Shown here: positions 1 through 64,000 of the stretch, piece by piece
How the letters are laid out: every line of letters starts with the position of its first letter
How positions within the stretch are numbered: position 1 is the stretch's first letter
Assembly (NCBI RefSeq): GCF_014644295.1
Contig: NZ_BMKK01000005.1
Coordinates: 310,001-374,000 of the forward strand
Reading direction: 5' to 3'
Source of the DNA: Emticicia aquatilis
GTDB lineage: Bacteria > Bacteroidota > Bacteroidia > Cytophagales > Spirosomataceae
Length of the DNA: 64,000 bases
Notes under the pieces: generated by a model
Seen by the model: only the letters and a program-made list of their open reading frames with translations
Databases searched by the model: none
What the model was told of the DNA's origin: nothing
Program-made: the position numbers and the translations under genes

Positions 1-1
1 C

Positions 2-100
2 CTTGACAAAACCCTCACTACATTGCAGGGAGGGCATCACCAAGGCCTTGATAAGTTTAAGGAGTATCAGACTAAATTAGATGAATTGTTGGCTAATTAA
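2..100 (+). CDS. 3' end of an unidentified gene
   Basis: An open frame enters from the left edge and stops with TAA at 98-100, giving 32 residues (LDKTLTTLQGGHHQGL, then a Lys/Glu-rich helix ending LLAN). The helical, charged tail and the intrinsic terminator 70 bp downstream argue that it is a real C-terminus. It converges on the GntR gene. Too little remains to name the product. Confidence 0.5.
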   Translation, partial: LDKTLTTLQGGHHQGLDKFKEYQTKLDELLAN

Positions 101-163
101 GTCTGAAAAGTTGGTAGTCAGTTCAGTTCATATAATAGGTAACATACTTAAAACACTAATCCA

Positions 164-1174
164 TTATAAACTCTTTCTACGAATCGTGTAGAAAGGGTTT
201 TTTATTTTTATTTGCTTTTTATCAAGCAAAAGAGCGGCAGCTGTTCGGCCCATTGTTTCGAAATCAGTCGTAATTACTGTGATTTCTAATAACTCTTTTA
301 GTGTGGTTTCGTTGAACGAAATGATACCAATATCTTCCCCCAGTTTTAAGTCTGACTGACGGGTTTTCTTTACTAATTCGGCCAAATCGGTTTCTTCTAC
401 AACCAAGTAAGCCGTTCCTGTATGTAATACTTCGTCGAGTGCGTTTTCTTTAATCTGAAATTCACGTCCGAAATTTACACAAAACTGACGAAAACCCCGC
501 ACAATATCGCTCGGATAATTTCCGTCACTCGGAAAAACCAGCACCATTCGGTTGTATTTTTCGAGCAAATCATGAAGTTCGTCGAGAGCATCAAATATAT
601 CTTTCTCAAAATCCTGATAAACACTCAAACATGGTTTTGTGTATTCGGGTAAATCTTTATCAAGCAAAATGAGTTCTTCCGAAGGAATTTTCTCCAGCGT
701 TTTCAAGGCAAGCGACTTATCATTTTCGGGAAAGAAATGAGGCATAATTACGTAATAATTATACTTCCCGATATTATTGGCTATGATTTCGGCAAAAATT
801 CGGGCATCGTAATGATGAATCTGTAAATCGACATTGGCTTTATTACCCAAAACTTTCAAGAAAGCATAATAAATTAGCTTTTTATAAGAACTTAACTTAT
901 TGAAAACCAGCAAGATACGCATCTTATTATTATCGGTTCGGTTTACATAAAAACCCTTTCCTTGCACCGATGATATAAAGCCACGTTCTTTTAATTCACG
1001 ATACGCCTTCTCAACAGTATCACGAGCCAAGTAATATTCTTCACTCAATTCACTAATGGATGGTAGTTGTTCATCTTTTTTCAAAACCGCCCGCTCAATA
1101 TCGGCAACTATTGACTGTACAATTTGCTTGTATTTAGGGGTTTTATCGTTGGGGTTGAATTGTAGTTTATACAT
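164..1174 (-). CDS. GntR-family transcriptional regulator with sugar-binding domain
   Basis: This 336-residue DNA-binding protein has an N-terminal GntR winged helix (about residues 10-78; the GntR-type SISELSEEYYLARDTVEKAY helix is visible) and a C-terminal LacI/periplasmic-binding-like effector domain (about 85-336, ending RRKSL as many such regulators do). The family usually represses sugar operons and releases DNA when a sugar or sugar phosphate binds. It is next to, and in the same direction as, the rhamnulose-phosphate aldolase/dehydrogenase gene, so control of rhamnose use is the likely role (inference). A terminator lies between the two genes, so it probably has its own promoter in 1175-1320. 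The start is ATG. Confidence 0.85.
   Translation of the reverse strand: MYKLQFNPNDKTPKYKQIVQSIVADIERAVLKKDEQLPSISELSEEYYLARDTVEKAYRELKERGFISSVQGKGFYVNRTDNNKMRILLVFNKLSSYKKLIYYAFLKVLGNKANVDLQIHHYDARIFAEIIANNIGKYNYYVIMPHFFPENDKSLALKTLEKIPSEELILLDKDLPEYTKPCLSVYQDFEKDIFDALDELHDLLEKYNRMVLVFPSDGNYPSDIVRGFRQFCVNFGREFQIKENALDEVLHTGTAYLVVEETDLAELVKKTRQSDLKLGEDIGIISFNETTLKELLEITVITTDFETMGRTAAALLLDKKQIKIKNPFYTIRRKSL
173..208 (+). terminator. Intrinsic terminator overlapping the end of the GntR gene
   Basis: An 8-bp stem (CTTTCTAC at 173-180, GTAGAAAG at 188-195) with a 7-nt loop is followed by GG and a T-run. It would end the gene entering from the left. The hairpin lies inside the last ten codons of the convergent GntR gene, so the same bases also encode its C-terminus. 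Confidence 0.65.
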
Positions 1175-1321
1175 TTTTTTAATGTAGTTATTGGGGAAAC
1201 TTTCGCAATATTTTGATGTAAACTTATCTCCATCAAGTATTTCTGAAAGCCTATCGTTTTCGAATAATCATTGAGTAAATGTAATAATTATTCATCTTAC
1301 AAACTCATTGGTACTAAATAT

Positions 1322-1352
1322 AAAAATGAGTGAATTAAACAATTCACTCATT
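1322..1352 (-). terminator. Terminator after the rhamnose aldolase/dehydrogenase gene
   Basis: A perfect 12-bp inverted repeat (AATGAGTGAATT at 1325-1336, AATTCACTCATT at 1341-1352) with a 4-nt loop is followed on the minus strand by a T-run. It lies about 50 bp past the stop of the upstream gene. Its arm belongs to the GAATGAGTGAAT motif also seen near 26170 and twice between rplK and rplA. Confidence 0.7.
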
Positions 1353-1402
1353 CTGCTCTCACCTAAGTCGGCTAAATTTCTCCGACCCACTTAACCTTTC
1401 TT

Positions 1403-3484
1403 TTATCTTACAAATGCCACTGCCACACCCCCATCAACGTTCAAGATATTTCCTGTTGATTTTGATAAACTTCCATCAACAAATACTCTTACTGCTTTGG
1501 CAATATCTTCGGTCAGAATTTCTTCGTTGAGAAGCGTGCGTGACGCATACATTTTTGGTAAATCTTCTACTTTTATGCCATAAGCTTTTGCACGGCCTTC
1601 GGCCCATTCGCCTTCCCAAATCTTACTCCCACGCAAAACCGCATCTGGATTTACGGTGTTTACTCTGATTTTATCTTTACCCAATTCGGCAGCCATGAGG
1701 CGAGTCATGTGGGCTTGGGCAGCTTTTGCCGTACCGTAACCAACATTATTTGGCCCAGCAAAAAGGGCATTTTTGCTCGCAATATTCACAATATCGCCAC
1801 CAGTTGCTTGCTGACGCATGATTCTGACTGACTCTTGTGACACCAAAAACTGGCCTTTAACCAATACATCTTGTAATAAATCCCAGTCGGCAATCGTATG
1901 GTCTTCGAGGGGTTTTGAAATTGATAAACCAGCACAGTTTACGATAATATCAACCCCACCATATTGTAAAACAGCATTACGCAATGACTCGGCAATTACC
2001 TCCGAGCTTGTTACGTCAATATTCGTCGTAATAGCCGAATCTTTACCAAATTTCTGACGTAACTCAGCTTGCGTTTCGCTCAATAAATTACGGTCAGCGG
2101 CCACAACGCACGCACCCTCTTTCAATAATTCTTCGCAAATTGCTTTACCAATACCGCCAGTTCCGCCTGTTACGAAGGCAACTTTCCCCGATAATGGCTT
2201 TGGTTTTGGCATTCTTTGCAGTTTTGCTTCTTCCAATAACCAATATTCGATATTAAATGCTTCTTGCTCGTCTAAGCCAACGTATTCCGAAACCGCCTCA
2301 GCACCTTTCATTACGTTGATGGCATTGGTATAAAACTCAGCCGCTACACGAGCAGTTTGTTTGTCTTTAGCAAAAGTAAACATACCCACTCGTGGATACA
2401 AAATCACAACAGGATTTGAATCACGAATGGCTGGACTATTATCGTGTTTACAACGTTCATAATAAGCCGCATAATCGGCACGATACGCCTCAAACTGTGC
2501 TTCGATTGACTCTTTTGTAGTGCCAGTCAGCACCATCGGGCGAATTTTTGTACGCAAGAAGTGGTCGGGACAACTCGTACCTTTTTGTGCCAAACGCTCC
2601 AAATCATGTGAGTTGACATATTCAAGCACACGAGCATCATCAGTAAAATGTCCAACCATCAAACGATAACTTGAAGCCAAACCACGCAAAGTAGGCATGA
2701 TTTCGGCAGCGGCCAATTTACGCTCTTCGGCTGGTTTTGATGCTAATTTTGCTCCACCAAAAACTGGACGTTTCTTACCATAGTTAGCTTCCAAATACAC
2801 CGAAGCCATTTCGATAACTTCGAGCGTATTCATATAAGAATCATACGAAGTATCGCCCCATGTAAACAAACCGTGTCCGCCTAAGATTACTCCACGAAGA
2901 TTCGGATTTTCATCAACAGTTTTTGATAGTTGAAGACCTAAATCGAAACCTGGACGTTGCCACGGCAACCACGCCATCGTATCACCCCAAATTTCTTTCA
3001 TAATTGCTTCGCCATCTTTGCTGGCGGCAATCGCAATGAGTGCATCTGGGTGAAGGTGGTCGATGTGTTTAAAAGGAAGAAGTCCATGCAAAGGAGTATC
3101 AATCGAAGGAGCAGCACATTTTGGGTCGAACAAACAATGGTCAAAAAGAGCCACCATTTCGTCTTCAAATGCCAAACCTCTGTATCTTTTCTTTAGTGCG
3201 TGAAGTTTATCGACGTAAAGGTTTGCACAACCTTTTTTGGTTAATGTTCCAATATCACCGCCTGAGCCTTTTACCCACATCACTTCGGCGGCTTCGCCCG
3301 TTACGGGGTCAGTTTCAGTAATTTTACACGAAGTGTTTCCTCCTGCATAGTTTGTAAGGCGTAAATCAGCACCAAGCAAATTTGAGCGATAAATAAATAA
3401 ATCTACTTCGTTTTGAGCTAATTCAGCGGCTTTAGTTTCGTCCCACAAATAGCTAACATGGTTGAATGTTAGTGTTTTTTCCAT
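1403..3484 (-). CDS. Bifunctional rhamnulose-1-phosphate aldolase / short-chain dehydrogenase
   Basis: A 693-residue cytoplasmic fusion enzyme. Residues about 1-420 form a class II aldolase (metal-site histidines are visible in TPLHGLLPFKHIDHLHPDA and VILGGHGLFTWGDT). Residues about 430-693 form a short-chain dehydrogenase with the NAD motif TGGTGGIG and the catalytic NIAS and YGTAK elements. Related enzymes cleave rhamnulose-1-phosphate to DHAP and L-lactaldehyde and then oxidise the aldehyde (often called RhaD or RhaE). The ATG at 3484 is preferred over the TTG five codons upstream because MEKTLTF is the natural family start. No rhamnose isomerase or kinase gene is adjacent on this side. 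Confidence 0.9.
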   Translation of the reverse strand: MEKTLTFNHVSYLWDETKAAELAQNEVDLFIYRSNLLGADLRLTNYAGGNTSCKITETDPVTGEAAEVMWVKGSGGDIGTLTKKGCANLYVDKLHALKKRYRGLAFEDEMVALFDHCLFDPKCAAPSIDTPLHGLLPFKHIDHLHPDALIAIAASKDGEAIMKEIWGDTMAWLPWQRPGFDLGLQLSKTVDENPNLRGVILGGHGLFTWGDTSYDSYMNTLEVIEMASVYLEANYGKKRPVFGGAKLASKPAEERKLAAAEIMPTLRGLASSYRLMVGHFTDDARVLEYVNSHDLERLAQKGTSCPDHFLRTKIRPMVLTGTTKESIEAQFEAYRADYAAYYERCKHDNSPAIRDSNPVVILYPRVGMFTFAKDKQTARVAAEFYTNAINVMKGAEAVSEYVGLDEQEAFNIEYWLLEEAKLQRMPKPKPLSGKVAFVTGGTGGIGKAICEELLKEGACVVAADRNLLSETQAELRQKFGKDSAITTNIDVTSSEVIAESLRNAVLQYGGVDIIVNCAGLSISKPLEDHTIADWDLLQDVLVKGQFLVSQESVRIMRQQATGGDIVNIASKNALFAGPNNVGYGTAKAAQAHMTRLMAAELGKDKIRVNTVNPDAVLRGSKIWEGEWAEGRAKAYGIKVEDLPKMYASRTLLNEEILTEDIAKAVRVFVDGSLSKSTGNILNVDGGVAVAFVR

Positions 3485-3759
3485 AATAATCTTTATCAAG
3501 TTTACTTTTTTATATCTAATAATAGTGCTACAAAACTGCGTGCATTTACGGCACGAATCTTCATGTACTCTCCTGTAAAAGATATTTTAGCGTAAATAAA
3601 GGCCCTGAAAAAATACTGGACAGAATGGCGAAAGAGAAAAAATGCAGAAAGTAGGTCAGGCCTTCGGTACAGACCTCTATAAAATAAAATAAAGTGCCGG
3701 ATTTGACCAGCACTTTATTCCTCGTAACCCAAAAAGTAAAAATTAACCACGAGTAACGT
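3485..3759. other. Intergenic region with remnant repeats
   Basis: No gene is seen. The region should hold the promoter of the aldolase/dehydrogenase gene, but I found no clear TAnnTTTG box. At 3522-3537 it carries a GTGCTACAAAA string also found after the palindrome at 27189. At 3652-3675 an imperfect palindrome with arms AGGTC and GACCT resembles the repeats seen elsewhere in the window. Confidence 0.4.
3681..3719 (-). terminator. Terminator of the LytTR-only gene
   Basis: A 10-bp stem (AATAAAGTGC at 3688-3697, GCACTTTATT at 3710-3719) is followed on the minus strand by TTTATTTTATAG. It is 40 bp beyond the stop codon of the LytTR gene. Confidence 0.7.
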
Positions 3760-4230
3760 TTAAGAAACTCGGATCGTAGTCTTCAATTTAATCGTAGAAG
3801 AAACGTTTTGTCCTGTTGTGCGTAGGTATCTGCGATAGCTACGACGGAACTCAGCCGCTTTTCTGCGAGAAATAAATATCTTTTGGTCATGAATCAATAC
3901 TTCGCCACCTCTGCAATTAAAATACAAATCATCGACAAATTCGAGATTGATGATGTAAGAGCGGTGAGGTCTTACGAAGTTAGAGATTTCAAGAAGTTCT
4001 TCTTCAAAAATTCTAAGTGTCTTTGAGCTGATGATTTCTCTACCATCTTTCAATTTGAAGATAGTGTAGTTTTTTGCACTTTTCAGATACAAAATGTCAC
4101 CAAGCTGAATCATGTTGCGTTTGCCCGCAACTCTCATCGCCAAATTTGTTCCCGTGGCTTGGCTTGCCACATTTTGAACTACCGTAAAGCCTTCAAGGCT
4201 CATCGGAGTTGAGTAAAGCAGTTTATTCAT
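3760..4230 (-). CDS. LytTR-domain DNA-binding protein without receiver
   Basis: A 156-residue protein made almost entirely of one LytTR domain (about residues 38-138; core GDILYLKSAKNYTIFKLKDG and the conserved FVRPHRSYIINL). LytTR domains bind paired direct repeats in promoters. Unlike the response regulator upstream, it has no phosphoacceptor domain, so its activity would depend on its level or a partner. It lies in the same orientation downstream of a LytR/LytS pair but 250 bp away, with its own probable regulatory region. Two identical 14-bp direct repeats lie about 85-115 bp upstream of its ATG. The roughly 37 N-terminal residues are not recognised. Confidence 0.85.
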   Translation of the reverse strand: MNKLLYSTPMSLEGFTVVQNVASQATGTNLAMRVAGKRNMIQLGDILYLKSAKNYTIFKLKDGREIISSKTLRIFEEELLEISNFVRPHRSYIINLEFVDDLYFNCRGGEVLIHDQKIFISRRKAAEFRRSYRRYLRTTGQNVSSTIKLKTTIRVS

Positions 4231-4312
4231 ACGATTATAAAGGAAAGCTTAAATGTGCTATTGAAATAATGAAAGCAATTTATGTTCCATAATTGAACGG
4301 TACAACTACAAA

Positions 4313-4347
4313 TCGGTAAGTGGCGGTTAAAATTCGGTAAGTGGCGG
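4313..4347. promoter_or_regulatory. Paired direct repeats, candidate LytTR operator
   Basis: The 14-mer TCGGTAAGTGGCGG occurs at 4313-4326 and again at 4334-4347, exactly 21 bp apart (two helical turns). LytTR regulators typically bind two direct repeats with this spacing. Further CGGTA cores occur at 4298 and 4361. The site is upstream of the LytTR-only gene and downstream of the LytTR response regulator gene, so autoregulation or control by the response regulator is likely (inference). Confidence 0.55.
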
Positions 4348-4480
4348 ATTTATTTTTAAACGGTAGTTTTTTTGAGAAGAAAAAGTCTATTTGGTATAAT
4401 TTTAATATTTTTTTTGATTATTTTATGAATATCCGAAAAAATGATTAAACGGATACATTTTATTTCTTGGTTTTTGGGCA

Positions 4481-5233
4481 TTAAAAATTGCTTAACCATT
4501 CCAAGAATTCTTGTTTACGACGGCGAGAAACTGGAAGTTCGTTTCCTTGTTCGGTGAGAATAGTGCCGCCTTCTCCTTTTACATATTTTTTTATATAATC
4601 ACGGTTGACCAGATACGAATGGTGGATTCGGAAGAAATCGTAATTGGCCAAAATATCTTCAAATTCTTTGATATTCTTCGAGACTGTTAGTTTTTGATTA
4701 TCTGTCAGATGGATATAGGTATAATCATCGTCGGCTTCGCAATAAACAATCGTATTGACAGGCACAAACTGAAAACCATTAACTACCGAAATCGGGATTT
4801 TATTATTTTTATCTCTTGGATGGCGAAGATTATTTATTAAATGCTCAAGGTTATTTTGAGTGTGCTTGCCTTCAATGCGTTTTTTAGCTTTTGATACTGC
4901 TTCTTTTACCTCTTCTATATTAATAGGTTTAAGAAGGTAGTCTAATGCACTAAATTTAATAGCAGTTACGGCATAACGGTCGAAGCCCGTTGTGAAAATT
5001 ACTTCAAAATTTGGTTTGGGGATTCTCTCAAGTAGGTCGAAACCACTTCCGTGTGGCATCTCGACATCAAGAAATACAATATCTGGATAAACTGTATGGA
5101 TAAGTGTATATGCCTCCTGAATAGAATTAGCAGTTCCTACTATCTCTACTTCATTTGCACAAAACTGCTGAAGAATTATTTTCAGGGTTTCGACACTACG
5201 ATTTTCGTCATCAACTATAATAGCCTTATACAT
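4481..5233 (-). CDS. LytTR-family response regulator
   Basis: A 250-residue two-component response regulator. The receiver domain (about 1-120) shows the acidic pair in IIVDDEN, the phosphoacceptor Asp in IVFLDVEMP and the Lys in YLLKPI. The LytTR DNA-binding domain fills about 145-250 (FRIHHSYLVNRDYIKKYVKG). It follows the gene for a LytS-type histidine kinase by about 235 bp on the same strand and is its likely partner. The ATG at 5233 is chosen (MYKAIIVDD) because the upstream TTG would add an atypical extension ahead of the receiver. Confidence 0.9.
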   Translation of the reverse strand: MYKAIIVDDENRSVETLKIILQQFCANEVEIVGTANSIQEAYTLIHTVYPDIVFLDVEMPHGSGFDLLERIPKPNFEVIFTTGFDRYAVTAIKFSALDYLLKPINIEEVKEAVSKAKKRIEGKHTQNNLEHLINNLRHPRDKNNKIPISVVNGFQFVPVNTIVYCEADDDYTYIHLTDNQKLTVSKNIKEFEDILANYDFFRIHHSYLVNRDYIKKYVKGEGGTILTEQGNELPVSRRRKQEFLEWLSNF

Positions 5234-5468
5234 TTTGCAAATCTTTATTTTAAGCAATCTGACTTTTATAACGCTTCTTCAAAACATTAACTAAGAAAAA
5301 TATCTTCCTACATCAGAATAGCTTTATTTCTAAACAGACATAAGTAACTATTAGTCAACTATTTAACGCTTCAAATTGTTTTATTTGGTTTTGTTGAGTA
5401 AAAGTATAATAGCAAAAGTAAGGCGTGTGATAAGGTTAAGTTTTGCAAAAGAATAAAATCATCGGGTA

Positions 5469-6650
5469 TTAACCAAATTTTGGGAATTTTATTTCGATTA
5501 ATGTCCCAACATCCATTAATGGGTCTTCTGGCGACTCAATTCGGTCGGTGATTGAGAATCGAATATCCGAATCGGCTATCATATTAAATGTGCGAAGTCG
5601 TTCTTCGGTTATCTTCAAACCTTGCGACTGATAGCCTTTGCGAGATTTAGCTTGAATTTGTTTGGCTCTCTCCCGTCCTACTCCGTCATCTTCGATTCTA
5701 CAAACCAAGAACTTTCCTTGATTATAGAAATTAATGTATAGATTTCCTTTTGTTTCTTTATATCGAAGGCCGTGATTAATTGCATTTTCAATAAATGGTT
5801 GCAATATCATGGTCGGAATATCAACGAATTGATTGACTTCGGGCGAAATTTCAAGATGAAAGTCGAATTTATTATCGAATCTGAGTTTTTCCATTTCGAC
5901 ATATAAACTCAATAGTTTTATTTCGTCAGAAAGTGTAATGTACTTGCTTCTGGACGAATCTAAAAACAAACGAATAAGATTGGCGAACTTCGATAAATAG
6001 TTATTTGCCGAAATGCTATCACGAGTAAGAATAAAACTCTGAACAGCATTCAGTGCATTAAATACAAAGTGAGGGTTCATTTGTAGCTGCAAAGTGCGAA
6101 GTTCGAGTTCGGTTACTTGTTTATAATGACGTTGTTCTTCATCAGCCCAGAATTTAAGGAAACGTTCACGGCCGTAGAACAAGCCAAAAAGTGTTACGAA
6201 ACAAGCTCCCCAAAACCACCACGACCTCCACCACGGATACTCAATCTTAAATTCAATAAAGATTGGCTTACTTTCTTGATGATTGGCACTCACCATTCCA
6301 ACGATTTCGAAACGATAAATAGCAGGGCTAAGGGTATCTATTCTTATCTGATTTTTGTTTGCACTTATCCACGGATAGGTTTTAGCCCCCTCAAAACTAT
6401 TCTCAATGATACGATATTTATAATTTACATCTGAAATCACCGGGTCGGTCGTAAGAGATACCTCAATGGCATTATCTTCGTAGCCAATACTATATGAATT
6501 CTTGACCGGCAGGATTCGACCAGCTATTTCAATTTGTGTAACCTTTACATTAAATGGAAGAAAGTGCTGCGAAGCAAAGTTTTGCTGTCCGTAAATCTCA
6601 TGATTTGCCAAAACGCATAATAAAGAAATTATGAAGCAAAATCGTGACAT
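5469..6650 (-). CDS. LytS/YehU-type sensor histidine kinase, short form
   Basis: A 393-residue membrane sensor kinase. It has a signal peptide (about 1-21), a Y_Y_Y-like beta-sandwich (about 30-135), one membrane helix (about 140-162), the His_kinase domain with phosphoacceptor LQMNPHFVFNALNAVQSF, and an HATPase with QPFIENAINHG and EDDGVGRERA. Many Bacteroidota relatives carry a long two-bladed beta-propeller sensor before the Y_Y_Y domain. Here the propeller is absent and the signal peptide leads almost directly into Y_Y_Y. It probably phosphorylates the LytTR regulator encoded downstream. The start is ATG. Confidence 0.88.
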   Translation of the reverse strand: MSRFCFIISLLCVLANHEIYGQQNFASQHFLPFNVKVTQIEIAGRILPVKNSYSIGYEDNAIEVSLTTDPVISDVNYKYRIIENSFEGAKTYPWISANKNQIRIDTLSPAIYRFEIVGMVSANHQESKPIFIEFKIEYPWWRSWWFWGACFVTLFGLFYGRERFLKFWADEEQRHYKQVTELELRTLQLQMNPHFVFNALNAVQSFILTRDSISANNYLSKFANLIRLFLDSSRSKYITLSDEIKLLSLYVEMEKLRFDNKFDFHLEISPEVNQFVDIPTMILQPFIENAINHGLRYKETKGNLYINFYNQGKFLVCRIEDDGVGRERAKQIQAKSRKGYQSQGLKITEERLRTFNMIADSDIRFSITDRIESPEDPLMDVGTLIEIKFPKFG

Positions 6651-6682
6651 TTAAGGAAATTTATAAAATGAGTGAGATTGGG

Positions 6683-7132
6683 TTAAACGTTGGGTAAAAA
6701 TACATCTTTAAATGTGAACGAAAAAGGAGTTGCTCCATTTTTATTGATACTTTCCAATCTTTCTTTTGCATCTTGTGGCGTTGGCGTATAGTTTTCGGGA
6801 ATCCACCAAAGAGCGAGCATTGCTTCCGTAGGTTTGGCAAACCATTTATTACGCCCTCGCATTACACTTGCGTGAGCAGTTTTAAACGCAAATTCTTTCA
6901 AGTCTTCGATGCTTTCCCAAACCGACATATTGATGATTATCATCTCGTCATCAAACACTCGTAAAGCAGTGGCACTTTCGTTTTCGCCTTTGAGTCTCCA
7001 CACGAAACCCTTGCTTTGCTCGGCGAGTGCATTTATTTCGCCGAGCTGTGCCACGAAATCTGCCAATAATGGGCTATCAATTGGCTCTAATAATTTTGAA
7101 ATATTTACTTGGGCGAGGTGAAATTTTTGCAT
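6683..7132 (-). CDS. DUF3291 domain protein
   Basis: A 149-residue soluble protein that matches the DUF3291 pattern along its length, starting FHLAQVNIS, with MSVWESIEDLKEFAF and ALWWIP. The fold is a dimeric alpha/beta-barrel like antibiotic-biosynthesis monooxygenases; the substrate is unknown. It lies 32 bp upstream of the histidine kinase gene on the same strand, so the two may be co-transcribed, though a functional link is not evident. Confidence 0.8.
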   Translation of the reverse strand: MQKFHLAQVNISKLLEPIDSPLLADFVAQLGEINALAEQSKGFVWRLKGENESATALRVFDDEMIIINMSVWESIEDLKEFAFKTAHASVMRGRNKWFAKPTEAMLALWWIPENYTPTPQDAKERLESINKNGATPFSFTFKDVFLPNV

Positions 7133-7139
7133 TTGATTA

Positions 7140-7182
7140 GACAGAAAAAGACCTGTAAGATTCTTTCTGTCTTACAGGTCTT
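7140..7182 (-). terminator. Terminator of the phospho-sugar mutase gene
   Basis: A perfect 13-bp stem (AAGACCTGTAAGA at 7148-7160, TCTTACAGGTCTT at 7170-7182) is followed on the minus strand by TTTTTCTGTCT. It lies 16 bp past the mutase stop codon. The arm contains GACCTGT, related to the palindrome at 28552. Confidence 0.75.
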
Positions 7183-7197
7183 TGGTGTATTGAAATA

Positions 7198-8961
7198 TTA
7201 ATTCAAATTCAATTCGGCTTGAATCGACTTCACTTTTTCTTTTAAGGCTTCTAAAGTAGCATCAAATTCATCTTTTTTCTTCAATTTGGCTCTTACACCT
7301 ACATAAAACTTGATTTTTGGCTCAGTTCCTGATGGGCGGCAAGTAAACTTAGTACCATCAGCCGTGAAGAATTGAAGTACATTTGATGACTCGATACCCA
7401 TTTCGCCAGCAGGAATTGCTTTCTCTTCGCCAGTTTTCAAATCCTTTGTCATGAGCGATTTGTAATCATCCATGCGGATAACTTTCGAGCCTGCCAATGA
7501 CTTTGGTGGTTTTGCTCTAAAATCAAGCATCATTTGTTGGATTTCCTCAGCACCTGTTTTTCCTTTTTTAGTTAAAGAAATGAGTCCTTCGTAGTAGAAA
7601 CCATTCTTTTGGTACATTTCGGCCAAGAAATCGAACAATGAAAGGCCTTCGTTTTTGGCAAATGCTGTTAGTTCGGCAATCATGGCACAACTTGCAATCG
7701 CATCTTTGTCACGCACTTTATCGCCAATCAAATAACCATAGCTTTCTTCTCCACCACCAATAAAGGTTTGTTTGCCTTCCAGCTCTCTGATTACTTGTGC
7801 AATGTATTTGAAACCAGTAAGCGTATTATAACAATTTACACCCGCTTTGGCTGCCATTTCGTCAATCAAATCAGTTGTTACGATTGTTTTCGCTACAAAT
7901 TCATTTCCTGTTAGCTTTTTGGCTTTTTTCCATGCTTTTAGCAAATAGTAGATAATCAAACTTGCCGCTTGATTTCCATTCAATAACTGCCACTCTCCTT
8001 TTGGGTCTTTTACGGCCATACCTACACGGTCGGCATCGGGGTCAGTTGCGATTACTAAATCTGCATTGATTTCTTGGGCTTTTTTCAATGCCAAACTCAT
8101 GGCTTCTTGCTCTTCTGGGTTTGGATAAACCACCGTCGGGAAGTTTCCATCTGGCGTGGCTTGTTCTTGTACTACATGCACATTTGTGAACCCTAACTGA
8201 GCCAATGCTTTTGGTACCATCGTAATACCCGTTCCGTGAATCGGAGAAAAAACAATACTCAAATCTGATTGTTTCTTAATCATTCTTGGATTTACGCAAA
8301 TGCTTTTTACGGCTTTCAAATAAGCTTTATCAAGCACTTCGCCAATCATTTTGATGCGTTTCTTTACGCCTTTAAACTTAATGTCTTTTACATTAGTGAT
8401 GGCGTTTACTTCATTCACGATGTTTTTATCGTGCGGAGCAACTACCTGCGAACCATCTACCCAATAAACTTTATAACCGTTATACTCACGTGGGTTATGC
8501 GAGGCCGTGATAACAATACCACTTTGACAACCCAACTGACGCACTGTAAAAGATAACTGTGGCGTAGGACGAAGTTCTTTATACAAATAAACCGTGATAC
8601 CGTTGGCCGAAAGAATATCGGCTGCTACACGAGCAAACTCTGGTGAAAAATTACGGCTATCGTGAGCAATCGCTACTTTTATTTCTTGGCCCGCAAAAGT
8701 TTTATTGAGATAATTGGCCAATCCTTGTGTGGCAGCACCAACCGTATATTTATTCATACGATTAGACCCAACACCTATTTCGCCACGCATACCACCCGTA
8801 CCGAACTCCAAGTTTTTGTAGAATGAGTCGGTTAGCTGAGTAGCATTTCCATCATCAATGAGTTTCTGAATACTGGCTTTTGTATCGGCATCATATTTAC
8901 CTTTGAGCCAAGTTTTGATGTTTTTCTCTGCTGTTGTATCTAACTTAAGTGCTTTTAGCAT
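7198..8961 (-). CDS. Phospho-sugar mutase (phosphoglucomutase/phosphomannomutase family)
   Basis: A 587-residue cytoplasmic enzyme that interconverts hexose 1- and 6-phosphates, feeding nucleotide-sugar and glycogen metabolism. All four family elements are visible: the phosphoserine loop TASHNPREYNGYKVYW, the metal loop DPDADR, the sugar-specificity loop GGEESYG and the phosphate-binding RPSGTEPKIKFY. The length matches the Bacteroidota/Firmicutes PgcA-type group. The start is ATG. It is a single-gene unit with its own terminator, divergent from the OmpA lipoprotein gene. Confidence 0.92.
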   Translation of the reverse strand: MLKALKLDTTAEKNIKTWLKGKYDADTKASIQKLIDDGNATQLTDSFYKNLEFGTGGMRGEIGVGSNRMNKYTVGAATQGLANYLNKTFAGQEIKVAIAHDSRNFSPEFARVAADILSANGITVYLYKELRPTPQLSFTVRQLGCQSGIVITASHNPREYNGYKVYWVDGSQVVAPHDKNIVNEVNAITNVKDIKFKGVKKRIKMIGEVLDKAYLKAVKSICVNPRMIKKQSDLSIVFSPIHGTGITMVPKALAQLGFTNVHVVQEQATPDGNFPTVVYPNPEEQEAMSLALKKAQEINADLVIATDPDADRVGMAVKDPKGEWQLLNGNQAASLIIYYLLKAWKKAKKLTGNEFVAKTIVTTDLIDEMAAKAGVNCYNTLTGFKYIAQVIRELEGKQTFIGGGEESYGYLIGDKVRDKDAIASCAMIAELTAFAKNEGLSLFDFLAEMYQKNGFYYEGLISLTKKGKTGAEEIQQMMLDFRAKPPKSLAGSKVIRMDDYKSLMTKDLKTGEEKAIPAGEMGIESSNVLQFFTADGTKFTCRPSGTEPKIKFYVGVRAKLKKKDEFDATLEALKEKVKSIQAELNLN

Positions 8962-9327
8962 GACTAAATTTCGATTGGTTGAATTTTTCTAAAAAGATTT
9001 TGAACAAATTAAATGAAGTTTTTGATGTTTTTCAAGAATGTCCAATATTTTACTCACACTTTATTGAAAATTTTCCCCAATCTGAGTATTATTCATACTG
9101 GCTTAATAGTTTTCAAAACCTAAATACGAATTTCAACATAATCCAATCATTAAAACATAGCTTTTTGGAGGTATTGAAATAGCCAAAAACTACTTACGTC
9201 ATATTTAATCTTGGAATCGTCGATAAATTATGAGAATCTTTTTTTAAAATATTTTAATTTATCAATTTTACGATGGAAATTTGTTCTTTAATTACAACTC
9301 AAACCAAATTATAAATAGTAATCAAAC
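8962..9327. other. Divergent intergenic region, 366 bp
   Basis: This very AT-rich stretch separates the divergent mutase and OmpA genes and must hold both promoters. A GAAATTTG box near 9279-9286 is a 7/8 match to TAnnTTTG and may serve the OmpA gene. A 67-codon frame with a TTG start (8979-9182, plus strand) is present, but its Phe/Asn/Ser-rich composition fits AT-rich noncoding DNA. I see no convincing gene. Confidence 0.4.
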
Positions 9328-10248
9328 ATGAAAATGTCATTAAAACCAGTATTCGTTTTATTTGTAGGATTATCACTGACATCGTGCGTTGCGAAAAAGA
9401 AGCTTACAGCTTTGCAATCTCAGTACGATAAAGCACAAGCTGATTTAGTAAAATGCGGCGACTCAGTACAAGACTACAAAGATAAACTTGAGCGTATGAG
9501 CAAATTACAACAAGAAAGCGAAGCTCAGAAAAACGCAACTCTTGCAACTGTTCAACAACGTGACCAACAAATCAATGACTTGAAAGACCAAGTAAATGAT
9601 TTGAGAAAATTACGTGACAAACAAGTTGAACAAGTGGGGAATCTAACAGTATTATCGAAAGCAGCCAATGATAATATCGACAAAACTTTATCACAACTGG
9701 CTACAAAAGACAAATACATCAATTTACTTCAAGCTGCTCGCACAAAAGCTGACTCGATTAACTTAGCTTTGGCTGTTAACTTGAAAAGTGTCTTGAATCA
9801 AGGCCTTGACGACCAAGACGTAGAAGTAAAAGTTGATAAAACTGTGGTAATGATTAATATCTCAGATAAGATGTTGTTTAGCACTGGAAGCTCGAAAATC
9901 TCACCAAATGCCAATGCGGTGTTGAATAAAATTGCTCAAATCGTAAAATCAAGACCAGATTTAGAAGTAATGGTTGAAGGTTACACTGATAACGTAGCTA
10001 TCAAAACCGACTGCCTTGACGACAACTGGGATTTGAGTGTAAAACGTGCTACATCGGTTGTGCGTACTTTACAACAAAACTTCGGTATCGACCCTAATAA
10101 ATTGATTGCAGCTGGTAGAGGCGAATTTAACGCTCTTACAACAAACGATACTTCTGAAAATCGTGCAAAAAACCGTCGTACTCGCATTATCTTGATGCCA
10201 AAAATCGACCAATTCTACGATTTATTAAATCCTGATAAAGTTAAGTAA
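9328..10248 (+). CDS. OmpA-family lipoprotein with coiled coil
   Basis: A 306-residue outer-membrane lipoprotein. The lipobox is LTSC at about residue 20. Residues about 25-130 form a long coiled coil, and about 170-290 form an OmpA/MotB peptidoglycan-binding domain (FSTGSSKISPNA, VEGYTDNV, and the arginine-rich SENRAKNRRTRIIL). It would tether the outer membrane to the wall. The TDNV loop carries an insert with two acidic residues and a Cys, as in several Bacteroidota homologues. It stands alone, with a terminator 45 bp downstream. Confidence 0.9.
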   Translation: MKMSLKPVFVLFVGLSLTSCVAKKKLTALQSQYDKAQADLVKCGDSVQDYKDKLERMSKLQQESEAQKNATLATVQQRDQQINDLKDQVNDLRKLRDKQVEQVGNLTVLSKAANDNIDKTLSQLATKDKYINLLQAARTKADSINLALAVNLKSVLNQGLDDQDVEVKVDKTVVMINISDKMLFSTGSSKISPNANAVLNKIAQIVKSRPDLEVMVEGYTDNVAIKTDCLDDNWDLSVKRATSVVRTLQQNFGIDPNKLIAAGRGEFNALTTNDTSENRAKNRRTRIILMPKIDQFYDLLNPDKVK

Positions 10249-10251
10249 GTA

Positions 10252-10278
10252 AACGGTCGATAGACCACAAGTCAACAG
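10252..10278. repeat. Short intergenic repeat (GTCGAT / GTCAACAG type)
   Basis: The string ACGGTCGATAG...AAGTCAACAG matches a family of loosely related strings that recur at 16379, 21531, 30173 and 31610, always between genes. It precedes the OmpA gene's terminator. Confidence 0.45.
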
Positions 10279-10292
10279 TTTTTAAACAAAAA

Positions 10293-10330
10293 CGGTGAAT
10301 ATTTCAGAAATATTCACCGCTTTTGTTTTT
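10293..10330 (+). terminator. Terminator of the OmpA lipoprotein gene
   Basis: A 12-bp perfect stem (CGGTGAATATTT at 10293-10304, AAATATTCACCG at 10308-10319) with a 3-nt loop is followed by CTTTTGTTTTTTT. Confidence 0.85.
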
Positions 10331-10395
10331 TTAACGTGAAATAGGCTTCTCACTTACAATCACTCTCCATTATCAATTATACATTCTCCATTAAA

Positions 10396-10851
10396 TTAAT
10401 CTTCACGCATACGCTCACGAGAAACGTCTCGCTCTTTGATGCTATCACGTTTGTCATACAATTTTTTACCTTTTGCCAACGCAATATCTAACTTTGCCAA
10501 ACCGCCATCATTGATAAAAAGTCTTGTCGGAATTATCGTTAAACCCTTGTCGGTCAATTTATTAACCAACTTTTTCAATTCTTTTTTCTTCAACAAAAGT
10601 TTTCTATCACGAAGTGGCTCGTGATTGTAGTGCGTACCTTGGTCGTATTTCGAGATATTAAGGTTTTTAACGTAAAGTTCGTCGTTGATAAAAAAACAAT
10701 AAGCATCAACCATACTGAACTTATTCAATCGAATTGATTTTATTTCAGTACCAGTCAAGACCATTCCCGCCGAATATTTTTCCAGAAAGAAAAACTCAAA
10801 ACTTGCTTTCTTATTGGTTACATCTATTTTTTTTGCTGCTTTTTCTGCCAT
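10396..10851 (-). CDS. smpB: SsrA-binding protein SmpB
   Basis: A 151-residue protein required for trans-translation, binding tmRNA and rescuing stalled ribosomes. It shows the SmpB signatures NKKASFEFFFLEKYSAGMVL, GTEIKSIR and the KLYDKRDSIKERD tail. The start is ATG; length is typical. The 5' region holds a TTAGCTATTAGC-type repeat and, further upstream on the same strand, a probable small RNA with its own promoter and terminator. Confidence 0.95.
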   Translation of the reverse strand: MAEKAAKKIDVTNKKASFEFFFLEKYSAGMVLTGTEIKSIRLNKFSMVDAYCFFINDELYVKNLNISKYDQGTHYNHEPLRDRKLLLKKKELKKLVNKLTDKGLTIIPTRLFINDGGLAKLDIALAKGKKLYDKRDSIKERDVSRERMRED

Positions 10852-10858
10852 TTTTTCT

Positions 10859-10965
10859 AAAGCTTTTAGCTATTAGCAATTAGCTCTTAGCTTTTTTCTA
10901 ATACTATTCTAAATACTGTTTTAATCTTTCTGAATCGAAAACTAATAGCTAACCGCTAAAAGCTG
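10859..10965. repeat. Inverted TTAGC-type repeat upstream of smpB
   Basis: AGCTTTTAGCTATTAGC and AATTAGCTCTTAGC at about 10860-10892 face AATAGCTAACCGCTAAAAGCT at about 10945-10965 in inverted orientation. The unit falls between the smpB start and the terminator of the upstream small RNA. It could form a loose stem in the smpB leader. It resembles the low-complexity intergenic repeats elsewhere in the window. Confidence 0.5.
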
Positions 10966-10985
10966 ATTTCTCACAAAGTTACGAA

Positions 10986-11139
10986 TAAAAAAAATCCCTA
11001 CCTCAAAAATAGTGGCAGGGATTCCGACTTACGTGCTTTCCTAATAATCCATGTATAAGCTCTATAATTGGATTCGACTTCAATTGAGAATTTTTCTTGA
11101 AAATTCTCGGGCGGGAAATCCTATTTCGGGCAACTTCCC
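10986..11139 (-). ncRNA. Putative small structured RNA, about 154 nt, upstream of smpB
   Basis: No protein fits here, but the minus strand reads as a complete transcription unit. A perfect -7 box TAACTTTG (11151 to 11144) is followed by a transcript of about 154 nt beginning near GGGAAG (11139). It ends at a strong terminator: a 10-bp stem, 11023-11014 paired with 11002-10993, then T8. Internal hairpins are visible, including GAGAATTTT/AAAATTCTC (about 11107-11085) and AATCCA/TGGATT (about 11075-11047), with possible pairing of TGCTTT to AAAGCA. It lacks a CCA end and tag frame, so it is not a normal tmRNA. It matches no RNA family I can recall with confidence; a 6S-type RNA is possible but unproven. 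Confidence 0.5.
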
Positions 11140-11143
11140 AAAG

Positions 11144-11151
11144 CAAAGTTA
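11144..11151 (-). promoter_or_regulatory. -7 promoter box for the small RNA
   Basis: TAACTTTG on the minus strand is an exact TAnnTTTG. The -33 side is only T-rich, without a clear TTTG. Its distance to the terminator (about 155 nt) defines the candidate RNA. Confidence 0.5.
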
Positions 11152-11644
11152 AATATTTTTAGAATAAAAAAAATATTGTTTTATTTTTCTTATCTAAAGG
11201 AGGCATCAGAGACGCCTCCTTTTAACTTTCCTTTATCAGAAAATCTTGTTCTAACTGCTTCATTAAAGAACAAATATTTTCTGGATTTCGATTTAAAAAA
11301 ATCAGATTTTTTTGGGTTATGAGTCTTTGTTACCGTTCAATAGTTTTTTTTCGGTAACACTTTTTTATAAACTAAAAGCGTGCCAAACTTTTCTCAAAAA
11401 ATGATTAAACGGCATACATATTTTATAAACCACTCATAATCAACAAATTAAATCAAAAAAAAGTTTTAAACGATTACACCGCTCAATAATTTTTTTTCGC
11501 ACAAGCCCGAAATCAGAAGCAGTTATTTGCAAGAAATTTGGATTTCTCAATAATTTTTCTTATATTTAAAGAAATGGTAATCAGACAAAAGAAACTTTTG
11601 GTTACCGGATATAGTTATTTTAAGGTAATAAATTTTTTAGTCAA
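11152..11644. other. AT-rich intergenic region upstream of hflX
   Basis: About 490 bp without a gene. It contains a hairpin at 11196-11222 (AAAGGAGGC / GCCTCCTTT), TACCGTTCAAT near 11332 (also present inverted in the LytTR upstream region), and the 17-mer AAAAAATGATTAAACGG at 11396-11412 that also occurs at 4436-4452. The hflX promoter lies near the right end. No further gene was recognised. Confidence 0.45.
11537..11568 (+). promoter_or_regulatory. Promoter of hflX-rnr
   Basis: TTTG at 11537-11540, 20 bp, then TATATTTA at 11561-11568 (7/8 to TAnnTTTG). This would start transcription near 11575, about 70 nt ahead of the hflX start. Confidence 0.45.
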
Positions 11645-12895
11645 TTGTTCAAATCACCCGTTTTTTCTACAGCAAAGCAGCAAGAAACTGCAATTTTGGT
11701 TGGTCTCATCACGCAAAAACAAAATGCCGAACGAACCAAAGAATATCTCGATGAATTAGAGTTTTTAGCAACGACAGCCGGCGTAATTACCAAACGAGTT
11801 TTTACGCAACGCCTCGAACGTGCTGATTCTAAGACCTTTGTGGGGAAAGGTAAATTAGAAGAAATAAAAATTTGGTTGATTGAAAATCCAGTCGATAGTA
11901 TCATCTTCGACGATGACCTCACGGCTCCGCAAGTGCGAAACCTTGAGTCGATGTTTCAGGAAATCAAGATTCTTGACCGTAGTTTATTGATTTTGAATAT
12001 ATTTTCGCAGCGAGCCCAAACCGACCAAGCAAAACGTCAGGTTGAGTTGGCTCAGTATCAGTATATGTTGCCTCGCCTTACCCGTATGTGGTCGCACCTT
12101 AGCCGCCAAAAAGGTGGGATTGGTATGCGTGGCCCTGGTGAAAAAGAATTAGAAACTGATAAGCGTATAGTAAAAGACCGCATTGCGTTTTTGAAGGATA
12201 AGCTCGAAAAGATTGATAAACAGAGTTTTACCCGCCGAAAAGAGCGTAGCCAGCTCGTGCGTGTGGCACTGGTGGGCTATACGAACGTCGGGAAATCAAC
12301 TTTGATGCGTCGTTTAGCAAAAACCGATGTTTTTGCCGAAAACAAACTTTTTGCCACCATCGACTCGACCGTTAGAAAGGTAGTTTTAGGAAATATTCCG
12401 TTTTTGCTGACCGATACTGTTGGCTTTATCCGAAAACTACCCACGCAATTAATCGAGTCGTTTAAATCAACATTGGACGAAATCCGTGAAGCCGATATTT
12501 TGGTTCATGTGGTTGATATTTCGCACCCATCGTTTGAAGAGCAGATTGAAGTTGTAAACGTGACTTTATCCGAAATCGGAGCTTCAGAAAAATCAATGGT
12601 GTTGGTTTTCAATAAACTCGACCTCTTCAAACCCGAATCGGAGGAGAACCTCGATGAGCATCTCGAAACAATTGATGAAGGTGTTTTAGAACGTAACCTT
12701 GACAGACTAAAGAATAGTTACCTCAAGAAAAACACCGAAAATGTTGTGTTTATTTCCGCCGAACACAAAGAAAACTTAGGCGAATTACGCAAGGTTCTAA
12801 TGAATAAGATTCAAGAAAAACATTTCTTGATTTATCCAAACTGGGACCCAACCCAAAACCCAATGTATGATTGGCAGGGGGTTGAGCAAGAATGA
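11645..12895 (+). CDS. hflX: GTPase HflX
   Basis: A 416-residue ribosome-associated GTPase that splits stalled or heat-damaged ribosomes. It shows the HflX N-terminal domain (LVGLITQKQNAERTKEYLDELEFLA), the glycine-rich linker KGGIGMRGPGEKELETD, the P-loop GYTNVGKSTLM, the G3 motif DTVGFI and the G4 motif NKLD. The start is a TTG, because the frame is closed at 11621 and has no ATG before conserved sequence. It overlaps rnr by 4 bp (ATGA), so the two form an operon linking ribosome rescue and RNA decay. Confidence 0.92.
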   Translation: MFKSPVFSTAKQQETAILVGLITQKQNAERTKEYLDELEFLATTAGVITKRVFTQRLERADSKTFVGKGKLEEIKIWLIENPVDSIIFDDDLTAPQVRNLESMFQEIKILDRSLLILNIFSQRAQTDQAKRQVELAQYQYMLPRLTRMWSHLSRQKGGIGMRGPGEKELETDKRIVKDRIAFLKDKLEKIDKQSFTRRKERSQLVRVALVGYTNVGKSTLMRRLAKTDVFAENKLFATIDSTVRKVVLGNIPFLLTDTVGFIRKLPTQLIESFKSTLDEIREADILVHVVDISHPSFEEQIEVVNVTLSEIGASEKSMVLVFNKLDLFKPESEENLDEHLETIDEGVLERNLDRLKNSYLKKNTENVVFISAEHKENLGELRKVLMNKIQEKHFLIYPNWDPTQNPMYDWQGVEQE

Positions 12896-15252
12896 TAAAA
12901 CAAACAATGGCAAAAAACAAACAAAAATCATATTATGACCAACTAAAAGCCGAGATATTGGCTTTTTTGTCGGTGAATATTGAGCGTCCATACACTTTAC
13001 AAGACCTATTTACGCACTATGATGTAAAAAACAAGCAAGAAAAAGCCTTGTATGGAATGCTTGTGGAAGACCTTCTCGAAGAAGGCAAAATTTATCAAAT
13101 AGATAAAGGAAAATATACGGTTGATGTCAACGCAAACGCTGTCGTTGGTCGCCTCGACCACGTAAATCCAAAATTTGGCTTTATCAGATACGATGACACA
13201 AAACCCGATATTTGGGTAGATGCCGATGACCTAAAAGGTGCAATCGACGGCGATTTAGTAAAAGCCACCATCTACGGAGAATTTTATAAAAAAGGTAATA
13301 ACCCCGAAGGTGCAGTTATTGAGATTATTGAGCGTGGTCGCAAAGAAATAGTGGGTAAAATTCAAGTTTTTGGAAATTATGCCCTCGTTCGCCCCGACCA
13401 CAAGAACCTGCACGACGATATTTTTATCCCGAAAGATAAAATCAATGGTGCAACGAAAGACGATTTAGTTATCGTAAAAATCGTTGAATACCCAACCAAT
13501 GTTCAGCAAGGAGTTGGTGAAGTAACCGAAATCTTAGGAAAATCGGGCGATAATAACGCAGAAATGCACGCAATTTTGGCCGAATTTGGTTTACCAATCA
13601 GATTCGATAAAGCAATTGAGGAAGAAGCTGCAGCCATTTCGGAAGTTATTACGGAAGAAGAAATCAAGAAAAGACGAGATTTTAGAGAGATTCTGACTTT
13701 CACGATTGACCCGCACGATGCCAAAGATTTTGATGATGCTCTGAGTTTTAGAATTCTTGAAAATCAGAATTACGAAATCGGCGTTCATATTGCCGACGTA
13801 ACGCACTATGTGCAAGAAGGCACAAGGCTCGAAGAAGAAGCCCTCAACCGTGCCACTTCGGTATATTTGGTTGACCGCACAATTCCGATGTTGCCCGAAA
13901 AACTCTCGAATAACCTTTGTTCACTTCGTCCGCACGAGGATAAACTGACGTTTTCGGCGGTTTTTGAAATGACCCACGACGGACGATTGATAAACGAATG
14001 GTTTGGCAGAACGGTTATTCATTCTGACCACCGATTTACGTACGAAGATGCTCAAAAAGTATTGGAAAACGAAGAAGGCGATGTGCTGAATCCTGCAACG
14101 GAACCGGATGAAATTCTTGAAAAATATCGTTTCCCACTACATACGCTCAATCATTTAGCAAAGATTCTTAAAAAAGAGCGTTTCAGAAACGGAGCGATTA
14201 ATTTTGAAACCAACGAAGTAAAGTTCAAACTCGATGAAACTGGCAAGCCGCTCGGTGTGGTGTTGAAAATCAGAAAAGATGCCCACAAGCTTATCGAAGA
14301 ATTTATGCTTTTGGCCAATAAAAAAGTGGCGGAGTTTGTTTTCAAACTTAAAAATGAAGCAAATTCAGAAGCCAATACGATGGTCTATCGTGTGCATGAG
14401 CCACCAAATCCTGAGAAATTACAGAACTTTGCCAATTTTGCTGGTCGATTTGGTTTTTCAATCAAAACTGATTCGGATAAGACCCTATCGAATTCGATGA
14501 ACAAAATGATGGCCGAAGTTGAGGGAACGCCCGTACAGAATGTACTGGAACAACTGGCAGTTCGCACGATGTCTAAAGCTCGTTATACAACAGAACCTTT
14601 GGGGCATTTTGGCCTTGCTTTTGAGCATTACAGTCACTTTACGTCGCCTATTCGTCGTTATCCTGATATGATGGCACATCGACTTTTGCAACATTATCTA
14701 ACGGCTTTACCGAAAGATAGAAATAAGGTCTCGCACGATGAATATGAGAAGAAATCGAAACATTCGTCTGACCGAGAAAAGCTCGCTGCCGAAGCCGAAA
14801 GAGCCTCAATTAAGTACAAACAAGTAGAATTTATGAGTCTGCAAGAACGTCGAACAATTTTCACGGGCGTTGTGACAGGCGTAACTGATTTCGGGATTTT
14901 TGTGGAAATAACTTCTACAAGTTGTGAAGGAATGGTTCGTTTAGCTGATTTGAAAGATGATTTTTACGAATGGGATAGAAATAATTATCGAGTTGTAGGA
15001 AAACGCACAGGTCGAGTAATCAACTTTGGCGATACCGTGAAAGTAACCGTAAAAGGCACTGACTTGGAGCGTAGAAGCATGGATTTGGAATTGGTAGGCC
15101 TGGAAGGAAAATCAATGCCTGCGAGCAGTACGAAACGAAGTAATAAAGATGCTACAAGTAGCCGAGGCGGTCGAAGAGAAAAACCAAGTCGAACTGCCCC
15201 AAAAAGCAGCCGAACAAGCAGTAAAGACAAAGGCAAACGAAAGAGGAAGTAA
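12892..15252 (+). CDS. rnr: Ribonuclease R
   Basis: A 786-residue 3'-5' exoribonuclease. Order: N-terminal winged helix (about 10-75), two cold-shock/OB domains (about 80-235), the RNB catalytic domain (about 260-600, with the metal-binding DPHDAKDFDDALS at about 273-285 and FTSPIRRYPDMMAHR), an S1 domain (about 655-735), and a basic Lys/Arg/Ser-rich tail. It degrades structured RNA and works in trans-translation quality control, which suits the nearby smpB. The ATG overlapping the hflX stop is used; a second ATG five codons on (MAKNK) is possible. Confidence 0.93.
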   Translation: MIKQTMAKNKQKSYYDQLKAEILAFLSVNIERPYTLQDLFTHYDVKNKQEKALYGMLVEDLLEEGKIYQIDKGKYTVDVNANAVVGRLDHVNPKFGFIRYDDTKPDIWVDADDLKGAIDGDLVKATIYGEFYKKGNNPEGAVIEIIERGRKEIVGKIQVFGNYALVRPDHKNLHDDIFIPKDKINGATKDDLVIVKIVEYPTNVQQGVGEVTEILGKSGDNNAEMHAILAEFGLPIRFDKAIEEEAAAISEVITEEEIKKRRDFREILTFTIDPHDAKDFDDALSFRILENQNYEIGVHIADVTHYVQEGTRLEEEALNRATSVYLVDRTIPMLPEKLSNNLCSLRPHEDKLTFSAVFEMTHDGRLINEWFGRTVIHSDHRFTYEDAQKVLENEEGDVLNPATEPDEILEKYRFPLHTLNHLAKILKKERFRNGAINFETNEVKFKLDETGKPLGVVLKIRKDAHKLIEEFMLLANKKVAEFVFKLKNEANSEANTMVYRVHEPPNPEKLQNFANFAGRFGFSIKTDSDKTLSNSMNKMMAEVEGTPVQNVLEQLAVRTMSKARYTTEPLGHFGLAFEHYSHFTSPIRRYPDMMAHRLLQHYLTALPKDRNKVSHDEYEKKSKHSSDREKLAAEAERASIKYKQVEFMSLQERRTIFTGVVTGVTDFGIFVEITSTSCEGMVRLADLKDDFYEWDRNNYRVVGKRTGRVINFGDTVKVTVKGTDLERRSMDLELVGLEGKSMPASSTKRSNKDATSSRGGRREKPSRTAPKSSRTSSKDKGKRKRK

Positions 15253-15290
15253 CTGGTTATTGGGAATTAGCGGGCGGCGTTCCGTTTATT
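15251..15290. repeat. Intergenic copy of the CGGGCGGCGTTCCG repeat
   Basis: A GGTTATTGGGAATT string is followed by CGGGCGGCGTTCCG (15271-15284). The same 14-mer is present inverted inside prmC at 26805-26818. Its GC content stands out from the AT-rich gap. Confidence 0.5.
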
Positions 15291-15335
15291 GATTAATCGG
15301 TTTTCGGAAACAATTCTAATCTATAAAGGTTAAAT

Positions 15336-15376
15336 AAACAGGTAAGTAGCTGAATGACTATTTACCTGTTTTTTGT
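15336..15376 (+). terminator. Terminator of hflX-rnr
   Basis: Arms at 15337-15349 (AACAGGTAAGTAG) and 15358-15370 (CTATTTACCTGTT) pair with one mismatch and are followed by T6. Confidence 0.8.
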
Positions 15377-15417
15377 TTACGTCATTTTAAATTTACATTC
15401 TGATACATTTTGCAAAA

Positions 15418-15440
15418 ACGTCCAAATTGGACGTTCCTAC
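15418..15440. repeat. 17-bp palindrome followed by TCCTACG
   Basis: ACGTCCAAATTGGACGT (15418-15434) is a perfect odd palindrome followed by TCCTACG, about 35 bp before the epimerase start. Similar 'palindrome plus CTAC/TCCAC tail' units occur at 26211 and 27189. Confidence 0.5.
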
Positions 15441-15472
15441 GTGTAAAATTTGACTAATAAAATTAATCGAAA

Positions 15473-16378
15473 ATGAATATTCTAATTACAGGCGGCACGG
15501 GTATGATTGGGCATCGGCTCACCGAATTACTTTTGGCAAAAGGCCATAAGGTTTCATATTTGAGCAGAAAAAAAGAAAAACTACCCAATGTAGAGGTTTT
15601 TCAGTGGGATATTCAGAAAGGATATATCGAAGAAGGTGCTTTAGAGGCGACTGATTATGTAGTCCATTTAGCAGGAGCAGGCATAGCCGATAAACGTTGG
15701 ACTGACGAACGCAAAAAAGAAATCATCGATTCTCGAATTCAGCCGATTGAGTTGATTAATAAGCATTTACAAGAAAAAAACATTCAACTCAAAGGCTTTA
15801 TTTCAGCATCTGCTATCGGGATTTATGGCGGTGATACGGGTGATGTTAAATTAGATGAAAGTAGTGTTTTAGGAAATGACTTTTTGGCCGAATGTACCAA
15901 ACTTTGGGAAATTCATGCAAAAAAAGTTACGAATGCTGCTCGAATCGTGAGCGTCAGAATCGGTATTGTTTTGAGCGAAAAAGGTGGAGCTTTGCCTAAA
16001 CTTGTTCAACCTATTCGCCTTGGTTTTGGGGCAGCTCTGGGAAGTGGAAAACAATTTATGTCATGGATTCACGTAGATGACCTTTGTGGAATTTTTGTAA
16101 AAGCCATCGAAGATGAAAAAATGCAGGGGCCGTATAATGCCGTTGCACCAAATCCTGTAACGAATCAAGAAATAACAAACGTTGCTGCGGAAGTGCTGAA
16201 AAAGCCACTTTGGCTACCGAATGTTCCGAGTTTTGCATTAAAATTAGTTTTCGGAGAAATGGGAATTGTCGTAACTGGTGGTAACTTTGTGCAGAACAAA
16301 AGGCTTTCGCAAGAAACCAATTTTCAGTATAAATTTACAACTATTAAAGACGCATTGAGAGATTTATTGGGGAAATAG
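15473..16378 (+). CDS. TIGR01777-family NAD-dependent epimerase-like protein
   Basis: A 301-residue Rossmann-fold protein of the extended SDR type, in the TIGR01777 (YfcH-like) group. The NAD motif ILITGGTGMIGHRL is at the N-terminus, SASAIGIYG in the centre and FMSWIHVDDL further on. Its substrate is unknown. The start is ATG. The HIT-family gene follows 58 bp downstream and may share the transcript. Confidence 0.85.
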   Translation: MNILITGGTGMIGHRLTELLLAKGHKVSYLSRKKEKLPNVEVFQWDIQKGYIEEGALEATDYVVHLAGAGIADKRWTDERKKEIIDSRIQPIELINKHLQEKNIQLKGFISASAIGIYGGDTGDVKLDESSVLGNDFLAECTKLWEIHAKKVTNAARIVSVRIGIVLSEKGGALPKLVQPIRLGFGAALGSGKQFMSWIHVDDLCGIFVKAIEDEKMQGPYNAVAPNPVTNQEITNVAAEVLKKPLWLPNVPSFALKLVFGEMGIVVTGGNFVQNKRLSQETNFQYKFTTIKDALRDLLGK

Positions 16379-16434
16379 TCAACTGTCCACGGTCGGCAGT
16401 CAACAGAAAAATAACTCATAATTCAGAACTCAAA
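16379..16434. repeat. Intergenic repeat strings between epimerase and HIT genes
   Basis: AACTGTCCACGGTCGGCAGT plus CAACAG, then AACTCATAATTCAGAACTCA. The first matches the family at 10252, 21531 and 30173; the second matches the TCAGAACTC strings between the OmpR-type regulator and kinase (60959-61072). Confidence 0.45.
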
Positions 16435-16436
16435 AA

Positions 16437-16829
16437 ATGGCTTCCATATTTTCAAGAATTATTGCAGGTGAAATTCCTTGCCATAAAATTGCCGAAAACG
16501 ACCAATATTTTGCATTTTTAGATGTATTTCCGTGTGCAGTTGGCCACGTTTTGGTTGTTCCGAAACAAGAAATAGATTATCTATTCGACCTCAGCGATGA
16601 GCTTTATGCGGGTCTGATGGCTTTTGCCAAACAAATCGAGCCAGCCATTCGTAAGGCAGTACCTTGCAAGCGTGTAGGTGTTGCTGTTATTGGTTTAGAA
16701 GTACCTCACGCCCACGTTCATCTGATTCCAATGAATAGCATGAGCGATATGAATTTTCATAATAAACTAAAACTTTCACCAGAAGAACTCGCCGAAACTG
16801 CTGCTAAAATCAGAAGTTTTCTCAATTAA
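16437..16829 (+). CDS. HIT-family (histidine triad) protein
   Basis: A 130-residue nucleotide hydrolase/transferase of the HinT branch. The active-site triad is visible as HAHVHLIPM, with the N-terminal FSRIIAGEIPCHKI typical of HinT-like proteins. Such proteins hydrolyse nucleoside phosphoramidates. The start is ATG. Confidence 0.92.
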   Translation: MASIFSRIIAGEIPCHKIAENDQYFAFLDVFPCAVGHVLVVPKQEIDYLFDLSDELYAGLMAFAKQIEPAIRKAVPCKRVGVAVIGLEVPHAHVHLIPMNSMSDMNFHNKLKLSPEELAETAAKIRSFLN

Positions 16830-16833
16830 TATC

Positions 16834-17115
16834 ATGGAAATTATTTATGCCATTATCATTGCGATATTACCTTTGTTTTTATCGCTAAGAACTATTTTTT
16901 TGCTTCGTAAAAATCCGAAAATATCTGATTTTATGAAAAGCATCATTATCGCTGTTTTGTGCGGAATAATTTTGGTATCAATCAGTGTAAGTGTGCATCA
17001 TTTCATGAATCTTGCCGATGCAAAATCTAATATGAGTGTGGGCGTCCTGACGAGCGTACAAATCATTATGTCAGGCGTAGTATTCTTGGTTTCGAGGGTT
17101 TTGAGTAGGGTTTAA
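16834..17115 (+). CDS. Small membrane protein, unknown function
   Basis: A 93-residue protein with three predicted membrane helices (about 3-21, 36-55 and 68-88) and short charged loops (LRKNPK). It begins 4 bp after the HIT gene and is probably translated from the same mRNA. I recognise no family. It ends just before the toxin-antitoxin promoter. Confidence 0.6.
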   Translation: MEIIYAIIIAILPLFLSLRTIFLLRKNPKISDFMKSIIIAVLCGIILVSISVSVHHFMNLADAKSNMSVGVLTSVQIIMSGVVFLVSRVLSRV

Positions 17116-17130
17116 ACTCGCCTATTTTTC

Positions 17131-17161
17131 TTTGACACTTTTCATAATTAATGTATATTTG
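17131..17161 (+). promoter_or_regulatory. Promoter of the YoeB-type toxin-antitoxin operon
   Basis: TTTG (17131-17134), exactly 19 bp, then TATATTTG (17154-17161): a full match to the Bacteroidota promoter. An ATG at 17151 falls inside this promoter, which decides for the ATG at 17181 as the antitoxin start. Confidence 0.75.
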
Positions 17162-17180
17162 TTTATTAAAACAAAATAAT

Positions 17181-17402
17181 ATGTCAACGCAGACTTTGAT
17201 AATTGAGGCTGAAAACGATAAAATAAAAGCACTTAAAGCCTTTTTAACAGCTTTTGGTATAAACTATCGAATCAAAAAAAATAGCTCCAAAGATACAACT
17301 GAGTACTTGATGAGTAATCCTAAAAATAAGAAAAGATTGCTGGAATCAATTGAGCAATTAAACAATGGCACTACCGAAACTCATAGCCTCATTGAAGCAT
17401 GA
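17181..17402 (+). CDS. Antitoxin with DUF2683-like N-terminus and YefM-like tail
   Basis: A 73-residue protein that should neutralise the YoeB-type toxin next to it. The C-terminal half (EYLMSNPKNKKRLLESIEQL) closely resembles the toxin-binding tail of YefM. The N-terminal half (TLIIEAENDKIKALKAFLTA, then FGINYRIK) does not look like the YefM/Phd DNA-binding fold; it resembles DUF2683-type sequences common in Bacteroidota antitoxins. The start is set by the promoter just upstream. Its stop overlaps the toxin start (ATGA), the usual translational coupling. Confidence 0.8.
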   Translation: MSTQTLIIEAENDKIKALKAFLTAFGINYRIKKNSSKDTTEYLMSNPKNKKRLLESIEQLNNGTTETHSLIEA

Positions 17403-17653
17403 ATCTGATATGGACACCTCATGCTTGGGAGGAATATACTTCTTGGCAAGATGTTGATAGAAAAATTGTCAAAAGAATCAACGACCTTATAAAAGAGTGC
17501 TTACGAACACCTTTTGAAGGTAAAGGAAAGCCAGAACCTTTGAAAGGAGATTTAAGTGGTTTTTGGTCGAGAAGAATAACTGATGAACACCGACTTGTTT
17601 ATAAGGTTAGTAGTACAGAAATAGCTATTGTTCAATGCAGAAATCACTATTGA
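17399..17653 (+). CDS. yoeB: Txe/YoeB-family mRNA interferase toxin
   Basis: An 84-residue RelE-superfamily toxin that cleaves mRNA at the ribosome. It matches YoeB in length and motifs: WTPHAWEEYTSWQ, INDLIKECLRTPFEGKGKPE, PLKGDLSGFWSRRITDEHRL and the end CRNHY. The conserved glutamate, arginines and C-terminal His-Tyr needed for catalysis are present, so it looks active. Confidence 0.92.
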   Translation: MNLIWTPHAWEEYTSWQDVDRKIVKRINDLIKECLRTPFEGKGKPEPLKGDLSGFWSRRITDEHRLVYKVSSTEIAIVQCRNHY

Positions 17654-17771
17654 TTTCTACAATTCGAGTATTTTAAATCTACAAAAAAATTTCTGAAAAT
17701 ATTTTCAAATTTTCTTATGGAAATTTAAACTCATAAGCATCAATATTCCAAAACCTAAAATATTGATGCCT

Positions 17772-18836
17772 ATGAAAAATACTCTTCAACTCTCGGTTTC
17801 TCAACCTTGTCACGAAAATTGGGATAATTTTACCCCTACTCCTTCTGGAGGTTTCTGTGGGTCTTGTCAAAAAAACGTACGAGACTTTACTCAAATGTCT
17901 GATACTGAACTCATTGCTTATTTTAGAAATGCTGCAACTAAACAAAGTGAGTCGATGTGTGGTCGTTTTCGAGATAATCAACTTCAAACCAAATACGATA
18001 TAAATCAGTGGTTTCCAGAATGGATTATTGAAGAAAATCAACTCTTCTACGAAATTCCTATTAAGAAATTATCGAACAAGAGCTTACGTATTGAATTACC
18101 CAGTTTTTCAAACAAACACTTTATCAGAAATTCGATTGCAGCAATGCTGATTTTGAGTTTTTCGGTCAATGCACAAAAGAAAATAATCTCAGGCAAAATT
18201 ACTGACGCCAATGATGGCTCCGGCCTACCTGGTGTTTCGATTCAGATTGTGGGTACAGAGAAGGGGGTAATTTCAAACACTGATGGAGAATACAAAATTG
18301 AAGTTGAGAAAAACCAAAAATTACGTTTTGGTTTTGTGGGCTATGAAACCCAAGAAATTAAAGTCGAAGATAGCCCTAATATCAATCTAAAAATGGAAGG
18401 TGAAATAATGGGAGAAGTTGTGGTGACATCTTATGCCAATAGAAAGGGGAAAGTTGCGTTAGGAGGCTATATTAGTGTAATCAGTGGCAATATTTGCCCC
18501 ATTGAAGATGCTCAAGAAAAACTTCCTCAACCGACAAGGCTATCTATTTACCCAAATATCGCACGAGCAAATGATATTTTTCTAAAACCAGAAGCACTCG
18601 AAACCGAAAATGGAACAAAAGCGACTGCTTTTGGTAAAATAGAAAAACTGGAAGTTTATGATTATTATACAGGAAAAAACTTCAAAATAAGCTATAATAA
18701 AGAACCAAATGGTGAGCTAAAACTTGATATTTCAAGAATGCCTAATGGGCTTTATGTAGTCAGGCTTTTGCAAGAAAACGAAACTGCTATCGAAAAACCT
18801 ATCGTTTCGATTGCAAGATTAGTTATTGAAAGATGA
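17772..18836 (+). CDS. FCxxC-motif membrane protein with carboxypeptidase-D-like domain
   Basis: A 354-residue protein. Residues 1-60 hold the Bacteroidota motif PCHENWDNFTPTPSGGFCGS CQKNV-DFTQMSD with paired cysteines C29 and C32. Residues about 118-135 form one hydrophobic segment. Residues about 137-210 form a carboxypeptidase-D-like regulatory beta-sandwich (ISGKITDANDGSGLPGVSIQ). Residues about 255-354 resemble a type IX secretion C-terminal domain (LSIYPN, LEVYDYYTGKNF, LDISRMPNGLYVVRLL). The TTG six bases upstream is disfavoured. The role is unknown; the layout suggests a membrane-spanning sensor or anti-sigma-like protein. Confidence 0.75.
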   Translation: MKNTLQLSVSQPCHENWDNFTPTPSGGFCGSCQKNVRDFTQMSDTELIAYFRNAATKQSESMCGRFRDNQLQTKYDINQWFPEWIIEENQLFYEIPIKKLSNKSLRIELPSFSNKHFIRNSIAAMLILSFSVNAQKKIISGKITDANDGSGLPGVSIQIVGTEKGVISNTDGEYKIEVEKNQKLRFGFVGYETQEIKVEDSPNINLKMEGEIMGEVVVTSYANRKGKVALGGYISVISGNICPIEDAQEKLPQPTRLSIYPNIARANDIFLKPEALETENGTKATAFGKIEKLEVYDYYTGKNFKISYNKEPNGELKLDISRMPNGLYVVRLLQENETAIEKPIVSIARLVIER

Positions 18837-18848
18837 CTTATTGATTTC

Positions 18849-18964
18849 TTTCGGTGGGGTTCGACTACCCACCGAAAAATAGGTCACGTTACTGAAAAAA
18901 ATCCAAGTTTTTCTTCGATGCCTCGTTGCCTGAGCGAAGTCGAAGGTAACGAGGCATCGAAGAA
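18849..18964. repeat. Dispersed repeat family A, copy 1
   Basis: Two adjoining hairpins: TTTCGGTGGG/CCCACCGAAA (18849-18858, 18868-18877), and a perfect 17-bp stem (18911-18927 with 18948-18964) around GCCTGAGCGAAGTCGAAGGT. It lies between convergent genes and can terminate both. Related copies are at 35662-35750 and 38640-38742. Confidence 0.8.
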
Positions 18965-18970
18965 GAAGAA

Positions 18971-19957
18971 TCACTTCAACTTCCCTTTCAAAACCTCAAA
19001 TTCTTTCTTTAAAGAAGCATTTTTATAAAGAGTCTGATACGCAAAATCTGTTATTGGCATATCTATTTCGTGTTGCAGCATCATTTCGTAAATACATTTT
19101 ACGGCATAATAGCCTTCGGCAATCATATTCATTTCGAGTTGAGCCGCTTGTACGCTATATCCTCGACCAATCATATTGCCAAAAGTACGATTTCGGCTAA
19201 ATTGTGAATAGGCCGTTACGAGCAAATCGCCCAAGTAGGCAGAGGCACTTAAATCTCGCTCCATTGGTGCAATCACATCAACTACTCGCCTGATTTCTTG
19301 CATGGCGTTTGAAACCATTACTGCTTGAAAATTATCTCCTCCACCTAATCCGTGTGTGATTCCGCAAGCCAAAGCCACGATATTTTTCATTACTGCGGCA
19401 TATTCTACGCCATAAATATCAGCCAACACCGAGGTTTTCACGAATCGGCAACGCATCAATTCTGCAAATTCAGTAGCCAATTCGATATTCGGAGAAGCGA
19501 TTGTGAGGTACGATTGTTTTTCAAGAGCCACTTCTTCTGCATGGCAAGGACCAGCGATGATTCCCATATTTTGATGAGAAACGCCATAGTTTTCCGCCAA
19601 ATAATCTGTGATAAGCTGATTACTTTCGGGAATCATTCCTTTGATAGCTGAAATGATTTTTTTATTGACTAAATTCTCTGCTGATATAGATTTAACGGCA
19701 TCACTCACAAAAGCCGCAGGAACGGCCAAAATCACCCATTCGGTGCCTCGAAGTGCTTCTTTAAGATTAGTATAAGGTTTAACTTTAGAAGGATGAACCT
19801 CAACGCTACTCAAATATTTGGGATTATGGTGGTGTTTTTTTATATGCTCCACATCACTTACGCTTCGCATCCACCACTTTATTTGCACATTTCCTTGACT
19901 CAATATCTTTACGATTGCCGTAGCCCAGCTTCCTCCACCGATTACTGTGATTTTCAT
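18971..19957 (-). CDS. gpsA: Glycerol-3-phosphate dehydrogenase [NAD(P)+]
   Basis: A 328-residue cytoplasmic enzyme that reduces dihydroxyacetone phosphate to sn-glycerol-3-phosphate for phospholipid synthesis. It has the nucleotide-binding ITVIGGGSWATAI at the N-terminus, the conserved KGM and GPCHAEEVA loops and the catalytic-lysine region EYAAVMKNIVALACGI. The frame extends upstream, but the ATG at 19957 puts the Rossmann strand at residue 2 as in the family. It lies downstream of the adaptor/TolC genes, separated by a terminator. Confidence 0.93.
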   Translation of the reverse strand: MKITVIGGGSWATAIVKILSQGNVQIKWWMRSVSDVEHIKKHHHNPKYLSSVEVHPSKVKPYTNLKEALRGTEWVILAVPAAFVSDAVKSISAENLVNKKIISAIKGMIPESNQLITDYLAENYGVSHQNMGIIAGPCHAEEVALEKQSYLTIASPNIELATEFAELMRCRFVKTSVLADIYGVEYAAVMKNIVALACGITHGLGGGDNFQAVMVSNAMQEIRRVVDVIAPMERDLSASAYLGDLLVTAYSQFSRNRTFGNMIGRGYSVQAAQLEMNMIAEGYYAVKCIYEMMLQHEIDMPITDFAYQTLYKNASLKKEFEVLKGKLK

Positions 19958-20029
19958 TCTATTCAAACGATTATGAACAAGTTTGGAAACTTGTTCTACT
20001 TTTTCGATGCTAAGTAAATTAAAAGACTT

Positions 20030-20075
20030 GAATAAAAAAAATAAGGAAGCCTTCGCTTTGAGCGAAGACTTCCTT
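20030..20075 (-). terminator. Terminator of the adaptor/TolC operon
   Basis: Arms 20043-20057 (AAGGAAGCCTTCGCT) and 20061-20075 (AGCGAAGACTTCCTT) pair with one mismatch and a 3-nt loop. On the minus strand the stem is followed by ATTTTTTTATT. Confidence 0.75.
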
Positions 20076-20113
20076 AGATGCACTATATAAATAGCTTAAA
20101 ATAAACTCACTAT

Positions 20114-21514
20114 CTATTCCTTCTTCTTGTCTTTATCGTCTTTTTTAGCCTCTTTTTTCATTACGAGTTCGCCATCTTTCAGTTTTTTAGAAACTGCAAT
20201 AAATGGCCCCGAAACGATTTCTTCGCCCTCTTTCAAACCACTAATCACCTCGATTGTGCCTGCAGCTGTATCAGTAATACCAGTTTTTACTTCACGAATC
20301 TTCACTTTGTCTTTATCATGAATAAATACTACTTCTTTAGGCTTATCTTTTTTCGTAGGTTTTGGCTCTTGCGTAGCTTCGACTGGAGCATCATTATCTT
20401 TCTTCACATCGGTGCTTACAGCATCGTCGGCACCACGAGTGGTTACGGCGGCAATTGGTACACTCATTACACCCAGTTTCTTCTCTGTTACGATGTCAAC
20501 CGTGGCAGTCATACCTGGTTTGAATGGATATACTTTGCGAGCCTTACGGTCAACCAATTCACGGTAAGATTCTGGCAAAATTCTAATTCTTACTTCAAAT
20601 TCCGTTACGGCATCGGTTGATGCAGCCGCCAACGTACTTGTACCCGAACCGTTAGCCGTATTAGCTATCTCGGTAACAATTCCTCTGAATTTTTTTCCAG
20701 TCATGGCATACGAATCTACATCAATGATGGCTGTATCGCCCAAACTTACACGCACAATATCATTTTCGTTTACATTGATTCTAACTTCCATGTTATTCAA
20801 ATTTGCAATACGAAGTATTTCTGTACCAGCCATTTGTGAAGTTCCAACAACCCTTTCACCTAATTCAACGGCCAGTTTCGATACAATACCGCTCATTGGT
20901 GCGTAAATACTTGTCTTACGTAAGTTTTCTGAAGCATCTTTCAAGCCTGCTTCGGCACTTTTTACGTTAAATTTCGATGCCTCTACACTTGATTTAGCAG
21001 CTTCTAAATCTTGACGAGCAACTTTCAAATTAGTTTCTGCAATTTCTAAATCAGATGCCGAAACAACTTTTTCATCAAATAATCTTTTTTGGCGATTATA
21101 CTCGGCTTGGGTTCTTACCAAACGAGCTTCTGCTTGAGCAATCGTTGATTTTGCCTGCTCCGCACTTGCTTTGGTCTGATTCACTACGGCTTCGGCACGT
21201 TGTGCAATCGAAATGTAGTTTTCTGGCTGGATTTTCAATAATAGTTGTCCTTTTTTCACAGAATCACCTTCTTTTACGTACAAAGCAATGATTTCGCCCG
21301 GTACGTCAGGCGTGATTTTCACTTCAACTTCAGGCTGAATTTTTCCCGATGCCGAAACGGTTTCTGTGATATCAGACTTTCCAACTTTCACAAATTCAAC
21401 TTCAGTTGGTTTTTCCTTACCAATCCAACCTTGTTGTTTTGCAACCAATAAAAATATAACAAGTAGGGCAACAACGCCACCCAAAATCCACCAGAGTCTA
21501 TTTGATTTTTTCAT
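20114..21514 (-). CDS. Periplasmic adaptor of an export system (HlyD/MacA type)
   Basis: A 466-residue membrane-fusion protein. It has one N-terminal membrane anchor (about 7-26), a lipoyl half-motif (ALYVKEGDSVKKGQLLLKI), a helical hairpin (about 95-190, Ala/Glu/Gln rich), the second lipoyl half (IYAPMSGIVSKLAVELGERV) and a beta-barrel/membrane-proximal domain. A long Lys/Asp-rich region and tail (about 375-405 and 448-466) are unusual additions. Adaptors of this type bridge a MacB-like or other inner pump to TolC. The TolC gene is immediately upstream, but no pump gene is present here. Confidence 0.85.
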   Translation of the reverse strand: MKKSNRLWWILGGVVALLVIFLLVAKQQGWIGKEKPTEVEFVKVGKSDITETVSASGKIQPEVEVKITPDVPGEIIALYVKEGDSVKKGQLLLKIQPENYISIAQRAEAVVNQTKASAEQAKSTIAQAEARLVRTQAEYNRQKRLFDEKVVSASDLEIAETNLKVARQDLEAAKSSVEASKFNVKSAEAGLKDASENLRKTSIYAPMSGIVSKLAVELGERVVGTSQMAGTEILRIANLNNMEVRINVNENDIVRVSLGDTAIIDVDSYAMTGKKFRGIVTEIANTANGSGTSTLAAASTDAVTEFEVRIRILPESYRELVDRKARKVYPFKPGMTATVDIVTEKKLGVMSVPIAAVTTRGADDAVSTDVKKDNDAPVEATQEPKPTKKDKPKEVVFIHDKDKVKIREVKTGITDTAAGTIEVISGLKEGEEIVSGPFIAVSKKLKDGELVMKKEAKKDDKDKKKE

Positions 21515-21530
21515 TGAGAAATTTTATTTA

Positions 21531-21622
21531 GTCCATAGTCGATGGACGTCAGTAATAGTATTTGGTTATTGGTTACTTGTTATCGGTAGCTTGGTTATCC
21601 AAATAACCAGTAACCAATAACT
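21531..21622. repeat. Inverted GGTTATTGGTTACT repeat
   Basis: GGTTATTGGTTACT (21564-21577) faces AGTAACCAATAAC (21609-21621), with an inner GGTTAT/ATAACC pair, forming a nested palindrome between the TolC and adaptor genes. It is preceded by AGTCCATAGTCGATGGACGT. The same CAGTAACCAATAACCAG string occurs inside prmC. Confidence 0.6.
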
Positions 21623-21633
21623 AATCACCACGC

Positions 21634-23109
21634 TTAAAACGAAAGCGGTTTATTTTGATAATAATCTAAAATCTTGATTCGGAAAATATAATCGTATTTG
21701 GCTTGAATCTGATTAATTCTGGCACGGTCGAGGTTAGTTTTTGAAATGCTATAATCTAAGGCATTCAACGACCCAACATTGAATCTCGATTCTGCCGCAC
21801 GGAAAGATTCCTCTAAAGCTCTTACTTGATTACCCAAAGCCGAATATCTTTTGGCCGAGTTTGTGAGGTTTACGTAGGCTTGGTCGATGTCCTGACGCAA
21901 ACGTAAGCGTACATTTTCGGCTTGCACTTCGCTTTGTTTTTGATTGATTTGGGCAGTTGTTAATCTAAACTTAGTGCTGTAACCATTAAAAATTGGAATT
22001 CTTACACTTAACCCTAAAGAAGCATTGCTATTACCTCCTAACTGACGGAAATAATTGATTTTTTCACTCGTCGAACTCGATGTTGGCAAAAAGGCAATAA
22101 CGGGATAGCGAGTTCCGCCTACATTTACATAACCAGCTTCGGTTTCAACAATTTTTTGTGTAACGCTCACGTTTTCAGCAGCGGTCGAATAAGATGAGTT
22201 CAAACCTGCACTGGCTGTTACGACTGGCATTTTCAAGCCTTTGGCAATATCAACCGATTTCTGTGAAGCCTTTACACGCATATCAGCCGCTTGCACATCA
22301 GCTAAAAAGCTCTGAGCAATTTCATATACTTGTGCTGCTGAATTTGGATAAGGCTGAATATTTGGGTTCGGCACCTCAACTCTAACAACTTCAATATCAC
22401 GGTCAGCACCTGCATTCATGAGTTGTTTTAGTGTCAATTTTGCTGAAATAATGGCGTTTTCGGCATTTACAACGCTTACCTCGTCATTTGCCAATTGTGC
22501 TTTTATATCGTAAAGATTTGTTTCGGGCAATGAACCTGCATTGACGAGCTTTTGTGTACGCTCAAGCTGGGTTTGTGTAACTTCCATTTGGCGTTGAGCA
22601 ACTGCCAATAAATCTTGCTGAGAAAGCACATTCAAGTATCCTACCACAATATTAAGCGTGATTTGGTTTTTCATGGCTTGCAAATCAAGGCGAGAAGCTT
22701 CTAAATTCAGTTGATTTAGGGCAATGCCATTGCGGGTTTGATAACCATCAAAAAGGGTTACGCCACTATTTAAACCAAAACCATTTGAGCCAACTGTATT
22801 CGTAATGATACCATTGGTGTAGGGGTTGATATTTCGACCTGAGAAAAGGTTGAAGTTTGTTCCGCCATTAAGTGTTGGATACCTTGCCCATTTCGATTGT
22901 TCGAGGGTGTTGAGTCCCTGCTCTACCTGTAGGCTATTTTGCTTAATTGAAAGATTATTTTTCAAAGCAAAATCAATGGCTTCTTGCAAAGTCACTTTTT
23001 CTCCTGTTGAAGTAGTACGCTCTCCACTCCCTGACACAGCCGAGGACTGTGCGAAGGTAATGGTATTGGCAAGAAGAAAAGTTGAAAGTAAAATTTTAGC
23101 TAATTTCAT
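21634..23109 (-). CDS. TolC-family outer membrane efflux protein
   Basis: A 491-residue outer-membrane channel. It has a cleavable signal peptide (MKLAKILLSTFLLANTITFA), then two OEP repeats rich in Gln/Ala/Asn coiled helices, with the usual GLNSGVTLFDGY and SLGLSVRIPIFNGY beta-strand segments that build the barrel. It pairs with the adaptor encoded 120 bp downstream to form the periplasmic and outer-membrane part of an exporter. The ATG at 23109 is preferred over a TTG eight codons upstream because it starts the signal peptide. Confidence 0.9.
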   Translation of the reverse strand: MKLAKILLSTFLLANTITFAQSSAVSGSGERTTSTGEKVTLQEAIDFALKNNLSIKQNSLQVEQGLNTLEQSKWARYPTLNGGTNFNLFSGRNINPYTNGIITNTVGSNGFGLNSGVTLFDGYQTRNGIALNQLNLEASRLDLQAMKNQITLNIVVGYLNVLSQQDLLAVAQRQMEVTQTQLERTQKLVNAGSLPETNLYDIKAQLANDEVSVVNAENAIISAKLTLKQLMNAGADRDIEVVRVEVPNPNIQPYPNSAAQVYEIAQSFLADVQAADMRVKASQKSVDIAKGLKMPVVTASAGLNSSYSTAAENVSVTQKIVETEAGYVNVGGTRYPVIAFLPTSSSTSEKINYFRQLGGNSNASLGLSVRIPIFNGYSTKFRLTTAQINQKQSEVQAENVRLRLRQDIDQAYVNLTNSAKRYSALGNQVRALEESFRAAESRFNVGSLNALDYSISKTNLDRARINQIQAKYDYIFRIKILDYYQNKPLSF

Positions 23110-23338
23110 ACGAATGTTAGATGCTGAGGTCAAAACTTTTTCAAACCATTGAGATGCAATAGTGGCTTTGACACAACAATCTTACGAAAGATTCGTATAT
23201 GCAGGGTATAAGAAATGGATAAACGGTTTTATTGAAGTGTAGAGTCGCAAATGGCTATTTTGAATATTGTGGTAAATAAGCAAAACAGCGATTCAGCTTA
23301 AAACAGAATCGCTGTTAAAACTTCTTCAAAGGCCTGAT
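23110..23338. other. Intergenic region between the TolC gene and a membrane-protein gene
   Basis: Should hold the TolC promoter on the minus strand; no clear box is seen. The hairpin at its right end is listed separately. No gene was recognised. Confidence 0.4.
23270..23316 (-). terminator. Terminator after the small membrane-protein pair
   Basis: An 11-bp perfect stem (AACAGCGATTC at 23284-23294, GAATCGCTGTT at 23306-23316). The minus-strand downstream sequence is TTGCTTATTT, a weak T-run. Confidence 0.6.
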
Positions 23339-23776
23339 TTAGTGTGTAGGTGCGAAGCTATTTTGAAATTGATTAACCCAATAAATCAAATAAAATGTGC
23401 TTACCCAAAACATTGCTAATACCACACAATTAGCAATAAAACAATACTGAAAATGAAGACGTAAGAGTTTTAGTCCATTATTCATTTCATCAAATTGCTC
23501 GTGGTAGCTTGCTTTATAAAGTTTAATCGAAGAGACTGTCAGCAAAATGGCAGGAACAAGAAAAAACAATAGTACGAACAATGGTGAAAGATATGGATGA
23601 AAAGGGACTGAGATAAAACTACTGATGGAAATTTTGCCACCATCTTCTGTAATTAAACCTTGCGAAAAAGCATAATACAGAAAAAGACAAACATTAAAAA
23701 TACTTAAAATTCCGATGATTCTCCCCCAGCGACTCATCGAAATCAGCGAAGCCCTAGAATGATTCGTTATATCCAT
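23339..23776 (-). CDS. Membrane protein of unknown function (downstream partner)
   Basis: A 145-residue protein with three predicted membrane helices (about 18-38, 55-85 and 110-135). It overlaps the upstream membrane-protein gene by 23 bp, so the two are translationally coupled and may form a complex. Both have a short polar N-terminus, then helices. I recognise no family. Confidence 0.6.
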   Translation of the reverse strand: MDITNHSRASLISMSRWGRIIGILSIFNVCLFLYYAFSQGLITEDGGKISISSFISVPFHPYLSPLFVLLFFLVPAILLTVSSIKLYKASYHEQFDEMNNGLKLLRLHFQYCFIANCVVLAMFWVSTFYLIYWVNQFQNSFAPTH

Positions 23777-24218
23777 TGTTTGAGAAGTTTAATGATTTAA
23801 CAATAATTATAAAAATCGAAATACTCACAGCTACTATAATGAGACCATAAGTCTCAAAGTATTTGCTTAGCTCTTCCAAAGTTTCGTCAAATTCATCTTG
23901 ATTTTTTTCGATGATTGCCTTTTTTAAGTCATAGCCTAATCGGTTAAGTTTAGCACTCGCTAATACAAATACAACTGAAGCGATGATGCCAATAATGTAC
24001 AAAAAATAAGGAACTGACTCAAAGCTCAAGTATTGAGCGTAACGAAAAAAGGCAACTCCAACAAAGGAAGAAAGCAGTAAAATAGTAGAAAAAAAACAAA
24101 CAATAGTGCCAATCATTATTCCACAAAAACCCATGTTTTTGTAGAATCGACTCATGTTTGTAAATTCATCAATATCAGCCTTTGAAAGCTGAAAGAGAGC
24201 AGTTTGTTCTGTGGTCAT
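23754..24218 (-). CDS. Membrane protein of unknown function (upstream partner)
   Basis: A 154-residue protein with three predicted membrane helices (about 30-55, 65-90 and 130-152) and a charged segment between the second and third (LNRLGYDLKKAIIEKNQDEF). The start (MTTEQTALF) is the ATG at 24218; an upstream TTG is less likely. It resembles the small DUF5362-type Bacteroidota membrane proteins only loosely. The overlapping downstream gene suggests a two-component membrane unit. Confidence 0.6.
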   Translation of the reverse strand: MTTEQTALFQLSKADIDEFTNMSRFYKNMGFCGIMIGTIVCFFSTILLLSSFVGVAFFRYAQYLSFESVPYFLYIIGIIASVVFVLASAKLNRLGYDLKKAIIEKNQDEFDETLEELSKYFETYGLIIVAVSISIFIIIVKSLNFSNNGYNESF

Positions 24219-24249
24219 TTGTTTATAGTTTTTATTAAACAGCAATTTG

Positions 24250-24291
24250 TTGTGAAAAAAGGTAGAGTTTCGATAAATTCAAAACCCTACC
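24250..24291 (-). terminator. Terminator of proC
   Basis: Ten-base arms at 24261-24270 (GGTAGAGTTT) and 24282-24291 (AAACCCTACC) pair with one G-U. The minus strand then reads TTTTTTCAC. It lies 9 bp past the proC stop. Confidence 0.75.
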
Positions 24292-24299
24292 CTCAGACT

Positions 24300-25100
24300 T
24301 TATTTCGATAATTCTTTAGCTCTATTTTCGGCCGCCAAAATACCTTTCGAGATTCCTTCTGGAATATTATTTTCTTCAAAAGTTCGCAAAGCTGCTTCGG
24401 TTGTTCCGCCTTTTGAAGCAACAGCTTTTATCAAATCATCAAGGCTCTGTTCGGCATTATTGATGAGGTGATACGAACCCAACATAGTTTGCTTAACGAG
24501 CAAGCTGGCCATTCCTTCATCAAAACCCATTTTCTTGCCAGCTTCAATCATGTGCTTCACAATATAGTAAAAATAGGCTGGCCCACTACCACTCAATGCC
24601 GTTACGGCATCAATCATACCTTCGTCTTCCAAATAAACTGAGCGGCCTGTTGCATTGATTAAATTCTCAACTTTGCGGAGTTTCGGAGCATCAACTTCGG
24701 GCGAAGCCGTAAAACCAGTAATTCCCATACCCAACATTGCGGGCGTATTTGGCATGGCACGAACCACTAATTTATGGTCGAGAACAGTTTGGATTTTAGA
24801 CATCGGTACACCTGCCATAATTGACAAAACCACTTGTTGCGGCTGAATAACAGCACGGAGTTCGTCTTGAACTGAAGCAAAATCCTGTGGTTTTACCGAA
24901 AGGATAATCAACTCATAATCAGCAATTTGCGAGTTAATTACACTCACAACCATGCCTTCTTTGGCTGTGCGGAGTGCTTCGCTTCGCTCTTGACTTTTTT
25001 CGATAAGGAGTAAATCTTCTTTTTTTACTAAATCATACTGCAAAAATGAGCGAGCAAACGCCATACCCATATTTCCGCAGCCTACGATGGCAATTTTCAT
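24300..25100 (-). CDS. proC: Pyrroline-5-carboxylate reductase
   Basis: A 266-residue cytoplasmic enzyme for the last step of proline synthesis, reducing pyrroline-5-carboxylate with NAD(P)H. It shows IAIVGCGNMGMAFARS at the N-terminus, VRAMPNTPAMLGMGITGF in the centre and the substrate-binding ALSGSGPAYFYYIV plus the C-terminal ASKGGTTEAAL. The start is ATG, and the length is typical. Confidence 0.94.
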   Translation of the reverse strand: MKIAIVGCGNMGMAFARSFLQYDLVKKEDLLLIEKSQERSEALRTAKEGMVVSVINSQIADYELIILSVKPQDFASVQDELRAVIQPQQVVLSIMAGVPMSKIQTVLDHKLVVRAMPNTPAMLGMGITGFTASPEVDAPKLRKVENLINATGRSVYLEDEGMIDAVTALSGSGPAYFYYIVKHMIEAGKKMGFDEGMASLLVKQTMLGSYHLINNAEQSLDDLIKAVASKGGTTEAALRTFEENNIPEGISKGILAAENRAKELSK

Positions 25101-25178
25101 GATAACTGTTTTCTTTGGAGGAAGTATTTAAAATACAAAAATAGAATTTTGAAGGCATTAATCCGTAATAAATAACGC

Positions 25179-26153
25179 TTATTTATCTGACTGATAAATG
25201 GTTAGCTCATCGTCCAACAGGTTTTGCCGAGACATTATCGTAATATTTTTAGGCAAAACAGGTGCCAAAATTCCTTTTTTTAGTTGCTTTGGGCTTTTAA
25301 AAACCCTGATTTCGTCAAATAAATTGGCATCAATAAAACTTTGTAAAAGCTGCGTTCCGCCTTCAACGATGATTGATTGTATTTTTTCTTTTTGATACTC
25401 TTCCCACCCAAAAGGGTCAGATAATATCAATGTTTTTACTGAATCATCGAATAAATGTAGGTCTTTCGGCAGACGATTACTTCTGTCAATTACAATCCGT
25501 ATGGGATTTCGACCTGTCCATTCTCTTACGTTTAGCCTTGGATTATCGTGTAAAGCTGTATTTGTTCCGACCATGATGGCATCTTCTTTGCTCCGCCATT
25601 TATGTGAAAGTTTGTGCGAAAGTGCATTACTAATCTTAATTTGCTCGAAATTTTCGCCCGCAATAAAACCATCGGCAGTTTCGGCCCATTTCAAAATAAT
25701 GTAAGGTCGGTTTTTCTCAACTACCGTAAAGAAACGAGCATTCAATTGCCTTCCTTTTTCTTCTAAAACTCCCGTAACTACCTCAATACCAGCATCAAGC
25801 AGTTTTTGAATACCTTTCCCTGCAACTAATGGGAAAGGGTCGTGATTGCAAATCACTACTTTCTTTAATTGGTGCTTTACCAGTAAATCGGCACATGGAG
25901 GTGTTTTCCCAAAATGCGAACAAGGTTCGAGCGTCACGTAGGCGGTTGCTTCGGCAAGTAAGGTTTTATCTTTTACAGAGTTTACGGCATTTACTTCGGC
26001 GTGCCAATCACCATATTTTTTGTGCCAGCCCTCACCGATAATTACATCGTTATGCACAATTACACAGCCAACCATCGGGTTCGGACTTACACTTCCTCGA
26101 CCGATTTCGGCCAGTTGTAAGGCACGGAGCATATATTTTTCGTTGAAATCCAA
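25179..26153 (-). CDS. ribD: Riboflavin biosynthesis deaminase/reductase RibD
   Basis: A 324-residue two-domain enzyme of riboflavin synthesis. The N-terminal deaminase (about 1-145) shows the zinc motifs HAEVNAV and PCSHFGKTPPCAD; the C-terminal reductase (about 150-324) shows ILKWAETADGFIAG and IIVEGGTQLLQSFI. The frame runs far upstream, but its first 27 codons lie in repeat DNA. The TTG at 26153 gives MDFNEKYMLRALQLAEIG, the usual family start; the ATG at 26132 would lose conserved residues. Confidence 0.9.
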   Translation of the reverse strand: MDFNEKYMLRALQLAEIGRGSVSPNPMVGCVIVHNDVIIGEGWHKKYGDWHAEVNAVNSVKDKTLLAEATAYVTLEPCSHFGKTPPCADLLVKHQLKKVVICNHDPFPLVAGKGIQKLLDAGIEVVTGVLEEKGRQLNARFFTVVEKNRPYIILKWAETADGFIAGENFEQIKISNALSHKLSHKWRSKEDAIMVGTNTALHDNPRLNVREWTGRNPIRIVIDRSNRLPKDLHLFDDSVKTLILSDPFGWEEYQKEKIQSIIVEGGTQLLQSFIDANLFDEIRVFKSPKQLKKGILAPVLPKNITIMSRQNLLDDELTIYQSDK

Positions 26154-26162
26154 TGGAATTAA

Positions 26163-26240
26163 TGATTGAATTAGTGAATGAGTGAATGAATGAATATTTT
26201 TGCAATAAATGTGGAGCGAACATCCTGTTCGCATATCTTA
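26163..26240. repeat. Repeat cluster between divergent ribD and prmC
   Basis: A run of GAATGAGTGAATGAATGAAT (26176-26195) is followed by TGTGGA and the 17-bp palindrome GCGAACATCCTGTTCGC (26216-26232). Both frames (ribD leftward, prmC rightward) read open through it, so gene starts were placed outside it. The motif matches those at 1325 and 34808. Confidence 0.6.
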
Positions 26241-26254
26241 GTAAATGCAAATCT

Positions 26255-27142
26255 ATGCAATCAAGCAAACAATTATACAATAATTTACTACTACAAATTA
26301 CGGCCTACGAATCACAAGAAGCAAAAGAAATTGTTTTTTGGTTGATGGAATTTTATTTAGGTCTTAGAAAAATTGATATTCTTGGCGATAAATCTTTTGA
26401 AAAGGACATTGATTGGGCAAATATTATCGAAAGATTAAACACCAATGAACCAATCCAATATATTTTGGGAGAAACCGAATTTTACGGACGAAGATTTTTA
26501 GTCAATGCTTCGGTACTCATTCCAAGACCCGAAACCGAGGAGTTGGTAAAATACATTGTTGAGAAACAAAAAAAACAATTTCCAGTAACCAATAACCAGT
26601 TATCAATTCTCGATATTGGTACAGGAAGCGGCTGTATTTCCATTTCACTGGCGAAAGAATTGCCGAATTTTAAAGTTACGGCCTACGATATTTCAGAAAA
26701 AGCCCTCGAAACTGCAAAAAGGAATGCAGAACTGAATAAAGCCGACGTAACTTTTGAAAAAGTAGATATTTTAAATAATCAATTCTTAATTCTTAATTCT
26801 CAAGCGGAACGCCGCCCGTTCTCAATTATCGTCAGCAATCCTCCGTACGTAACGAAGCAGGAAATCGACCGAATGCAGAAAAATGTACTGGATTTTGAAC
26901 CACATTTAGCACTTTTTGTTGAAGATTCTGAGCCATTGATTTTCTATGAAGCAATCGCCAATTTTGCATTCAATAACCTTACTGAAAATGGTTTAGTAGC
27001 AGTTGAAATCAATGAAGCTTTGGGCGAGGAAACAGCCGATGTTTTTAGAAGAAGAGGCTTTTCTGAAGTAGAAATTATTAAAGATATTCATCAAAAAGAT
27101 AGGTTCGTGAGTGCCATACTTCATAAAAAAGATGGGGAATGA
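26255..27142 (+). CDS. prmC: Release factor glutamine methyltransferase PrmC with repeat insertions
   Basis: A 295-residue SAM-dependent enzyme that methylates the GGQ glutamine of release factors. It shows the PrmC N-terminal helical domain, LDIGTGSGCISISLA (SAM motif I) and the catalytic VSNPPYV. ATG 26255 (MQSSKQLYNN) is chosen because the upstream extension lies in a palindromic repeat. Two inserted stretches look like captured intergenic repeats: PVTNNQLS (about 110-117; DNA CAGTAACCAATAACCAG) and NQFLILNSQAERRPFS (about 175-190; DNA with the 14-mer also found at 15271). Both keep the frame and precede conserved motifs. Confidence 0.9.
   Translation: MQSSKQLYNNLLLQITAYESQEAKEIVFWLMEFYLGLRKIDILGDKSFEKDIDWANIIERLNTNEPIQYILGETEFYGRRFLVNASVLIPRPETEELVKYIVEKQKKQFPVTNNQLSILDIGTGSGCISISLAKELPNFKVTAYDISEKALETAKRNAELNKADVTFEKVDILNNQFLILNSQAERRPFSIIVSNPPYVTKQEIDRMQKNVLDFEPHLALFVEDSEPLIFYEAIANFAFNNLTENGLVAVEINEALGEETADVFRRRGFSEVEIIKDIHQKDRFVSAILHKKDGE
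26583..26604. repeat. Repeat string inside prmC, first insertion
   Basis: CAGTAACCAATAACCAGTTAT within prmC matches the AGTAACCAATAACT repeat at 21609 and the revcomp of AACTGGTTATTGGG at 15251. It adds codons between conserved prmC segments without breaking the frame. Confidence 0.6.
26779..26822. repeat. Repeat string inside prmC, second insertion
   Basis: Two AATTCTTA units are followed by AAGCGGAACGCCGCCCGTTC. The core CGGAACGCCGCCCG (26805-26818) is the exact reverse complement of 15271-15284. It lies just before the catalytic NPPY motif. Confidence 0.65.
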
Positions 27143-27188
27143 TGGCGGCTTTTTGATGCTTTTTGTTAACTTCACGTTTTAAAGACTC

Positions 27189-27215
27189 CACAATTTTGAA
27201 AATTGTGCTACAAAA
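27189..27215. repeat. 19-bp palindrome followed by GCTACAAAAT
   Basis: CACAATTTTGAAAATTGTG (27189-27207) is a perfect palindrome, followed by CTACAAAAT. The GTGCTACAAAA tail recurs at 3526. It sits 10 bp before the MoxR start codon. Confidence 0.55.
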
Positions 27216-27218
27216 TAT

Positions 27219-28190
27219 ATGGAAACCTCAAGAATTTTACATAAAAAAATAAGAGACGTTTTTGCTGAAACTGGAAAAGTGGTGATTGGTCAGGAAAAAT
27301 TGATTAATCGCTTATTGATTGGGCTTTTTACGGGTGGACACATCCTGCTCGAAGGCGTTCCAGGATTAGCTAAAACCAAGACTATCAACACTTTAGCAAA
27401 AGTTTTAGATTTAGGTTTCAATCGTATTCAGTTCACGCCTGATTTACTACCTGCCGACCTTGTGGGTACGATGATTTACAACCAAAAATCAGGCGATTTT
27501 GAGGTAAAAAAAGGGCCAATTTTTGCGAATTTGATTTTGGCCGATGAAGTAAATAGAGCTCCTGCAAAAGTACAATCGGCACTTTTAGAGTCAATGGCCG
27601 AAAAACAAGTAACTATCGGCGACGAATCTCATAAACTCGACCGTCCGTTTATGGTAATGGCTACCCAAAACCCCGTTGAGCAAGAAGGAACTTACCCCTT
27701 ACCCGAAGCCCAAGTTGACCGTTTTATGATGAAAGTTTTTGTTGATTATCTCAATAAAAATGATGAGTTAGAAATGGTAAGAAAAATTGCCAATCTGAAC
27801 GAAAACTACGTACCGAAACCTATCCTTGATAAAGAAGAAATTGCAGCAATCGGGCAAGAAATCAACAGGATTACCATCTCAGAAATGCTCGAACGTTATA
27901 TAATTGAGTTGGTTTTTGCTACTCGTCGACCAGCCGAATATGGTCTAAAAGATGAAGCTCGTTACATTCAATTTGGGGTTTCACCACGTGCGGGAATTTC
28001 GCTCTATAATGCAGCCAAAGCACTTGCATATTTTGATGAACGAGACTACGTTTTACCCGAAGACATCAAGGCTCTCGTACACGATGTTTTCAACCATCGA
28101 ATTATACTAAACTACGAAGCCGAAGCCGATGGCCTTACCACCCACGAAGTGATTGATAATGTACTGAAACGTGTAGCGATTGGGAGGTAA
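27219..28190 (+). CDS. MoxR-family AAA+ ATPase
   Basis: A 323-residue cytoplasmic ATPase and chaperone. It shows Walker A LLEGVPGLAKTKTIN, Walker B LILADEVNRAPAKVQSALLE and the MoxR sensor region MATQNPVEQEGTYPLPEAQVDRF, with the C-terminal lid domain. MoxR ATPases usually act with DUF58 and von Willebrand-type proteins on metallocomplex or envelope assembly; none of these partners is adjacent here, which is unusual. The start is ATG. Confidence 0.92.
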   Translation: METSRILHKKIRDVFAETGKVVIGQEKLINRLLIGLFTGGHILLEGVPGLAKTKTINTLAKVLDLGFNRIQFTPDLLPADLVGTMIYNQKSGDFEVKKGPIFANLILADEVNRAPAKVQSALLESMAEKQVTIGDESHKLDRPFMVMATQNPVEQEGTYPLPEAQVDRFMMKVFVDYLNKNDELEMVRKIANLNENYVPKPILDKEEIAAIGQEINRITISEMLERYIIELVFATRRPAEYGLKDEARYIQFGVSPRAGISLYNAAKALAYFDERDYVLPEDIKALVHDVFNHRIILNYEAEADGLTTHEVIDNVLKRVAIGR

Positions 28191-28240
28191 ATTGATGCAG
28201 TAAAAATGAGTTTTTACACAACATAAACAGTTCAAAATTT

Positions 28241-28546
28241 ATGAAAACGCTACTCTTTTCTCTGTTTATCTGCACAGCAGCAGCGGTGCAAGCTCAAACT
28301 TTACCTCGTTCATCAGAAAAAAGTCTTACCGATAAGTTTTCGGATAAATTAAAGCCATCAATTCAGTATCCGTCGTATAAATTTAATTTCGATGAAGGAT
28401 ATAAAACAATAAAGTCTTCGGATAGACCCAATATTATTACCTATAAAATGCCTGTGAAGGATGTTAAAGCCGATAATTCGGTTATAAGAGTCTATGAGCC
28501 AGATTCTCTTTTTAAGTCAAATATGATTGTTAAGAAGTATAAATAA
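28241..28546 (+). CDS. Secreted protein of unknown function
   Basis: A 101-residue protein with a cleavable signal peptide (MKTLLFSLFICTAAAVQAQ) and a polar, lysine-rich mature part (KFSDKLKPSIQYPSYKFNFD). The end is basic (VKKYK). It follows the MoxR gene by 50 bp. No family is recognised; the periplasm or outside is the likely location. Confidence 0.6.
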   Translation: MKTLLFSLFICTAAAVQAQTLPRSSEKSLTDKFSDKLKPSIQYPSYKFNFDEGYKTIKSSDRPNIITYKMPVKDVKADNSVIRVYEPDSLFKSNMIVKKYK

Positions 28547-28551
28547 TATGT

Positions 28552-28605
28552 AAGGTCTGCACGCAGGTCTGACCAATTTAAAAGCCAGACCTGTGATGCA
28601 GACTT
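28552..28605. repeat. Long imperfect palindrome (GGTCTGC / GCAGACC)
   Basis: Arms 28552-28571 and 28586-28605 pair with two small bulges; cores are CAGGTCTG and CAGACCTG. It lies between the convergent secreted-protein and quinone-reductase genes and can act as a bidirectional terminator. The arms recall the GACCTGT of the mutase terminator. Confidence 0.65.
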
Positions 28606-28611
28606 CAATTT

Positions 28612-30141
28612 CTACTCATAAACCACACTCAACAACTCCGCCACACAAGCGGGTTTCTCAGAGCCTTCTAACTCAAAAACAGCATCAATGATGAGTTTAG
28701 CTCCGTTGGGTTGCATATCTTCTACATCTTTCAAAGTAGCTTTCATACGCACACGACTACCCACAGGCACGGGCGAGATAAAACGTACTTTATTTGTGCC
28801 ATAATTCAGTCCCATTTTGGCAGATTCTACCTTAAACATTTCGTACATGAATTTTGGAGAAAACGAAAGCGACAAAAATCCATGAGCAATCGTCTTTCCG
28901 AATGGCGACAGTTTAGCTTTCTCTTCATCCACATGAATCCATTGGTCATCGAGGGTTGCGGCGGCAAAAGCATTGATTTTATCTTGTGTAAGCGTCTGCC
29001 AATCTGATGTGCCGAGTGGGTTGCCAATATGATTTTTTAGGGCCGCTAAATCTTTAAAAATCAGCGTTCCAGATTGCTCAATTTTAGGATTTTCAGTCTT
29101 CAAAATAGCTCCCTCCCTATCGGGGAGGGTTGGGGAGGGGCTATAGCTTGGCATTTGCACATCATCCGACATTACCACTACTGCTTTCCCGACCACTTTT
29201 CTATTCATCAAATCATTTAGTGAATCGGCCGCTTCGGCGAGCGAGTAAAGTTTATGAATATGCGGACGTAAATTTCCTTTCATAAAATACCCCGCCAGTT
29301 CTTGAATGTTCTTGAAGTTTTGAGCAGGTTCTTTTTCGGCAAACTGTCCCCAAAAAACGCCAACAATCGCACAGCCTTTCAATAATGCTAAATTCAGAGC
29401 AATTTTTGGAATTTCGCCCGCCGCAAAACCAACTACCAAGTATCGTCCTTTCCAAGCAATCGAACGGAGAGCTGGCTCGGCATATTTATCGCCCACGGCA
29501 TCATAAATCACATCAACGCCTTTACCTTCGGTAATACTTTTTATTTTTTCTCGTAAATCTTCGCTTGTATAATTTATCGTAAAATCTGCTCCTTTTTCTC
29601 GGCAAATGGCCAGCTTTTCATCGCTCGAAGCTGCTGCAATTACAGTTGCCCCCATCAATTTCCCTAATTCGACTGCCGCCAAACCTACACCACCCGCTGC
29701 ACCGAGTACCAAAAGGGTTTCTCCTGTTTTTAATTCGGCACGGTCTTTCAGAGTGTGGTAAGATGTACCATAATTATACATCACCGAGGCTGCCGTTACG
29801 AAATCCATTTTGGGTAACATCGGAAACACCCTACGAGCATCGACCAGCACTTCTTCGGCCATTCCGCCCCAGCCAGTCATGGCAAAAACTTTATCGCCTA
29901 CTTTTAGGTGCTTTACGCCCTCACCTACTTCTTTTACAATGCCCGAAACCTCACCTCCAGGTGAAAAGGGCAGAGCAGGCTTGAACTGATATAAATTTCT
30001 GATAATAAGCGTATCTGGAAAATTGACGCTACACGCCTTGATACTTATTACGACTTTACCAGCTTCGGCTTTCAAAGCGGGTAAATCCTCCAAAACGAGG
30101 GTGTCGGGCATACCAAATTCTTTACAAAGAAGAGCTTTCAT
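28612..30141 (-). CDS. Fusion of quinone-reductase-like dehydrogenase and MaoC dehydratase
   Basis: A 509-residue fusion. Residues 1-324 are a medium-chain, zinc-free alcohol dehydrogenase of the quinone oxidoreductase type (PGGEVSGIV, VLGAAGGVGLAAVELGK, AIVGVFWGQF; ends VVGKAVVV). Residues about 361-509 are a MaoC-like (R)-enoyl-CoA hydratase (DWQTLTQDKINAFAAATLDD, then QWIHVDEEKA and TIAHGFLSLSF). The linker (325-360) contains PSYSPSPTLPDREGA, encoded by a GC-rich repeat resembling a common CCCTCCCC mobile string. It may have arisen by fusion of adjacent genes through that repeat. A role in fatty acid or CoA metabolism is likely. Confidence 0.85.
   Translation of the reverse strand: MKALLCKEFGMPDTLVLEDLPALKAEAGKVVISIKACSVNFPDTLIIRNLYQFKPALPFSPGGEVSGIVKEVGEGVKHLKVGDKVFAMTGWGGMAEEVLVDARRVFPMLPKMDFVTAASVMYNYGTSYHTLKDRAELKTGETLLVLGAAGGVGLAAVELGKLMGATVIAAASSDEKLAICREKGADFTINYTSEDLREKIKSITEGKGVDVIYDAVGDKYAEPALRSIAWKGRYLVVGFAAGEIPKIALNLALLKGCAIVGVFWGQFAEKEPAQNFKNIQELAGYFMKGNLRPHIHKLYSLAEAADSLNDLMNRKVVGKAVVVMSDDVQMPSYSPSPTLPDREGAILKTENPKIEQSGTLIFKDLAALKNHIGNPLGTSDWQTLTQDKINAFAAATLDDQWIHVDEEKAKLSPFGKTIAHGFLSLSFSPKFMYEMFKVESAKMGLNYGTNKVRFISPVPVGSRVRMKATLKDVEDMQPNGAKLIIDAVFELEGSEKPACVAELLSVVYE
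29107..29151. repeat. CCCTCCC/GGGAGGG repeat inside the fusion linker
   Basis: CTCCCTCCCTATCGGGGAGG, continuing GTTGGGGAGGGG, forms a short hairpin and is much richer in GC than the surroundings. It translates to the Pro/Ser-rich linker between the two enzymes. Confidence 0.65.
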
Positions 30142-30172
30142 TATGGTTTTTGTTTTGTTAAATAGTTATTTT

Positions 30173-30257
30173 AGTCCACGGTCGATGGTCAACAGGCTAC
30201 AGTTAGGTCTTAGCCACAAACTTACAACTGTGAACTGTCGACAATTGACTGTTGACT
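30173..30257. repeat. Inverted GTCAACAG repeat upstream of the fusion gene
   Basis: AGTCCACGGTCGATGGTCAA begins a unit whose GTCAACAG (30188-30195) faces CTGTTGAC (30249-30256), giving a stem around a 53-nt interior. It lies between divergent genes and just upstream of the mraY promoter. Confidence 0.55.
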
Positions 30258-30317
30258 TAAAAATTGAGACAAAAAACGTAAATATCACGCTCATTTTTTA
30301 CTTTTTTTAGCCATTTA

Positions 30318-30348
30318 TTTCTTAGGTTTTCAAAAAAAAGTATCTTTG
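30318..30348 (+). promoter_or_regulatory. Promoter of mraY
   Basis: TTTC (30318-30321), 19 bp, then TATCTTTG (30341-30348), an exact -7 box. Transcription would begin about 25 nt before the mraY ATG. Confidence 0.6.
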
Positions 30349-30378
30349 CCAGTACTTTCCTATAAATTCTAATGTCCT

Positions 30379-31599
30379 ATGCTTTACTACTTATTTACTT
30401 ACCTTGACAAAGCCTTCGATTTCCCAGGGGCGGGTGTGTTTCAGTACATTACTTTCCGTGCGATGGGGGCTATCGTTTTCTCACTGCTAATTGCCTCAAT
30501 CTTCGGAAAACGAATCATTCTTTTACTGCAAAATCTTCAAATCGGAGAATCAATCCGTGACCTTGGCTTACAAGGACAAATGCAAAAAAAAGGAACACCA
30601 ACGATGGGTGGTTTCATTATTTTGGCATCGTTGATGATTCCAGTATTGCTTTTTGCTAAGCTCGACAACGTTTATATTGTGTTGTTGATAATCGCTACTC
30701 TCTGGACTTGCGGTATTGGTTTTGCCGATGACTATATCAAGGTTTTTAAGAAAGACAAAGAAGGCTTAAAAGGTCGATTCAAAATTATTGGTCAGGTAGG
30801 CTTAGGCCTAATTGTGGGTCTGACACTCTATTTTAATGACTACGTAAAAATCAGAGTTTACGAAAAAGGCAAAATTGCCAGCTCAATTGGTGAAATTCAG
30901 AAATACACCGATGTTCATTCATTGACTACAACAGTTCCATTTTTTAAAAACAACGAGATTGATTATCAGATATTTGGTAGTTTTTTACCCGAAAGTTTGG
31001 CTTGGTTGCCTTATGTTTTGGTTGTAATTTTTATCATCACGGCGGTTTCAAATGGAGCAAATATCACCGATGGAATTGATGGTTTGGCAGCAGGAACTTC
31101 GGCAATTATTGGTATAACTTTAGCCGTTTTTGCTTATTTATCGGGAAATAAAGTTTTTGCACAATACCTCAATATCATGATGATTCCGAACTCGGGCGAG
31201 GTCGTAATCTTCTGTGCCGCCTTTGTCGGGGCCTGTATTGGCTTTCTGTGGTACAATGCTTATCCTGCACAAGTTTTCATGGGTGATACGGGTAGCTTGA
31301 TGCTCGGAAGCGTGATTGCAGTATTGGCTCTGGCACTCAGAAAAGAATTATTGATACCTGTCATGTGCGGAATTTTCTTGATTGAAAATCTTTCGGTGAT
31401 TATGCAGGTAAGTTATTTTAAATACCAACGTCGCCGTCGAGGCTTAGAATTTGCCCAGCAAAATCGTTTATTCTTGATGTCGCCTTTGCACCACCACTAC
31501 CAGAAAAAAGGCTACCACGAAGCTAAAATCGTTACTCGTTTCTGGATTATCGGTATCGTGTTGGCGGTGGCTTGTTTGGTAACTTTGAAGCTAAGATAA
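30379..31599 (+). CDS. mraY: Phospho-N-acetylmuramoyl-pentapeptide transferase MraY
   Basis: A 406-residue inner-membrane enzyme that makes lipid I for peptidoglycan. About ten membrane helices are visible along with the active-site loops [40 protein letters not shown] and HHHYQKKG. It is somewhat longer than the E. coli enzyme because of a loop near 155-205, as is common in Bacteroidota. It is transcribed from its own promoter and lies outside any mur/fts cluster in this window. Confidence 0.95.
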
Positions 31600-31609
31600 T
31601 TTTAGTATT

Positions 31610-31640
31610 CCACAGTCAGTAGTCTACAGTCCACAGCTTA
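31610..31640. repeat. CAGTCAGTAGTC-type intergenic string
   Basis: CCACAGTCAGTAGTCTACAG, followed by TCCACAG, matches the strings at 10252, 16379, 21531 and 30173. It lies between the mraY stop and its terminator. Confidence 0.4.
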
Positions 31641-31674
31641 TGACTACGTTGGGTTCTATTAAATACTTTCACGC

Positions 31675-31722
31675 AAAAAAACTTCTTCTCTGATTTTGCA
31701 CAGAAGAAGTTTTTTGTTTTTA
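31675..31722 (+). terminator. Terminator of mraY
   Basis: A 15-bp-class stem (AAAAAAACTTCTTCT near 31675-31689 with AGAAGAAGTTTTTT from 31702) is followed by a T-rich run. Confidence 0.8.
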
Positions 31723-31799
31723 AGCCTTCATTCTTTTTACGCATACTACATTTTATTCCTATCTTTGAAAAGTAGATTTTAGTCAAAACTTTCGCAAAA

Positions 31800-32309
31800 A
31801 TGATAAATCGTCAAACCTTCCTCAAAATATTCTTATTCGTAGCCATTGCTTCGGCGTCATATAGCTGTTTAGTTCCTGAGAAAAAACGAGTGGCACAAGT
31901 CGATACAACCGAAGCTGGTTCGGGGATTGATAGTGTTTTAGCTGTCCACTTGGGTGCCGATGAATACGGCATGAAAAATTATGTGATGGCTCTACTGAAA
32001 CGAGGACCACGCCGTTGGATGATTGATTCGGTAACGGCTTCAAACCTCCAAAAAGCACACATGGCTAATATCACACGTTTGGCAGATGAGGGTAAATTAG
32101 TAGTTGCTGGGCCATTTACTGATAATACTGACTTAAAAGGAATCTATGTTTTTGATGTAAAAACGATTGAAGAAGCCAAAAAACTCTGCGAAACCGACCC
32201 CGCAATCAAGGCTGGCTCATTGATGATGGAATTGCACCCTTGGTATGGTTCGGCGGCGATGTTACAAATTCCCGCTATTCATAACAAAATCGCTAAAAAA
32301 CAGCCGTGA
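31800..32309 (+). CDS. YciI-like lipoprotein
   Basis: A 169-residue exported protein. The lipobox-like SYSC at about 20-23 predicts lipidation. The remainder resembles the YCII ferredoxin-like domain (KRGPRRWMIDSVTASNLQKA, GKLVVAGPFTDNTDLKGIYV, then VKTIEEAKKLCETDP), a fold whose functions are mostly unknown. A TATCTTTG box at 31760-31767 is a possible promoter. The stop overlaps the start of the amidase gene, so the two are co-translated. Confidence 0.8.
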   Translation: MINRQTFLKIFLFVAIASASYSCLVPEKKRVAQVDTTEAGSGIDSVLAVHLGADEYGMKNYVMALLKRGPRRWMIDSVTASNLQKAHMANITRLADEGKLVVAGPFTDNTDLKGIYVFDVKTIEEAKKLCETDPAIKAGSLMMELHPWYGSAAMLQIPAIHNKIAKKQP

Positions 32310-32953
32310 GAAAATCGTTGATAGTTTTATTACTGCTCGCAACATTGCAGTCATTCGGGCAAAAGTTAAAGATTGTTGAAAAGCCAATCATCTGGGATTC
32401 AACTCGCATTGCTTTATCGGTAGAATATCTCAAACAACGCCACGGAATTGAGCAAACTCAACCAACTATTCGCCCTAAAATGGTTGTGGTACATTGGACG
32501 GCCATTCCAACCTTCGAAAAATCGTTTTTTGCCTTCAATTCCTCAACATTACCAAACGCCCGCAAAGAGTTACAAAACGCCAGCCAACTCAATGTTTCGG
32601 CACATTATCTGATTGATAGAGACGGAACAGTTTATCACCTAATGCCCGATACACTTCTGGCTCGCCACGTAATCGGACTTAACTATTGTGCAATAGGTAT
32701 AGAAAACGTAGGAGATGGCAGTAAAAACCCATTAACCGAAGAACAATTTAGAGCCAACTACTTATTAATCAAACAATTACAGAAGAAATATAAAATAGAA
32801 TACCTCATCGGGCATCACGAATACACAAAGTTCAAAGGTTCAAAAATTTGGAAAGAAACTGACCCAAATTATCAAACTGTAAAATCTGACCCGGGTGATG
32901 ATTTTATGAATAGATTAAGAGAGAAATTTAAGAAACTTCGTAAAGAGCCGTGA
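32306..32953 (+). CDS. N-acetylmuramoyl-L-alanine amidase (Amidase_2 type)
   Basis: A 215-residue exported cell-wall amidase. A signal peptide (RKSLIVLLLLATLQSFG) precedes the PGRP/Amidase_2 domain. Candidate zinc ligands are the His of VVVHWTA and the His of HHEYTKFKG, with NVSAHYLIDRDGTVYHL typical of the family. It would cleave the amide bond between muramic acid and L-alanine. The GTG start overlaps the preceding stop (GTGA). Confidence 0.87.
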   Translation: MRKSLIVLLLLATLQSFGQKLKIVEKPIIWDSTRIALSVEYLKQRHGIEQTQPTIRPKMVVVHWTAIPTFEKSFFAFNSSTLPNARKELQNASQLNVSAHYLIDRDGTVYHLMPDTLLARHVIGLNYCAIGIENVGDGSKNPLTEEQFRANYLLIKQLQKKYKIEYLIGHHEYTKFKGSKIWKETDPNYQTVKSDPGDDFMNRLREKFKKLRKEP

Positions 32954-32985
32954 TAAATATAAAATTTCAAATTACTGCATAAACA

Positions 32986-33020
32986 AAAAGCCCTGTTTGA
33001 ATAATCAAACAGGGCTTTTA
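32986..33020. terminator. Bidirectional terminator between amidase and rplL
   Basis: AAAGCCCTGTTTGA (32987-33000) and TCAAACAGGGCTTT (33005-33018) form a 14-bp perfect stem with a 4-nt loop, A/T-flanked on both sides. It ends the ribosomal operon on the minus strand, so rpoBC are not downstream. Confidence 0.9.
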
Positions 33021-33053
33021 TATAAAGAATCGGTTTCCCGAAGAATATCAAAC

Positions 33054-33437
33054 TTATTTGATTTCAACTTCAGCACCAGCTTCTTCTAAAGATTTTTTCA
33101 AACCTTCAGCTTCGTCTTTAGCTACACCTTCTTTCAATGCTTTTGGAGCACCGTCAACTAAATCTTTAGCTTCTTTCAAGCCAAGACCAGTTAAGTCTTT
33201 TACTAACTTAACAACTTGTAATTTGTTAGCACCAGCTGATTTCAAGATTACATCAAATGATGTTTTCTCAGCAGGAGCTTCAGCAGCGTCACCACCACCA
33301 ACAGCACCAGCTACCATTACTGGAGCAGCAGCAGCAGGCTCGATGCCATACTCGTCTTTCAAAATTTGAGCTAACTCATTTACTTCTTTTACAGTTAAGT
33401 TTACTAACTGTTCTGCGAATGCTTTTAAATCTGCCAT
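33054..33437 (-). CDS. rplL: 50S ribosomal protein L7/L12
   Basis: A 127-residue stalk protein that recruits translation GTPases. It has the N-terminal dimerisation helices ([20 protein letters not shown]), the Ala/Gly/Pro-rich hinge ([20 protein letters not shown]) and the C-terminal domain ([19 protein letters not shown], then [20 protein letters not shown]). It is the last gene of rplKAJL, followed by a terminator instead of rpoB. Confidence 0.97.
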
Positions 33438-33537
33438 TTTTATAGATTTTAAAAAGTTTTTTACAAAAAATAGATAATAATAAATTTTTAATGATTAACC
33501 GAAAACTGCCAGTTGATGGCTATTAACGGAAAACTGC

Positions 33538-34071
33538 TTAGGCTGCTTCCTTCTCTGAAAGAGTTTTGAGGATACCAGCCAATTTGTTGCCACCGCTTTG
33601 TAAGCCAGAAATAACATTTTTGGCAGGTGACTGCAACAAACCGATGATTTCGCCAACCAATTCTTGCTTTGATTTCAACGTTAACAACGTATCCAATTGG
33701 TCGTGTCCGATGAAAATGCTTGAATCAACTGATGCACCTTTTAGTTTGATGCTATTTTTGTTTGCTTTAAGGAAATCCTTAATTAGTTTCGCCGCTACTT
33801 TGCCCGACTCTTGGTGGAACATTACGCCTGAGAAACCTGTCAATACTTCCGCATCAAATGATGAATAGTCAGTATCTGTACTTTCGAGAGCCTTTCTAAT
33901 CAAAGTATTTTTGATTACACGGTACTCGATACCACGCTCAAAGCAAAGACGACGTAATTCGTTGGTTTTTGCAACGTTTAAGCCACTCGCATCGGTGATA
34001 TAGAAGTAAGGTGTATTCGCAAACTTCTCCGAAAGCTCTTCGATTATTGCTCCTTTTTCTTCTTTTGTCAT
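33538..34071 (-). CDS. rplJ: 50S ribosomal protein L10
   Basis: A 177-residue protein that anchors the L7/L12 stalk to 23S rRNA. It shows the N-terminal KEEKGAIIEELSEKFANTPY, the conserved LRRLCFERGIEYRVIKNTL and the C-terminal helix that carries L7/L12 dimers. It begins 2 bp after the rplA stop. In many bacteria it represses its own operon by binding a leader. Confidence 0.96.
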   Translation of the reverse strand: MTKEEKGAIIEELSEKFANTPYFYITDASGLNVAKTNELRRLCFERGIEYRVIKNTLIRKALESTDTDYSSFDAEVLTGFSGVMFHQESGKVAAKLIKDFLKANKNSIKLKGASVDSSIFIGHDQLDTLLTLKSKQELVGEIIGLLQSPAKNVISGLQSGGNKLAGILKTLSEKEAA

Positions 34072-34073
34072 GA

Positions 34074-34772
34074 TTACAATCCATTAATGGTTGTTTTGTC
34101 GATTTGGATACCAGGTCCCATTGTGCTTGCAAGTGAAATGCTTTTCACGTACGTACCTTTTGCAGACGAAGGTTTCAATTTCAACAAAGTTTGAATCAAT
34201 TCGGTGGCATTTTCTGCCAATTTCTCAGGCGAGAATGAAACTTTACCGATAGAAGCGTGAATGATACCAGTTTTGTCAACTTTGAAGTCGATTTTACCAG
34301 CTTTCACTTCTTTAACGGCAGTTGCAACATCCAAAGTAACTGTACCTGACTTAGGGTTTGGCATCAATCCACGAGGTCCGAGGATTTTACCTAATTTACC
34401 TAATTTCGCCATTACAGTTGGCATTGTGATGATTACATCAATATCAGTCCAACCTTGCTCGATTTTTTGGATGTATTCGTCCAAACCTACGTGGTCAGCA
34501 CCCGCTGCTTTCGCATCTGCTTCTTTATCTGGTGTACAAAGTACCAAAACACGAACAGTTTTACCTGTTCCGTGAGGTAATGCAACCACACCACGAACCA
34601 TTTGGTCAGCTTTACGAGGGTCAACACCGAGGCGTACGTGTACGTCCACCGATGAGTCGAATTTAGTGTAAGCAACTTCCTTCAAAACACCAGCCGCTTC
34701 TGTAAGCGAGTAGGCTTTGTTGGCGTCAAACTTAGCATTCGCCTCTTTTCTTTTTTTAGTTAATTTTGCCAT
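34074..34772 (-). CDS. rplA: 50S ribosomal protein L1
   Basis: A 232-residue L1-stalk protein. Signatures: [20 protein letters not shown], then [15 protein letters not shown]; the conserved [19 protein letters not shown]-like loop ([20 protein letters not shown]); and [20 protein letters not shown]1 often represses its own mRNA by binding near the rplK/rplA region. Here a large inverted repeat lies directly upstream, between rplK and rplA. Confidence 0.96.
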
Positions 34773-34807
34773 TGGCTTAATTTGGTTTTAGCGTTAAAGT
34801 CTAATTA

Positions 34808-34960
34808 TGAATGAGCGAATGATAGAATGAGTGAATAGATTCAAACAAAAAACATTTCTACTACAATCAGAAAAACCTTTAACTCCCAGTGAATAAATTT
34901 AGATGAAGAGATAATGATTTTATGAGCTTTTATTCACTCATTCTATCATTCACTCATTCA
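34808..34960. repeat. 30-bp inverted repeat between rplK and rplA
   Basis: Arm 34808-34837 (TGAATGAGCGAATGATAGAA...) and arm 34931-34960 are reverse complements at 29 of 30 positions; the one mismatch becomes a G-U in RNA. They flank a 93-bp AT-rich interior. The hairpin would form inside the rplK-rplA mRNA. The GAATGAGTGAATGA motif also occurs at 1325 and 26176. Confidence 0.8.
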
Positions 34961-34963
34961 AAA

Positions 34964-35401
34964 TTAAAACGGTGCGTTGCCTGTAATAGTAATACCCATG
35001 TTTTGAGCAGTACCGGCAATCATCTTCATTGCTGAGTCAACAGTAAAGCAATTTAAATCAGGCATTTTGGTTTCAGCGATAGTTTTCACTTGGTCCCAAG
35101 TAACTGTTCCAACTTTCTTACGGTTTGGTTCAGCCGAGCCTGTTTTTACTTTAGATGCTTCCAACAACATGATAGCAGCGGGAGGAGTTTTGAGTTGAAA
35201 TTCAAACGATTTGTCAGTAAAGTAAGTGATTACCACTGGCACAACCATACCCATTTTATCTTGAGTACGAGCGTTGAATTGCTTACAAAATTCCATGATG
35301 TTCAAGCCTTTTGAACCCAACGCTGGACCAATTGGTGGAGCTGGGTTTGCTTGACCGCCTTTTACCTGAAGTTTCACATAACCTGCGATGTCTTTCGCCA
35401 T
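34964..35401 (-). CDS. rplK: 50S ribosomal protein L11
   Basis: A 145-residue protein of the GTPase-associated centre. It has [31 protein letters not shown] near the start and the C-terminal [20 protein letters not shown] with TAQNMGI. It begins the rplKAJL operon. NusG and SecE genes, which commonly precede it, are absent here; the promoter and a terminator-like leader lie in 35402-35632. Confidence 0.96.
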
Positions 35402-35486
35402 TGTCTTTCAGATTTAAAAGAATGTTGTATTAAATAAGAATCTGGCCGCAACACAAAAGGTAACAATCTCTTGAATCTCTGACCAT

Positions 35487-35549
35487 TTAAAAAAATTCGC
35501 TATTAGTCAGGGGAAGCGACGGCACAAATGACGTCAAGACTAATAGCAG
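35487..35549 (-). terminator. Terminator-like hairpin in the rplK leader
   Basis: GACTAATAGC (35538-35547) pairs perfectly with GCTATTAGTC (35499-35508); AATT bases extend the stem with one bulge. On the minus strand the second arm is followed by GAATTTTTTTAAA. It lies between the promoter and the rplK start, about 90-110 nt into the transcript, so it would act as an attenuator or regulated terminator (inference). Confidence 0.7.
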
Positions 35550-35600
35550 AATTTCGACCGAAAAAGACGGATGTTTGCACATCTATCGAAAATCGGAGTG

Positions 35601-35632
35601 CAAAGGTAGAAGTTTGCGTTTAAATATGCAAA
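35601..35632 (-). promoter_or_regulatory. Promoter of the rplKAJL operon
   Basis: On the minus strand TTTG (35632-35629), 20 bp, then TACCTTTG (35608-35601), an exact -7 box. Transcription would start near 35593, giving a leader of about 190 nt. Confidence 0.75.
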
Positions 35633-35661
35633 GCTTTGATGGAAAATGTTTTAGCTTTTCT

Positions 35662-35750
35662 TTTCGGTGGGGTTCGACAGCGGTGGCAGTCCGATTCGCT
35701 CACCCACCGAAAACCTCAAAATCGTTGCCTGAGCGTAGTCGAAGGTAACG
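35662..35750. repeat. Dispersed repeat family A, copy 2
   Basis: TTTCGGTGGGGTTCGACAG...CACCCACCGAAAAC, then CTCAAAATCGTTGCCTGAGC and GTAGTCGAAGGTAACG. It lies between the divergent rplK and ABC operons. Copy 3 lies on the other side of the ABC operon, its first hairpin in the reverse orientation. Confidence 0.8.
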
Positions 35751-35779
35751 GTGTAGTAAAAAAATATTCCACAAAAAAC

Positions 35780-35836
35780 TTGCTTTTTAAATTTCAAAAT
35801 CAATACATTTGTAGTGTACTATACAACTAATACACT
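35780..35836 (+). promoter_or_regulatory. Promoter and YtrA-like operator of the ABC operon
   Basis: TTG (35780-35782), 21 bp, then TACATTTG (35804-35811), an exact -7 box. Directly downstream AGTGTA (35813-35818) and TACACT (35831-35836) are inverted half-sites 12 bp apart, covering the transcription start and touching the ATG at 35837. I recall AGTGTA/TACACT half-sites for YtrA-type GntR repressors. This operon encodes such a repressor, so autoregulation is likely. Confidence 0.65.
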
Positions 35837-36664
35837 ATGATTAATATTCAAAATCTTTCTTTTGGTTATAATCGAAAGAAAATGCTTTACGAAAACCTTA
35901 GTTTGAGCCTTGAAGCAGGTAGTATCTATGGCCTTTTAGGTAAAAATGGTGCAGGAAAATCTACTTTGCTTTGCAATATGATGGGTTTGCTATTTCCTAA
36001 CTCGGGCAAAATTGAAGTTGTGAAGCACAATCCACAGAAACGACAGCCTTCGTTTTTACAAAATGTCTATTTTATTTCAGAAGATGTAGCCCTTCCTTCT
36101 ATTTCTATTCACACTTACTTAGAACTTTACGCTCCGTTTTACCCGAAATTCAATGAAAATCAGTTTTATGAGTATTTGAAAGAATTTGAGGTACCGAGCG
36201 ACCAAAAACTTAATAAAATGTCGTTTGGGCAACAGAAAAAAGCCGTCATTGCATTTGGTTTGGCTTGCAATACGCAGGTTTTAATCATGGACGAACCAAC
36301 GAATGGTTTGGATATTCCTTCAAAAAGTCAGTTTAGGAAATTGGTTGCGGCAGCTCTGACCGAAGAACGATTGTTTATTATTTCTACGCACCAAGTACGT
36401 GATTTGGATAATCTGATTGACCAAATCATTATCATTGATGAAAGTGAGGTTTTGCTCAAGGCATCTATCATAAGTATTAATGAGAAACTGTGTTTTAAAA
36501 CAGTTGCCGAACTCGACGAAAACGTACTTTATGCCGAAGATTCTCTGAAAGGAAAAACGGTAGTGGCGGCGAATGTAATGGGTGAAGACAGTAAAATAAA
36601 CATAGAGCATTTATTTAATGCTGTGATTGCCAACCCGAATCGGGTGAAGGAAATTTTCAATTAA
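35837..36664 (+). CDS. ABC transporter ATP-binding protein
   Basis: A 275-residue nucleotide-binding subunit. Visible are Walker A LLGKNGAGKSTLL, a non-canonical signature MSFGQQKKAVI in place of LSGGQ, Walker B LIMDEPTNGLD and the H-loop IISTHQ. It belongs to the group found next to YtrA-type GntR regulators. About 60 extra residues after the core (about 210-275) are not recognised. It is first in an operon with a permease and the regulator. Confidence 0.92.
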   Translation: MINIQNLSFGYNRKKMLYENLSLSLEAGSIYGLLGKNGAGKSTLLCNMMGLLFPNSGKIEVVKHNPQKRQPSFLQNVYFISEDVALPSISIHTYLELYAPFYPKFNENQFYEYLKEFEVPSDQKLNKMSFGQQKKAVIAFGLACNTQVLIMDEPTNGLDIPSKSQFRKLVAAALTEERLFIISTHQVRDLDNLIDQIIIIDESEVLLKASIISINEKLCFKTVAELDENVLYAEDSLKGKTVVAANVMGEDSKINIEHLFNAVIANPNRVKEIFN

Positions 36665-36695
36665 ACTACTTGATTACTAAATCATTACAAACAAC

Positions 36696-37517
36696 ATGAA
36701 TAATACTTTTAACTTTCGTCGATTTGGTCTTTTACTCCGAAAAACAATTTATGAAAAAGGATTGGTCTTAGGTGGATTTTTTGTTCTTTCAGTAGTATTG
36801 ATAATCTTCTCATACAGTTCGTCTGGTACATTGAGACAAAGTGCATTTGCACAGAGTATGGGATTCACGATTGGGTTATTTGGTGTTACTATATTTGTAA
36901 ATATTTTACTTAATAATTTTTCAAAAAAATCTACTGCTGCGTCTTATCTCTCGCTACCCAGTTCGCATTTCGAGAAATGGCTTGTAGTTTTTGTTAGTAC
37001 ATTTTTGATATTCTTACCAATGTTTTTGATTATATTAAAGGTAATTGATACACTATTTATTGATTATTACCGAGAATTGGCTATTACAAAGTATCATTAT
37101 TCAGCCGCACAGTTAGAAACATCCTTAACATATCTGACTTACGCCTTTGAGGAAAAAGACAACCTTAGTCGTATGTCATTTGGGTCTTTTTTGCCTACTT
37201 TTTTTGGGTTGAGCGGAGTATCGGTAGTTGGAAGCTTATATTTCAATCAGAAATCCTACATCAAATCTGCTTTAGTATTTTTGGGTTTAGCAGTTATTTT
37301 GAGTCTTTCTGTGAATATGCTTTTTGGAACCGTTATTGGTGAAAAAACAGCTATTATGAATTTCACTAAAGCCTTTATCACTACCCAAAAAGAGAAGCAT
37401 TACACGGTCAGTGCCAGCGAATCAGTTCAAAGCCTTATTAAATATTTTATGATGATTTTCATTCCTGCTGCTTTGTGGTTGATTGGATTAGTTCGGCTTA
37501 GTGACAAGGAAGTATAA
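36696..37517 (+). CDS. ABC transporter permease
   Basis: A 273-residue membrane protein with about six helices (about 17-39, 57-75, 98-119, 163-183, 192-212 and 248-268). The SYLSLPSSHFEKWLVVF segment after the second helix is typical of ABC-2-type permeases in this transporter group. It pairs with the ATPase encoded 31 bp upstream. The substrate is unknown; related systems respond to cell-wall antibiotics or peptides. Confidence 0.85.
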   Translation: MNNTFNFRRFGLLLRKTIYEKGLVLGGFFVLSVVLIIFSYSSSGTLRQSAFAQSMGFTIGLFGVTIFVNILLNNFSKKSTAASYLSLPSSHFEKWLVVFVSTFLIFLPMFLIILKVIDTLFIDYYRELAITKYHYSAAQLETSLTYLTYAFEEKDNLSRMSFGSFLPTFFGLSGVSVVGSLYFNQKSYIKSALVFLGLAVILSLSVNMLFGTVIGEKTAIMNFTKAFITTQKEKHYTVSASESVQSLIKYFMMIFIPAALWLIGLVRLSDKEV

Positions 37518-37543
37518 CAAACTGATTTTCAATTATTTACAAC

Positions 37544-37924
37544 ATGGATTTTAGAGATAAACAAGCAATATATTTGCAGATTGGGGAGTATATTTTTGAG
37601 CAAATATTGCTTAAAAAATATCCGATGGGCGAGAAAATTCCATCAATCAGAGATTTGGCGGTGGCTTTGGAGGTAAATCCGAATACGGTTCAGCGAACAT
37701 ATGATTTTTTGCAACAAAAAGAAATTATTCAAATGAAAAGAGGGATTGGCTATTTTGTGGCCGATGATGCAGAAGATAAAATTTTGCGGTTTCGGAGAGA
37801 GCAATTCATCGAAACCGAACTACCAAATGTCTTTCGGAATTTGCATTTATTAAAGATTGATTTTGAAGATTTAAAAGCTCAATATCAGCAATATATTCAA
37901 GATAATTTTAATACAAATATTTAA
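37544..37924 (+). CDS. GntR-family regulator, YtrA type
   Basis: A 126-residue repressor. The GntR winged helix fills residues about 5-78 (IYLQIGEYIFEQILLKKYPM, then GEKIPSIRDLAVALEVNPNT and VQRTYDFLQQKEI), followed by a short helical dimerisation tail with no large effector domain: the YtrA layout. It is third in the ABC operon and probably binds the AGTGTA/TACACT site at its start. Confidence 0.9.
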   Translation: MDFRDKQAIYLQIGEYIFEQILLKKYPMGEKIPSIRDLAVALEVNPNTVQRTYDFLQQKEIIQMKRGIGYFVADDAEDKILRFRREQFIETELPNVFRNLHLLKIDFEDLKAQYQQYIQDNFNTNI

Positions 37925-37946
37925 TAATCAACAACTTATTATCAAC

Positions 37947-38635
37947 ATGAAGCTCAGCACTAAATTACTATTAGGCCTTTCGGGAGTTTTTCTGATGATG
38001 ATGCTCATTAGTGCATTTTCGGTAAAATCAGAATTTGAGAAAATTAATCAAAACGACGTTTATTGGGATTTTCAAAAGGTTTCCGACAAGGCATTTAAGC
38101 ATATAAAAATCATTGGTCAAAAAGATGCTACTGGCAAAGTAAATATCATCGAAAATAAGGATTTTGCGGTAAATGTCTCAAAAAAATGGACCGATGACGT
38201 CAAAGTTAGTTTTGAAGGAGATACTGTGGTCGTAAGATTTCTGTTGAATCCTGCTAAAAAAAGAATTGAAGAATATCCAATTTATGAAAATATTGTAACG
38301 ATTCTTTGCCCAGATTTGAGTTCAATAAAGGGCGAATTGACCAATATTAAAATTGACAGCTTGAACCAAGATAAGCTAAAAATTGAAGCTAATAAAATCA
38401 CTTCAATTGATATTAGAAAACTTAGTAGTCAGCACTTAGTATTAGCTTAGATGCAAACTCTAACTGTGATTTTCGTAATGATATACTTTATAAACTCGAA
38501 AACTTAGAAGCAAATGTAGCATCAAGTGGAGTTCTGAAAATGCGTCAGGTATATCCAAATAATTTTGTACTCAATACTTCTGAAAAGTCAATTATCGAGA
38601 TGAACGGAACGGCTTTGAAGGCAATAAAAAAGTAA
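37947..38635 (+). pseudogene. Frameshifted exported protein downstream of the GntR regulator
   Basis: The frame from ATG 37947 gives an N-terminal membrane anchor (LSTKLLLGLSGVFLMMMLIS) and a beta-rich body, then stops at 38448 after SSQHLVLA. A second frame, ahead by one lost base, continues at once with DANSNCDFRNDILYKLENLE and runs 61 more codons to a TAA at 38635 (ends NGTALKAIKK). The two parts read as one protein of about 228 residues, resembling the right-handed helical 'GIN'/DUF4097-type proteins. A one-base loss near 38445-38449 is likely, either real or a sequence error. Confidence 0.75.
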
Positions 38636-38639
38636 TAGA

Positions 38640-38742
38640 TTTCGGTGGGTGAGCGTATCGGACAGCCGAAGTTGTCGAACCCCACCGAAAATCTCAAAAT
38701 CATTGCCTTACAGCGTTGGCTGCCCAGTCTGCTCAGTCAACG
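38640..38742. repeat. Dispersed repeat family A, copy 3
   Basis: TTCGGTGGGTGAGCGTATCG...TGTCGAACCCCACCGAAAAT, then CTCAAAATCATTGCCTTACA. The first hairpin is inverted relative to copy 2, whereas the CTCAAAATC segment has the same orientation. Confidence 0.8.
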
Positions 38743-38754
38743 ATTTTAATACTT

Positions 38755-39666
38755 TTATGAAACCTTTAGTGTTTTTCTTCTTACAAAATAATAAACGACT
38801 CCGCCAACTGTCCAAAGTGGCCAAAACTTCATGAGAAATACTAATAAATCTTCTAAAACCAACCAGCCATCTTTTAGAGAATCTCCGACTTGAAGGAAAA
38901 TATTGGGGTGATATGGCTCTATATTTTTTATATCGGGAATGGCGGTCTTTTGAATGGATTCGGCTTGGTAGATTTGAAGATTTACAACGCTGAAATTCAC
39001 TCGGTCTTCTATGCTTTGTTGGTCAACTTTATAATTATCGGCTTGGTTTTCGTAGTTTAAGACTTCTTTCTCAGCTTCAGATGCTATCGTGATATTTCCT
39101 TTTTTCTTGTCGATATTAGCTTTATTTCTATCCGAAAAGCTTTCTAAACGTTTGGCTTTCATAGAATTAGCCAACAATAATAACGAGGCATCATCAGTTT
39201 TTAATTCGCAGTTGTCCCAATAATCTACCATTTGGAATATATCTCTTAGTAAGCTATCGAGTTGCTGGTTAGGCACTCTGATGGTGAGTTCATTACAAAC
39301 TATAAATCTTTCAACCTTTGCCAACGAATCGGCACTTATCTGAACCTTTTTACTTTTGGTTGGCTCACTTTTCAAGCTCATACTGCTCACATAACCGCCG
39401 TATTTATTGGTAAGGTCGTGGATTCTTTGAGTAGTTTGCTTGACGTCTTTCACCCTAAACTTGCTTTCGGCGGTGCGAATAAATTTTTTATTTTTGAGAG
39501 CTTCGTTTTTGGTAAGGTTTGAGTTATCGGGAATAATTGAAGAAGAGTCGGCCATCATTTCTGATGCAATGTTGGCACTTTCTTTTTCAGTACCGTTGGT
39601 ACATGAAATCGAAAAAATACTTGTTGAAAACAAAAAAAGAGCGATGTAAACAAAAGATGGTTTCAT
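38755..39666 (-). CDS. DUF4349 lipoprotein
   Basis: A 303-residue exported protein. A lipobox (SISC near residue 22) is followed by a DUF4349-type domain: VKDVKQTTQRIHDLTNKYGG YVSSM, an antiparallel coiled coil (about 160-240) and the C-terminal strands. A final membrane helix near 275-295 with a basic tail (RRKTLKVS) is typical of the family. The function is unknown. ATG 39666 is preferred over the GTG eight codons upstream, since it begins the signal peptide. Confidence 0.83.
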   Translation of the reverse strand: MKPSFVYIALFLFSTSIFSISCTNGTEKESANIASEMMADSSSIIPDNSNLTKNEALKNKKFIRTAESKFRVKDVKQTTQRIHDLTNKYGGYVSSMSLKSEPTKSKKVQISADSLAKVERFIVCNELTIRVPNQQLDSLLRDIFQMVDYWDNCELKTDDASLLLLANSMKAKRLESFSDRNKANIDKKKGNITIASEAEKEVLNYENQADNYKVDQQSIEDRVNFSVVNLQIYQAESIQKTAIPDIKNIEPYHPNIFLQVGDSLKDGWLVLEDLLVFLMKFWPLWTVGGVVYYFVRRKTLKVS

Positions 39667-39776
39667 AGTTAGACTGTGTTTTAGTTTCACAGAAAACGTA
39701 TGAAGCCATCTTGTTATTTTATAATTTTAAGAATATTTTAAGCTTATTTTAAGAATATTTTAAATTAACTTGTTCT

Positions 39777-40268
39777 TTATGTACCAAACACCAAAATATC
39801 TTCGATTTCTTCGTGCATAGTGAGTAAATTTAGGTCGGCATCATAATCAGCACTAAAAGCAAAGGTTTTGTTTTGGAGCAGATATTGATAGATAAACCAG
39901 TCGGTTTTGGGAGTAGGCACATCAAGTACTTGCTCGAACGCAATCCATTCTAAATCTCCCTCGTTGCACGGTGGCGGTGGAATGAAATCAATTTCGGCCA
40001 GATAAACATAACTTGTCCAATTATACTTAGCAGGTGAGCTTTCAGTGAGCATTCCACAAAACTTCATTTTCTCTACTTTGATACCCGTTTCTTCGTAAGT
40101 TTCTCGCAATGCTGCTTTATAAGGACTTTCGTAAGGGTCGATTTTTCCTCCTACTGGTGTATATGTTTCTTTATTAGGTTCTTTTAGTCGCTTGAGTAAC
40201 AAAAAATTATTGCCATTTTTCAGTACACAAATTACGGCGGTACGTTTTAAACCTTCGGGAACTGTCAT
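39777..40268 (-). CDS. NUDIX hydrolase
   Basis: A 163-residue pyrophosphohydrolase. The NUDIX box is complete: GGKIDPYESPYKAALRETYE followed by ETGI. The N-terminal TAVICVLKNGNNFLLLKR is the usual first strand pair. It resembles the 8-oxo-dGTP diphosphatase group, but the substrate is not certain. The start is ATG. It is 57 bp beyond the stop of the phosphoesterase gene. Confidence 0.9.
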   Translation of the reverse strand: MTVPEGLKRTAVICVLKNGNNFLLLKRLKEPNKETYTPVGGKIDPYESPYKAALRETYEETGIKVEKMKFCGMLTESSPAKYNWTSYVYLAEIDFIPPPPCNEGDLEWIAFEQVLDVPTPKTDWFIYQYLLQNKTFAFSADYDADLNLLTMHEEIEDILVFGT

Positions 40269-40324
40269 AAAAAATCAATAACTATTTTTGAATTTTACAC
40301 TTTTGCGATTTTGTTTAAACCTTA

Positions 40325-42826
40325 TCAATTGTCGTCGTCATCATCTTCTTCACCTTCTTCCTCCTCATCATCGCCTTTACCCAGTCTTACGAACGCACTG
40401 CGTTTTGGGGCTGGCATTTTACTGTTGAGTCCTTTAACTGTTTGCCAAACTATTTGACTAAACTCTAAGTCATTAATGGCATCGGGTTGAGCTAAATTAA
40501 GCTGTCCCGAACGAATTGAGTTGCGATTGATAGCTACGTTTTTTGCATTAATATCCACCTGTGGTTCGGCGGCCACAAATGGTGAAACATTGACATTTTT
40601 ACTAAAACAACGATACATCGGTCGAGCCGCAGCATCGTACTGGCTCATAGGTTTTATGCCTAAAATTAACTCAATCGTGCGGAGCATCGACGAAGTGGAG
40701 TACATTGTATGGTCAACGAAGCCACGTTTTACAAAACCACCTGCTACATAAGCTGTCGAGCGGTGAGCATCTATGTGGTCGGGGCCATTTTGGGCATCAT
40801 CTTCTAAGATAAAAACCACCGATTCTTTCCAAATTTTTGATTTAGAGAGGTGTTCAACGAATTTTCCCACAGCCAAATCATTGTCAGCCACCGCCGCAAA
40901 TGGCGAATAAGCTCCCACTCTTGCACCCGAAGTGTGGTCATTGCCCAAACGAACGGTATTTAGTCGTGGCAAAGCGTTGATATTGAGCAAGGAATCGAAA
41001 TCGGCTTCCCATTCTTTTTCACGTTTGATGTCTTGGTACGCTAAATTATATCCTCTAAATTTTTTACATACATTATCTCCCGATGCCAAAGCAGGTACAT
41101 TTTTGCTTGCTTCGGCAAACTCACCATAAGTTCGGTAAGTCACTCCTGCCCGCTTGGCGTGGTCCCAAATAAAACCATTTTTAGGATGAGCAATATCTCG
41201 GCTTCCTTCGTAGTCATAGCTACCTCCTCTTCCACCGTAACTTATTACCCACGTTTTTTCTACGTAATCGTTGGCATAGGCAGCCATCGACCAATTATGA
41301 CCATCGGCACTTACCTCGGCATCGACGTAGAAATTATCCAAAAGCACAAAGTCTTTTACCAATTTATGTTGGTTAGGTGTAACTTTTTCAGGAAAAATAC
41401 ACAAGTTAGGGTCGCCTTTTCCAGTTTTTACATCACCCAAAACTTGGTCGTAAGTCCGATTTTCTTTAACTATATAAAACACATATTTGATGGGCGAAGC
41501 CTCACCAACTTTCATAGGAATCGGATTTCCAGCTTCGCCCTCGGCCAATAATTCTTTTTGCTTGCTATAAGGTGAGTTTTCGTAAACCAATTGCGAGTAT
41601 GCCGCTAAAGTTCGTTCATCGGGCATTTCGATAATTGAAAGAGTTCCTTTAAATAGTCCACCAATATATTCGGTTTCGTCACGATTGGCTTCAAAATTAG
41701 GGCCTTTGTATTGCGGAGCTTTCGATAAATTCGGATTTGGCCCTTTTGGATTGGGCAACGAACTCATGCCTTTTCCGTTTGTAACGTAGATTTTATTACC
41801 AATAACCTTTACAGATGTTGGATACCAGCCCGTTGGAATAAAACCCAACGAACGGCTTTTTCCTTTTTCGGTTACATCAAAAACTGCCAAACAATTATTA
41901 TCAGCATTGGCTATGAAAAGTTTGGTTTCATCATCGCTCAAAGCTACGCCATTTGGTGTCGTACCCAGAGGTGAATCGGGATAAATCGAAGCTGATAATG
42001 TTTCAATTTTGCGACTCGAAGCGGTTTCGATGACAGAAACTGTATTGTCATTGCCATGCGAAGTGAATAGATACTTTCCGTCTTTGGTCAATAAAATATC
42101 GTTGGGGTTTTTATCTACTTCAATTTGTGTAGTAATCGTTTGTTTTTGCGTATCAAAAACTGCAATTTTTGCTCCACCCCAAAGCGAAATATAGAGTTGT
42201 TTTTTATCGGGTGAAAGCACACAGGTATAGGCTTCGTTAGGCAGTTCGATTTGTTTAATAACCTTACGTTCTTTGGTATCGCAGATATAAAGAGCGTTGT
42301 TTTCTTTCGTGACAACGTAGAGTAAGTTTTTGTCAGAATCAACGCACAGTCCAGTAGGCGAAATTTTGTTTGGCCAAGGTTTACCCAAAACTATGGCAGA
42401 ATCTTTTGTTAAAGTCTGATTTTTGGTTGAATAGATAACTATTTTATTGTCGTTTCCGCCCGAAGCATAGAGATTTTGTTCGTCGTTGCTAAATGCCAAA
42501 CCGACCCACGACTTGGCAATTTCTTCGTCGTCTAAGATGGTTTCGGTGGCAAGGTCAATTAAAGCAACGCTTTGTTTACTTTGACCGTTATTGGTGATTG
42601 CCAAATACTTTTTTGAGGGAGAAACTACCATGTTTAGTGGCAAATCGTGGTTTAATTCGATGGTTTTGCCAACGGGAGTAAGCGACCAGCCATTGGGTAA
42701 ATTAATACGTTTAGCAGCGAGCTGTTTAATGATGGCCGACTCGACATTTTGTGATGAAGAAGAGGGTTTCTTACACGCATAAAGCAAGCCGAAACCAAGG
42801 AATAGGAAAAGGGCGATTTTTTTCAT
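40325..42826 (-). CDS. YVTN beta-propeller / alkaline-phosphatase-superfamily lipoprotein
   Basis: An 833-residue exported lipoprotein (lipobox LLYACKK). Residues about 50-360 form YVTN-type beta-propeller repeats (for example VALSDDETKLFIANADNNCL). Residues about 430-790 form a phosphoesterase domain of the alkaline phosphatase superfamily, with VKENRTYDQVLGDVKTGKGD, WDHAKRAGVTYRTYGE and FILEDDAQNGPDHIDAHRST holding probable metal ligands. It ends in an acidic tail (DDEEEEGEEDDDDDN). The ATG at 42826 is chosen since it begins the signal peptide. Its substrate is unknown. Confidence 0.88.
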   Translation of the reverse strand: MKKIALFLFLGFGLLYACKKPSSSSQNVESAIIKQLAAKRINLPNGWSLTPVGKTIELNHDLPLNMVVSPSKKYLAITNNGQSKQSVALIDLATETILDDEEIAKSWVGLAFSNDEQNLYASGGNDNKIVIYSTKNQTLTKDSAIVLGKPWPNKISPTGLCVDSDKNLLYVVTKENNALYICDTKERKVIKQIELPNEAYTCVLSPDKKQLYISLWGGAKIAVFDTQKQTITTQIEVDKNPNDILLTKDGKYLFTSHGNDNTVSVIETASSRKIETLSASIYPDSPLGTTPNGVALSDDETKLFIANADNNCLAVFDVTEKGKSRSLGFIPTGWYPTSVKVIGNKIYVTNGKGMSSLPNPKGPNPNLSKAPQYKGPNFEANRDETEYIGGLFKGTLSIIEMPDERTLAAYSQLVYENSPYSKQKELLAEGEAGNPIPMKVGEASPIKYVFYIVKENRTYDQVLGDVKTGKGDPNLCIFPEKVTPNQHKLVKDFVLLDNFYVDAEVSADGHNWSMAAYANDYVEKTWVISYGGRGGSYDYEGSRDIAHPKNGFIWDHAKRAGVTYRTYGEFAEASKNVPALASGDNVCKKFRGYNLAYQDIKREKEWEADFDSLLNINALPRLNTVRLGNDHTSGARVGAYSPFAAVADNDLAVGKFVEHLSKSKIWKESVVFILEDDAQNGPDHIDAHRSTAYVAGGFVKRGFVDHTMYSTSSMLRTIELILGIKPMSQYDAAARPMYRCFSKNVNVSPFVAAEPQVDINAKNVAINRNSIRSGQLNLAQPDAINDLEFSQIVWQTVKGLNSKMPAPKRSAFVRLGKGDDEEEEGEEDDDDDN

Positions 42827-42910
42827 AGTTTTTTGATAAGGTAGATGATACAAATTAATAGCTTTTTTTGTGATTCTAAGTTGATTTACTCGTAAAGATT
42901 TCGTTATGCT

Positions 42911-42941
42911 TTTCGTAATCGCATTTATGTAACTACCTTTA
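42911..42941 (+). promoter_or_regulatory. Possible promoter of the WYL-regulator operon
   Basis: TTTC (42911-42914), 19 bp, then TACCTTTA (42934-42941), matching 7/8 to TAnnTTTG, with about 30 nt to the next ATG. Confidence 0.4.
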
Positions 42942-42972
42942 TATCTGAATTTAGGATAAAATAGAATCAAGG

Positions 42973-43293
42973 ATGTCGAAAGAAGAACGTATCGAGCAGT
43001 TAGAGGCCTACAAACTCAAAGAAAGATTTATTTTGGATGACTGGGAAGACCGAGAAATAGAAATGCCTATTCCAGAAATAGTGCAGTTGATGCGATTGGA
43101 AGTAATAAAGTTTGCGAATTTTCTGATTGCTCAACTAAAAGCTGATGTAAGTAATTTACAAACCCAAACGCAGCTATATTTCAATGCTTGGGACAATGAG
43201 TTTTATGACCAAGACCAAACCGAATTTATTGTCGAGGTCGAATACGAAGCCATGCGAATTGCGGGTGTTGATGGTGATAAGATGATGATTTAG
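42973..43293 (+). CDS. Acidic protein of unknown function
   Basis: A 106-residue acidic, helical protein (EERIEQLEAYKLKERFILDD, WEDREIEMPIPEIVQLM). No membrane segment or signal peptide is seen. It lies 19 bp before a WYL-type regulator and divergent from the phosphoesterase; co-transcription with the regulator is likely. No family was recognised. Confidence 0.6.
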   Translation: MSKEERIEQLEAYKLKERFILDDWEDREIEMPIPEIVQLMRLEVIKFANFLIAQLKADVSNLQTQTQLYFNAWDNEFYDQDQTEFIVEVEYEAMRIAGVDGDKMMI

Positions 43294-43312
43294 CAATATT
43301 TACAGGAATCTG

Positions 43313-44029
43313 ATGGAAGATAATAACCTTCAAAGGCTTTCACGGCTAACTGCCATACTGACGACTCTACAAACCAAGCGTTTGATAACAGCTACTGAGT
43401 TATCCCGAAAATTTGGGGTGAGTGTTCGTACAATTTACCGAGACATTCGAGCTTTGGATGCCTCGGGCGTTCCGATTTTTACCGAAGAAGGTAAAGGTTA
43501 TTCGCTCGTGGAGGGCTACCGTTTACCACCCGTTTCTTTTTCTGAGAGCGAAGCCAACGCCTTGATAACGGCCGAACATTTGGTTTTAAACAATCAAGAT
43601 AAATCATTTATTGAAAATTATTCGAGTGCCGTTGCCAAAATTAAAGCCATTCTCAGATACGACACCAAAGACAAAGTAGAATTACTCTCAAATCGTGTGC
43701 ATATCTGGCAAAGTTCGCCCGAACAAGCCAAAAGTCAGCACCTTGCTACACTACAACTTGCCCTTACGCACTTCAACTTGGTCAAGATTACCTATCAGAC
43801 CGTAAATAATGAAGAAACAACGCAACGAATTATTGAACCTTTTGCCACCTATTGCCTCGGAAAAGACAACTGGTTGTTGCTTGCGTGGTGTCGCCTACGT
43901 GAAGATTTTAGAAATTTTAGAATTGATAAAATACGCCAATTGGAGGTATTAAATGAGAAATTTCAGCCTCATCCGATGACCCTTGATGAATATTATGAAA
44001 AATTTGTTCAGCCACAAATCAACCCCTGA
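43313..44029 (+). CDS. WYL-domain transcriptional regulator (YafY type)
   Basis: A 238-residue DNA-binding protein. An HTH_11 domain (about 10-65; TATELSRKFGVSVRTIYRDI) is followed by a WYL ligand-binding domain (about 140-220; NWLLLAWCRLREDFRNFRID). WYL regulators respond to nucleotides or other small ligands. Its targets are unknown; the DinB gene 65 bp downstream is the nearest candidate. Confidence 0.9.
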   Translation: MEDNNLQRLSRLTAILTTLQTKRLITATELSRKFGVSVRTIYRDIRALDASGVPIFTEEGKGYSLVEGYRLPPVSFSESEANALITAEHLVLNNQDKSFIENYSSAVAKIKAILRYDTKDKVELLSNRVHIWQSSPEQAKSQHLATLQLALTHFNLVKITYQTVNNEETTQRIIEPFATYCLGKDNWLLLAWCRLREDFRNFRIDKIRQLEVLNEKFQPHPMTLDEYYEKFVQPQINP

Positions 44030-44093
44030 CATAGGGCTGTCATAGACCACTCCGACCTTTGTACCATTCTTTTAAATCTAAACTTTTTTAATC

Positions 44094-44603
44094 ATGGAGA
44101 ATGTACAAGAATTAGCCGTAGTAACTACCTCAGAAGCACTTTTAGAACACTGGCAAGGACACCGCCGTTTGACAAGAAAAGTTATTGAAGCCTTTCCTGA
44201 AAAAGATTTTTTCAATTTCTCGGTTGGAGGAATGCGAACATTTGCATTTTTGGCAATGGAAATCGTTGACCTCACCGAACACGGTATCAAAGGCCTTGCA
44301 ACGGGGATTTACCCTAACATAAGTGAGCTTCCACATCACGGAAAAAATCCAGCTTTAATTCCCACAACAAAAGCAGATTTCTTGAAAAAATGGGACGAAG
44401 TAACAGCGATTCTAAATGAATATTGGGAACAAATTCCCGAAGAACGTTTTCAGGAAATAAATGTGGCTTTCGGGGCTTATGAGAACAAAAATATTGATAC
44501 GATTTTGTATTTTATTGATAATGAGATTCATCATCGAGCTCAAGGAACGGTCTATCTACGAGCATTAGGTATTGAGCCACCAATGTTTTGGGATAGAAGC
44601 TAA
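44094..44603 (+). CDS. DinB-family protein
   Basis: A 169-residue four-helix-bundle protein of the DinB/YfiT superfamily. Metal-binding histidines are visible in EHWQGHRRLTRKVI and in NEIHHRAQGTVYLRALG, with the characteristic end IEPPMFWDR. DinB proteins include thiol-dependent S-transferases; which one this is cannot be said. It follows the WYL regulator and ends at a terminator. Confidence 0.88.
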   Translation: MENVQELAVVTTSEALLEHWQGHRRLTRKVIEAFPEKDFFNFSVGGMRTFAFLAMEIVDLTEHGIKGLATGIYPNISELPHHGKNPALIPTTKADFLKKWDEVTAILNEYWEQIPEERFQEINVAFGAYENKNIDTILYFIDNEIHHRAQGTVYLRALGIEPPMFWDRS

Positions 44604-44612
44604 TAAACAAAT

Positions 44613-44648
44613 GGGGCATATCATTCGCAGGTATGCCCCTTCTTTTTA
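44613..44648 (+). terminator. Terminator after the DinB gene
   Basis: GGGGCATA (44613-44620) pairs with TATGCCCC (44632-44639), followed by TTCTTTTTATATTT. Confidence 0.8.
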
Positions 44649-44729
44649 TATTTCAAAAATAATCTATACTTTGAGCAAAAAACGCTCTCGTTGAATTTAT
44701 TTAGTGCCAAAACCATCAACCTTTCAACT

Positions 44730-45800
44730 ATGAATCTTCCTGCCATTCGTCTTTCTCAACAAAAAATCAAGCGTCAAGACTTATCAACTCCGCAAGAAGT
44801 TGTGGCCTATATGGGAGCAATGCAAGCTCAAGATTTAGAGATGTCAAAATGGGCAGTCGGGCTTCGTTTGTCAAATTCGACTAAAACCCTCATCGAAAAT
44901 GCGTTGAATGATGGGTCGTTAGTTCGTACGCACATTCTTCGCCCTACTTGGCACATTGTTTCTGGGCAAGATGTACGCTGGATGATGGCACTTACTGGCA
45001 AAAATATCAAAACATTGGCAGCTACGTATGAGCGTAAGTTGGGAATGGATGCTGCATTATTCACCAAAGCCAATGATTTGATAGTGAAAGCATTGGAGGG
45101 TGGCAAAAGCCTAACTCGTCAAGAAGTCATGAAAGAATTAGAAAAGAGAGGCATAAAAACAGATTCCAGTCGAGCCGTGCATTTTATGATGAATGCCGAA
45201 ACCGATGCCATTGTTTGCAATGGTACACCCAAAGGAAAAGAAATAACTTATGCTCTACTTGACGAAAAAGTACCCAAAGGATTGATACTGAACAAAGAAG
45301 AAAGCCTTTTTACCTTAGCTCAACGTTATTTTAGAAGCCATTCACCTACTACTTTACAAGATTTTCATTGGTGGTCAGGCTTATCAATGACCGACGCACG
45401 AGCGGGATTGCAGAACATCCAAAGCGATTTAGAGCAAATGGAGTATGAGGGGAAATCATACTTTATACACAAAGAAATCGAAGTTTTGAACTTAGACGAT
45501 TCAATATTTATGCTGCCTGCTTTTGATGAATACTGCGTTAGTTATAAAGACCGAAGTACTATTTTTGATAAACATTTGCAAGGGCAAGCCATAACGAGCA
45601 ACGGAATTTTTAAGCCAATCATTGTTGTAAATGGTAAAGTCGAGGGTATTTGGAAGCGAACTATTCAGAAAAATAAGGTTTTAATCGAACCTACTTTTTT
45701 TGATGCTTCTAAAAAATTTGATGTTGAGAAATTGCAGTCAGCCGCTCAAGGTTTTGGCGATTTTTTGGAATTGGAGGTTGAGGTTAAAAAAACTTGGTAG
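44730..45800 (+). CDS. HTH_42 winged-helix protein, AlkZ/YcaQ-like DNA glycosylase superfamily
   Basis: A 356-residue protein of the HTH_42 family (PF06224), three tandem winged helices. The family includes AlkZ and YcaQ/AlkX, glycosylases that unhook bulky or crosslinking alkylation damage. The N-terminal MGAMQAQDLEMSKWAVGLRL contains a Q-x-Q motif at the position of the catalytic pair, and HILRPTWHIV, ALLDEKVPKG and FMLPAFDEYCVSYKDR further match. ATG 44730 is chosen; the TTG 39 bp upstream would add an unrelated leader. DNA-damage repair is likely (inference). Confidence 0.83.
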   Translation: MNLPAIRLSQQKIKRQDLSTPQEVVAYMGAMQAQDLEMSKWAVGLRLSNSTKTLIENALNDGSLVRTHILRPTWHIVSGQDVRWMMALTGKNIKTLAATYERKLGMDAALFTKANDLIVKALEGGKSLTRQEVMKELEKRGIKTDSSRAVHFMMNAETDAIVCNGTPKGKEITYALLDEKVPKGLILNKEESLFTLAQRYFRSHSPTTLQDFHWWSGLSMTDARAGLQNIQSDLEQMEYEGKSYFIHKEIEVLNLDDSIFMLPAFDEYCVSYKDRSTIFDKHLQGQAITSNGIFKPIIVVNGKVEGIWKRTIQKNKVLIEPTFFDASKKFDVEKLQSAAQGFGDFLELEVEVKKTW

Positions 45801-45811
45801 AATATAATTAC

Positions 45812-45944
45812 TTCATTGCCGTCTGCTTTAGCTGACGGATTTTTGAATATAAACAAAATTGACTTTAGTCAAACTCAAATGGTTCGACTAAAGTCTAATC
45901 TGATTATCTATAAGTATCCGTCAGCTAAAGCAGACGGCAATGAA
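45812..45944. repeat. 133-bp nested palindrome (TGCCGTCTGCTTTAGCTGAC type)
   Basis: Perfect 29-bp terminal inverted repeats (45812-45840 and 45916-45944; core CCGTCTGCTTTAGCTGACGG) enclose a second pair, GACTTTAGTC (45861-45870) and GACTAAAGTC (45886-45895). It carries no credible gene. It lies between convergent genes and looks like a small non-autonomous element. Confidence 0.85.
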
Positions 45945-46038
45945 TTTTTTCCAATACAATTTTCAAAGCACCATTTTCAAATAGTACTGCTGAACCATCA
46001 AAAATCAACAATTCGCAATCGCTACTCTTCAATCAAAA

Positions 46039-47478
46039 TCACCGCCAACCGCCACCAAGCGATTTATAAAGACCGATAACTGCTCCGTATTGGCGTTTTT
46101 TGAGGTTAATTAATTCAATTTGTGACTGCAAAGCATTTTTTTGTGCCGTAATTACCTCCAAATATGTAGCTCTTCCTGAGCGAAATAACTCTGAAGAATT
46201 ATTGATAGATTGCCTCAAAACATCTACTTCTTGGGTTTTAAGGTCGTACATATCATTGGTATTTTGAATCAAATTTAACTGATTATAGACTTCCGTGAAG
46301 CTATTAACAATCGTTTTCTGATAGTTGGTGTAGGCCATTTTTTGGTCGGCCTTGGCTGCCATTAAGTCAGAAATAATTTGACGACGGTTGAGCAACGGAG
46401 CAGTCAATCCACCAAAAGTATTCATCGCAAAAGATGATGGATTAAGGAACAAAAGTGCTTTAAATGCCTGTAAACCAACCGCTCCAGTAATATTGAGCGA
46501 TGGATAAAAAGCCGCTTTTGCTGTAAACAAATTGGCATTGGTTGATAGTAACTCGTATTCGGCTTGCTTAATATCTGGTCGATTTTCGAGCAGTCTTGAT
46601 GGCACGCCTGAAGTAAGTTTTGGCGGAATCACATTTGCCCAAATCACCTTCGGACGAGCAATTGGCTGGGGATAACGCCCCACCAAAAAATTGATTTTAC
46701 TTTCGGCATCAATGATTTCTTGTTTCACATCAATTTTTAAGGCTTTTGAACTCAGCAATTGGGCATTTAATAAATCGACACCCAATTGGTTGGCTTGCCC
46801 TGCCTGTTTCAAAATCCTTGTTAATTCAACGGCTCTCTCTTGCAAAACAATATTTTCTTCCAAGAAATCTAATTCATTATCGAGAATCAACAATTCATAA
46901 TAAGCCGAAGCAATTTGAGCCACTAATTCGCTCACTACTAAGCTTTTACCCGATTCACTGGCCAGTAATTTAGCGGCAGCCGATGCTTTCTGACTTTTCA
47001 ATTTTCCCCAAATATCAATTTCCCACGAAGATTGTACGCCCAAATAAAAATCAGGCACAATTGGCTGCGGTATTTTCTGTTTATCGGTAATATTTGGTGA
47101 AAAATTAGTATCGTAGTTTCCAACACCATCGAATGTATATTTACCAAATTTTTGTTGTCCGATAGCAAAATTTCCTGCTAAATCTGGCTTTCCGAGTCCT
47201 TGCGTAAATCTTACGCCTGCACGAGCCATTTCGATTTTTTGCAAGGCCATTTGCAAATCAAAATTATTATTGATGGCCGAGTCAATGAGCGTAATAAGAA
47301 CTGAATCTTTAAAAAATACACGAGCCACTGGCAAACCCACCTGCAAACTATCCGATTGCTGAGTAAACTTCTGAGGCATAGCCAACATTGGACGATTTTG
47401 GGGTATTTCTTTCTTTACTTTACACGCTCCCAACAAACCAACGATGGCCAGCAAACAAACATTTCTATATTTCAACAT
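46039..47478 (-). CDS. RND-efflux outer membrane lipoprotein (NodT/TolC family)
   Basis: A 479-residue outer-membrane channel with a lipobox (VGLLGAC, about residue 19) followed by two OEP repeats (VPDFYLGVQSSWEIDIWGKL; NRRQIISDLMAAKADQKMAY). It is the channel of the tripartite pump whose inner pump and adaptor are encoded just upstream. Its start (ATG 47478) overlaps the pump gene by 14 bp. Confidence 0.93.
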   Translation of the reverse strand: MLKYRNVCLLAIVGLLGACKVKKEIPQNRPMLAMPQKFTQQSDSLQVGLPVARVFFKDSVLITLIDSAINNNFDLQMALQKIEMARAGVRFTQGLGKPDLAGNFAIGQQKFGKYTFDGVGNYDTNFSPNITDKQKIPQPIVPDFYLGVQSSWEIDIWGKLKSQKASAAAKLLASESGKSLVVSELVAQIASAYYELLILDNELDFLEENIVLQERAVELTRILKQAGQANQLGVDLLNAQLLSSKALKIDVKQEIIDAESKINFLVGRYPQPIARPKVIWANVIPPKLTSGVPSRLLENRPDIKQAEYELLSTNANLFTAKAAFYPSLNITGAVGLQAFKALLFLNPSSFAMNTFGGLTAPLLNRRQIISDLMAAKADQKMAYTNYQKTIVNSFTEVYNQLNLIQNTNDMYDLKTQEVDVLRQSINNSSELFRSGRATYLEVITAQKNALQSQIELINLKKRQYGAVIGLYKSLGGGWR

Positions 47479-50400
47479 ACGCTTCTTCGATAACTTTTTT
47501 AGTTTTTTTCTTTCGTTTTCCACTACCAATTCCCGCAAAAATGACGTACAAGCCTGGAATAATAATTACCCCGAACACTGTTCCGAACAACATTCCGCCT
47601 GCGGCAGCCGTACCAATTGTTTTGTTTCCGATTGCTCCTGCACCCGATGCCACCATGAGCGGAATCAAACCCGCAATAAATGCAAAGGATGTCATCAAGA
47701 TTGGTCGGAAACGTGCTACTGCACCGCCAACGGCTGCTTCGAGTACACTTTTACCTTGTTTTTGTTGAAGAATGGCAAATTCTACAATCAAAATGGCATT
47801 TTTACCCAACAAACCGATGAGCATGACCATCGCCACTTGGGCGTAAATATTGTTTTCTAAACCAAAAGTATATAAGAAAAACAACGAGCCGAAAATGCCG
47901 ACTGGCAAGGATAAAATAACAGGCAGCGGCAAAAAGAAACTTTCGTATTGAGCAGAAAGTAATAGATAAACGAATAACAAACAGATAGCAAAAATATACA
48001 CCACTTGGTTGCCCGAAAGTACCTCTTCACGAGTCATACCCGACCATTCGTAAGCGTAGCCACGTGGTAAAGAAGTTTTGGCAACTTCTTCAACAGCTCT
48101 AATGGCATCGCCCGAACTGTATCCTGCTGCTGCTTCGCCATTGAGCATGGCTGACACGTACATATTATAGCGAGTTAATTGCTCGGGGCCGTACACACGC
48201 TCGATGCGACTAAAGATAGCATAAGGTACCATTTCGCCATTTTTGTTTTTGATACGCAGCTTCATAATATCATCGGGCAAGGCTCTGTATTTAGGGTCAG
48301 CCTGAATCATTACTTTGTACATTTGTCCAAACAAGATGAAGTTTGTGGCATAAAAACTACCAATCAACGACTGCAAATTACTCATGGCAGCATCAACCGA
48401 AATCCCTTTTTTGGCAGCCATATCTTGGTCGATATGAATCATGTATTGCGGAAAATTTGGGTTGAAACTCGAAAAAACATCTTTGATTTCGGGACGTTTT
48501 TTTAATTCTCCGATAAATTTCTCGGCAACTTCGGCCGTTTTTTGGAGATTTCCCGAACCAGTTTTATCCAATAATCTAACCTCAAAACCACTGGCATTAC
48601 CAAAACCCGGTACGGCTGGCGGTGGGAAAAACTGAATTTCGGCATCTTTTATATGCTTCGTTTTTTCGATTAGTTGCTCAATAATATCGTTGGCGGTTGC
48701 TTTACGTTTGTCCCAAGGTTTGAGATTAATCGTACTCATACCAAACGAAGCCCCCACTCCATCGGTCATCATACTAAAACCCGACAAACTCGAAATCGAC
48801 TCAACTTCGGTGATGGTTTGGGCAATTTTATCTACTTCGTTCATTACTTCTTCCGTACGCTCAAGTGTTGCTCCTACTGGCGTTGTCACGTTGGCGTAGA
48901 TTGTTCCTTGGTCTTCGGTCGGGATAAAACTGGTTGGCAAAACACTACCAACGCCCCAAGTAGCCACACAGAATCCACCCAGCACCAAGACAGTCACCAA
49001 ACGGCGATTGGCAATTAAGCGAAGTAAACTGCCGTATCGGTCAGACAGTTTATCGTAGCTATTATTGAATTTATGGAAGAAACGAGTCAAGAAATTCTCT
49101 TTTTGATGCTCTCCGTGGGTGTTTTTGAGCATAATTGCACATAAAGCAGGCGTTAGCGTAAGGGCATTTACGCCAGAAATAACAATCGAAATGGCCATCG
49201 TGACCGAAAACTGTCGATAGAAAACACCAACTGGCCCCGATAGAAACGCCACTGGCACAAACACCGCCGACATTACGAGTGTAATGGCCACAATTGCCCC
49301 ACTGATTTCATCCATTGATTCGATGGTTGCTTCACGGGCATTGAGGTGTTTTTCTTGCATTTTGGCATGAACCGCCTCCACGACCACAATGGCGTTATCG
49401 ACCACGATACCGATTGCCAAAACCAAAGCAAAAAGTGTGAGTAAGTTGATAGAAAAGCCAAAAAGTTGCATAAAAGCGAACGTTCCGACCAATGAAACTG
49501 GCACAGCCAACACAGGAATGAGCGTTGAGCGAAAATCTTGTAAGAATAAAAACACTACGATTGCTACCAAAAGGAAGGCTTCGATGAGCGTTCGGATAAC
49601 TTCTTGAATAGAAGCATCTAAGAATCTCGAAACGTCATAACTAACTGTGTAGGTCATTCCCGGTGGGAAAGTTGTTTCTTTTAGATAGGCCAAACGGTCT
49701 TTTATATTCTGAATTACCTCGCTGGCATTTGAACCTGGGCGTTGTTTCAATACGATTGCGGCAGAAGGTTTACCATTTTCTTTTGAAAGTACATCATAAT
49801 CGAGCGAGCCAAATTCTAAATCGGCTACGTCTTTCAAACGCAACATTTCGCCACTTTCGGTTGCTTTAATTACTACGTTTTCGTATTGCTCTTTGGTTGT
49901 CATTTTACCAGTATATCGCAATACGTATTGCATCGACTGAGCCTGACGACCCGAACTTTCGCCCACTTTTCCTGGAGCGGCTTCTACGTTTTGTTCTTTG
50001 AGGGCTTTTACAATATCATCAGCTGAAATCTGATACGCATCCATACGAGCGGGTTTGAGCCACACACGCATGGCGTATTCACGAGAACCCATAATATCGG
50101 CAAAACCAACGCCATCAATACGCTTTAGTTCGGCCAAAACATTAATATCGGCAAAATTGTAGATAAATTTCTCGTCAACAGTTGGGTCGTTGCTGATGAG
50201 GTTGATGTACATGAGCATCGAATTCACCTCTTTTTCTGTCGAAACCCCTGCTTTGATTACCTCTTCGGGTAATTCATCGAGAACGGTCGTTACACGGTTT
50301 TGCACGTTTACGGCCGCTACGTCGGGGTCAGTTCCTACCTCAAAATATACTTGAATGATACTCGTACCGTCGTTGCCTGAGGTGGAAGTCATGTAGGTCA

Positions 50401-50623
50401 TGTTTGGCACACCATTGATGGCACGCTCAAGCGGAGTTACTACGGCTTTGGCACAAACCTCGGAGTTTGCACCTGTATATTTGGTCGTAACGGTTACGGC
50501 TGGCGGAGCAATATCGGGATATTGTGTGATAGGTAGGCCAGTCATGGCCAAAACGCCCAAAATCACGATAAACAAAGATATGACCAGCGATAACACTGGC
50601 CTATTAATGAAATTTGTAAACAT
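47465..50623 (-). CDS. RND multidrug efflux pump (HAE1/AcrB family)
   Basis: A 1052-residue inner-membrane proton-driven pump, with twelve membrane helices and two large periplasmic loops. Typical elements are FINRPVLSLVISLFIVILGV, the helix-4 stretch LAIGIVVDNAIVVVEAVH and MLIGLLGKNAILIVEFA with the conserved helix-10 Lys. Where AcrB has Asp-Asp in helix 4, this protein has Asp-Asn. It exports drugs, dyes or lipophilic compounds. The start is ATG. Confidence 0.95.
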   Translation of the reverse strand: MFTNFINRPVLSLVISLFIVILGVLAMTGLPITQYPDIAPPAVTVTTKYTGANSEVCAKAVVTPLERAINGVPNMTYMTSTSGNDGTSIIQVYFEVGTDPDVAAVNVQNRVTTVLDELPEEVIKAGVSTEKEVNSMLMYINLISNDPTVDEKFIYNFADINVLAELKRIDGVGFADIMGSREYAMRVWLKPARMDAYQISADDIVKALKEQNVEAAPGKVGESSGRQAQSMQYVLRYTGKMTTKEQYENVVIKATESGEMLRLKDVADLEFGSLDYDVLSKENGKPSAAIVLKQRPGSNASEVIQNIKDRLAYLKETTFPPGMTYTVSYDVSRFLDASIQEVIRTLIEAFLLVAIVVFLFLQDFRSTLIPVLAVPVSLVGTFAFMQLFGFSINLLTLFALVLAIGIVVDNAIVVVEAVHAKMQEKHLNAREATIESMDEISGAIVAITLVMSAVFVPVAFLSGPVGVFYRQFSVTMAISIVISGVNALTLTPALCAIMLKNTHGEHQKENFLTRFFHKFNNSYDKLSDRYGSLLRLIANRRLVTVLVLGGFCVATWGVGSVLPTSFIPTEDQGTIYANVTTPVGATLERTEEVMNEVDKIAQTITEVESISSLSGFSMMTDGVGASFGMSTINLKPWDKRKATANDIIEQLIEKTKHIKDAEIQFFPPPAVPGFGNASGFEVRLLDKTGSGNLQKTAEVAEKFIGELKKRPEIKDVFSSFNPNFPQYMIHIDQDMAAKKGISVDAAMSNLQSLIGSFYATNFILFGQMYKVMIQADPKYRALPDDIMKLRIKNKNGEMVPYAIFSRIERVYGPEQLTRYNMYVSAMLNGEAAAGYSSGDAIRAVEEVAKTSLPRGYAYEWSGMTREEVLSGNQVVYIFAICLLFVYLLLSAQYESFFLPLPVILSLPVGIFGSLFFLYTFGLENNIYAQVAMVMLIGLLGKNAILIVEFAILQQKQGKSVLEAAVGGAVARFRPILMTSFAFIAGLIPLMVASGAGAIGNKTIGTAAAGGMLFGTVFGVIIIPGLYVIFAGIGSGKRKKKTKKVIEEAYVEI

Positions 50624-50637
50624 AGTTTTCGGTGGGC

Positions 50638-51777
50638 TTATTCGGGTGTGTTGACGTAAGTTAATTCCTTAGAAATCTCATTCATTTCCACAAATTGTGG
50701 TTTTACGGTCATTCCATCTTTGATGTTCTGAACACCCTCATAAATGATTTTATCGTCTTCGTCCAAGCCCGATTCTACGATGTAATAATGCGGCATTCGG
50801 TGCTTTGAAGTAATGGCTTTGGTTTTTACTTGGTTTTTATTGTCAAGTACATAGACATACATACGGTCTTGAATCTCGAACGTAGCTTTTTGAGGAATAA
50901 TCAAGGCATTTTTGTAGTTTTTCAGTAATCTGACCTTGCCACTTGCTCCATGTTTCAATACTTTTTCGGGATTATTGAATCTGGCTCTAAAAGCGATATT
51001 TCCTGTACTTTGGTCGATTTCCCCTTCGGTAGTTTCGATTTTTCCTTTGAATGGATGCTCTTCGCCATTGGCCAAAATTAAAGTAACATTGCTCGAATTA
51101 TGGGCATTTTCTTTGAAGTTTGTTACATAATTGAGGTATTCCTTCTCCGAAACATCGAAATAGGCAAATACTTCGCCGTTGTTTGAGATGTTAGTTAGGA
51201 GCGTTCCGTCTTCAATCAAAGAGCCAATTTTGTTGGGAATTCGGTTTACGATTCCGCTAAATGGTGCTTTGATTTGTGTATAACTCAACTGAATTTTGGC
51301 GAAAGATTCGTTGGCTTTTGCCTCTTCAACTTTGGCTTTCATCATCTCAACTTTATTTTCGGCAGCCTTCAATTCGGTAGTTGAAACAACGTTTTTCTCG
51401 ACTAATCTTTTCACATTACCGAGTTCGATTTCAGCCGCTTTGAGTTCAGTACTAATACTTTTTACAATCGCCCCAGCTTTGGCAATTTCTTCATTAAGTT
51501 CGGGGTTATGAATCGTAAAGAGCAATTGTCCTTGTTTCACATATTTTCCTTCGTCGATGAATATTTTATCGAGATAGCCTTTTATTCTGGCCCTGATTTC
51601 TACGTTCTGAACGGCGTTGATTTCGGCCACATAATCAGTTGACAGCGTGGTGTCAATTTTGATGGGAGAAGTTACTGGGTAATTCTCGGCAACTTGCGTT
51701 TGTTTGGTTTCTTCATTGGCACAAGACGATACAATAATTACCGTACAAATACCTAATAGTGCGTGTTTCATTTTCAT
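50638..51777 (-). CDS. RND efflux periplasmic adaptor (AcrA type), lipoprotein
   Basis: A 379-residue membrane-fusion protein with a lipobox (IIVSSCAN), a lipoyl half-motif (GYLDKIFIDEGKYVKQGQLL), a helical hairpin (about 85-155), the second lipoyl half (IKAPFSGIVNRIPNKIGSLI) and beta-barrel/C-terminal domains. It is the first gene of the adaptor-pump-channel operon. ATG 51777 (MKMKHALL) is used; a second ATG two codons on is equally possible. Confidence 0.93.
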   Translation of the reverse strand: MKMKHALLGICTVIIVSSCANEETKQTQVAENYPVTSPIKIDTTLSTDYVAEINAVQNVEIRARIKGYLDKIFIDEGKYVKQGQLLFTIHNPELNEEIAKAGAIVKSISTELKAAEIELGNVKRLVEKNVVSTTELKAAENKVEMMKAKVEEAKANESFAKIQLSYTQIKAPFSGIVNRIPNKIGSLIEDGTLLTNISNNGEVFAYFDVSEKEYLNYVTNFKENAHNSSNVTLILANGEEHPFKGKIETTEGEIDQSTGNIAFRARFNNPEKVLKHGASGKVRLLKNYKNALIIPQKATFEIQDRMYVYVLDNKNQVKTKAITSKHRMPHYYIVESGLDEDDKIIYEGVQNIKDGMTVKPQFVEMNEISKELTYVNTPE

Positions 51778-51906
51778 TCTTTGGTCAATTATAAAGCTTA
51801 GATAATCAATGGAGTATTTTGAAATTAAAGGATTTTAATCTGACCCACAAAGTTTTCTTTGAAAGTCAAAAATCATTATTAAAATCGTACAACAAATCAA
51901 CTTAAA

Positions 51907-51921
51907 CCAAATTAAATTTGG
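51907..51921. promoter_or_regulatory. 15-bp palindrome upstream of the RND operon
   Basis: CCAAATTAAATTTGG, about 130 bp before the adaptor start, is a perfect odd palindrome. It may be an operator for a dimeric repressor of the pump, but no repressor gene is adjacent. Confidence 0.3.
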
Positions 51922-51973
51922 CAAAAGCACTTGTTTTCAAAATAATAGGAGCAAAAAGTGGCAGTAGTTAAAA

Positions 51974-52288
51974 TTACTTAGGGGGTGGAGTATTATGCCC
52001 TAAGTATATTTCGTAAGTATTTTGTAGGTAAGAGAAATGATGCAAGGTTAAACCTAAATAAGAAAAATCGAATATCGAAATTCGCTCGAATACACTATCT
52101 TCTACTTGTTCGATATTAGTTTCGCCTAAGTCGATTATACCACCGCCATCATCAAGGAGTTCTATGTCTGAATTTGTGCAAACAATACCATCTTTAGAAA
52201 ACATATCGCACAATGTTGTATAACTACTCGATAAAAGGGTAGTTAATAACATCAGGAAATACATTTTAGAAAGAATTTGTTTACTCAT
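51974..52288 (-). CDS. Small exported protein of unknown function
   Basis: A 104-residue protein with a signal peptide (MYFLMLLTTLLSSSYTTLC region) and an acidic, glycine-containing body (IELLDDGGGIIDLGE) ending in NTPPPK. It lies upstream of the RND operon on the same strand, separated by about 200 bp. The start at ATG 52288 (MSKQILSK) is chosen; an ATG 8 codons later could also begin the signal peptide. No family was recognised. Confidence 0.5.
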   Translation of the reverse strand: MSKQILSKMYFLMLLTTLLSSSYTTLCDMFSKDGIVCTNSDIELLDDGGGIIDLGETNIEQVEDSVFERISIFDFSYLGLTLHHFSYLQNTYEIYLGHNTPPPK

Positions 52289-52524
52289 CAAACTCAATAT
52301 TTTTTTGTTTAGCAAATATAACTTAAACGAGTTATAGTTTAGAATTGTTCGTATCGAAAAGGATACCAACTAACAGATTTTGTCGATGAAAATATTAAAA
52401 AATATAGCCTGAAAGCTCATTCTGAGGGGTTTTGGTAGTGGAATTAGAATTTTATTAGAAAACACATTTTTGGTTTTCTACCAGACAGATTTTTCATTTT
52501 TTCTTGAATTTACACCAGCATCAA

Positions 52525-52561
52525 GCATAAAAAAAGCTCTTACTTCTTAGAAAATAAGAGC
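52525..52561 (-). terminator. Terminator of the S1/P1 nuclease gene
   Basis: GCTCTTA (52536-52542) and TAAGAGC (52555-52561) form the stem. The minus strand continues as TTTTTTTATGC. It lies 25 bp past the nuclease stop. Confidence 0.75.
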
Positions 52562-52585
52562 CTCGTTGTAAAGAAAAAAATAATA

Positions 52586-53371
52586 TTATTTAAAAACCTC
52601 ATTGAGCAAACCTGCCAATCTTACACCACCTTTGAGAAGTTGTTGATTGAGCATTTCAACGTTATCGAAGTTATAACGGAAACTTAGGCGTGGCTCTGGT
52701 TGTTTAATTCCTGCATAAAGCTGCTCGGCCAACTGATACGACTCAAAAAACCATTCGGTCATGGGTTGTTTTTGCCATTCACGACGTTGAGCTTTGCTTA
52801 CGTGGTTGATGTTTGTAGCATATTCGGTGAAGCTAAGCTTCTGAAATTCAATGAGTTTATCGTCCCAGAGAGCGTGTAGGTTTGTAGCATCAGCAAACCA
52901 AAAAGCTTTGATTCGGTTTCCACCCAAATCTTCGGCACGGCTCACGTGCATGGGTTGGTGAATATCGCCCGCAATGTGAATCAATAAGCGAAGATAAAGG
53001 CGTTTTTGTTCGAGGCTAACTTTCTTATTTTTGAGTTCGGCAATCAAAAAATTGAGCTTTGTATAAGCATCAGTTTTGGTGTCTTCCTGCAAATATTTGG
53101 TAAATTCGGCATTATTCAAACCCGATTTGATATTGACGTAATGCCAAGAATCGAGGTATTTATACGAAGTATCAGACTTGATAAAATCGGCCCAGTTGCT
53201 CGAAATAGCAACCGATTCTGTACCTAAAATCTTACGAATATTACGTTTTGCTTTACACGAAAGATACGAACTGGCAATTTGCCCCACTACTCGATGCCCT
53301 GTTTGCCCCCAAGAAAATCCTTTTAGAGATATTGCAAGCAATAAAAGCAGTATAGATGTTTTTTTAATCAT
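52586..53371 (-). CDS. S1/P1-type nuclease
   Basis: A 261-residue exported zinc-dependent nuclease/3'-nucleotidase. A signal peptide (KTSILLLLLAISLKGFS) is cut just before WGQTGHR, leaving the ligand Trp at the mature N-terminus as the family requires. Other zinc-ligand motifs are present: the His of GHRVVGQIA, the Asp of NWADFIKSD, the His of SWHYVN and the cluster LIHIAGDIHQPMHVS. It degrades single-stranded DNA/RNA, probably scavenging phosphate or nucleotides. Confidence 0.92.
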   Translation of the reverse strand: MIKKTSILLLLLAISLKGFSWGQTGHRVVGQIASSYLSCKAKRNIRKILGTESVAISSNWADFIKSDTSYKYLDSWHYVNIKSGLNNAEFTKYLQEDTKTDAYTKLNFLIAELKNKKVSLEQKRLYLRLLIHIAGDIHQPMHVSRAEDLGGNRIKAFWFADATNLHALWDDKLIEFQKLSFTEYATNINHVSKAQRREWQKQPMTEWFFESYQLAEQLYAGIKQPEPRLSFRYNFDNVEMLNQQLLKGGVRLAGLLNEVFK

Positions 53372-53414
53372 TATGGTAATAGTTTGTTTGAAATTTTATG
53401 CAAATTAAATAATA

Positions 53415-53499
53415 AACCACGGAGTTTCACTTTGTTCAAACATAGAGTTGCACAAAAACTTTGTGTAACTCTGTGGAAAACTCCGTGAAACTCCGTGGT
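53415..53499. repeat. ACCACGGAG-type palindrome, copy 1
   Basis: AACCACGGAGTTTCAC (53415-53430) and GTGAAACTCCGTGGTT (53484-53499) are perfect 16-bp inverted repeats, with a second inner pair around TAGAGTTG/TAACTCTG. A related palindrome lies at 56348-56414. Confidence 0.75.
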
Positions 53500-53518
53500 T
53501 AAAACATAAATAAAATGC

Positions 53519-54895
53519 TTATTTTTTCTTAACCTTCATCGCTACTGGGTCCCAGTTGATGATTTTCTTATCGAAATAACTCAAATTACAAGCCAACGCT
53601 GGTGCTGCGGCACGGAAACCAAAAACAGGGTCTTGAGCGGTTTCTTGACTTCCTTTACGCACATTATCAAAGAAGTTTTTGAAGTGTTGTGCGTGTGGGT
53701 CATCTTCTTTCGGCGTTTCAAACTTAATCTCTTGCACTGGAGGAGCCACACGGTCGGCCTCCGAGTATTTTGCATCGTATTCTTTCTTATACTCAGCTTG
53801 CATTTCGTTCGAGAATGTAGCGTAGCTTTCGCCCGCTCCATAACCCGGTGCTTTTGGCAATTTACGCTTCGTGAGTGTTAGGCCTTGTGCATTCCACAAA
53901 ATTTCGCCTTCTGTACCCACAATACGAGTTACGTTTTTGATTGCTCCTGCATTAGCAAAGTTTACACGCAACACCGCTTGGAATTTCTTGTGCTTTTCGG
54001 TATCAGGATAATCAAGTACCGTAACCATTACGTCAGGCACATCACGGCCATCTTTCCAGTAGCTCAATTCGCCCGAAGCAAAGATTCTCTCAGGCCCGAT
54101 TGCACCCGTTGCAAAGTGCATACCCGTAATGAGGTGAACGAATAAATCGCCCGCTACGCCCGTGCCATAATCACGGTAGTTTCTCCAACGGAAGAAACGA
54201 GTAGCATCAAATGGGCGTTTTGGAGCATCGCCCAAGAATGTATCCCAATCAATAGTTTTTGGTGAAGCATCTGGTGGAATCGAGTATGTCCACGCACCCA
54301 AAGCATTATATCGGTCATAAGTTGCTTCTATAAAATTCAAATCGCCGATAGCTCCTGTACTCATCAATCTACGAGCCTCAGCATAAGCCGCACCACTACT
54401 TGGCTGGCTTCCAACTTGCACGGTTTTGCCAGTTTTTCTCCAAGTATCAATCATTGCGTGGCCTTCGTCGATGTGCTGCACCATTGGTTTTTGGCAATAT
54501 ACGTTTTTGCCAGCTTTCATGGCGGCAATGCTGATGTGGTCGTGCCAGTGGTCGGGTGTTGCCACAATTACGGCATCAATATCTTTGCGGTCTAAAATTT
54601 GGCGGTAATCACGAGTCGTGAAAAGGTCTTTGTTGAAAGCCTCTTTGGCGTGAATCAAACGGCCATCGTATAAATCGGCGGCTGCTACAAACTCAACATC
54701 GGGATTACGAAGAGCGGCACGGGTATCGCCATGTCCCTGAATTCCGAAACCGATTGTTGCAAAACGAAGCTTATCGTTAGGACTGATTTTCTTTAAATCT
54801 TTGATAATATTAAAGGGTTTAGCGAAAGTATCGGTGGCTAGCAAAACCGATGCCGCTCCTACGCCTTTAATAAATTTTCTACGAGATGATTGCAT
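53519..54895 (-). CDS. Gfo/Idh/MocA-family oxidoreductase, Tat-exported
   Basis: A 458-residue NAD(P)-dependent sugar oxidoreductase. A twin-arginine signal (SSRRKFIKGVGAASVLLA) leads to the Rossmann domain (RFATIGFGIQGHGDTRAALR) and the Gfo/Idh/MocA motif ATPDHWHDHISIAAMKAGKN, then VYCQKP (QKP in place of EKP, common in periplasmic members). Such proteins act on sugars or glycosides. It is divergent from GH105/GH106 genes, so work on plant polysaccharide sugars is likely. ATG 54895 is chosen because it begins the Tat signal. Confidence 0.88.
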   Translation of the reverse strand: MQSSRRKFIKGVGAASVLLATDTFAKPFNIIKDLKKISPNDKLRFATIGFGIQGHGDTRAALRNPDVEFVAAADLYDGRLIHAKEAFNKDLFTTRDYRQILDRKDIDAVIVATPDHWHDHISIAAMKAGKNVYCQKPMVQHIDEGHAMIDTWRKTGKTVQVGSQPSSGAAYAEARRLMSTGAIGDLNFIEATYDRYNALGAWTYSIPPDASPKTIDWDTFLGDAPKRPFDATRFFRWRNYRDYGTGVAGDLFVHLITGMHFATGAIGPERIFASGELSYWKDGRDVPDVMVTVLDYPDTEKHKKFQAVLRVNFANAGAIKNVTRIVGTEGEILWNAQGLTLTKRKLPKAPGYGAGESYATFSNEMQAEYKKEYDAKYSEADRVAPPVQEIKFETPKEDDPHAQHFKNFFDNVRKGSQETAQDPVFGFRAAAPALACNLSYFDKKIINWDPVAMKVKKK

Positions 54896-55201
54896 GATGA
54901 ATTGATGATAGATTTTAGGTAATACAAGCAATGGCAGTATTACAGGGTGAATATTTTTGAAGCGATGAATTTAGTGCAAAAAAAGACTTTTGTAAATGTT
55001 TTCAGCGATTTTATTTTAAAAAAATTTAATAAAGTGAATCTTTCGACAAGCACCGAGTATATATCGACCATTGACGCATAGTTCCGTGTGACCACAGGAG
55101 AGTATCGAATAGTGGATTTACTTATTTTGTCATATAATTTGTGGTATATTTACTATCAATTATCCATCTTAAAAAATCTCTATTAATCAAAAAAACTTGA
55201 C
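54896..55201. other. Divergent intergenic region upstream of the GH105/GH106 genes
   Basis: A 306-bp AT-rich stretch that must hold the promoters of the oxidoreductase gene and the glycoside hydrolase genes. No exact TAnnTTTG box stands out; TTATTTTG and ATAATTTG near 55125-55142 are partial matches. No gene or repeat was recognised. Confidence 0.4.
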
Positions 55202-56332
55202 ATGCGACGTCGAATTTTCTCATCGCTAATTTTTTTATGCTTTATTCTTACCCAAATACAAGCACAGATACTCCCTAAAAAAGCTGAGCTTCTTAAATCA
55301 CTTACCTCTGCCAACGCCTATTTTATGAACGAATGGCCCGATGTAAGCAAACCAATCTGGGCAGCCGATAAAACTCGCCCCAGCAATATCTGGACTCGTG
55401 GAGTTTATTACGAAGGACTAATGGCTCTCTATAAAATTGATAAACAAAAAAGCTACTATGATTATGCTGTTTCGTGGGGCGAAGCCCACAAATGGGGACT
55501 AAGAAACGGCACAAAAACCCGCAACGGCGACGACCAATGTTGCGGTCAAACCTACATGGATTTGTATCTGATTGACCCAAAACCTGAGCGTATCCGAGAC
55601 ATAAAGGCGTGCATGGACAACATGGTAAATAGCGAAAAAAAGGACGATTGGACGTGGGTCGATGCCCTTCAGATGGCAATGCCTGTTTTTGCACAGTTGG
55701 GGGTTATTTATAAAGATGACCGCTACTACGAAAAAATGTACGAAATGTATATGCACACAAAAAACGTTGAGGGAACGAAAGGAATGTATAATCCAGTCGA
55801 AAAGCTATGGTATCGAGATAAAGACTTCGACCCACCATACACTACACCAGCAGGAAAAAGTTGCTATTGGTCACGTGGCAATGGATGGGTGGTAGCAGCT
55901 TTAGTACGAGTGTTGGATATCATGCCGAAAAATGCCCCGCACCGTGCAGAATATGAAAAAACTTTCTTAGAAATGATGGAGGCTCTGCCAGCTTACCAAA
56001 GAACTGATGGTTTTTGGAATGTGAGTATTACTGACGAAACCGATTTTGGTGGAAAAGAACTCACAGGCACAGCATTATTTACTTACGGAATGGCTTGGGG
56101 CGTAAATAAAGGTTTGCTGAACAAGAAAAAATATACCCCAATCATAGCCAAAGCCATGAATGCCATGATGAAAGACTGTGTGCATCCAAACGGATTTTTA
56201 GGTTATGTGCAAGGCACAGGTAAAGAACCAAAAGACGGCCAACCACTCAGCTACGACAAAGTACCCAACTTTACTGATTTTGGGGTAGGTTGTTATTTAT
56301 TGGCTGGTGCCGAGGTTTATAAAATGAAATAA
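55202..56332 (+). CDS. GH88/GH105 unsaturated rhamnogalacturonyl hydrolase
   Basis: A 376-residue exported enzyme with a signal peptide (RRRIFSSLIFLCFILTQIQA) and an (alpha/alpha)6 barrel. It shows TRGVYYEGLMALYKI, NGDDQCCGQTYMDLY (a likely catalytic Asp), CYWSRGNGWVVAALVRVLD and the C-terminal DFGVGCYLLAGAE. GH105 enzymes remove the unsaturated galacturonyl residue that a lyase leaves on rhamnogalacturonan I. Its neighbour GH106 releases rhamnose, so the two act in sequence in the periplasm. Confidence 0.9.
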   Translation: MRRRIFSSLIFLCFILTQIQAQILPKKAELLKSLTSANAYFMNEWPDVSKPIWAADKTRPSNIWTRGVYYEGLMALYKIDKQKSYYDYAVSWGEAHKWGLRNGTKTRNGDDQCCGQTYMDLYLIDPKPERIRDIKACMDNMVNSEKKDDWTWVDALQMAMPVFAQLGVIYKDDRYYEKMYEMYMHTKNVEGTKGMYNPVEKLWYRDKDFDPPYTTPAGKSCYWSRGNGWVVAALVRVLDIMPKNAPHRAEYEKTFLEMMEALPAYQRTDGFWNVSITDETDFGGKELTGTALFTYGMAWGVNKGLLNKKKYTPIIAKAMNAMMKDCVHPNGFLGYVQGTGKEPKDGQPLSYDKVPNFTDFGVGCYLLAGAEVYKMK

Positions 56333-56347
56333 TTTTTTAAGTTTTTT

Positions 56348-56414
56348 ACCACGGAGGCACAGATTACATAGATTACCACAGAAAAGCACTCCGTGTTCTC
56401 CGTGCCTCTGTGGT
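56348..56414. repeat. ACCACGGAG-type palindrome, copy 2
   Basis: ACCACGGAGGCACAGAT (56348-56364) and CTCCGTGCCTCTGTGGT (56398-56414) are inverted with two mismatches. It lies in the 100-bp gap between the GH105 and GH106 genes. Confidence 0.7.
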
Positions 56415-56432
56415 CATAAAAAAACAAAGAAT

Positions 56433-59282
56433 ATGCTCAATAAAACAATAGGATTAATCCTCCTCGCAAGCACAATTGCTGCTGCCCAACCCAAATGGAA
56501 GCCAATCACGCAACAATCAAAACCGTGGACGAGATGGTGGTGGGAAGGCAATGCCGTAAACCCCAAAGACCTGACCTACAACATGGAAGGCTTTCAAAAA
56601 GTAGGTCTTGGCGGAGTAGAAATTACGCCAATTTACGGAGTGAAAGGCCATGAATCAGAATTTATTGATTTTCTTTCGCCGAAATGGGTTGATATGTTTA
56701 AGCATACCCTCAAAGAAGGTACTCGCCTCGGCATAGGCATCGACTTGGCAAATGCGTCAGGTTGGCCTTTTGGTGGTCGTTGGGTTACGCCCGAAGATGC
56801 TTGTAAGGCAGTTTTTCATAAAACATATCAACTAAAAGAAGGCGAAACACTCAATGAAAATATCACTTTTGTTCAGCAACCGATTTTAAGATATGTTTTG
56901 CCTAAGAAAACCGAACTAAAAGATTTAAAATACCCCATTTCAAAAAATGATAACTTGCAAGAACTGGCCATCGACCAAGTGCGTTTCGAGCAAGCACTGC
57001 CGCTACAAACTCTAATGGCATATTCAGATAAAAATGAAGTCGTTAATTTAACAGAAAAAGTAAACAAAGAAGGTAAACTCAACTGGCAAGCCCCCGCAGG
57101 AAATTGGACACTCTACGCAGTTTTTCAAGGTTTTCATGGCAAGATGGTCGAGCGTGCTGGCCCAAGTGGCGAAGGCGATGTAATTGACCATTTTTCTTCA
57201 AAAGCCATCAAAAATTACCTTTCGACATTCGATAAGGCTTTTGCCAAAACCGATGTTTCGAGTATGCGAGCGTTCTTCAATGACTCTTATGAGGTTGATG
57301 ATGCTCGTGGACAATCAGACTGGACTGAAGCTCTTTTCGATGAATTCAAAACTCGCCGTGGTTATGATTTACGGAATCATTTACCCAACCTTTTTAGCAA
57401 AGAAAAATCCGACCTCAATAGCCGAGTTTTATTCGATTACCGCAGCACAATCGGCGATTTGATTCTCGAAAAATATACTTCAGAATGGGCAAAATGGGCT
57501 CACGGACGTGGAAAAATCGTGCGAAACCAAGCACACGGCTCACCAGCAAATACATTGGATTTATATAGTGTGGTGGATATTCCCGAAATCGAAGGTACGG
57601 ATTTGCTTCGTATCAAATTTGCTTCTTCGGCTGCAAACGTTATGGGCAAAAAACTCGCTTCTTCGGAGTCGGCTACTTGGGAAAACGAGCATTTCCTCTC
57701 GAATTTGTCCGATGTGAAACGTGCTTTAGACCTCTTCATGGTAGGCGGTGTCAATCACTTATTCTATCATGGCACGCCCTATACACCACAAAATGCGGCT
57801 TTTCCGGGTTGGCTGTTTTATGCGGCGGTGCATTTTACACCTCACAATCCTTTTTGGAAAGATTTCGGTAAATTGAATAATTATGTGGCTCGCTGCCAGG
57901 CTTTCCTGCAAGATAGCAAAGGCAATAACGACGTTTTATTTTATTTCCCTATCACCGACCGTCTTACCGAACAATCGCCAAAGGGTTTACTCGAACATTT
58001 CGATGGAGTTACACCAGAATTTAACGGTACAGATTTCAAAGAATTAGGTCAAAAGCTCCTCGACCGTGGTTATGGTTTTGATTTTATTTCTGACAAACAA
58101 ATCTTAAATCTTCATACAGCAAACCACGCAATTCTGACTGGCGGTATTCAGTACAAAACCATTTTAATTGCTGATAGTGAGCAAATTCCACTCGAAACTT
58201 TCGAGAAACTCATCAATTTAGCCAAACAAGGAGCAACTATTATTGTGCATAAAAAACTCCCTTCGGATGTACCAGGTTTGGGTAATTTAGATACCCGTCG
58301 AGCAAAATTTAAAGCTTTGCTGGCTCAGCTACGCTTTGAAAACGTCGGCAGGGTTCAGAACCCTGCCGACGTTAAGCAAAAATTCAGTCAAGCCAAAATT
58401 GGTCAAGGTTCATTTTTAGTAGGTGACGATTTAGACGAAATGATGATTTTTGCAAAAATCTACCGAGAAACTATGATTGATAATGGCTTGCAGTTTGTCA
58501 GAAAAACTCACGCCAAAGGCAATTATTATTTCGTAAATAACAAAACCACAAAAGCATTTGACGGTTGGGTAAAATTATCGGTTGATGCAAAATCGGCTGC
58601 ACTGTACAACCCAATGACTGAGGCTTTGGGTATGGCCAAATACAACGCAAAAATCAACGAAATTTATCTGCAATTGGCAGCGGGCGAATCGTGCATTATC
58701 GAAACCTACAAAACCCCAGTTTCGGGAACAGCCTATGCGTACTTCAAACCCAAAGGCGAAGCCCAAGAACTGACAGGAACATGGAAAATCAGCTTCTTGG
58801 AAGGTGGCCCCGAATTACCAAAAACTATCGAAACAAAATCGCTTGGCTCTTGGACGAAATTGGAGGGTGAGGCCTACAAAAACTTCTCTGGAACGGCATC
58901 CTATTCACTTGATTTCACAAATCCAAATACCTCATCAGCAGGCTATTGGCTCGATTTAGGCAAAGTGGCCGAAAGTGCAACGGTTACAATCAACGGAAAG
59001 TTTTTGGGAACACTCATTGGGCCGACTTACCGAGTTTTTGTGCCGAATTCATTATTAAAAGCACAAAATACATTAGTCGTAAATGTATCGAACTCAATGG
59101 CCAACCGAGTAATTGCTATCGAAAAACAAGGCGTTGTTTGGCAGAAGTTCTACAACATCAATGTTTCGGCAAGGTTGCGACCAAATTTGGGTAAGGATGG
59201 ATATTTCACAACCCAAAATTGGCAACCAAGAGATTCGGGTTTGCTCGAAAAAGTAACATTGACAGCAGTTGAAAAGGAATAG
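56433..59282 (+). CDS. GH106-type alpha-L-rhamnosidase
   Basis: A 949-residue exported glycoside hydrolase. The N-terminal KPWTRWWWEGNAVNPKDLTY is typical of GH106. After the signal peptide (about 1-18) the catalytic barrel runs to about 600; a C-terminal beta-sandwich (about 830-940, SATVTINGKFLGTLIGPTYR) resembles galactose-binding modules. It should cleave terminal alpha-L-rhamnose from rhamnogalacturonan or arabinogalactan side chains. A 33-bp perfect palindrome near residues 637-647 adds eleven codons in frame. Rhamnose from this enzyme would feed the aldolase/dehydrogenase at 1403-3484. Confidence 0.87.
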   Translation: MLNKTIGLILLASTIAAAQPKWKPITQQSKPWTRWWWEGNAVNPKDLTYNMEGFQKVGLGGVEITPIYGVKGHESEFIDFLSPKWVDMFKHTLKEGTRLGIGIDLANASGWPFGGRWVTPEDACKAVFHKTYQLKEGETLNENITFVQQPILRYVLPKKTELKDLKYPISKNDNLQELAIDQVRFEQALPLQTLMAYSDKNEVVNLTEKVNKEGKLNWQAPAGNWTLYAVFQGFHGKMVERAGPSGEGDVIDHFSSKAIKNYLSTFDKAFAKTDVSSMRAFFNDSYEVDDARGQSDWTEALFDEFKTRRGYDLRNHLPNLFSKEKSDLNSRVLFDYRSTIGDLILEKYTSEWAKWAHGRGKIVRNQAHGSPANTLDLYSVVDIPEIEGTDLLRIKFASSAANVMGKKLASSESATWENEHFLSNLSDVKRALDLFMVGGVNHLFYHGTPYTPQNAAFPGWLFYAAVHFTPHNPFWKDFGKLNNYVARCQAFLQDSKGNNDVLFYFPITDRLTEQSPKGLLEHFDGVTPEFNGTDFKELGQKLLDRGYGFDFISDKQILNLHTANHAILTGGIQYKTILIADSEQIPLETFEKLINLAKQGATIIVHKKLPSDVPGLGNLDTRRAKFKALLAQLRFENVGRVQNPADVKQKFSQAKIGQGSFLVGDDLDEMMIFAKIYRETMIDNGLQFVRKTHAKGNYYFVNNKTTKAFDGWVKLSVDAKSAALYNPMTEALGMAKYNAKINEIYLQLAAGESCIIETYKTPVSGTAYAYFKPKGEAQELTGTWKISFLEGGPELPKTIETKSLGSWTKLEGEAYKNFSGTASYSLDFTNPNTSSAGYWLDLGKVAESATVTINGKFLGTLIGPTYRVFVPNSLLKAQNTLVVNVSNSMANRVIAIEKQGVVWQKFYNINVSARLRPNLGKDGYFTTQNWQPRDSGLLEKVTLTAVEKE
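58341..58373. repeat. 33-bp perfect palindrome inside the GH106 gene
   Basis: AACGTCGGCAGGGTTC (58341-58356), a central A, and GAACCCTGCCGACGTT (58358-58373). It encodes about NVGRVQNPADV, keeps the frame because it is 33 bp long, and is GC-rich compared with the gene. Confidence 0.85.
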
Positions 59283-59332
59283 ATTTTCTTTCATATTTTT
59301 CTAATTTTGACGTAACTAATCATAATAGCTGC

Positions 59333-60190
59333 ATGAAACTGCTTTTTCTGCTGTTTTTACTAACGGTATCTAATATATTATTCGCACAAAAAAGCATAGC
59401 TACTGACTGCAACACTATTTTTATTTGTGTTGACAGTTCTTCCTACGAAAAGATTTTCAAAAATTCTTTTATTAAAGATACACTGTTTGTTTGTCGAGAA
59501 AATACCAGTGCTACAAATCAAGAAACCTACACGGGTAAATATGCAATTGGCCAATCGGCAACTTTGGAGTTTTTTAAACCCACAAACTCTCCTAATATCG
59601 GAGACCAACTCGGTGATTGGGGAATAGAATTTAAGACTCGAAAACTTGGAAAGTTAACTCAATTACAGTCGATTATTAATAAAAATAAGGTCAAAGTAGA
59701 TACCGCTACAACTACAATTACTGAAGATTCGGTTGCAATAGCTTGGTATAAATCAATTGGAATAAAAGAAGATAGGCATCAACTAAGCATTATTGAATAT
59801 CAAAAAGAATACCTAAAACTTTTAGGGTTTAGTGAAGAAGAAATTGCTCAGCCTATGACTTACGAACAATTTAACGCGAAACTATCAAATGGTAGAAGTT
59901 ACCCACGACAATTCAAGAAGATAAAGTCTATTTCAGTTGTTATCGACAAAAAACAGTTCAAAACACTACAAGATTTTTGCACATTAAATCGTTTGAGTCA
60001 TAGAAATCATACATTTTCTAATGCAGAATTTAGCATCAATTATGAAATAGTCCGTGTTCCATCTAAATTTCCACTTAAAAAAATCGAAATAGCACTTTTA
60101 AACAAACAAAAAAGTAGAAGTATCAAACTTAGCGAGGCCTTAGTTTTGGAAGTAAATGCAGATACAGCCAGCCTCATATTTAATCAATAA
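59333..60190 (+). CDS. Exported VOC/DUF5829-like protein
   Basis: A 285-residue protein with a signal peptide (KLLFLLFLLTVSNILFAQ). The body resembles DUF5829 or glyoxalase/VOC-type folds: IFICVDSSSYEKIFKNSFIK, then YTGKYAIGQSATLEFFKP and DWGIEFKTRKLGKLTQLQ. The function is unknown. It is preceded by about 50 bp after GH106 and followed by the promoter of a two-component system. Confidence 0.6.
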   Translation: MKLLFLLFLLTVSNILFAQKSIATDCNTIFICVDSSSYEKIFKNSFIKDTLFVCRENTSATNQETYTGKYAIGQSATLEFFKPTNSPNIGDQLGDWGIEFKTRKLGKLTQLQSIINKNKVKVDTATTTITEDSVAIAWYKSIGIKEDRHQLSIIEYQKEYLKLLGFSEEEIAQPMTYEQFNAKLSNGRSYPRQFKKIKSISVVIDKKQFKTLQDFCTLNRLSHRNHTFSNAEFSINYEIVRVPSKFPLKKIEIALLNKQKSRSIKLSEALVLEVNADTASLIFNQ

Positions 60191-60229
60191 AATAGTGATG
60201 GTATAATTTTTTTGCTACTCTGACCAAAA

Positions 60230-60260
60230 TTGTATAACTCAAGCATTGTGTCTATATTTG
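60230..60260 (+). promoter_or_regulatory. Promoter of the OmpR-type two-component system
   Basis: TTG (60230-60232), about 20 bp, then TATATTTG (60253-60260), an exact -7 box. This excludes the TTG frame start at 60230 and supports ATG 60284. Confidence 0.65.
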
Positions 60261-60283
60261 ACCAACCATTTCACAAAAGCACG

Positions 60284-60958
60284 ATGAAAATATTAGTAAT
60301 TGAAGACGAAGCGAAAACCGTGCAGCTCATTAAACAGGGGCTTGAAGAACAACTATGGGAAGTCGATGTAGCGTATGATGGTTTGATTGGCCTCCAACTG
60401 GCCACCCGCAATACTTACACACTCATTATATCGGATATTATTTTGCCAGGAATCAGTGGCTTAGAACTTTGCCGACAATTGCGTAGCAAAGGTGTAGCTT
60501 CTCCGATTTTACTACTTACTGCTCTCGGTACGACTGATGATAAAATTGTCGGACTCGATGCTGGAGCAGATGATTATTTGGTAAAACCATTTGAGTTTCG
60601 TGAACTAATGGCTCGAATTCGAGCATTAACCCGACGAAATATGGGTTCGATTCAGACCGCCAATCTGCTCAAAATTGCCGACCTCGAAATGGATTTAGAT
60701 GCCAAGACCGTCACACGAAGTGGCAAAGAAATAGTGCTGACAGCCAAAGAATTTTCGTTACTCGAATACTTCATCCGACACCAAGGAAGAGTGATTTCTA
60801 AAGTGGAACTGGCCGAAAAAATCTGGGATATTACCTTCGATACTGGCACAAACGTGATTGAAGTTTACTTAAACTTCCTTCGTAAAAAAATCGACAAAGA
60901 TTTTGAGCCAAAACTACTTCATACTCAAATTGGTATGGGCTATGTTATGAAAAAATAG
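60284..60958 (+). CDS. OmpR/PhoB-family response regulator
   Basis: A 224-residue response regulator. The receiver domain has MKILVIEDEAKTVQLI, the phosphoacceptor Asp in IISDIILPGISG and the Lys in YLVKPFEF. The winged-helix domain has LTAKEFSLLEYFIRHQGRVI and the end QIGMGYVM. The kinase gene is 115 bp downstream. The nearest relatives are CusR/ArlR-type regulators; the signal is unknown. Confidence 0.93.
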   Translation: MKILVIEDEAKTVQLIKQGLEEQLWEVDVAYDGLIGLQLATRNTYTLIISDIILPGISGLELCRQLRSKGVASPILLLTALGTTDDKIVGLDAGADDYLVKPFEFRELMARIRALTRRNMGSIQTANLLKIADLEMDLDAKTVTRSGKEIVLTAKEFSLLEYFIRHQGRVISKVELAEKIWDITFDTGTNVIEVYLNFLRKKIDKDFEPKLLHTQIGMGYVMKK

Positions 60959-61072
60959 TTCTGAATGCTGAGTTCTGAATGCTGAGTACTTTGGAACAAC
61001 AAACAAAAACTCAGAACCGTAGCGGCGACATTTTAAGCTCAGCACTCAGAACTCTAAACTCAGAACTCTTCT
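60959..61072. repeat. Repeat cluster between the regulator and kinase genes
   Basis: TTCTGAATGCTGAG occurs twice in tandem (60959-60972 and 60973-60986) and faces CTCAGCACTCAGAACTC about 50 bp later, forming an imperfect palindrome. The strings TCAGAACTC recur near 16425. Confidence 0.6.
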
Positions 61073-61073
61073 C

Positions 61074-62447
61074 ATGTTAAACATTCGCTCCCGACTTACT
61101 TACCAATTTATGGCTATCGTAACGGCCATTCTGCTGTTTTTTTCGGTGGGTGTATATTTTTTCAGTAAACTTTACCTCGAAAAACGTTTTTTCAAACGCC
61201 TACAAGACCGTGCCGTAACGACCACTACCCTACTTTTCGACCTCCAAACGGCTGATACCACAGTGTTGAAACTCGTTAATACCGCCGATAAAGAATTATT
61301 GAGCGATGAAAGTATTTATGTCTATGACGAAAATCTGAAAAAACTTGTTTTTGCAAGCCAAGAACCCTATTCGGGCTTGTTTGAAGAGCTAATTCCAAGT
61401 ATTCAAAAAGAAAGTAAACCCACATATTATTACGCTGGTTTTTACCAGACTCTTGGTATTCAACTCAAAAAGGGAACAGCCAGCTATTGGGTAATTGTGA
61501 GTGCCATTGACCGAAATGGCAAAGAGGCTCTTGAAGATTTACGCAAAATTCTGACAGTGATGGTATTGATTGGGCTATTGCTTTCAGGACTTTCGGGCTG
61601 GTTTTTTGCCGATAAAGCACTCGCTCCGATGTCGGGTATTATCACGCAAGTAAACGAGATTTTCCCTGCCAATACCGAAAGGCGTGTCGAACACCCAAAC
61701 CGCTCAGACGAGATTGGGCGTTTGGTTGCTACTTTCAATCAATTGCTCGACCGTATTCAAGAAGCATTTACGATGCAAAAAATGTTTATCGCCAATGTAT
61801 CGCACGAATTGAAGAATCCGTTGACCAAAATTTATTCTCAAATTGATATTACGCTGCTCCAAAAACGCACACCCGAAGTTTATGAAGAAAGCCTAAAATC
61901 GCTCCAAGAAGATACCCGAACACTTACACAATTGACTAATACTTTGCTCAATTTAGCCAATACCGTTGTCAATGCCGAAGCGATTCAACGCTTACCACTA
62001 CGCATAGACGAACTTTTGTGGGAAGCTAAAAGTCAACTAAAAAAATGGCACGACAATTATGTGATAAACATTGATTTTAGCGATTTCCCCGAAGACGAAG
62101 AGGCTCTGATTCTTGAAGGAAATGAGGCTTCATTAAAAGTAGCCTTGATGAATCTGATGGATAATGCCTGTAAATTTTCGGAGAATAACAGTGTTTTTGT
62201 GAGTTTTTCGGCTACTGTCAAAGAAATTAGGCTTTCGTTTATGAACAAAGGGCCTGTTATTCCGAAAGCCGATTTACCTTATATTTTCCGCCCCTTTTAT
62301 AGAAGCAATGCCACAGCCAAAGCCACTAAAGGGCATGGTGTTGGCTTGGCTATTGTCTCTCAAATCGTCAAACTCCATAATGGTGATATTAGCGTAGTTT
62401 CTAATATTGATGAAACTGTTTTTACTTTGGTTTTCAGGAAATCATAG
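61074..62447 (+). CDS. Sensor histidine kinase (HAMP, HisKA, HATPase)
   Basis: A 457-residue inner-membrane kinase. Two membrane helices (about 12-32 and 162-182) flank a periplasmic sensor of about 130 residues. A HAMP region and the HisKA helix with phospho-His in ANVSHELKNPLTKIYSQ follow, then the HATPase with LMNLMDNACKF (N box) and GHGVGLAIVSQIV (G2 box). It partners with the regulator encoded upstream. Confidence 0.93.
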   Translation: MLNIRSRLTYQFMAIVTAILLFFSVGVYFFSKLYLEKRFFKRLQDRAVTTTTLLFDLQTADTTVLKLVNTADKELLSDESIYVYDENLKKLVFASQEPYSGLFEELIPSIQKESKPTYYYAGFYQTLGIQLKKGTASYWVIVSAIDRNGKEALEDLRKILTVMVLIGLLLSGLSGWFFADKALAPMSGIITQVNEIFPANTERRVEHPNRSDEIGRLVATFNQLLDRIQEAFTMQKMFIANVSHELKNPLTKIYSQIDITLLQKRTPEVYEESLKSLQEDTRTLTQLTNTLLNLANTVVNAEAIQRLPLRIDELLWEAKSQLKKWHDNYVINIDFSDFPEDEEALILEGNEASLKVALMNLMDNACKFSENNSVFVSFSATVKEIRLSFMNKGPVIPKADLPYIFRPFYRSNATAKATKGHGVGLAIVSQIVKLHNGDISVVSNIDETVFTLVFRKS

Positions 62448-62451
62448 TACT

Positions 62452-62853
62452 TCAAAAAAAAAATAAAAACTCTCTTAAACTGATGATTTTTACACTCGGA
62501 AAGGGAATTTGTTCTAAAACGTTGTAGTGTTTATCAGATGTAACTATAAAATCTGCATTAGCTGATATTGCACTATCAACAAACTTATTATCGTCATAAT
62601 CAGCCGTTATTAGTTCCCAACGATAAAAGATTTCAGTTCTAATAGAATTCGGTTGTTTCAGTATCAATTCGATAATATTGGCAGATATTTCAGCATTCAT
62701 TTTCTGCTCAAATATTTCTGCATATTCATCCAATATTTCACTCGAAACCGCCAATTCAAATTTACTCTGCCGAAAAGCATCAAAAATAGGGCGATAAATT
62801 GACTTTTTGGGTAAAATTGCTAAAAAGTAGTTTGTGTCAATCACAACTCTCAT
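62452..62853 (-). CDS. PIN-domain toxin
   Basis: A 133-residue PIN ribonuclease. The acidic residues typical of the active site are visible: MRVVIDTNYFLAIL at the N-terminus, EILDEYAEIF in the middle and TADYDDNKFVDSAISANADF near the end. It would cleave RNA unless held by the antitoxin encoded 2 bp upstream. The start is ATG. It converges on the kinase gene with 4 bp between stop codons. Confidence 0.85.
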   Translation of the reverse strand: MRVVIDTNYFLAILPKKSIYRPIFDAFRQSKFELAVSSEILDEYAEIFEQKMNAEISANIIELILKQPNSIRTEIFYRWELITADYDDNKFVDSAISANADFIVTSDKHYNVLEQIPFPSVKIISLREFLFFF

Positions 62854-62855
62854 AA

Positions 62856-63065
62856 TTATTTATAGGGAGTTCTTAAATGTTCGCTGAGCCATTCTTCTAC
62901 TTTTTCGTTAGCTTCCCAATCATTTTTTTCAAAAAGCTCATCAATGCCATCATCAACTTTTTTTGCAAAATAGTCTGCCAAAATTTGTCTTATCTCTAAA
63001 ATCTGGCTTTCTGGTAACGGTCTTGAAAAAGTCTGTAGTATTTCAATTTGAAGATTACTTAACAT
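62856..63065 (-). CDS. Antitoxin of the PIN toxin
   Basis: A 69-residue acidic, helical protein (LSNLQIEILQTFSRPLPESQ, QILADYFAKKVDDGIDEL) with a tail (WLSEHLRTPYK) that could bind the toxin. ATG 63065 is chosen; the upstream TTG lies in the -7 box. TATATTTG on the minus strand (63091-63084) is the likely promoter box. It would inhibit the PIN protein and, with it, bind the operon promoter. Confidence 0.8.
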   Translation of the reverse strand: MLSNLQIEILQTFSRPLPESQILEIRQILADYFAKKVDDGIDELFEKNDWEANEKVEEWLSEHLRTPYK

Positions 63066-63239
63066 ATTTATGCTATTTTTTAACAAATATAATCTAAAAA
63101 ATAACTTTTTATTGTCTATAATATGTTGTTTTCGACCCCTCTTCCAATTTTAAGCCAAATTTAAAGTCGATTTAATTCGCCTTTAACCTTGACATTGTTG
63201 CTTTGTACCATAAACTTAAAATCATAATCAATTAAGCAA

Positions 63240-64000
63240 ATGGAAACAACACAATCTAACAACAACGGACTTTTGAAAGTTATCATCGGTGTGATGGCAG
63301 GCGTATTAGCTCTTTTAGGCTATTTATTCATGGGTGCAAGAAACGAAACACTCGAACTTCAAAAATCATTAACATCGAAAGTAGAACAACTTTCATCTAC
63401 ACAAATCAAACTTGATTCTATCTCGAAATCATTAGATGAGAAAATTCTTGAAGTACAAAGCTTAGGCGGAAACGTAGCCGAATTAGAAGCTGTTAAAGCT
63501 CAGTTGGAAAACGATAAGAAAAAATTGAAAACTGACCTTAGCTTCTCAGTTCAAAAATATGAATCGAAAATCAAAGATTACGAATCATTCTTAGTTGCCA
63601 AAGACGATGATATTCGTAAGTTGAAAGAAGAGAATGGTATGTTGGTAGCAAAAACTCAAACGCTCGAAACAGAAAAACAACAAGTTATCGTTGAAAACGC
63701 TGCCTTGAAAACTGAGAAAGAAGAATTATCTACAACTTTAACCAAAACAGTCGATGATTTCACTACTAAAAACAATGATTTGAAACGCCAAGTAACTTTG
63801 GCTTCGGCAATGAAAGCCATCAACGTACAAGTTACTGCTCTTTCATCAAAAGGTAAAGAACGTGATGGTGGTGCATACAAGGCTTCAAGAATCGACCAAT
63901 TGAAAGTTTCTTTCATCATGCCTTCAAACCCGATTGCAGCCCAAAACAACAAAGATATTTATGTACGTGTACTTGATGCCAACGGTGCAGTTGTAGAAAA
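63240..64000 (+). CDS. Membrane-anchored coiled-coil protein, 5'-complete, runs off the window
   Basis: The ATG at 63240 opens a frame of at least 253 codons to the window edge. It starts with a short polar segment (METTQSNNNG), one membrane helix (about 11-31), then a long coiled coil (about 35-175) rich in Glu, Lys and Leu, and then a beta-like part (QLKVSFIMPSNPIAAQNNKD). The layout resembles Bacteroidota proteins with a periplasmic coiled coil that are often misnamed as SMC-like. The function is unknown. Confidence 0.75.
   Translation, partial: METTQSNNNGLLKVIIGVMAGVLALLGYLFMGARNETLELQKSLTSKVEQLSSTQIKLDSISKSLDEKILEVQSLGGNVAELEAVKAQLENDKKKLKTDLSFSVQKYESKIKDYESFLVAKDDDIRKLKEENGMLVAKTQTLETEKQQVIVENAALKTEKEELSTTLTKTVDDFTTKNNDLKRQVTLASAMKAINVQVTALSSKGKERDGGAYKASRIDQLKVSFIMPSNPIAAQNNKDIYVRVLDANGAVVE

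Follow-up and report, generated by a model that had tools for sequence, protein, structure and literature searches.

Palindromic repeats that lie inside genes and decorate the encoded proteins are known from bacteria, both as Rickettsia palindromic elements (RPEs) and as intragenic REPs (PMC3733652; related reviews, PMC10969869, PMC2229807). Among the REPs, the GTAG superfamily comprises REPs/BIMEs with RAYT, a Y1 HUH transposase (PMC3733652, PMC6006769), which carry an unpaired terminal GTAG, have a linked RAYT gene flanked by the repeat and form 20-40-bp palindromes that mostly follow genes, in the space between ORFs that converge or run in the same direction, and rarely lie inside them. The CGTC REPs, to which Di Nocera et al. 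2013 (PMC3733652) assign RPE-4 and RPE-6, consist of an unpaired CGTC tag, an 8-9-bp stem, a 4-5-nt loop and a CCA-like tail. Here, we describe a palindromic unit that lies in frame inside a gene of Emticicia aquatilis, in a window of 64,000 nucleotides (the whole stretch of DNA that was analysed). The genome of this window is referred to as G000, and the compared congeneric genomes as G001-G010. The features of the locus are listed in Table 1.

Table 1 Features of the palindromic unit and its host gene, in window coordinates.
Feature	Position	Strand	Basis
Host gene, GH106 alpha-L-rhamnosidase, 949 aa	56433..59282	+	ORF; Pfam PF17132; PDB matches
33-nt palindromic repeat unit, 15-bp arms and 3-nt loop CAG (equivalently 16-1-16)	58341..58373	.	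Sequence and family model
Left arm AACGTCGGCAGGGTT	58341..58355	+	Sequence
Loop CAG, differs among copies	58356..58358	.	Comparison of copies
Right arm AACCCTGCCGACGTT, reverse complement of left arm	58359..58373	-	Sequence

The segment 58341-58373 is a perfect 16-1-16 inverted repeat, AACGTCGGCAGGGTTC-A-GAACCCTGCCGACGTT, and no other perfect palindrome of the window has arms of 15 nt or more and a loop of 3 nt or less. The first-pass annotation had called it a GC-rich perfect palindrome of 33 bp and had read from it eleven in-frame codons for the peptide NVGRVQNPADV. Both statements are borne out: the G+C content of the palindrome is 61%, compared to 42% for the GH106 gene and 38% for the window, and the peptide corresponds to residues 637-647, encoded in phase 0 of the ORF 56433-59282. 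The exact length of eleven codons results from the 33 nt of the unit and is no adaptation to coding.

The palindrome belongs to a dispersed family whose consensus unit is AACGTCGGCANGGTTNNNAACCNTGCCGACGTT, and the GH106 copy is identical to this genome-wide consensus. A search of the genome for the palindrome, as the annotation had advised, indeed revealed further copies: the core GTCGGCAGGGTT-NNN-AACCCTGCCGAC has 7 exact occurrences, and 17 when up to 3 mismatches are allowed, and a covariance model built from 20 copies gave 88 two-strand matches, corresponding to about 44 loci. On 58341..58373 itself, the family model R1 scores 59.2 bits (E 1.6e-13 on the plus and 2.2e-13 on the minus strand); the covariance model found no second family copy in the 64-kb window. 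The conserved unit begins with AAC and ends with GTT, and the flanks are not conserved. Within the genus, the model detects about 34 loci in G004, 20 in G006, 22 in G010, 10 in G009 and 8 in G005, and no copies in G001-G003, G007 and G008, and several intergenic copies are common to more than one species. In public genomes, the exact unit occurs at 51 loci in about 17 other assemblies, all of them Bacteroidota (Emticicia, Runella, Arcicella, Saprospiraceae, Chitinophagales). Separately, the window contains a nested inverted repeat with 63-nt arms at 45812-45944 (GCCGTCTGCTTTAGCTGACGG ... CCGTCAGCTAAAGCAGACGGC, predicted -73 kcal/mol), directly past a 397-aa ORF and ahead of an opposing 508-aa ORF, which is possibly another palindromic repeat family.

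Some copies show additional structure. Two segments of the window genome, L003:1462-1555 and L012:1473-1565, are alike over about 94 bp at 86% identity, palindrome included, which suggests a longer repeat or a duplicated flank. Extra tandem half-units are found in L066, L087, L089, L090, L101-L103, L105 and L106 (Saprospiraceae and Bacteroidetes MAGs), where AACCCTGCCGACGTT alternates with 0-4-nt spacers, often with an 18-nt period and the same spacer (TAG three times in L102); the array of L089 lies inside a 936-aa ORF and reads NVGRVSNVGRVSNPADVNPADVNPADV. In G000:C7:77801-77847, G000:C23:11255-11306, L133 and L196, one arm contains a second short motif (CAGTTCCACTG and a few bases more), and the hairpin itself therefore seems to be a target of another small repeat.

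We inspected the location of 36 genome copies on the basis of simple ORF calls. In 29 cases, the copy is intergenic, 15 times between convergent, 13 times between co-directional and once between divergent genes, with 28 of these 29 downstream of at least one gene; one further copy lies at a contig edge and six lie in predicted ORFs, only three of which are firm genes. The distance to a stop codon is mostly no more than about 100 nt, and copies are enriched between convergent genes. Since the family is mainly extragenic, insertion into a gene is the exception. There is no clear enrichment of a U-tract after 25 extragenic copies (T 0.39 in the next 8 nt vs 0.34 further out), and an intrinsic terminator was rejected as an interpretation of the hairpins on this ground.

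The host protein matches the Pfam family GH106 (PF17132) with an E value of 1.7e-77, and the best solved-structure matches of its model are the GH106 enzymes 6q2f and 5mwk, with 5mqm as a further PDB match. In the AlphaFold model (mean pLDDT 69.4), residues 640-648 have pLDDT values below 50 and form a low-confidence loop predicted between a confident helix (619-631) and a confident strand (651-656); a profile alignment to the solved structure 6q2f gave no counterpart for the segment. An alignment of GH106 homologues, the second check named by the annotation, showed the segment to be absent from the orthologues of G010, G009, G005, G007 and G006, which are 83-92% identical. Only the sister species G004 carries it, at the same codon and reading NVGKVQNLADV. 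Because G000 and G004 are sisters in the GH106 tree (support 1.000), one insertion in their ancestor is enough. The two copies differ by a single base pair, G-C vs A-T, a change in both arms that costs two amino-acid replacements and is accompanied by no synonymous change. This double-sided change is suggestive, but conservation of the GH106 copy does not significantly exceed that of the surrounding gene, where differences as few as its own are found in 95 of the 724 windows of eleven codons. The peptide is probably a tolerated passenger loop. Compared to the empty genes, the net gain at the site is 27 nt, not 33, and therefore either 6 nt were lost or the loop was already altered.

Copies also lie inside other genes. 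The Kdo transferase gene waaA carries the unit in G000 only, and the orthologues are mostly exactly 33 nt shorter at the site (G004, G006, G009, G010, G007); the 16 nt to the right of the copy are unlike every empty orthologue. A subtilase gene is filled in the same frame in G000, G004 and G010, in the latter by a decayed copy that is still in frame, and empty in G005 and G009. The subtilase insertion is older than the species-specific one in waaA. At the GH106, WaaA and subtilase sites, the unit is in frame in a protein gene and absent from orthologues, as expected for an element of the RPE kind. In other genomes, in-frame copies are further found in two histidine kinases, each time in the HATPase domain, in a response regulator of the LytTR type, in a protein with an FGE-sulfatase domain, in an AMP-binding enzyme and in an Arcicella GH106 protein, where the position is another one than in G000. 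These copies use two frames (NVGRV.NPADV and TSAG..TLPT), loops that would create stop codons are absent, and all three frames are stop-free with the loop of the GH106 copy. In-frame insertions, whose recurrence the annotation had considered as a possible source of protein loops, thus do recur in unrelated genes.

The arms of the unit vary in concert. In a set of 25 distinct copies, standard pairs make up 98.9% of the paired cells, and changes on both sides affect 7 pairs and 27 cells vs 5.6 in shuffles, with none of 500 shuffles as high. At orthologous sites, we counted 9 double changes vs 1.3 expected if the arms changed independently, a number reached in none of 20000 randomisations, with orthologue pairs that are not independent of one another. 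Loops at these sites have also changed (12 of 33 loop positions). The CGTC within the stem is paired with GACG, and its variants CGAC, GGTC and CGCT are compensated. These compensated arm changes indicate that pairing matters, either for a function or for the copying process. At the intergenic site orthologous to L015, each species has a different well-paired hairpin (L201 in G005, L191 in G004, L200 in G010), the one of G005 being longer (about 54 nt).

We infer actual movement of the unit from its presence and absence between species. Target-site duplications are not visible at the WaaA and GH106 junctions, and with the 27-nt gain at GH106 and the dissimilar 16 nt beside the WaaA copy neither junction is clean; the net gain of 27 nt together with the lack of a visible duplication implies that this is not textbook transposition. 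The annotation's small mobile palindrome is supported in part: both of its checks, for further copies in the genome and for absence from close GH106 homologues, turned out in its favour. A parent transposon with the unit as its ends was rejected, as no transposon-length pair is found among the matches listed for 14 genomes, where half-sites are mostly paired within about 18-50 nt or resemble decayed copies. Linkage to Y1/RAYT genes was likewise rejected: none of the 37 Y1_Tnp loci examined in the genus has a copy within about 1.5 kb; the window genome contains 10 Y1_Tnp genes. Carriage by phages or plasmids was dismissed with no phage match and one 20-nt chance plasmid match. Near another palindrome pair, CCATAGC...GCTATGG, a Y1 transposase gene with an internal stop was noticed (L054, G000:C10 near 184404); this arrangement is likely a true REP/RAYT remnant.

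Taken together, the reading of a small mobile palindrome that adds a protein loop is largely supported, and we consider it probable that the unit is a non-autonomous REP/RPE-like repeat that spread in some Bacteroidota by copying of a hairpin and entered the GH106 gene once, where it encodes a passenger loop. The entry would have occurred in the common ancestor of G000 and G004, with a hairpin in single-stranded form as the copied intermediate; Y1/HUH transposases working in trans, or template switching during replication, may have done the copying. The insertion may have survived because the unit has 33 nt, its frames are stop-free and the site is a predicted surface loop. Downstream of genes, the hairpin, if active at all, would probably act as an RNA or DNA structure, e.g. 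as a barrier at mRNA 3'-ends. A bolder version, in which the units form a tagless, fully symmetric class of mobile hairpins across Bacteroidota classes without a linked transposase, with an active upkeep of arm complementarity that extends to coding genes, which can grow by in-frame 15- or 18-nt half-units and which is a recurrent source of new protein loops, strikes us as rather doubtful.

Alternatively, the unit could be a selected functional hairpin, either a terminator or a stabiliser of mRNA 3'-ends, which purifying selection retains at the ends of genes and which is now immobile, the few intragenic copies being old accidents. The location close to stop codons and between convergent genes, the compensated arms with freely varying loops and the intergenic copies common to different species are in line with this, but the missing U-tract enrichment, the occurrence of the same sequence, not just the same shape, in distant classes with a patchy distribution within the genus, and the WaaA site filled in one species only make it unlikely. 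It is very improbable that the palindrome is recognised by a DNA-binding protein with a chromosome-organising or regulatory role: the dispersal of about 44 copies and the strong conservation of their half-sites would suit such a site, yet a protein reading the double helix needs no co-variation of half-sites, whereas the observed changes are compensated, and divergent promoters are avoided (1 of 29 copies). An origin in situ, in which a template switch corrected an imperfect inverted repeat of the GH106 gene, is barely credible, as the copy equals the genome-wide consensus and the empty orthologues have no quasi-palindrome at the site; this kind of correction is able to maintain matched arms and could account for the double-sided difference that separates G000 from G004, so that, contradicted by the family as the origin, it may contribute to the upkeep of arm matching. 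A chance palindrome in ordinary coding sequence, for which no support was found, is refuted by the expected number of about 1.5e-5 perfect 16-1-16 palindromes in a random 64-kb sequence, the near-identical units elsewhere in the genome and the orthologues without the segment.

Compared to the described systems, the probable mobile repeat resembles the Rickettsia palindromic elements as small palindromes located between genes and in frame in many unrelated genes, adding short peptides. With REPs in the broad sense, it shares the 20-40-bp palindrome and the dispersed, multi-copy and mostly extragenic occurrence downstream of genes. Unlike the GTAG REPs, it has no GTAG tag, and no RAYT gene flanked by the unit was found at the Y1_Tnp loci of the genus. 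In contrast to the CGTC REPs (RPE-4/RPE-6, dRS3), for which Di Nocera et al. found no transposase either (PMC3733652), the 33-nt unit is symmetric, with a 15-bp stem and a 3-nt loop, and its CGTC is paired and changeable with compensation. MITEs (PMC10969869) agree with the unit in being short inverted repeats that are non-autonomous and dispersed and may reside within genes, but 33 nt is far below the usual MITE length, and neither a target duplication at the WaaA and GH106 junctions nor a matching autonomous element among the matches listed was found. Matches to known RNA families are sub-threshold only, just two papers of the open literature, both unrelated, print the core arms, and we found no description of the family, or of such repeats in these genera, in this literature, outside of which lie most subscription journals and figures. 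The family appears to be an undescribed, REP/RPE-like one that lacks the defining tags of both described REP superfamilies. A palindromic insert that adds a peptide is a phenomenon already known from other bacteria; what appears to be new is the hairpin family. The finding extends the RPE-type phenomenon to Bacteroidota that are free-living, and it comes with orthologous sites both filled and empty and, within a coding gene, with a pair that co-varies. Two questions thereby become testable, namely what copies tagless REP-like hairpins and whether it is selection or the copying process that keeps them paired.
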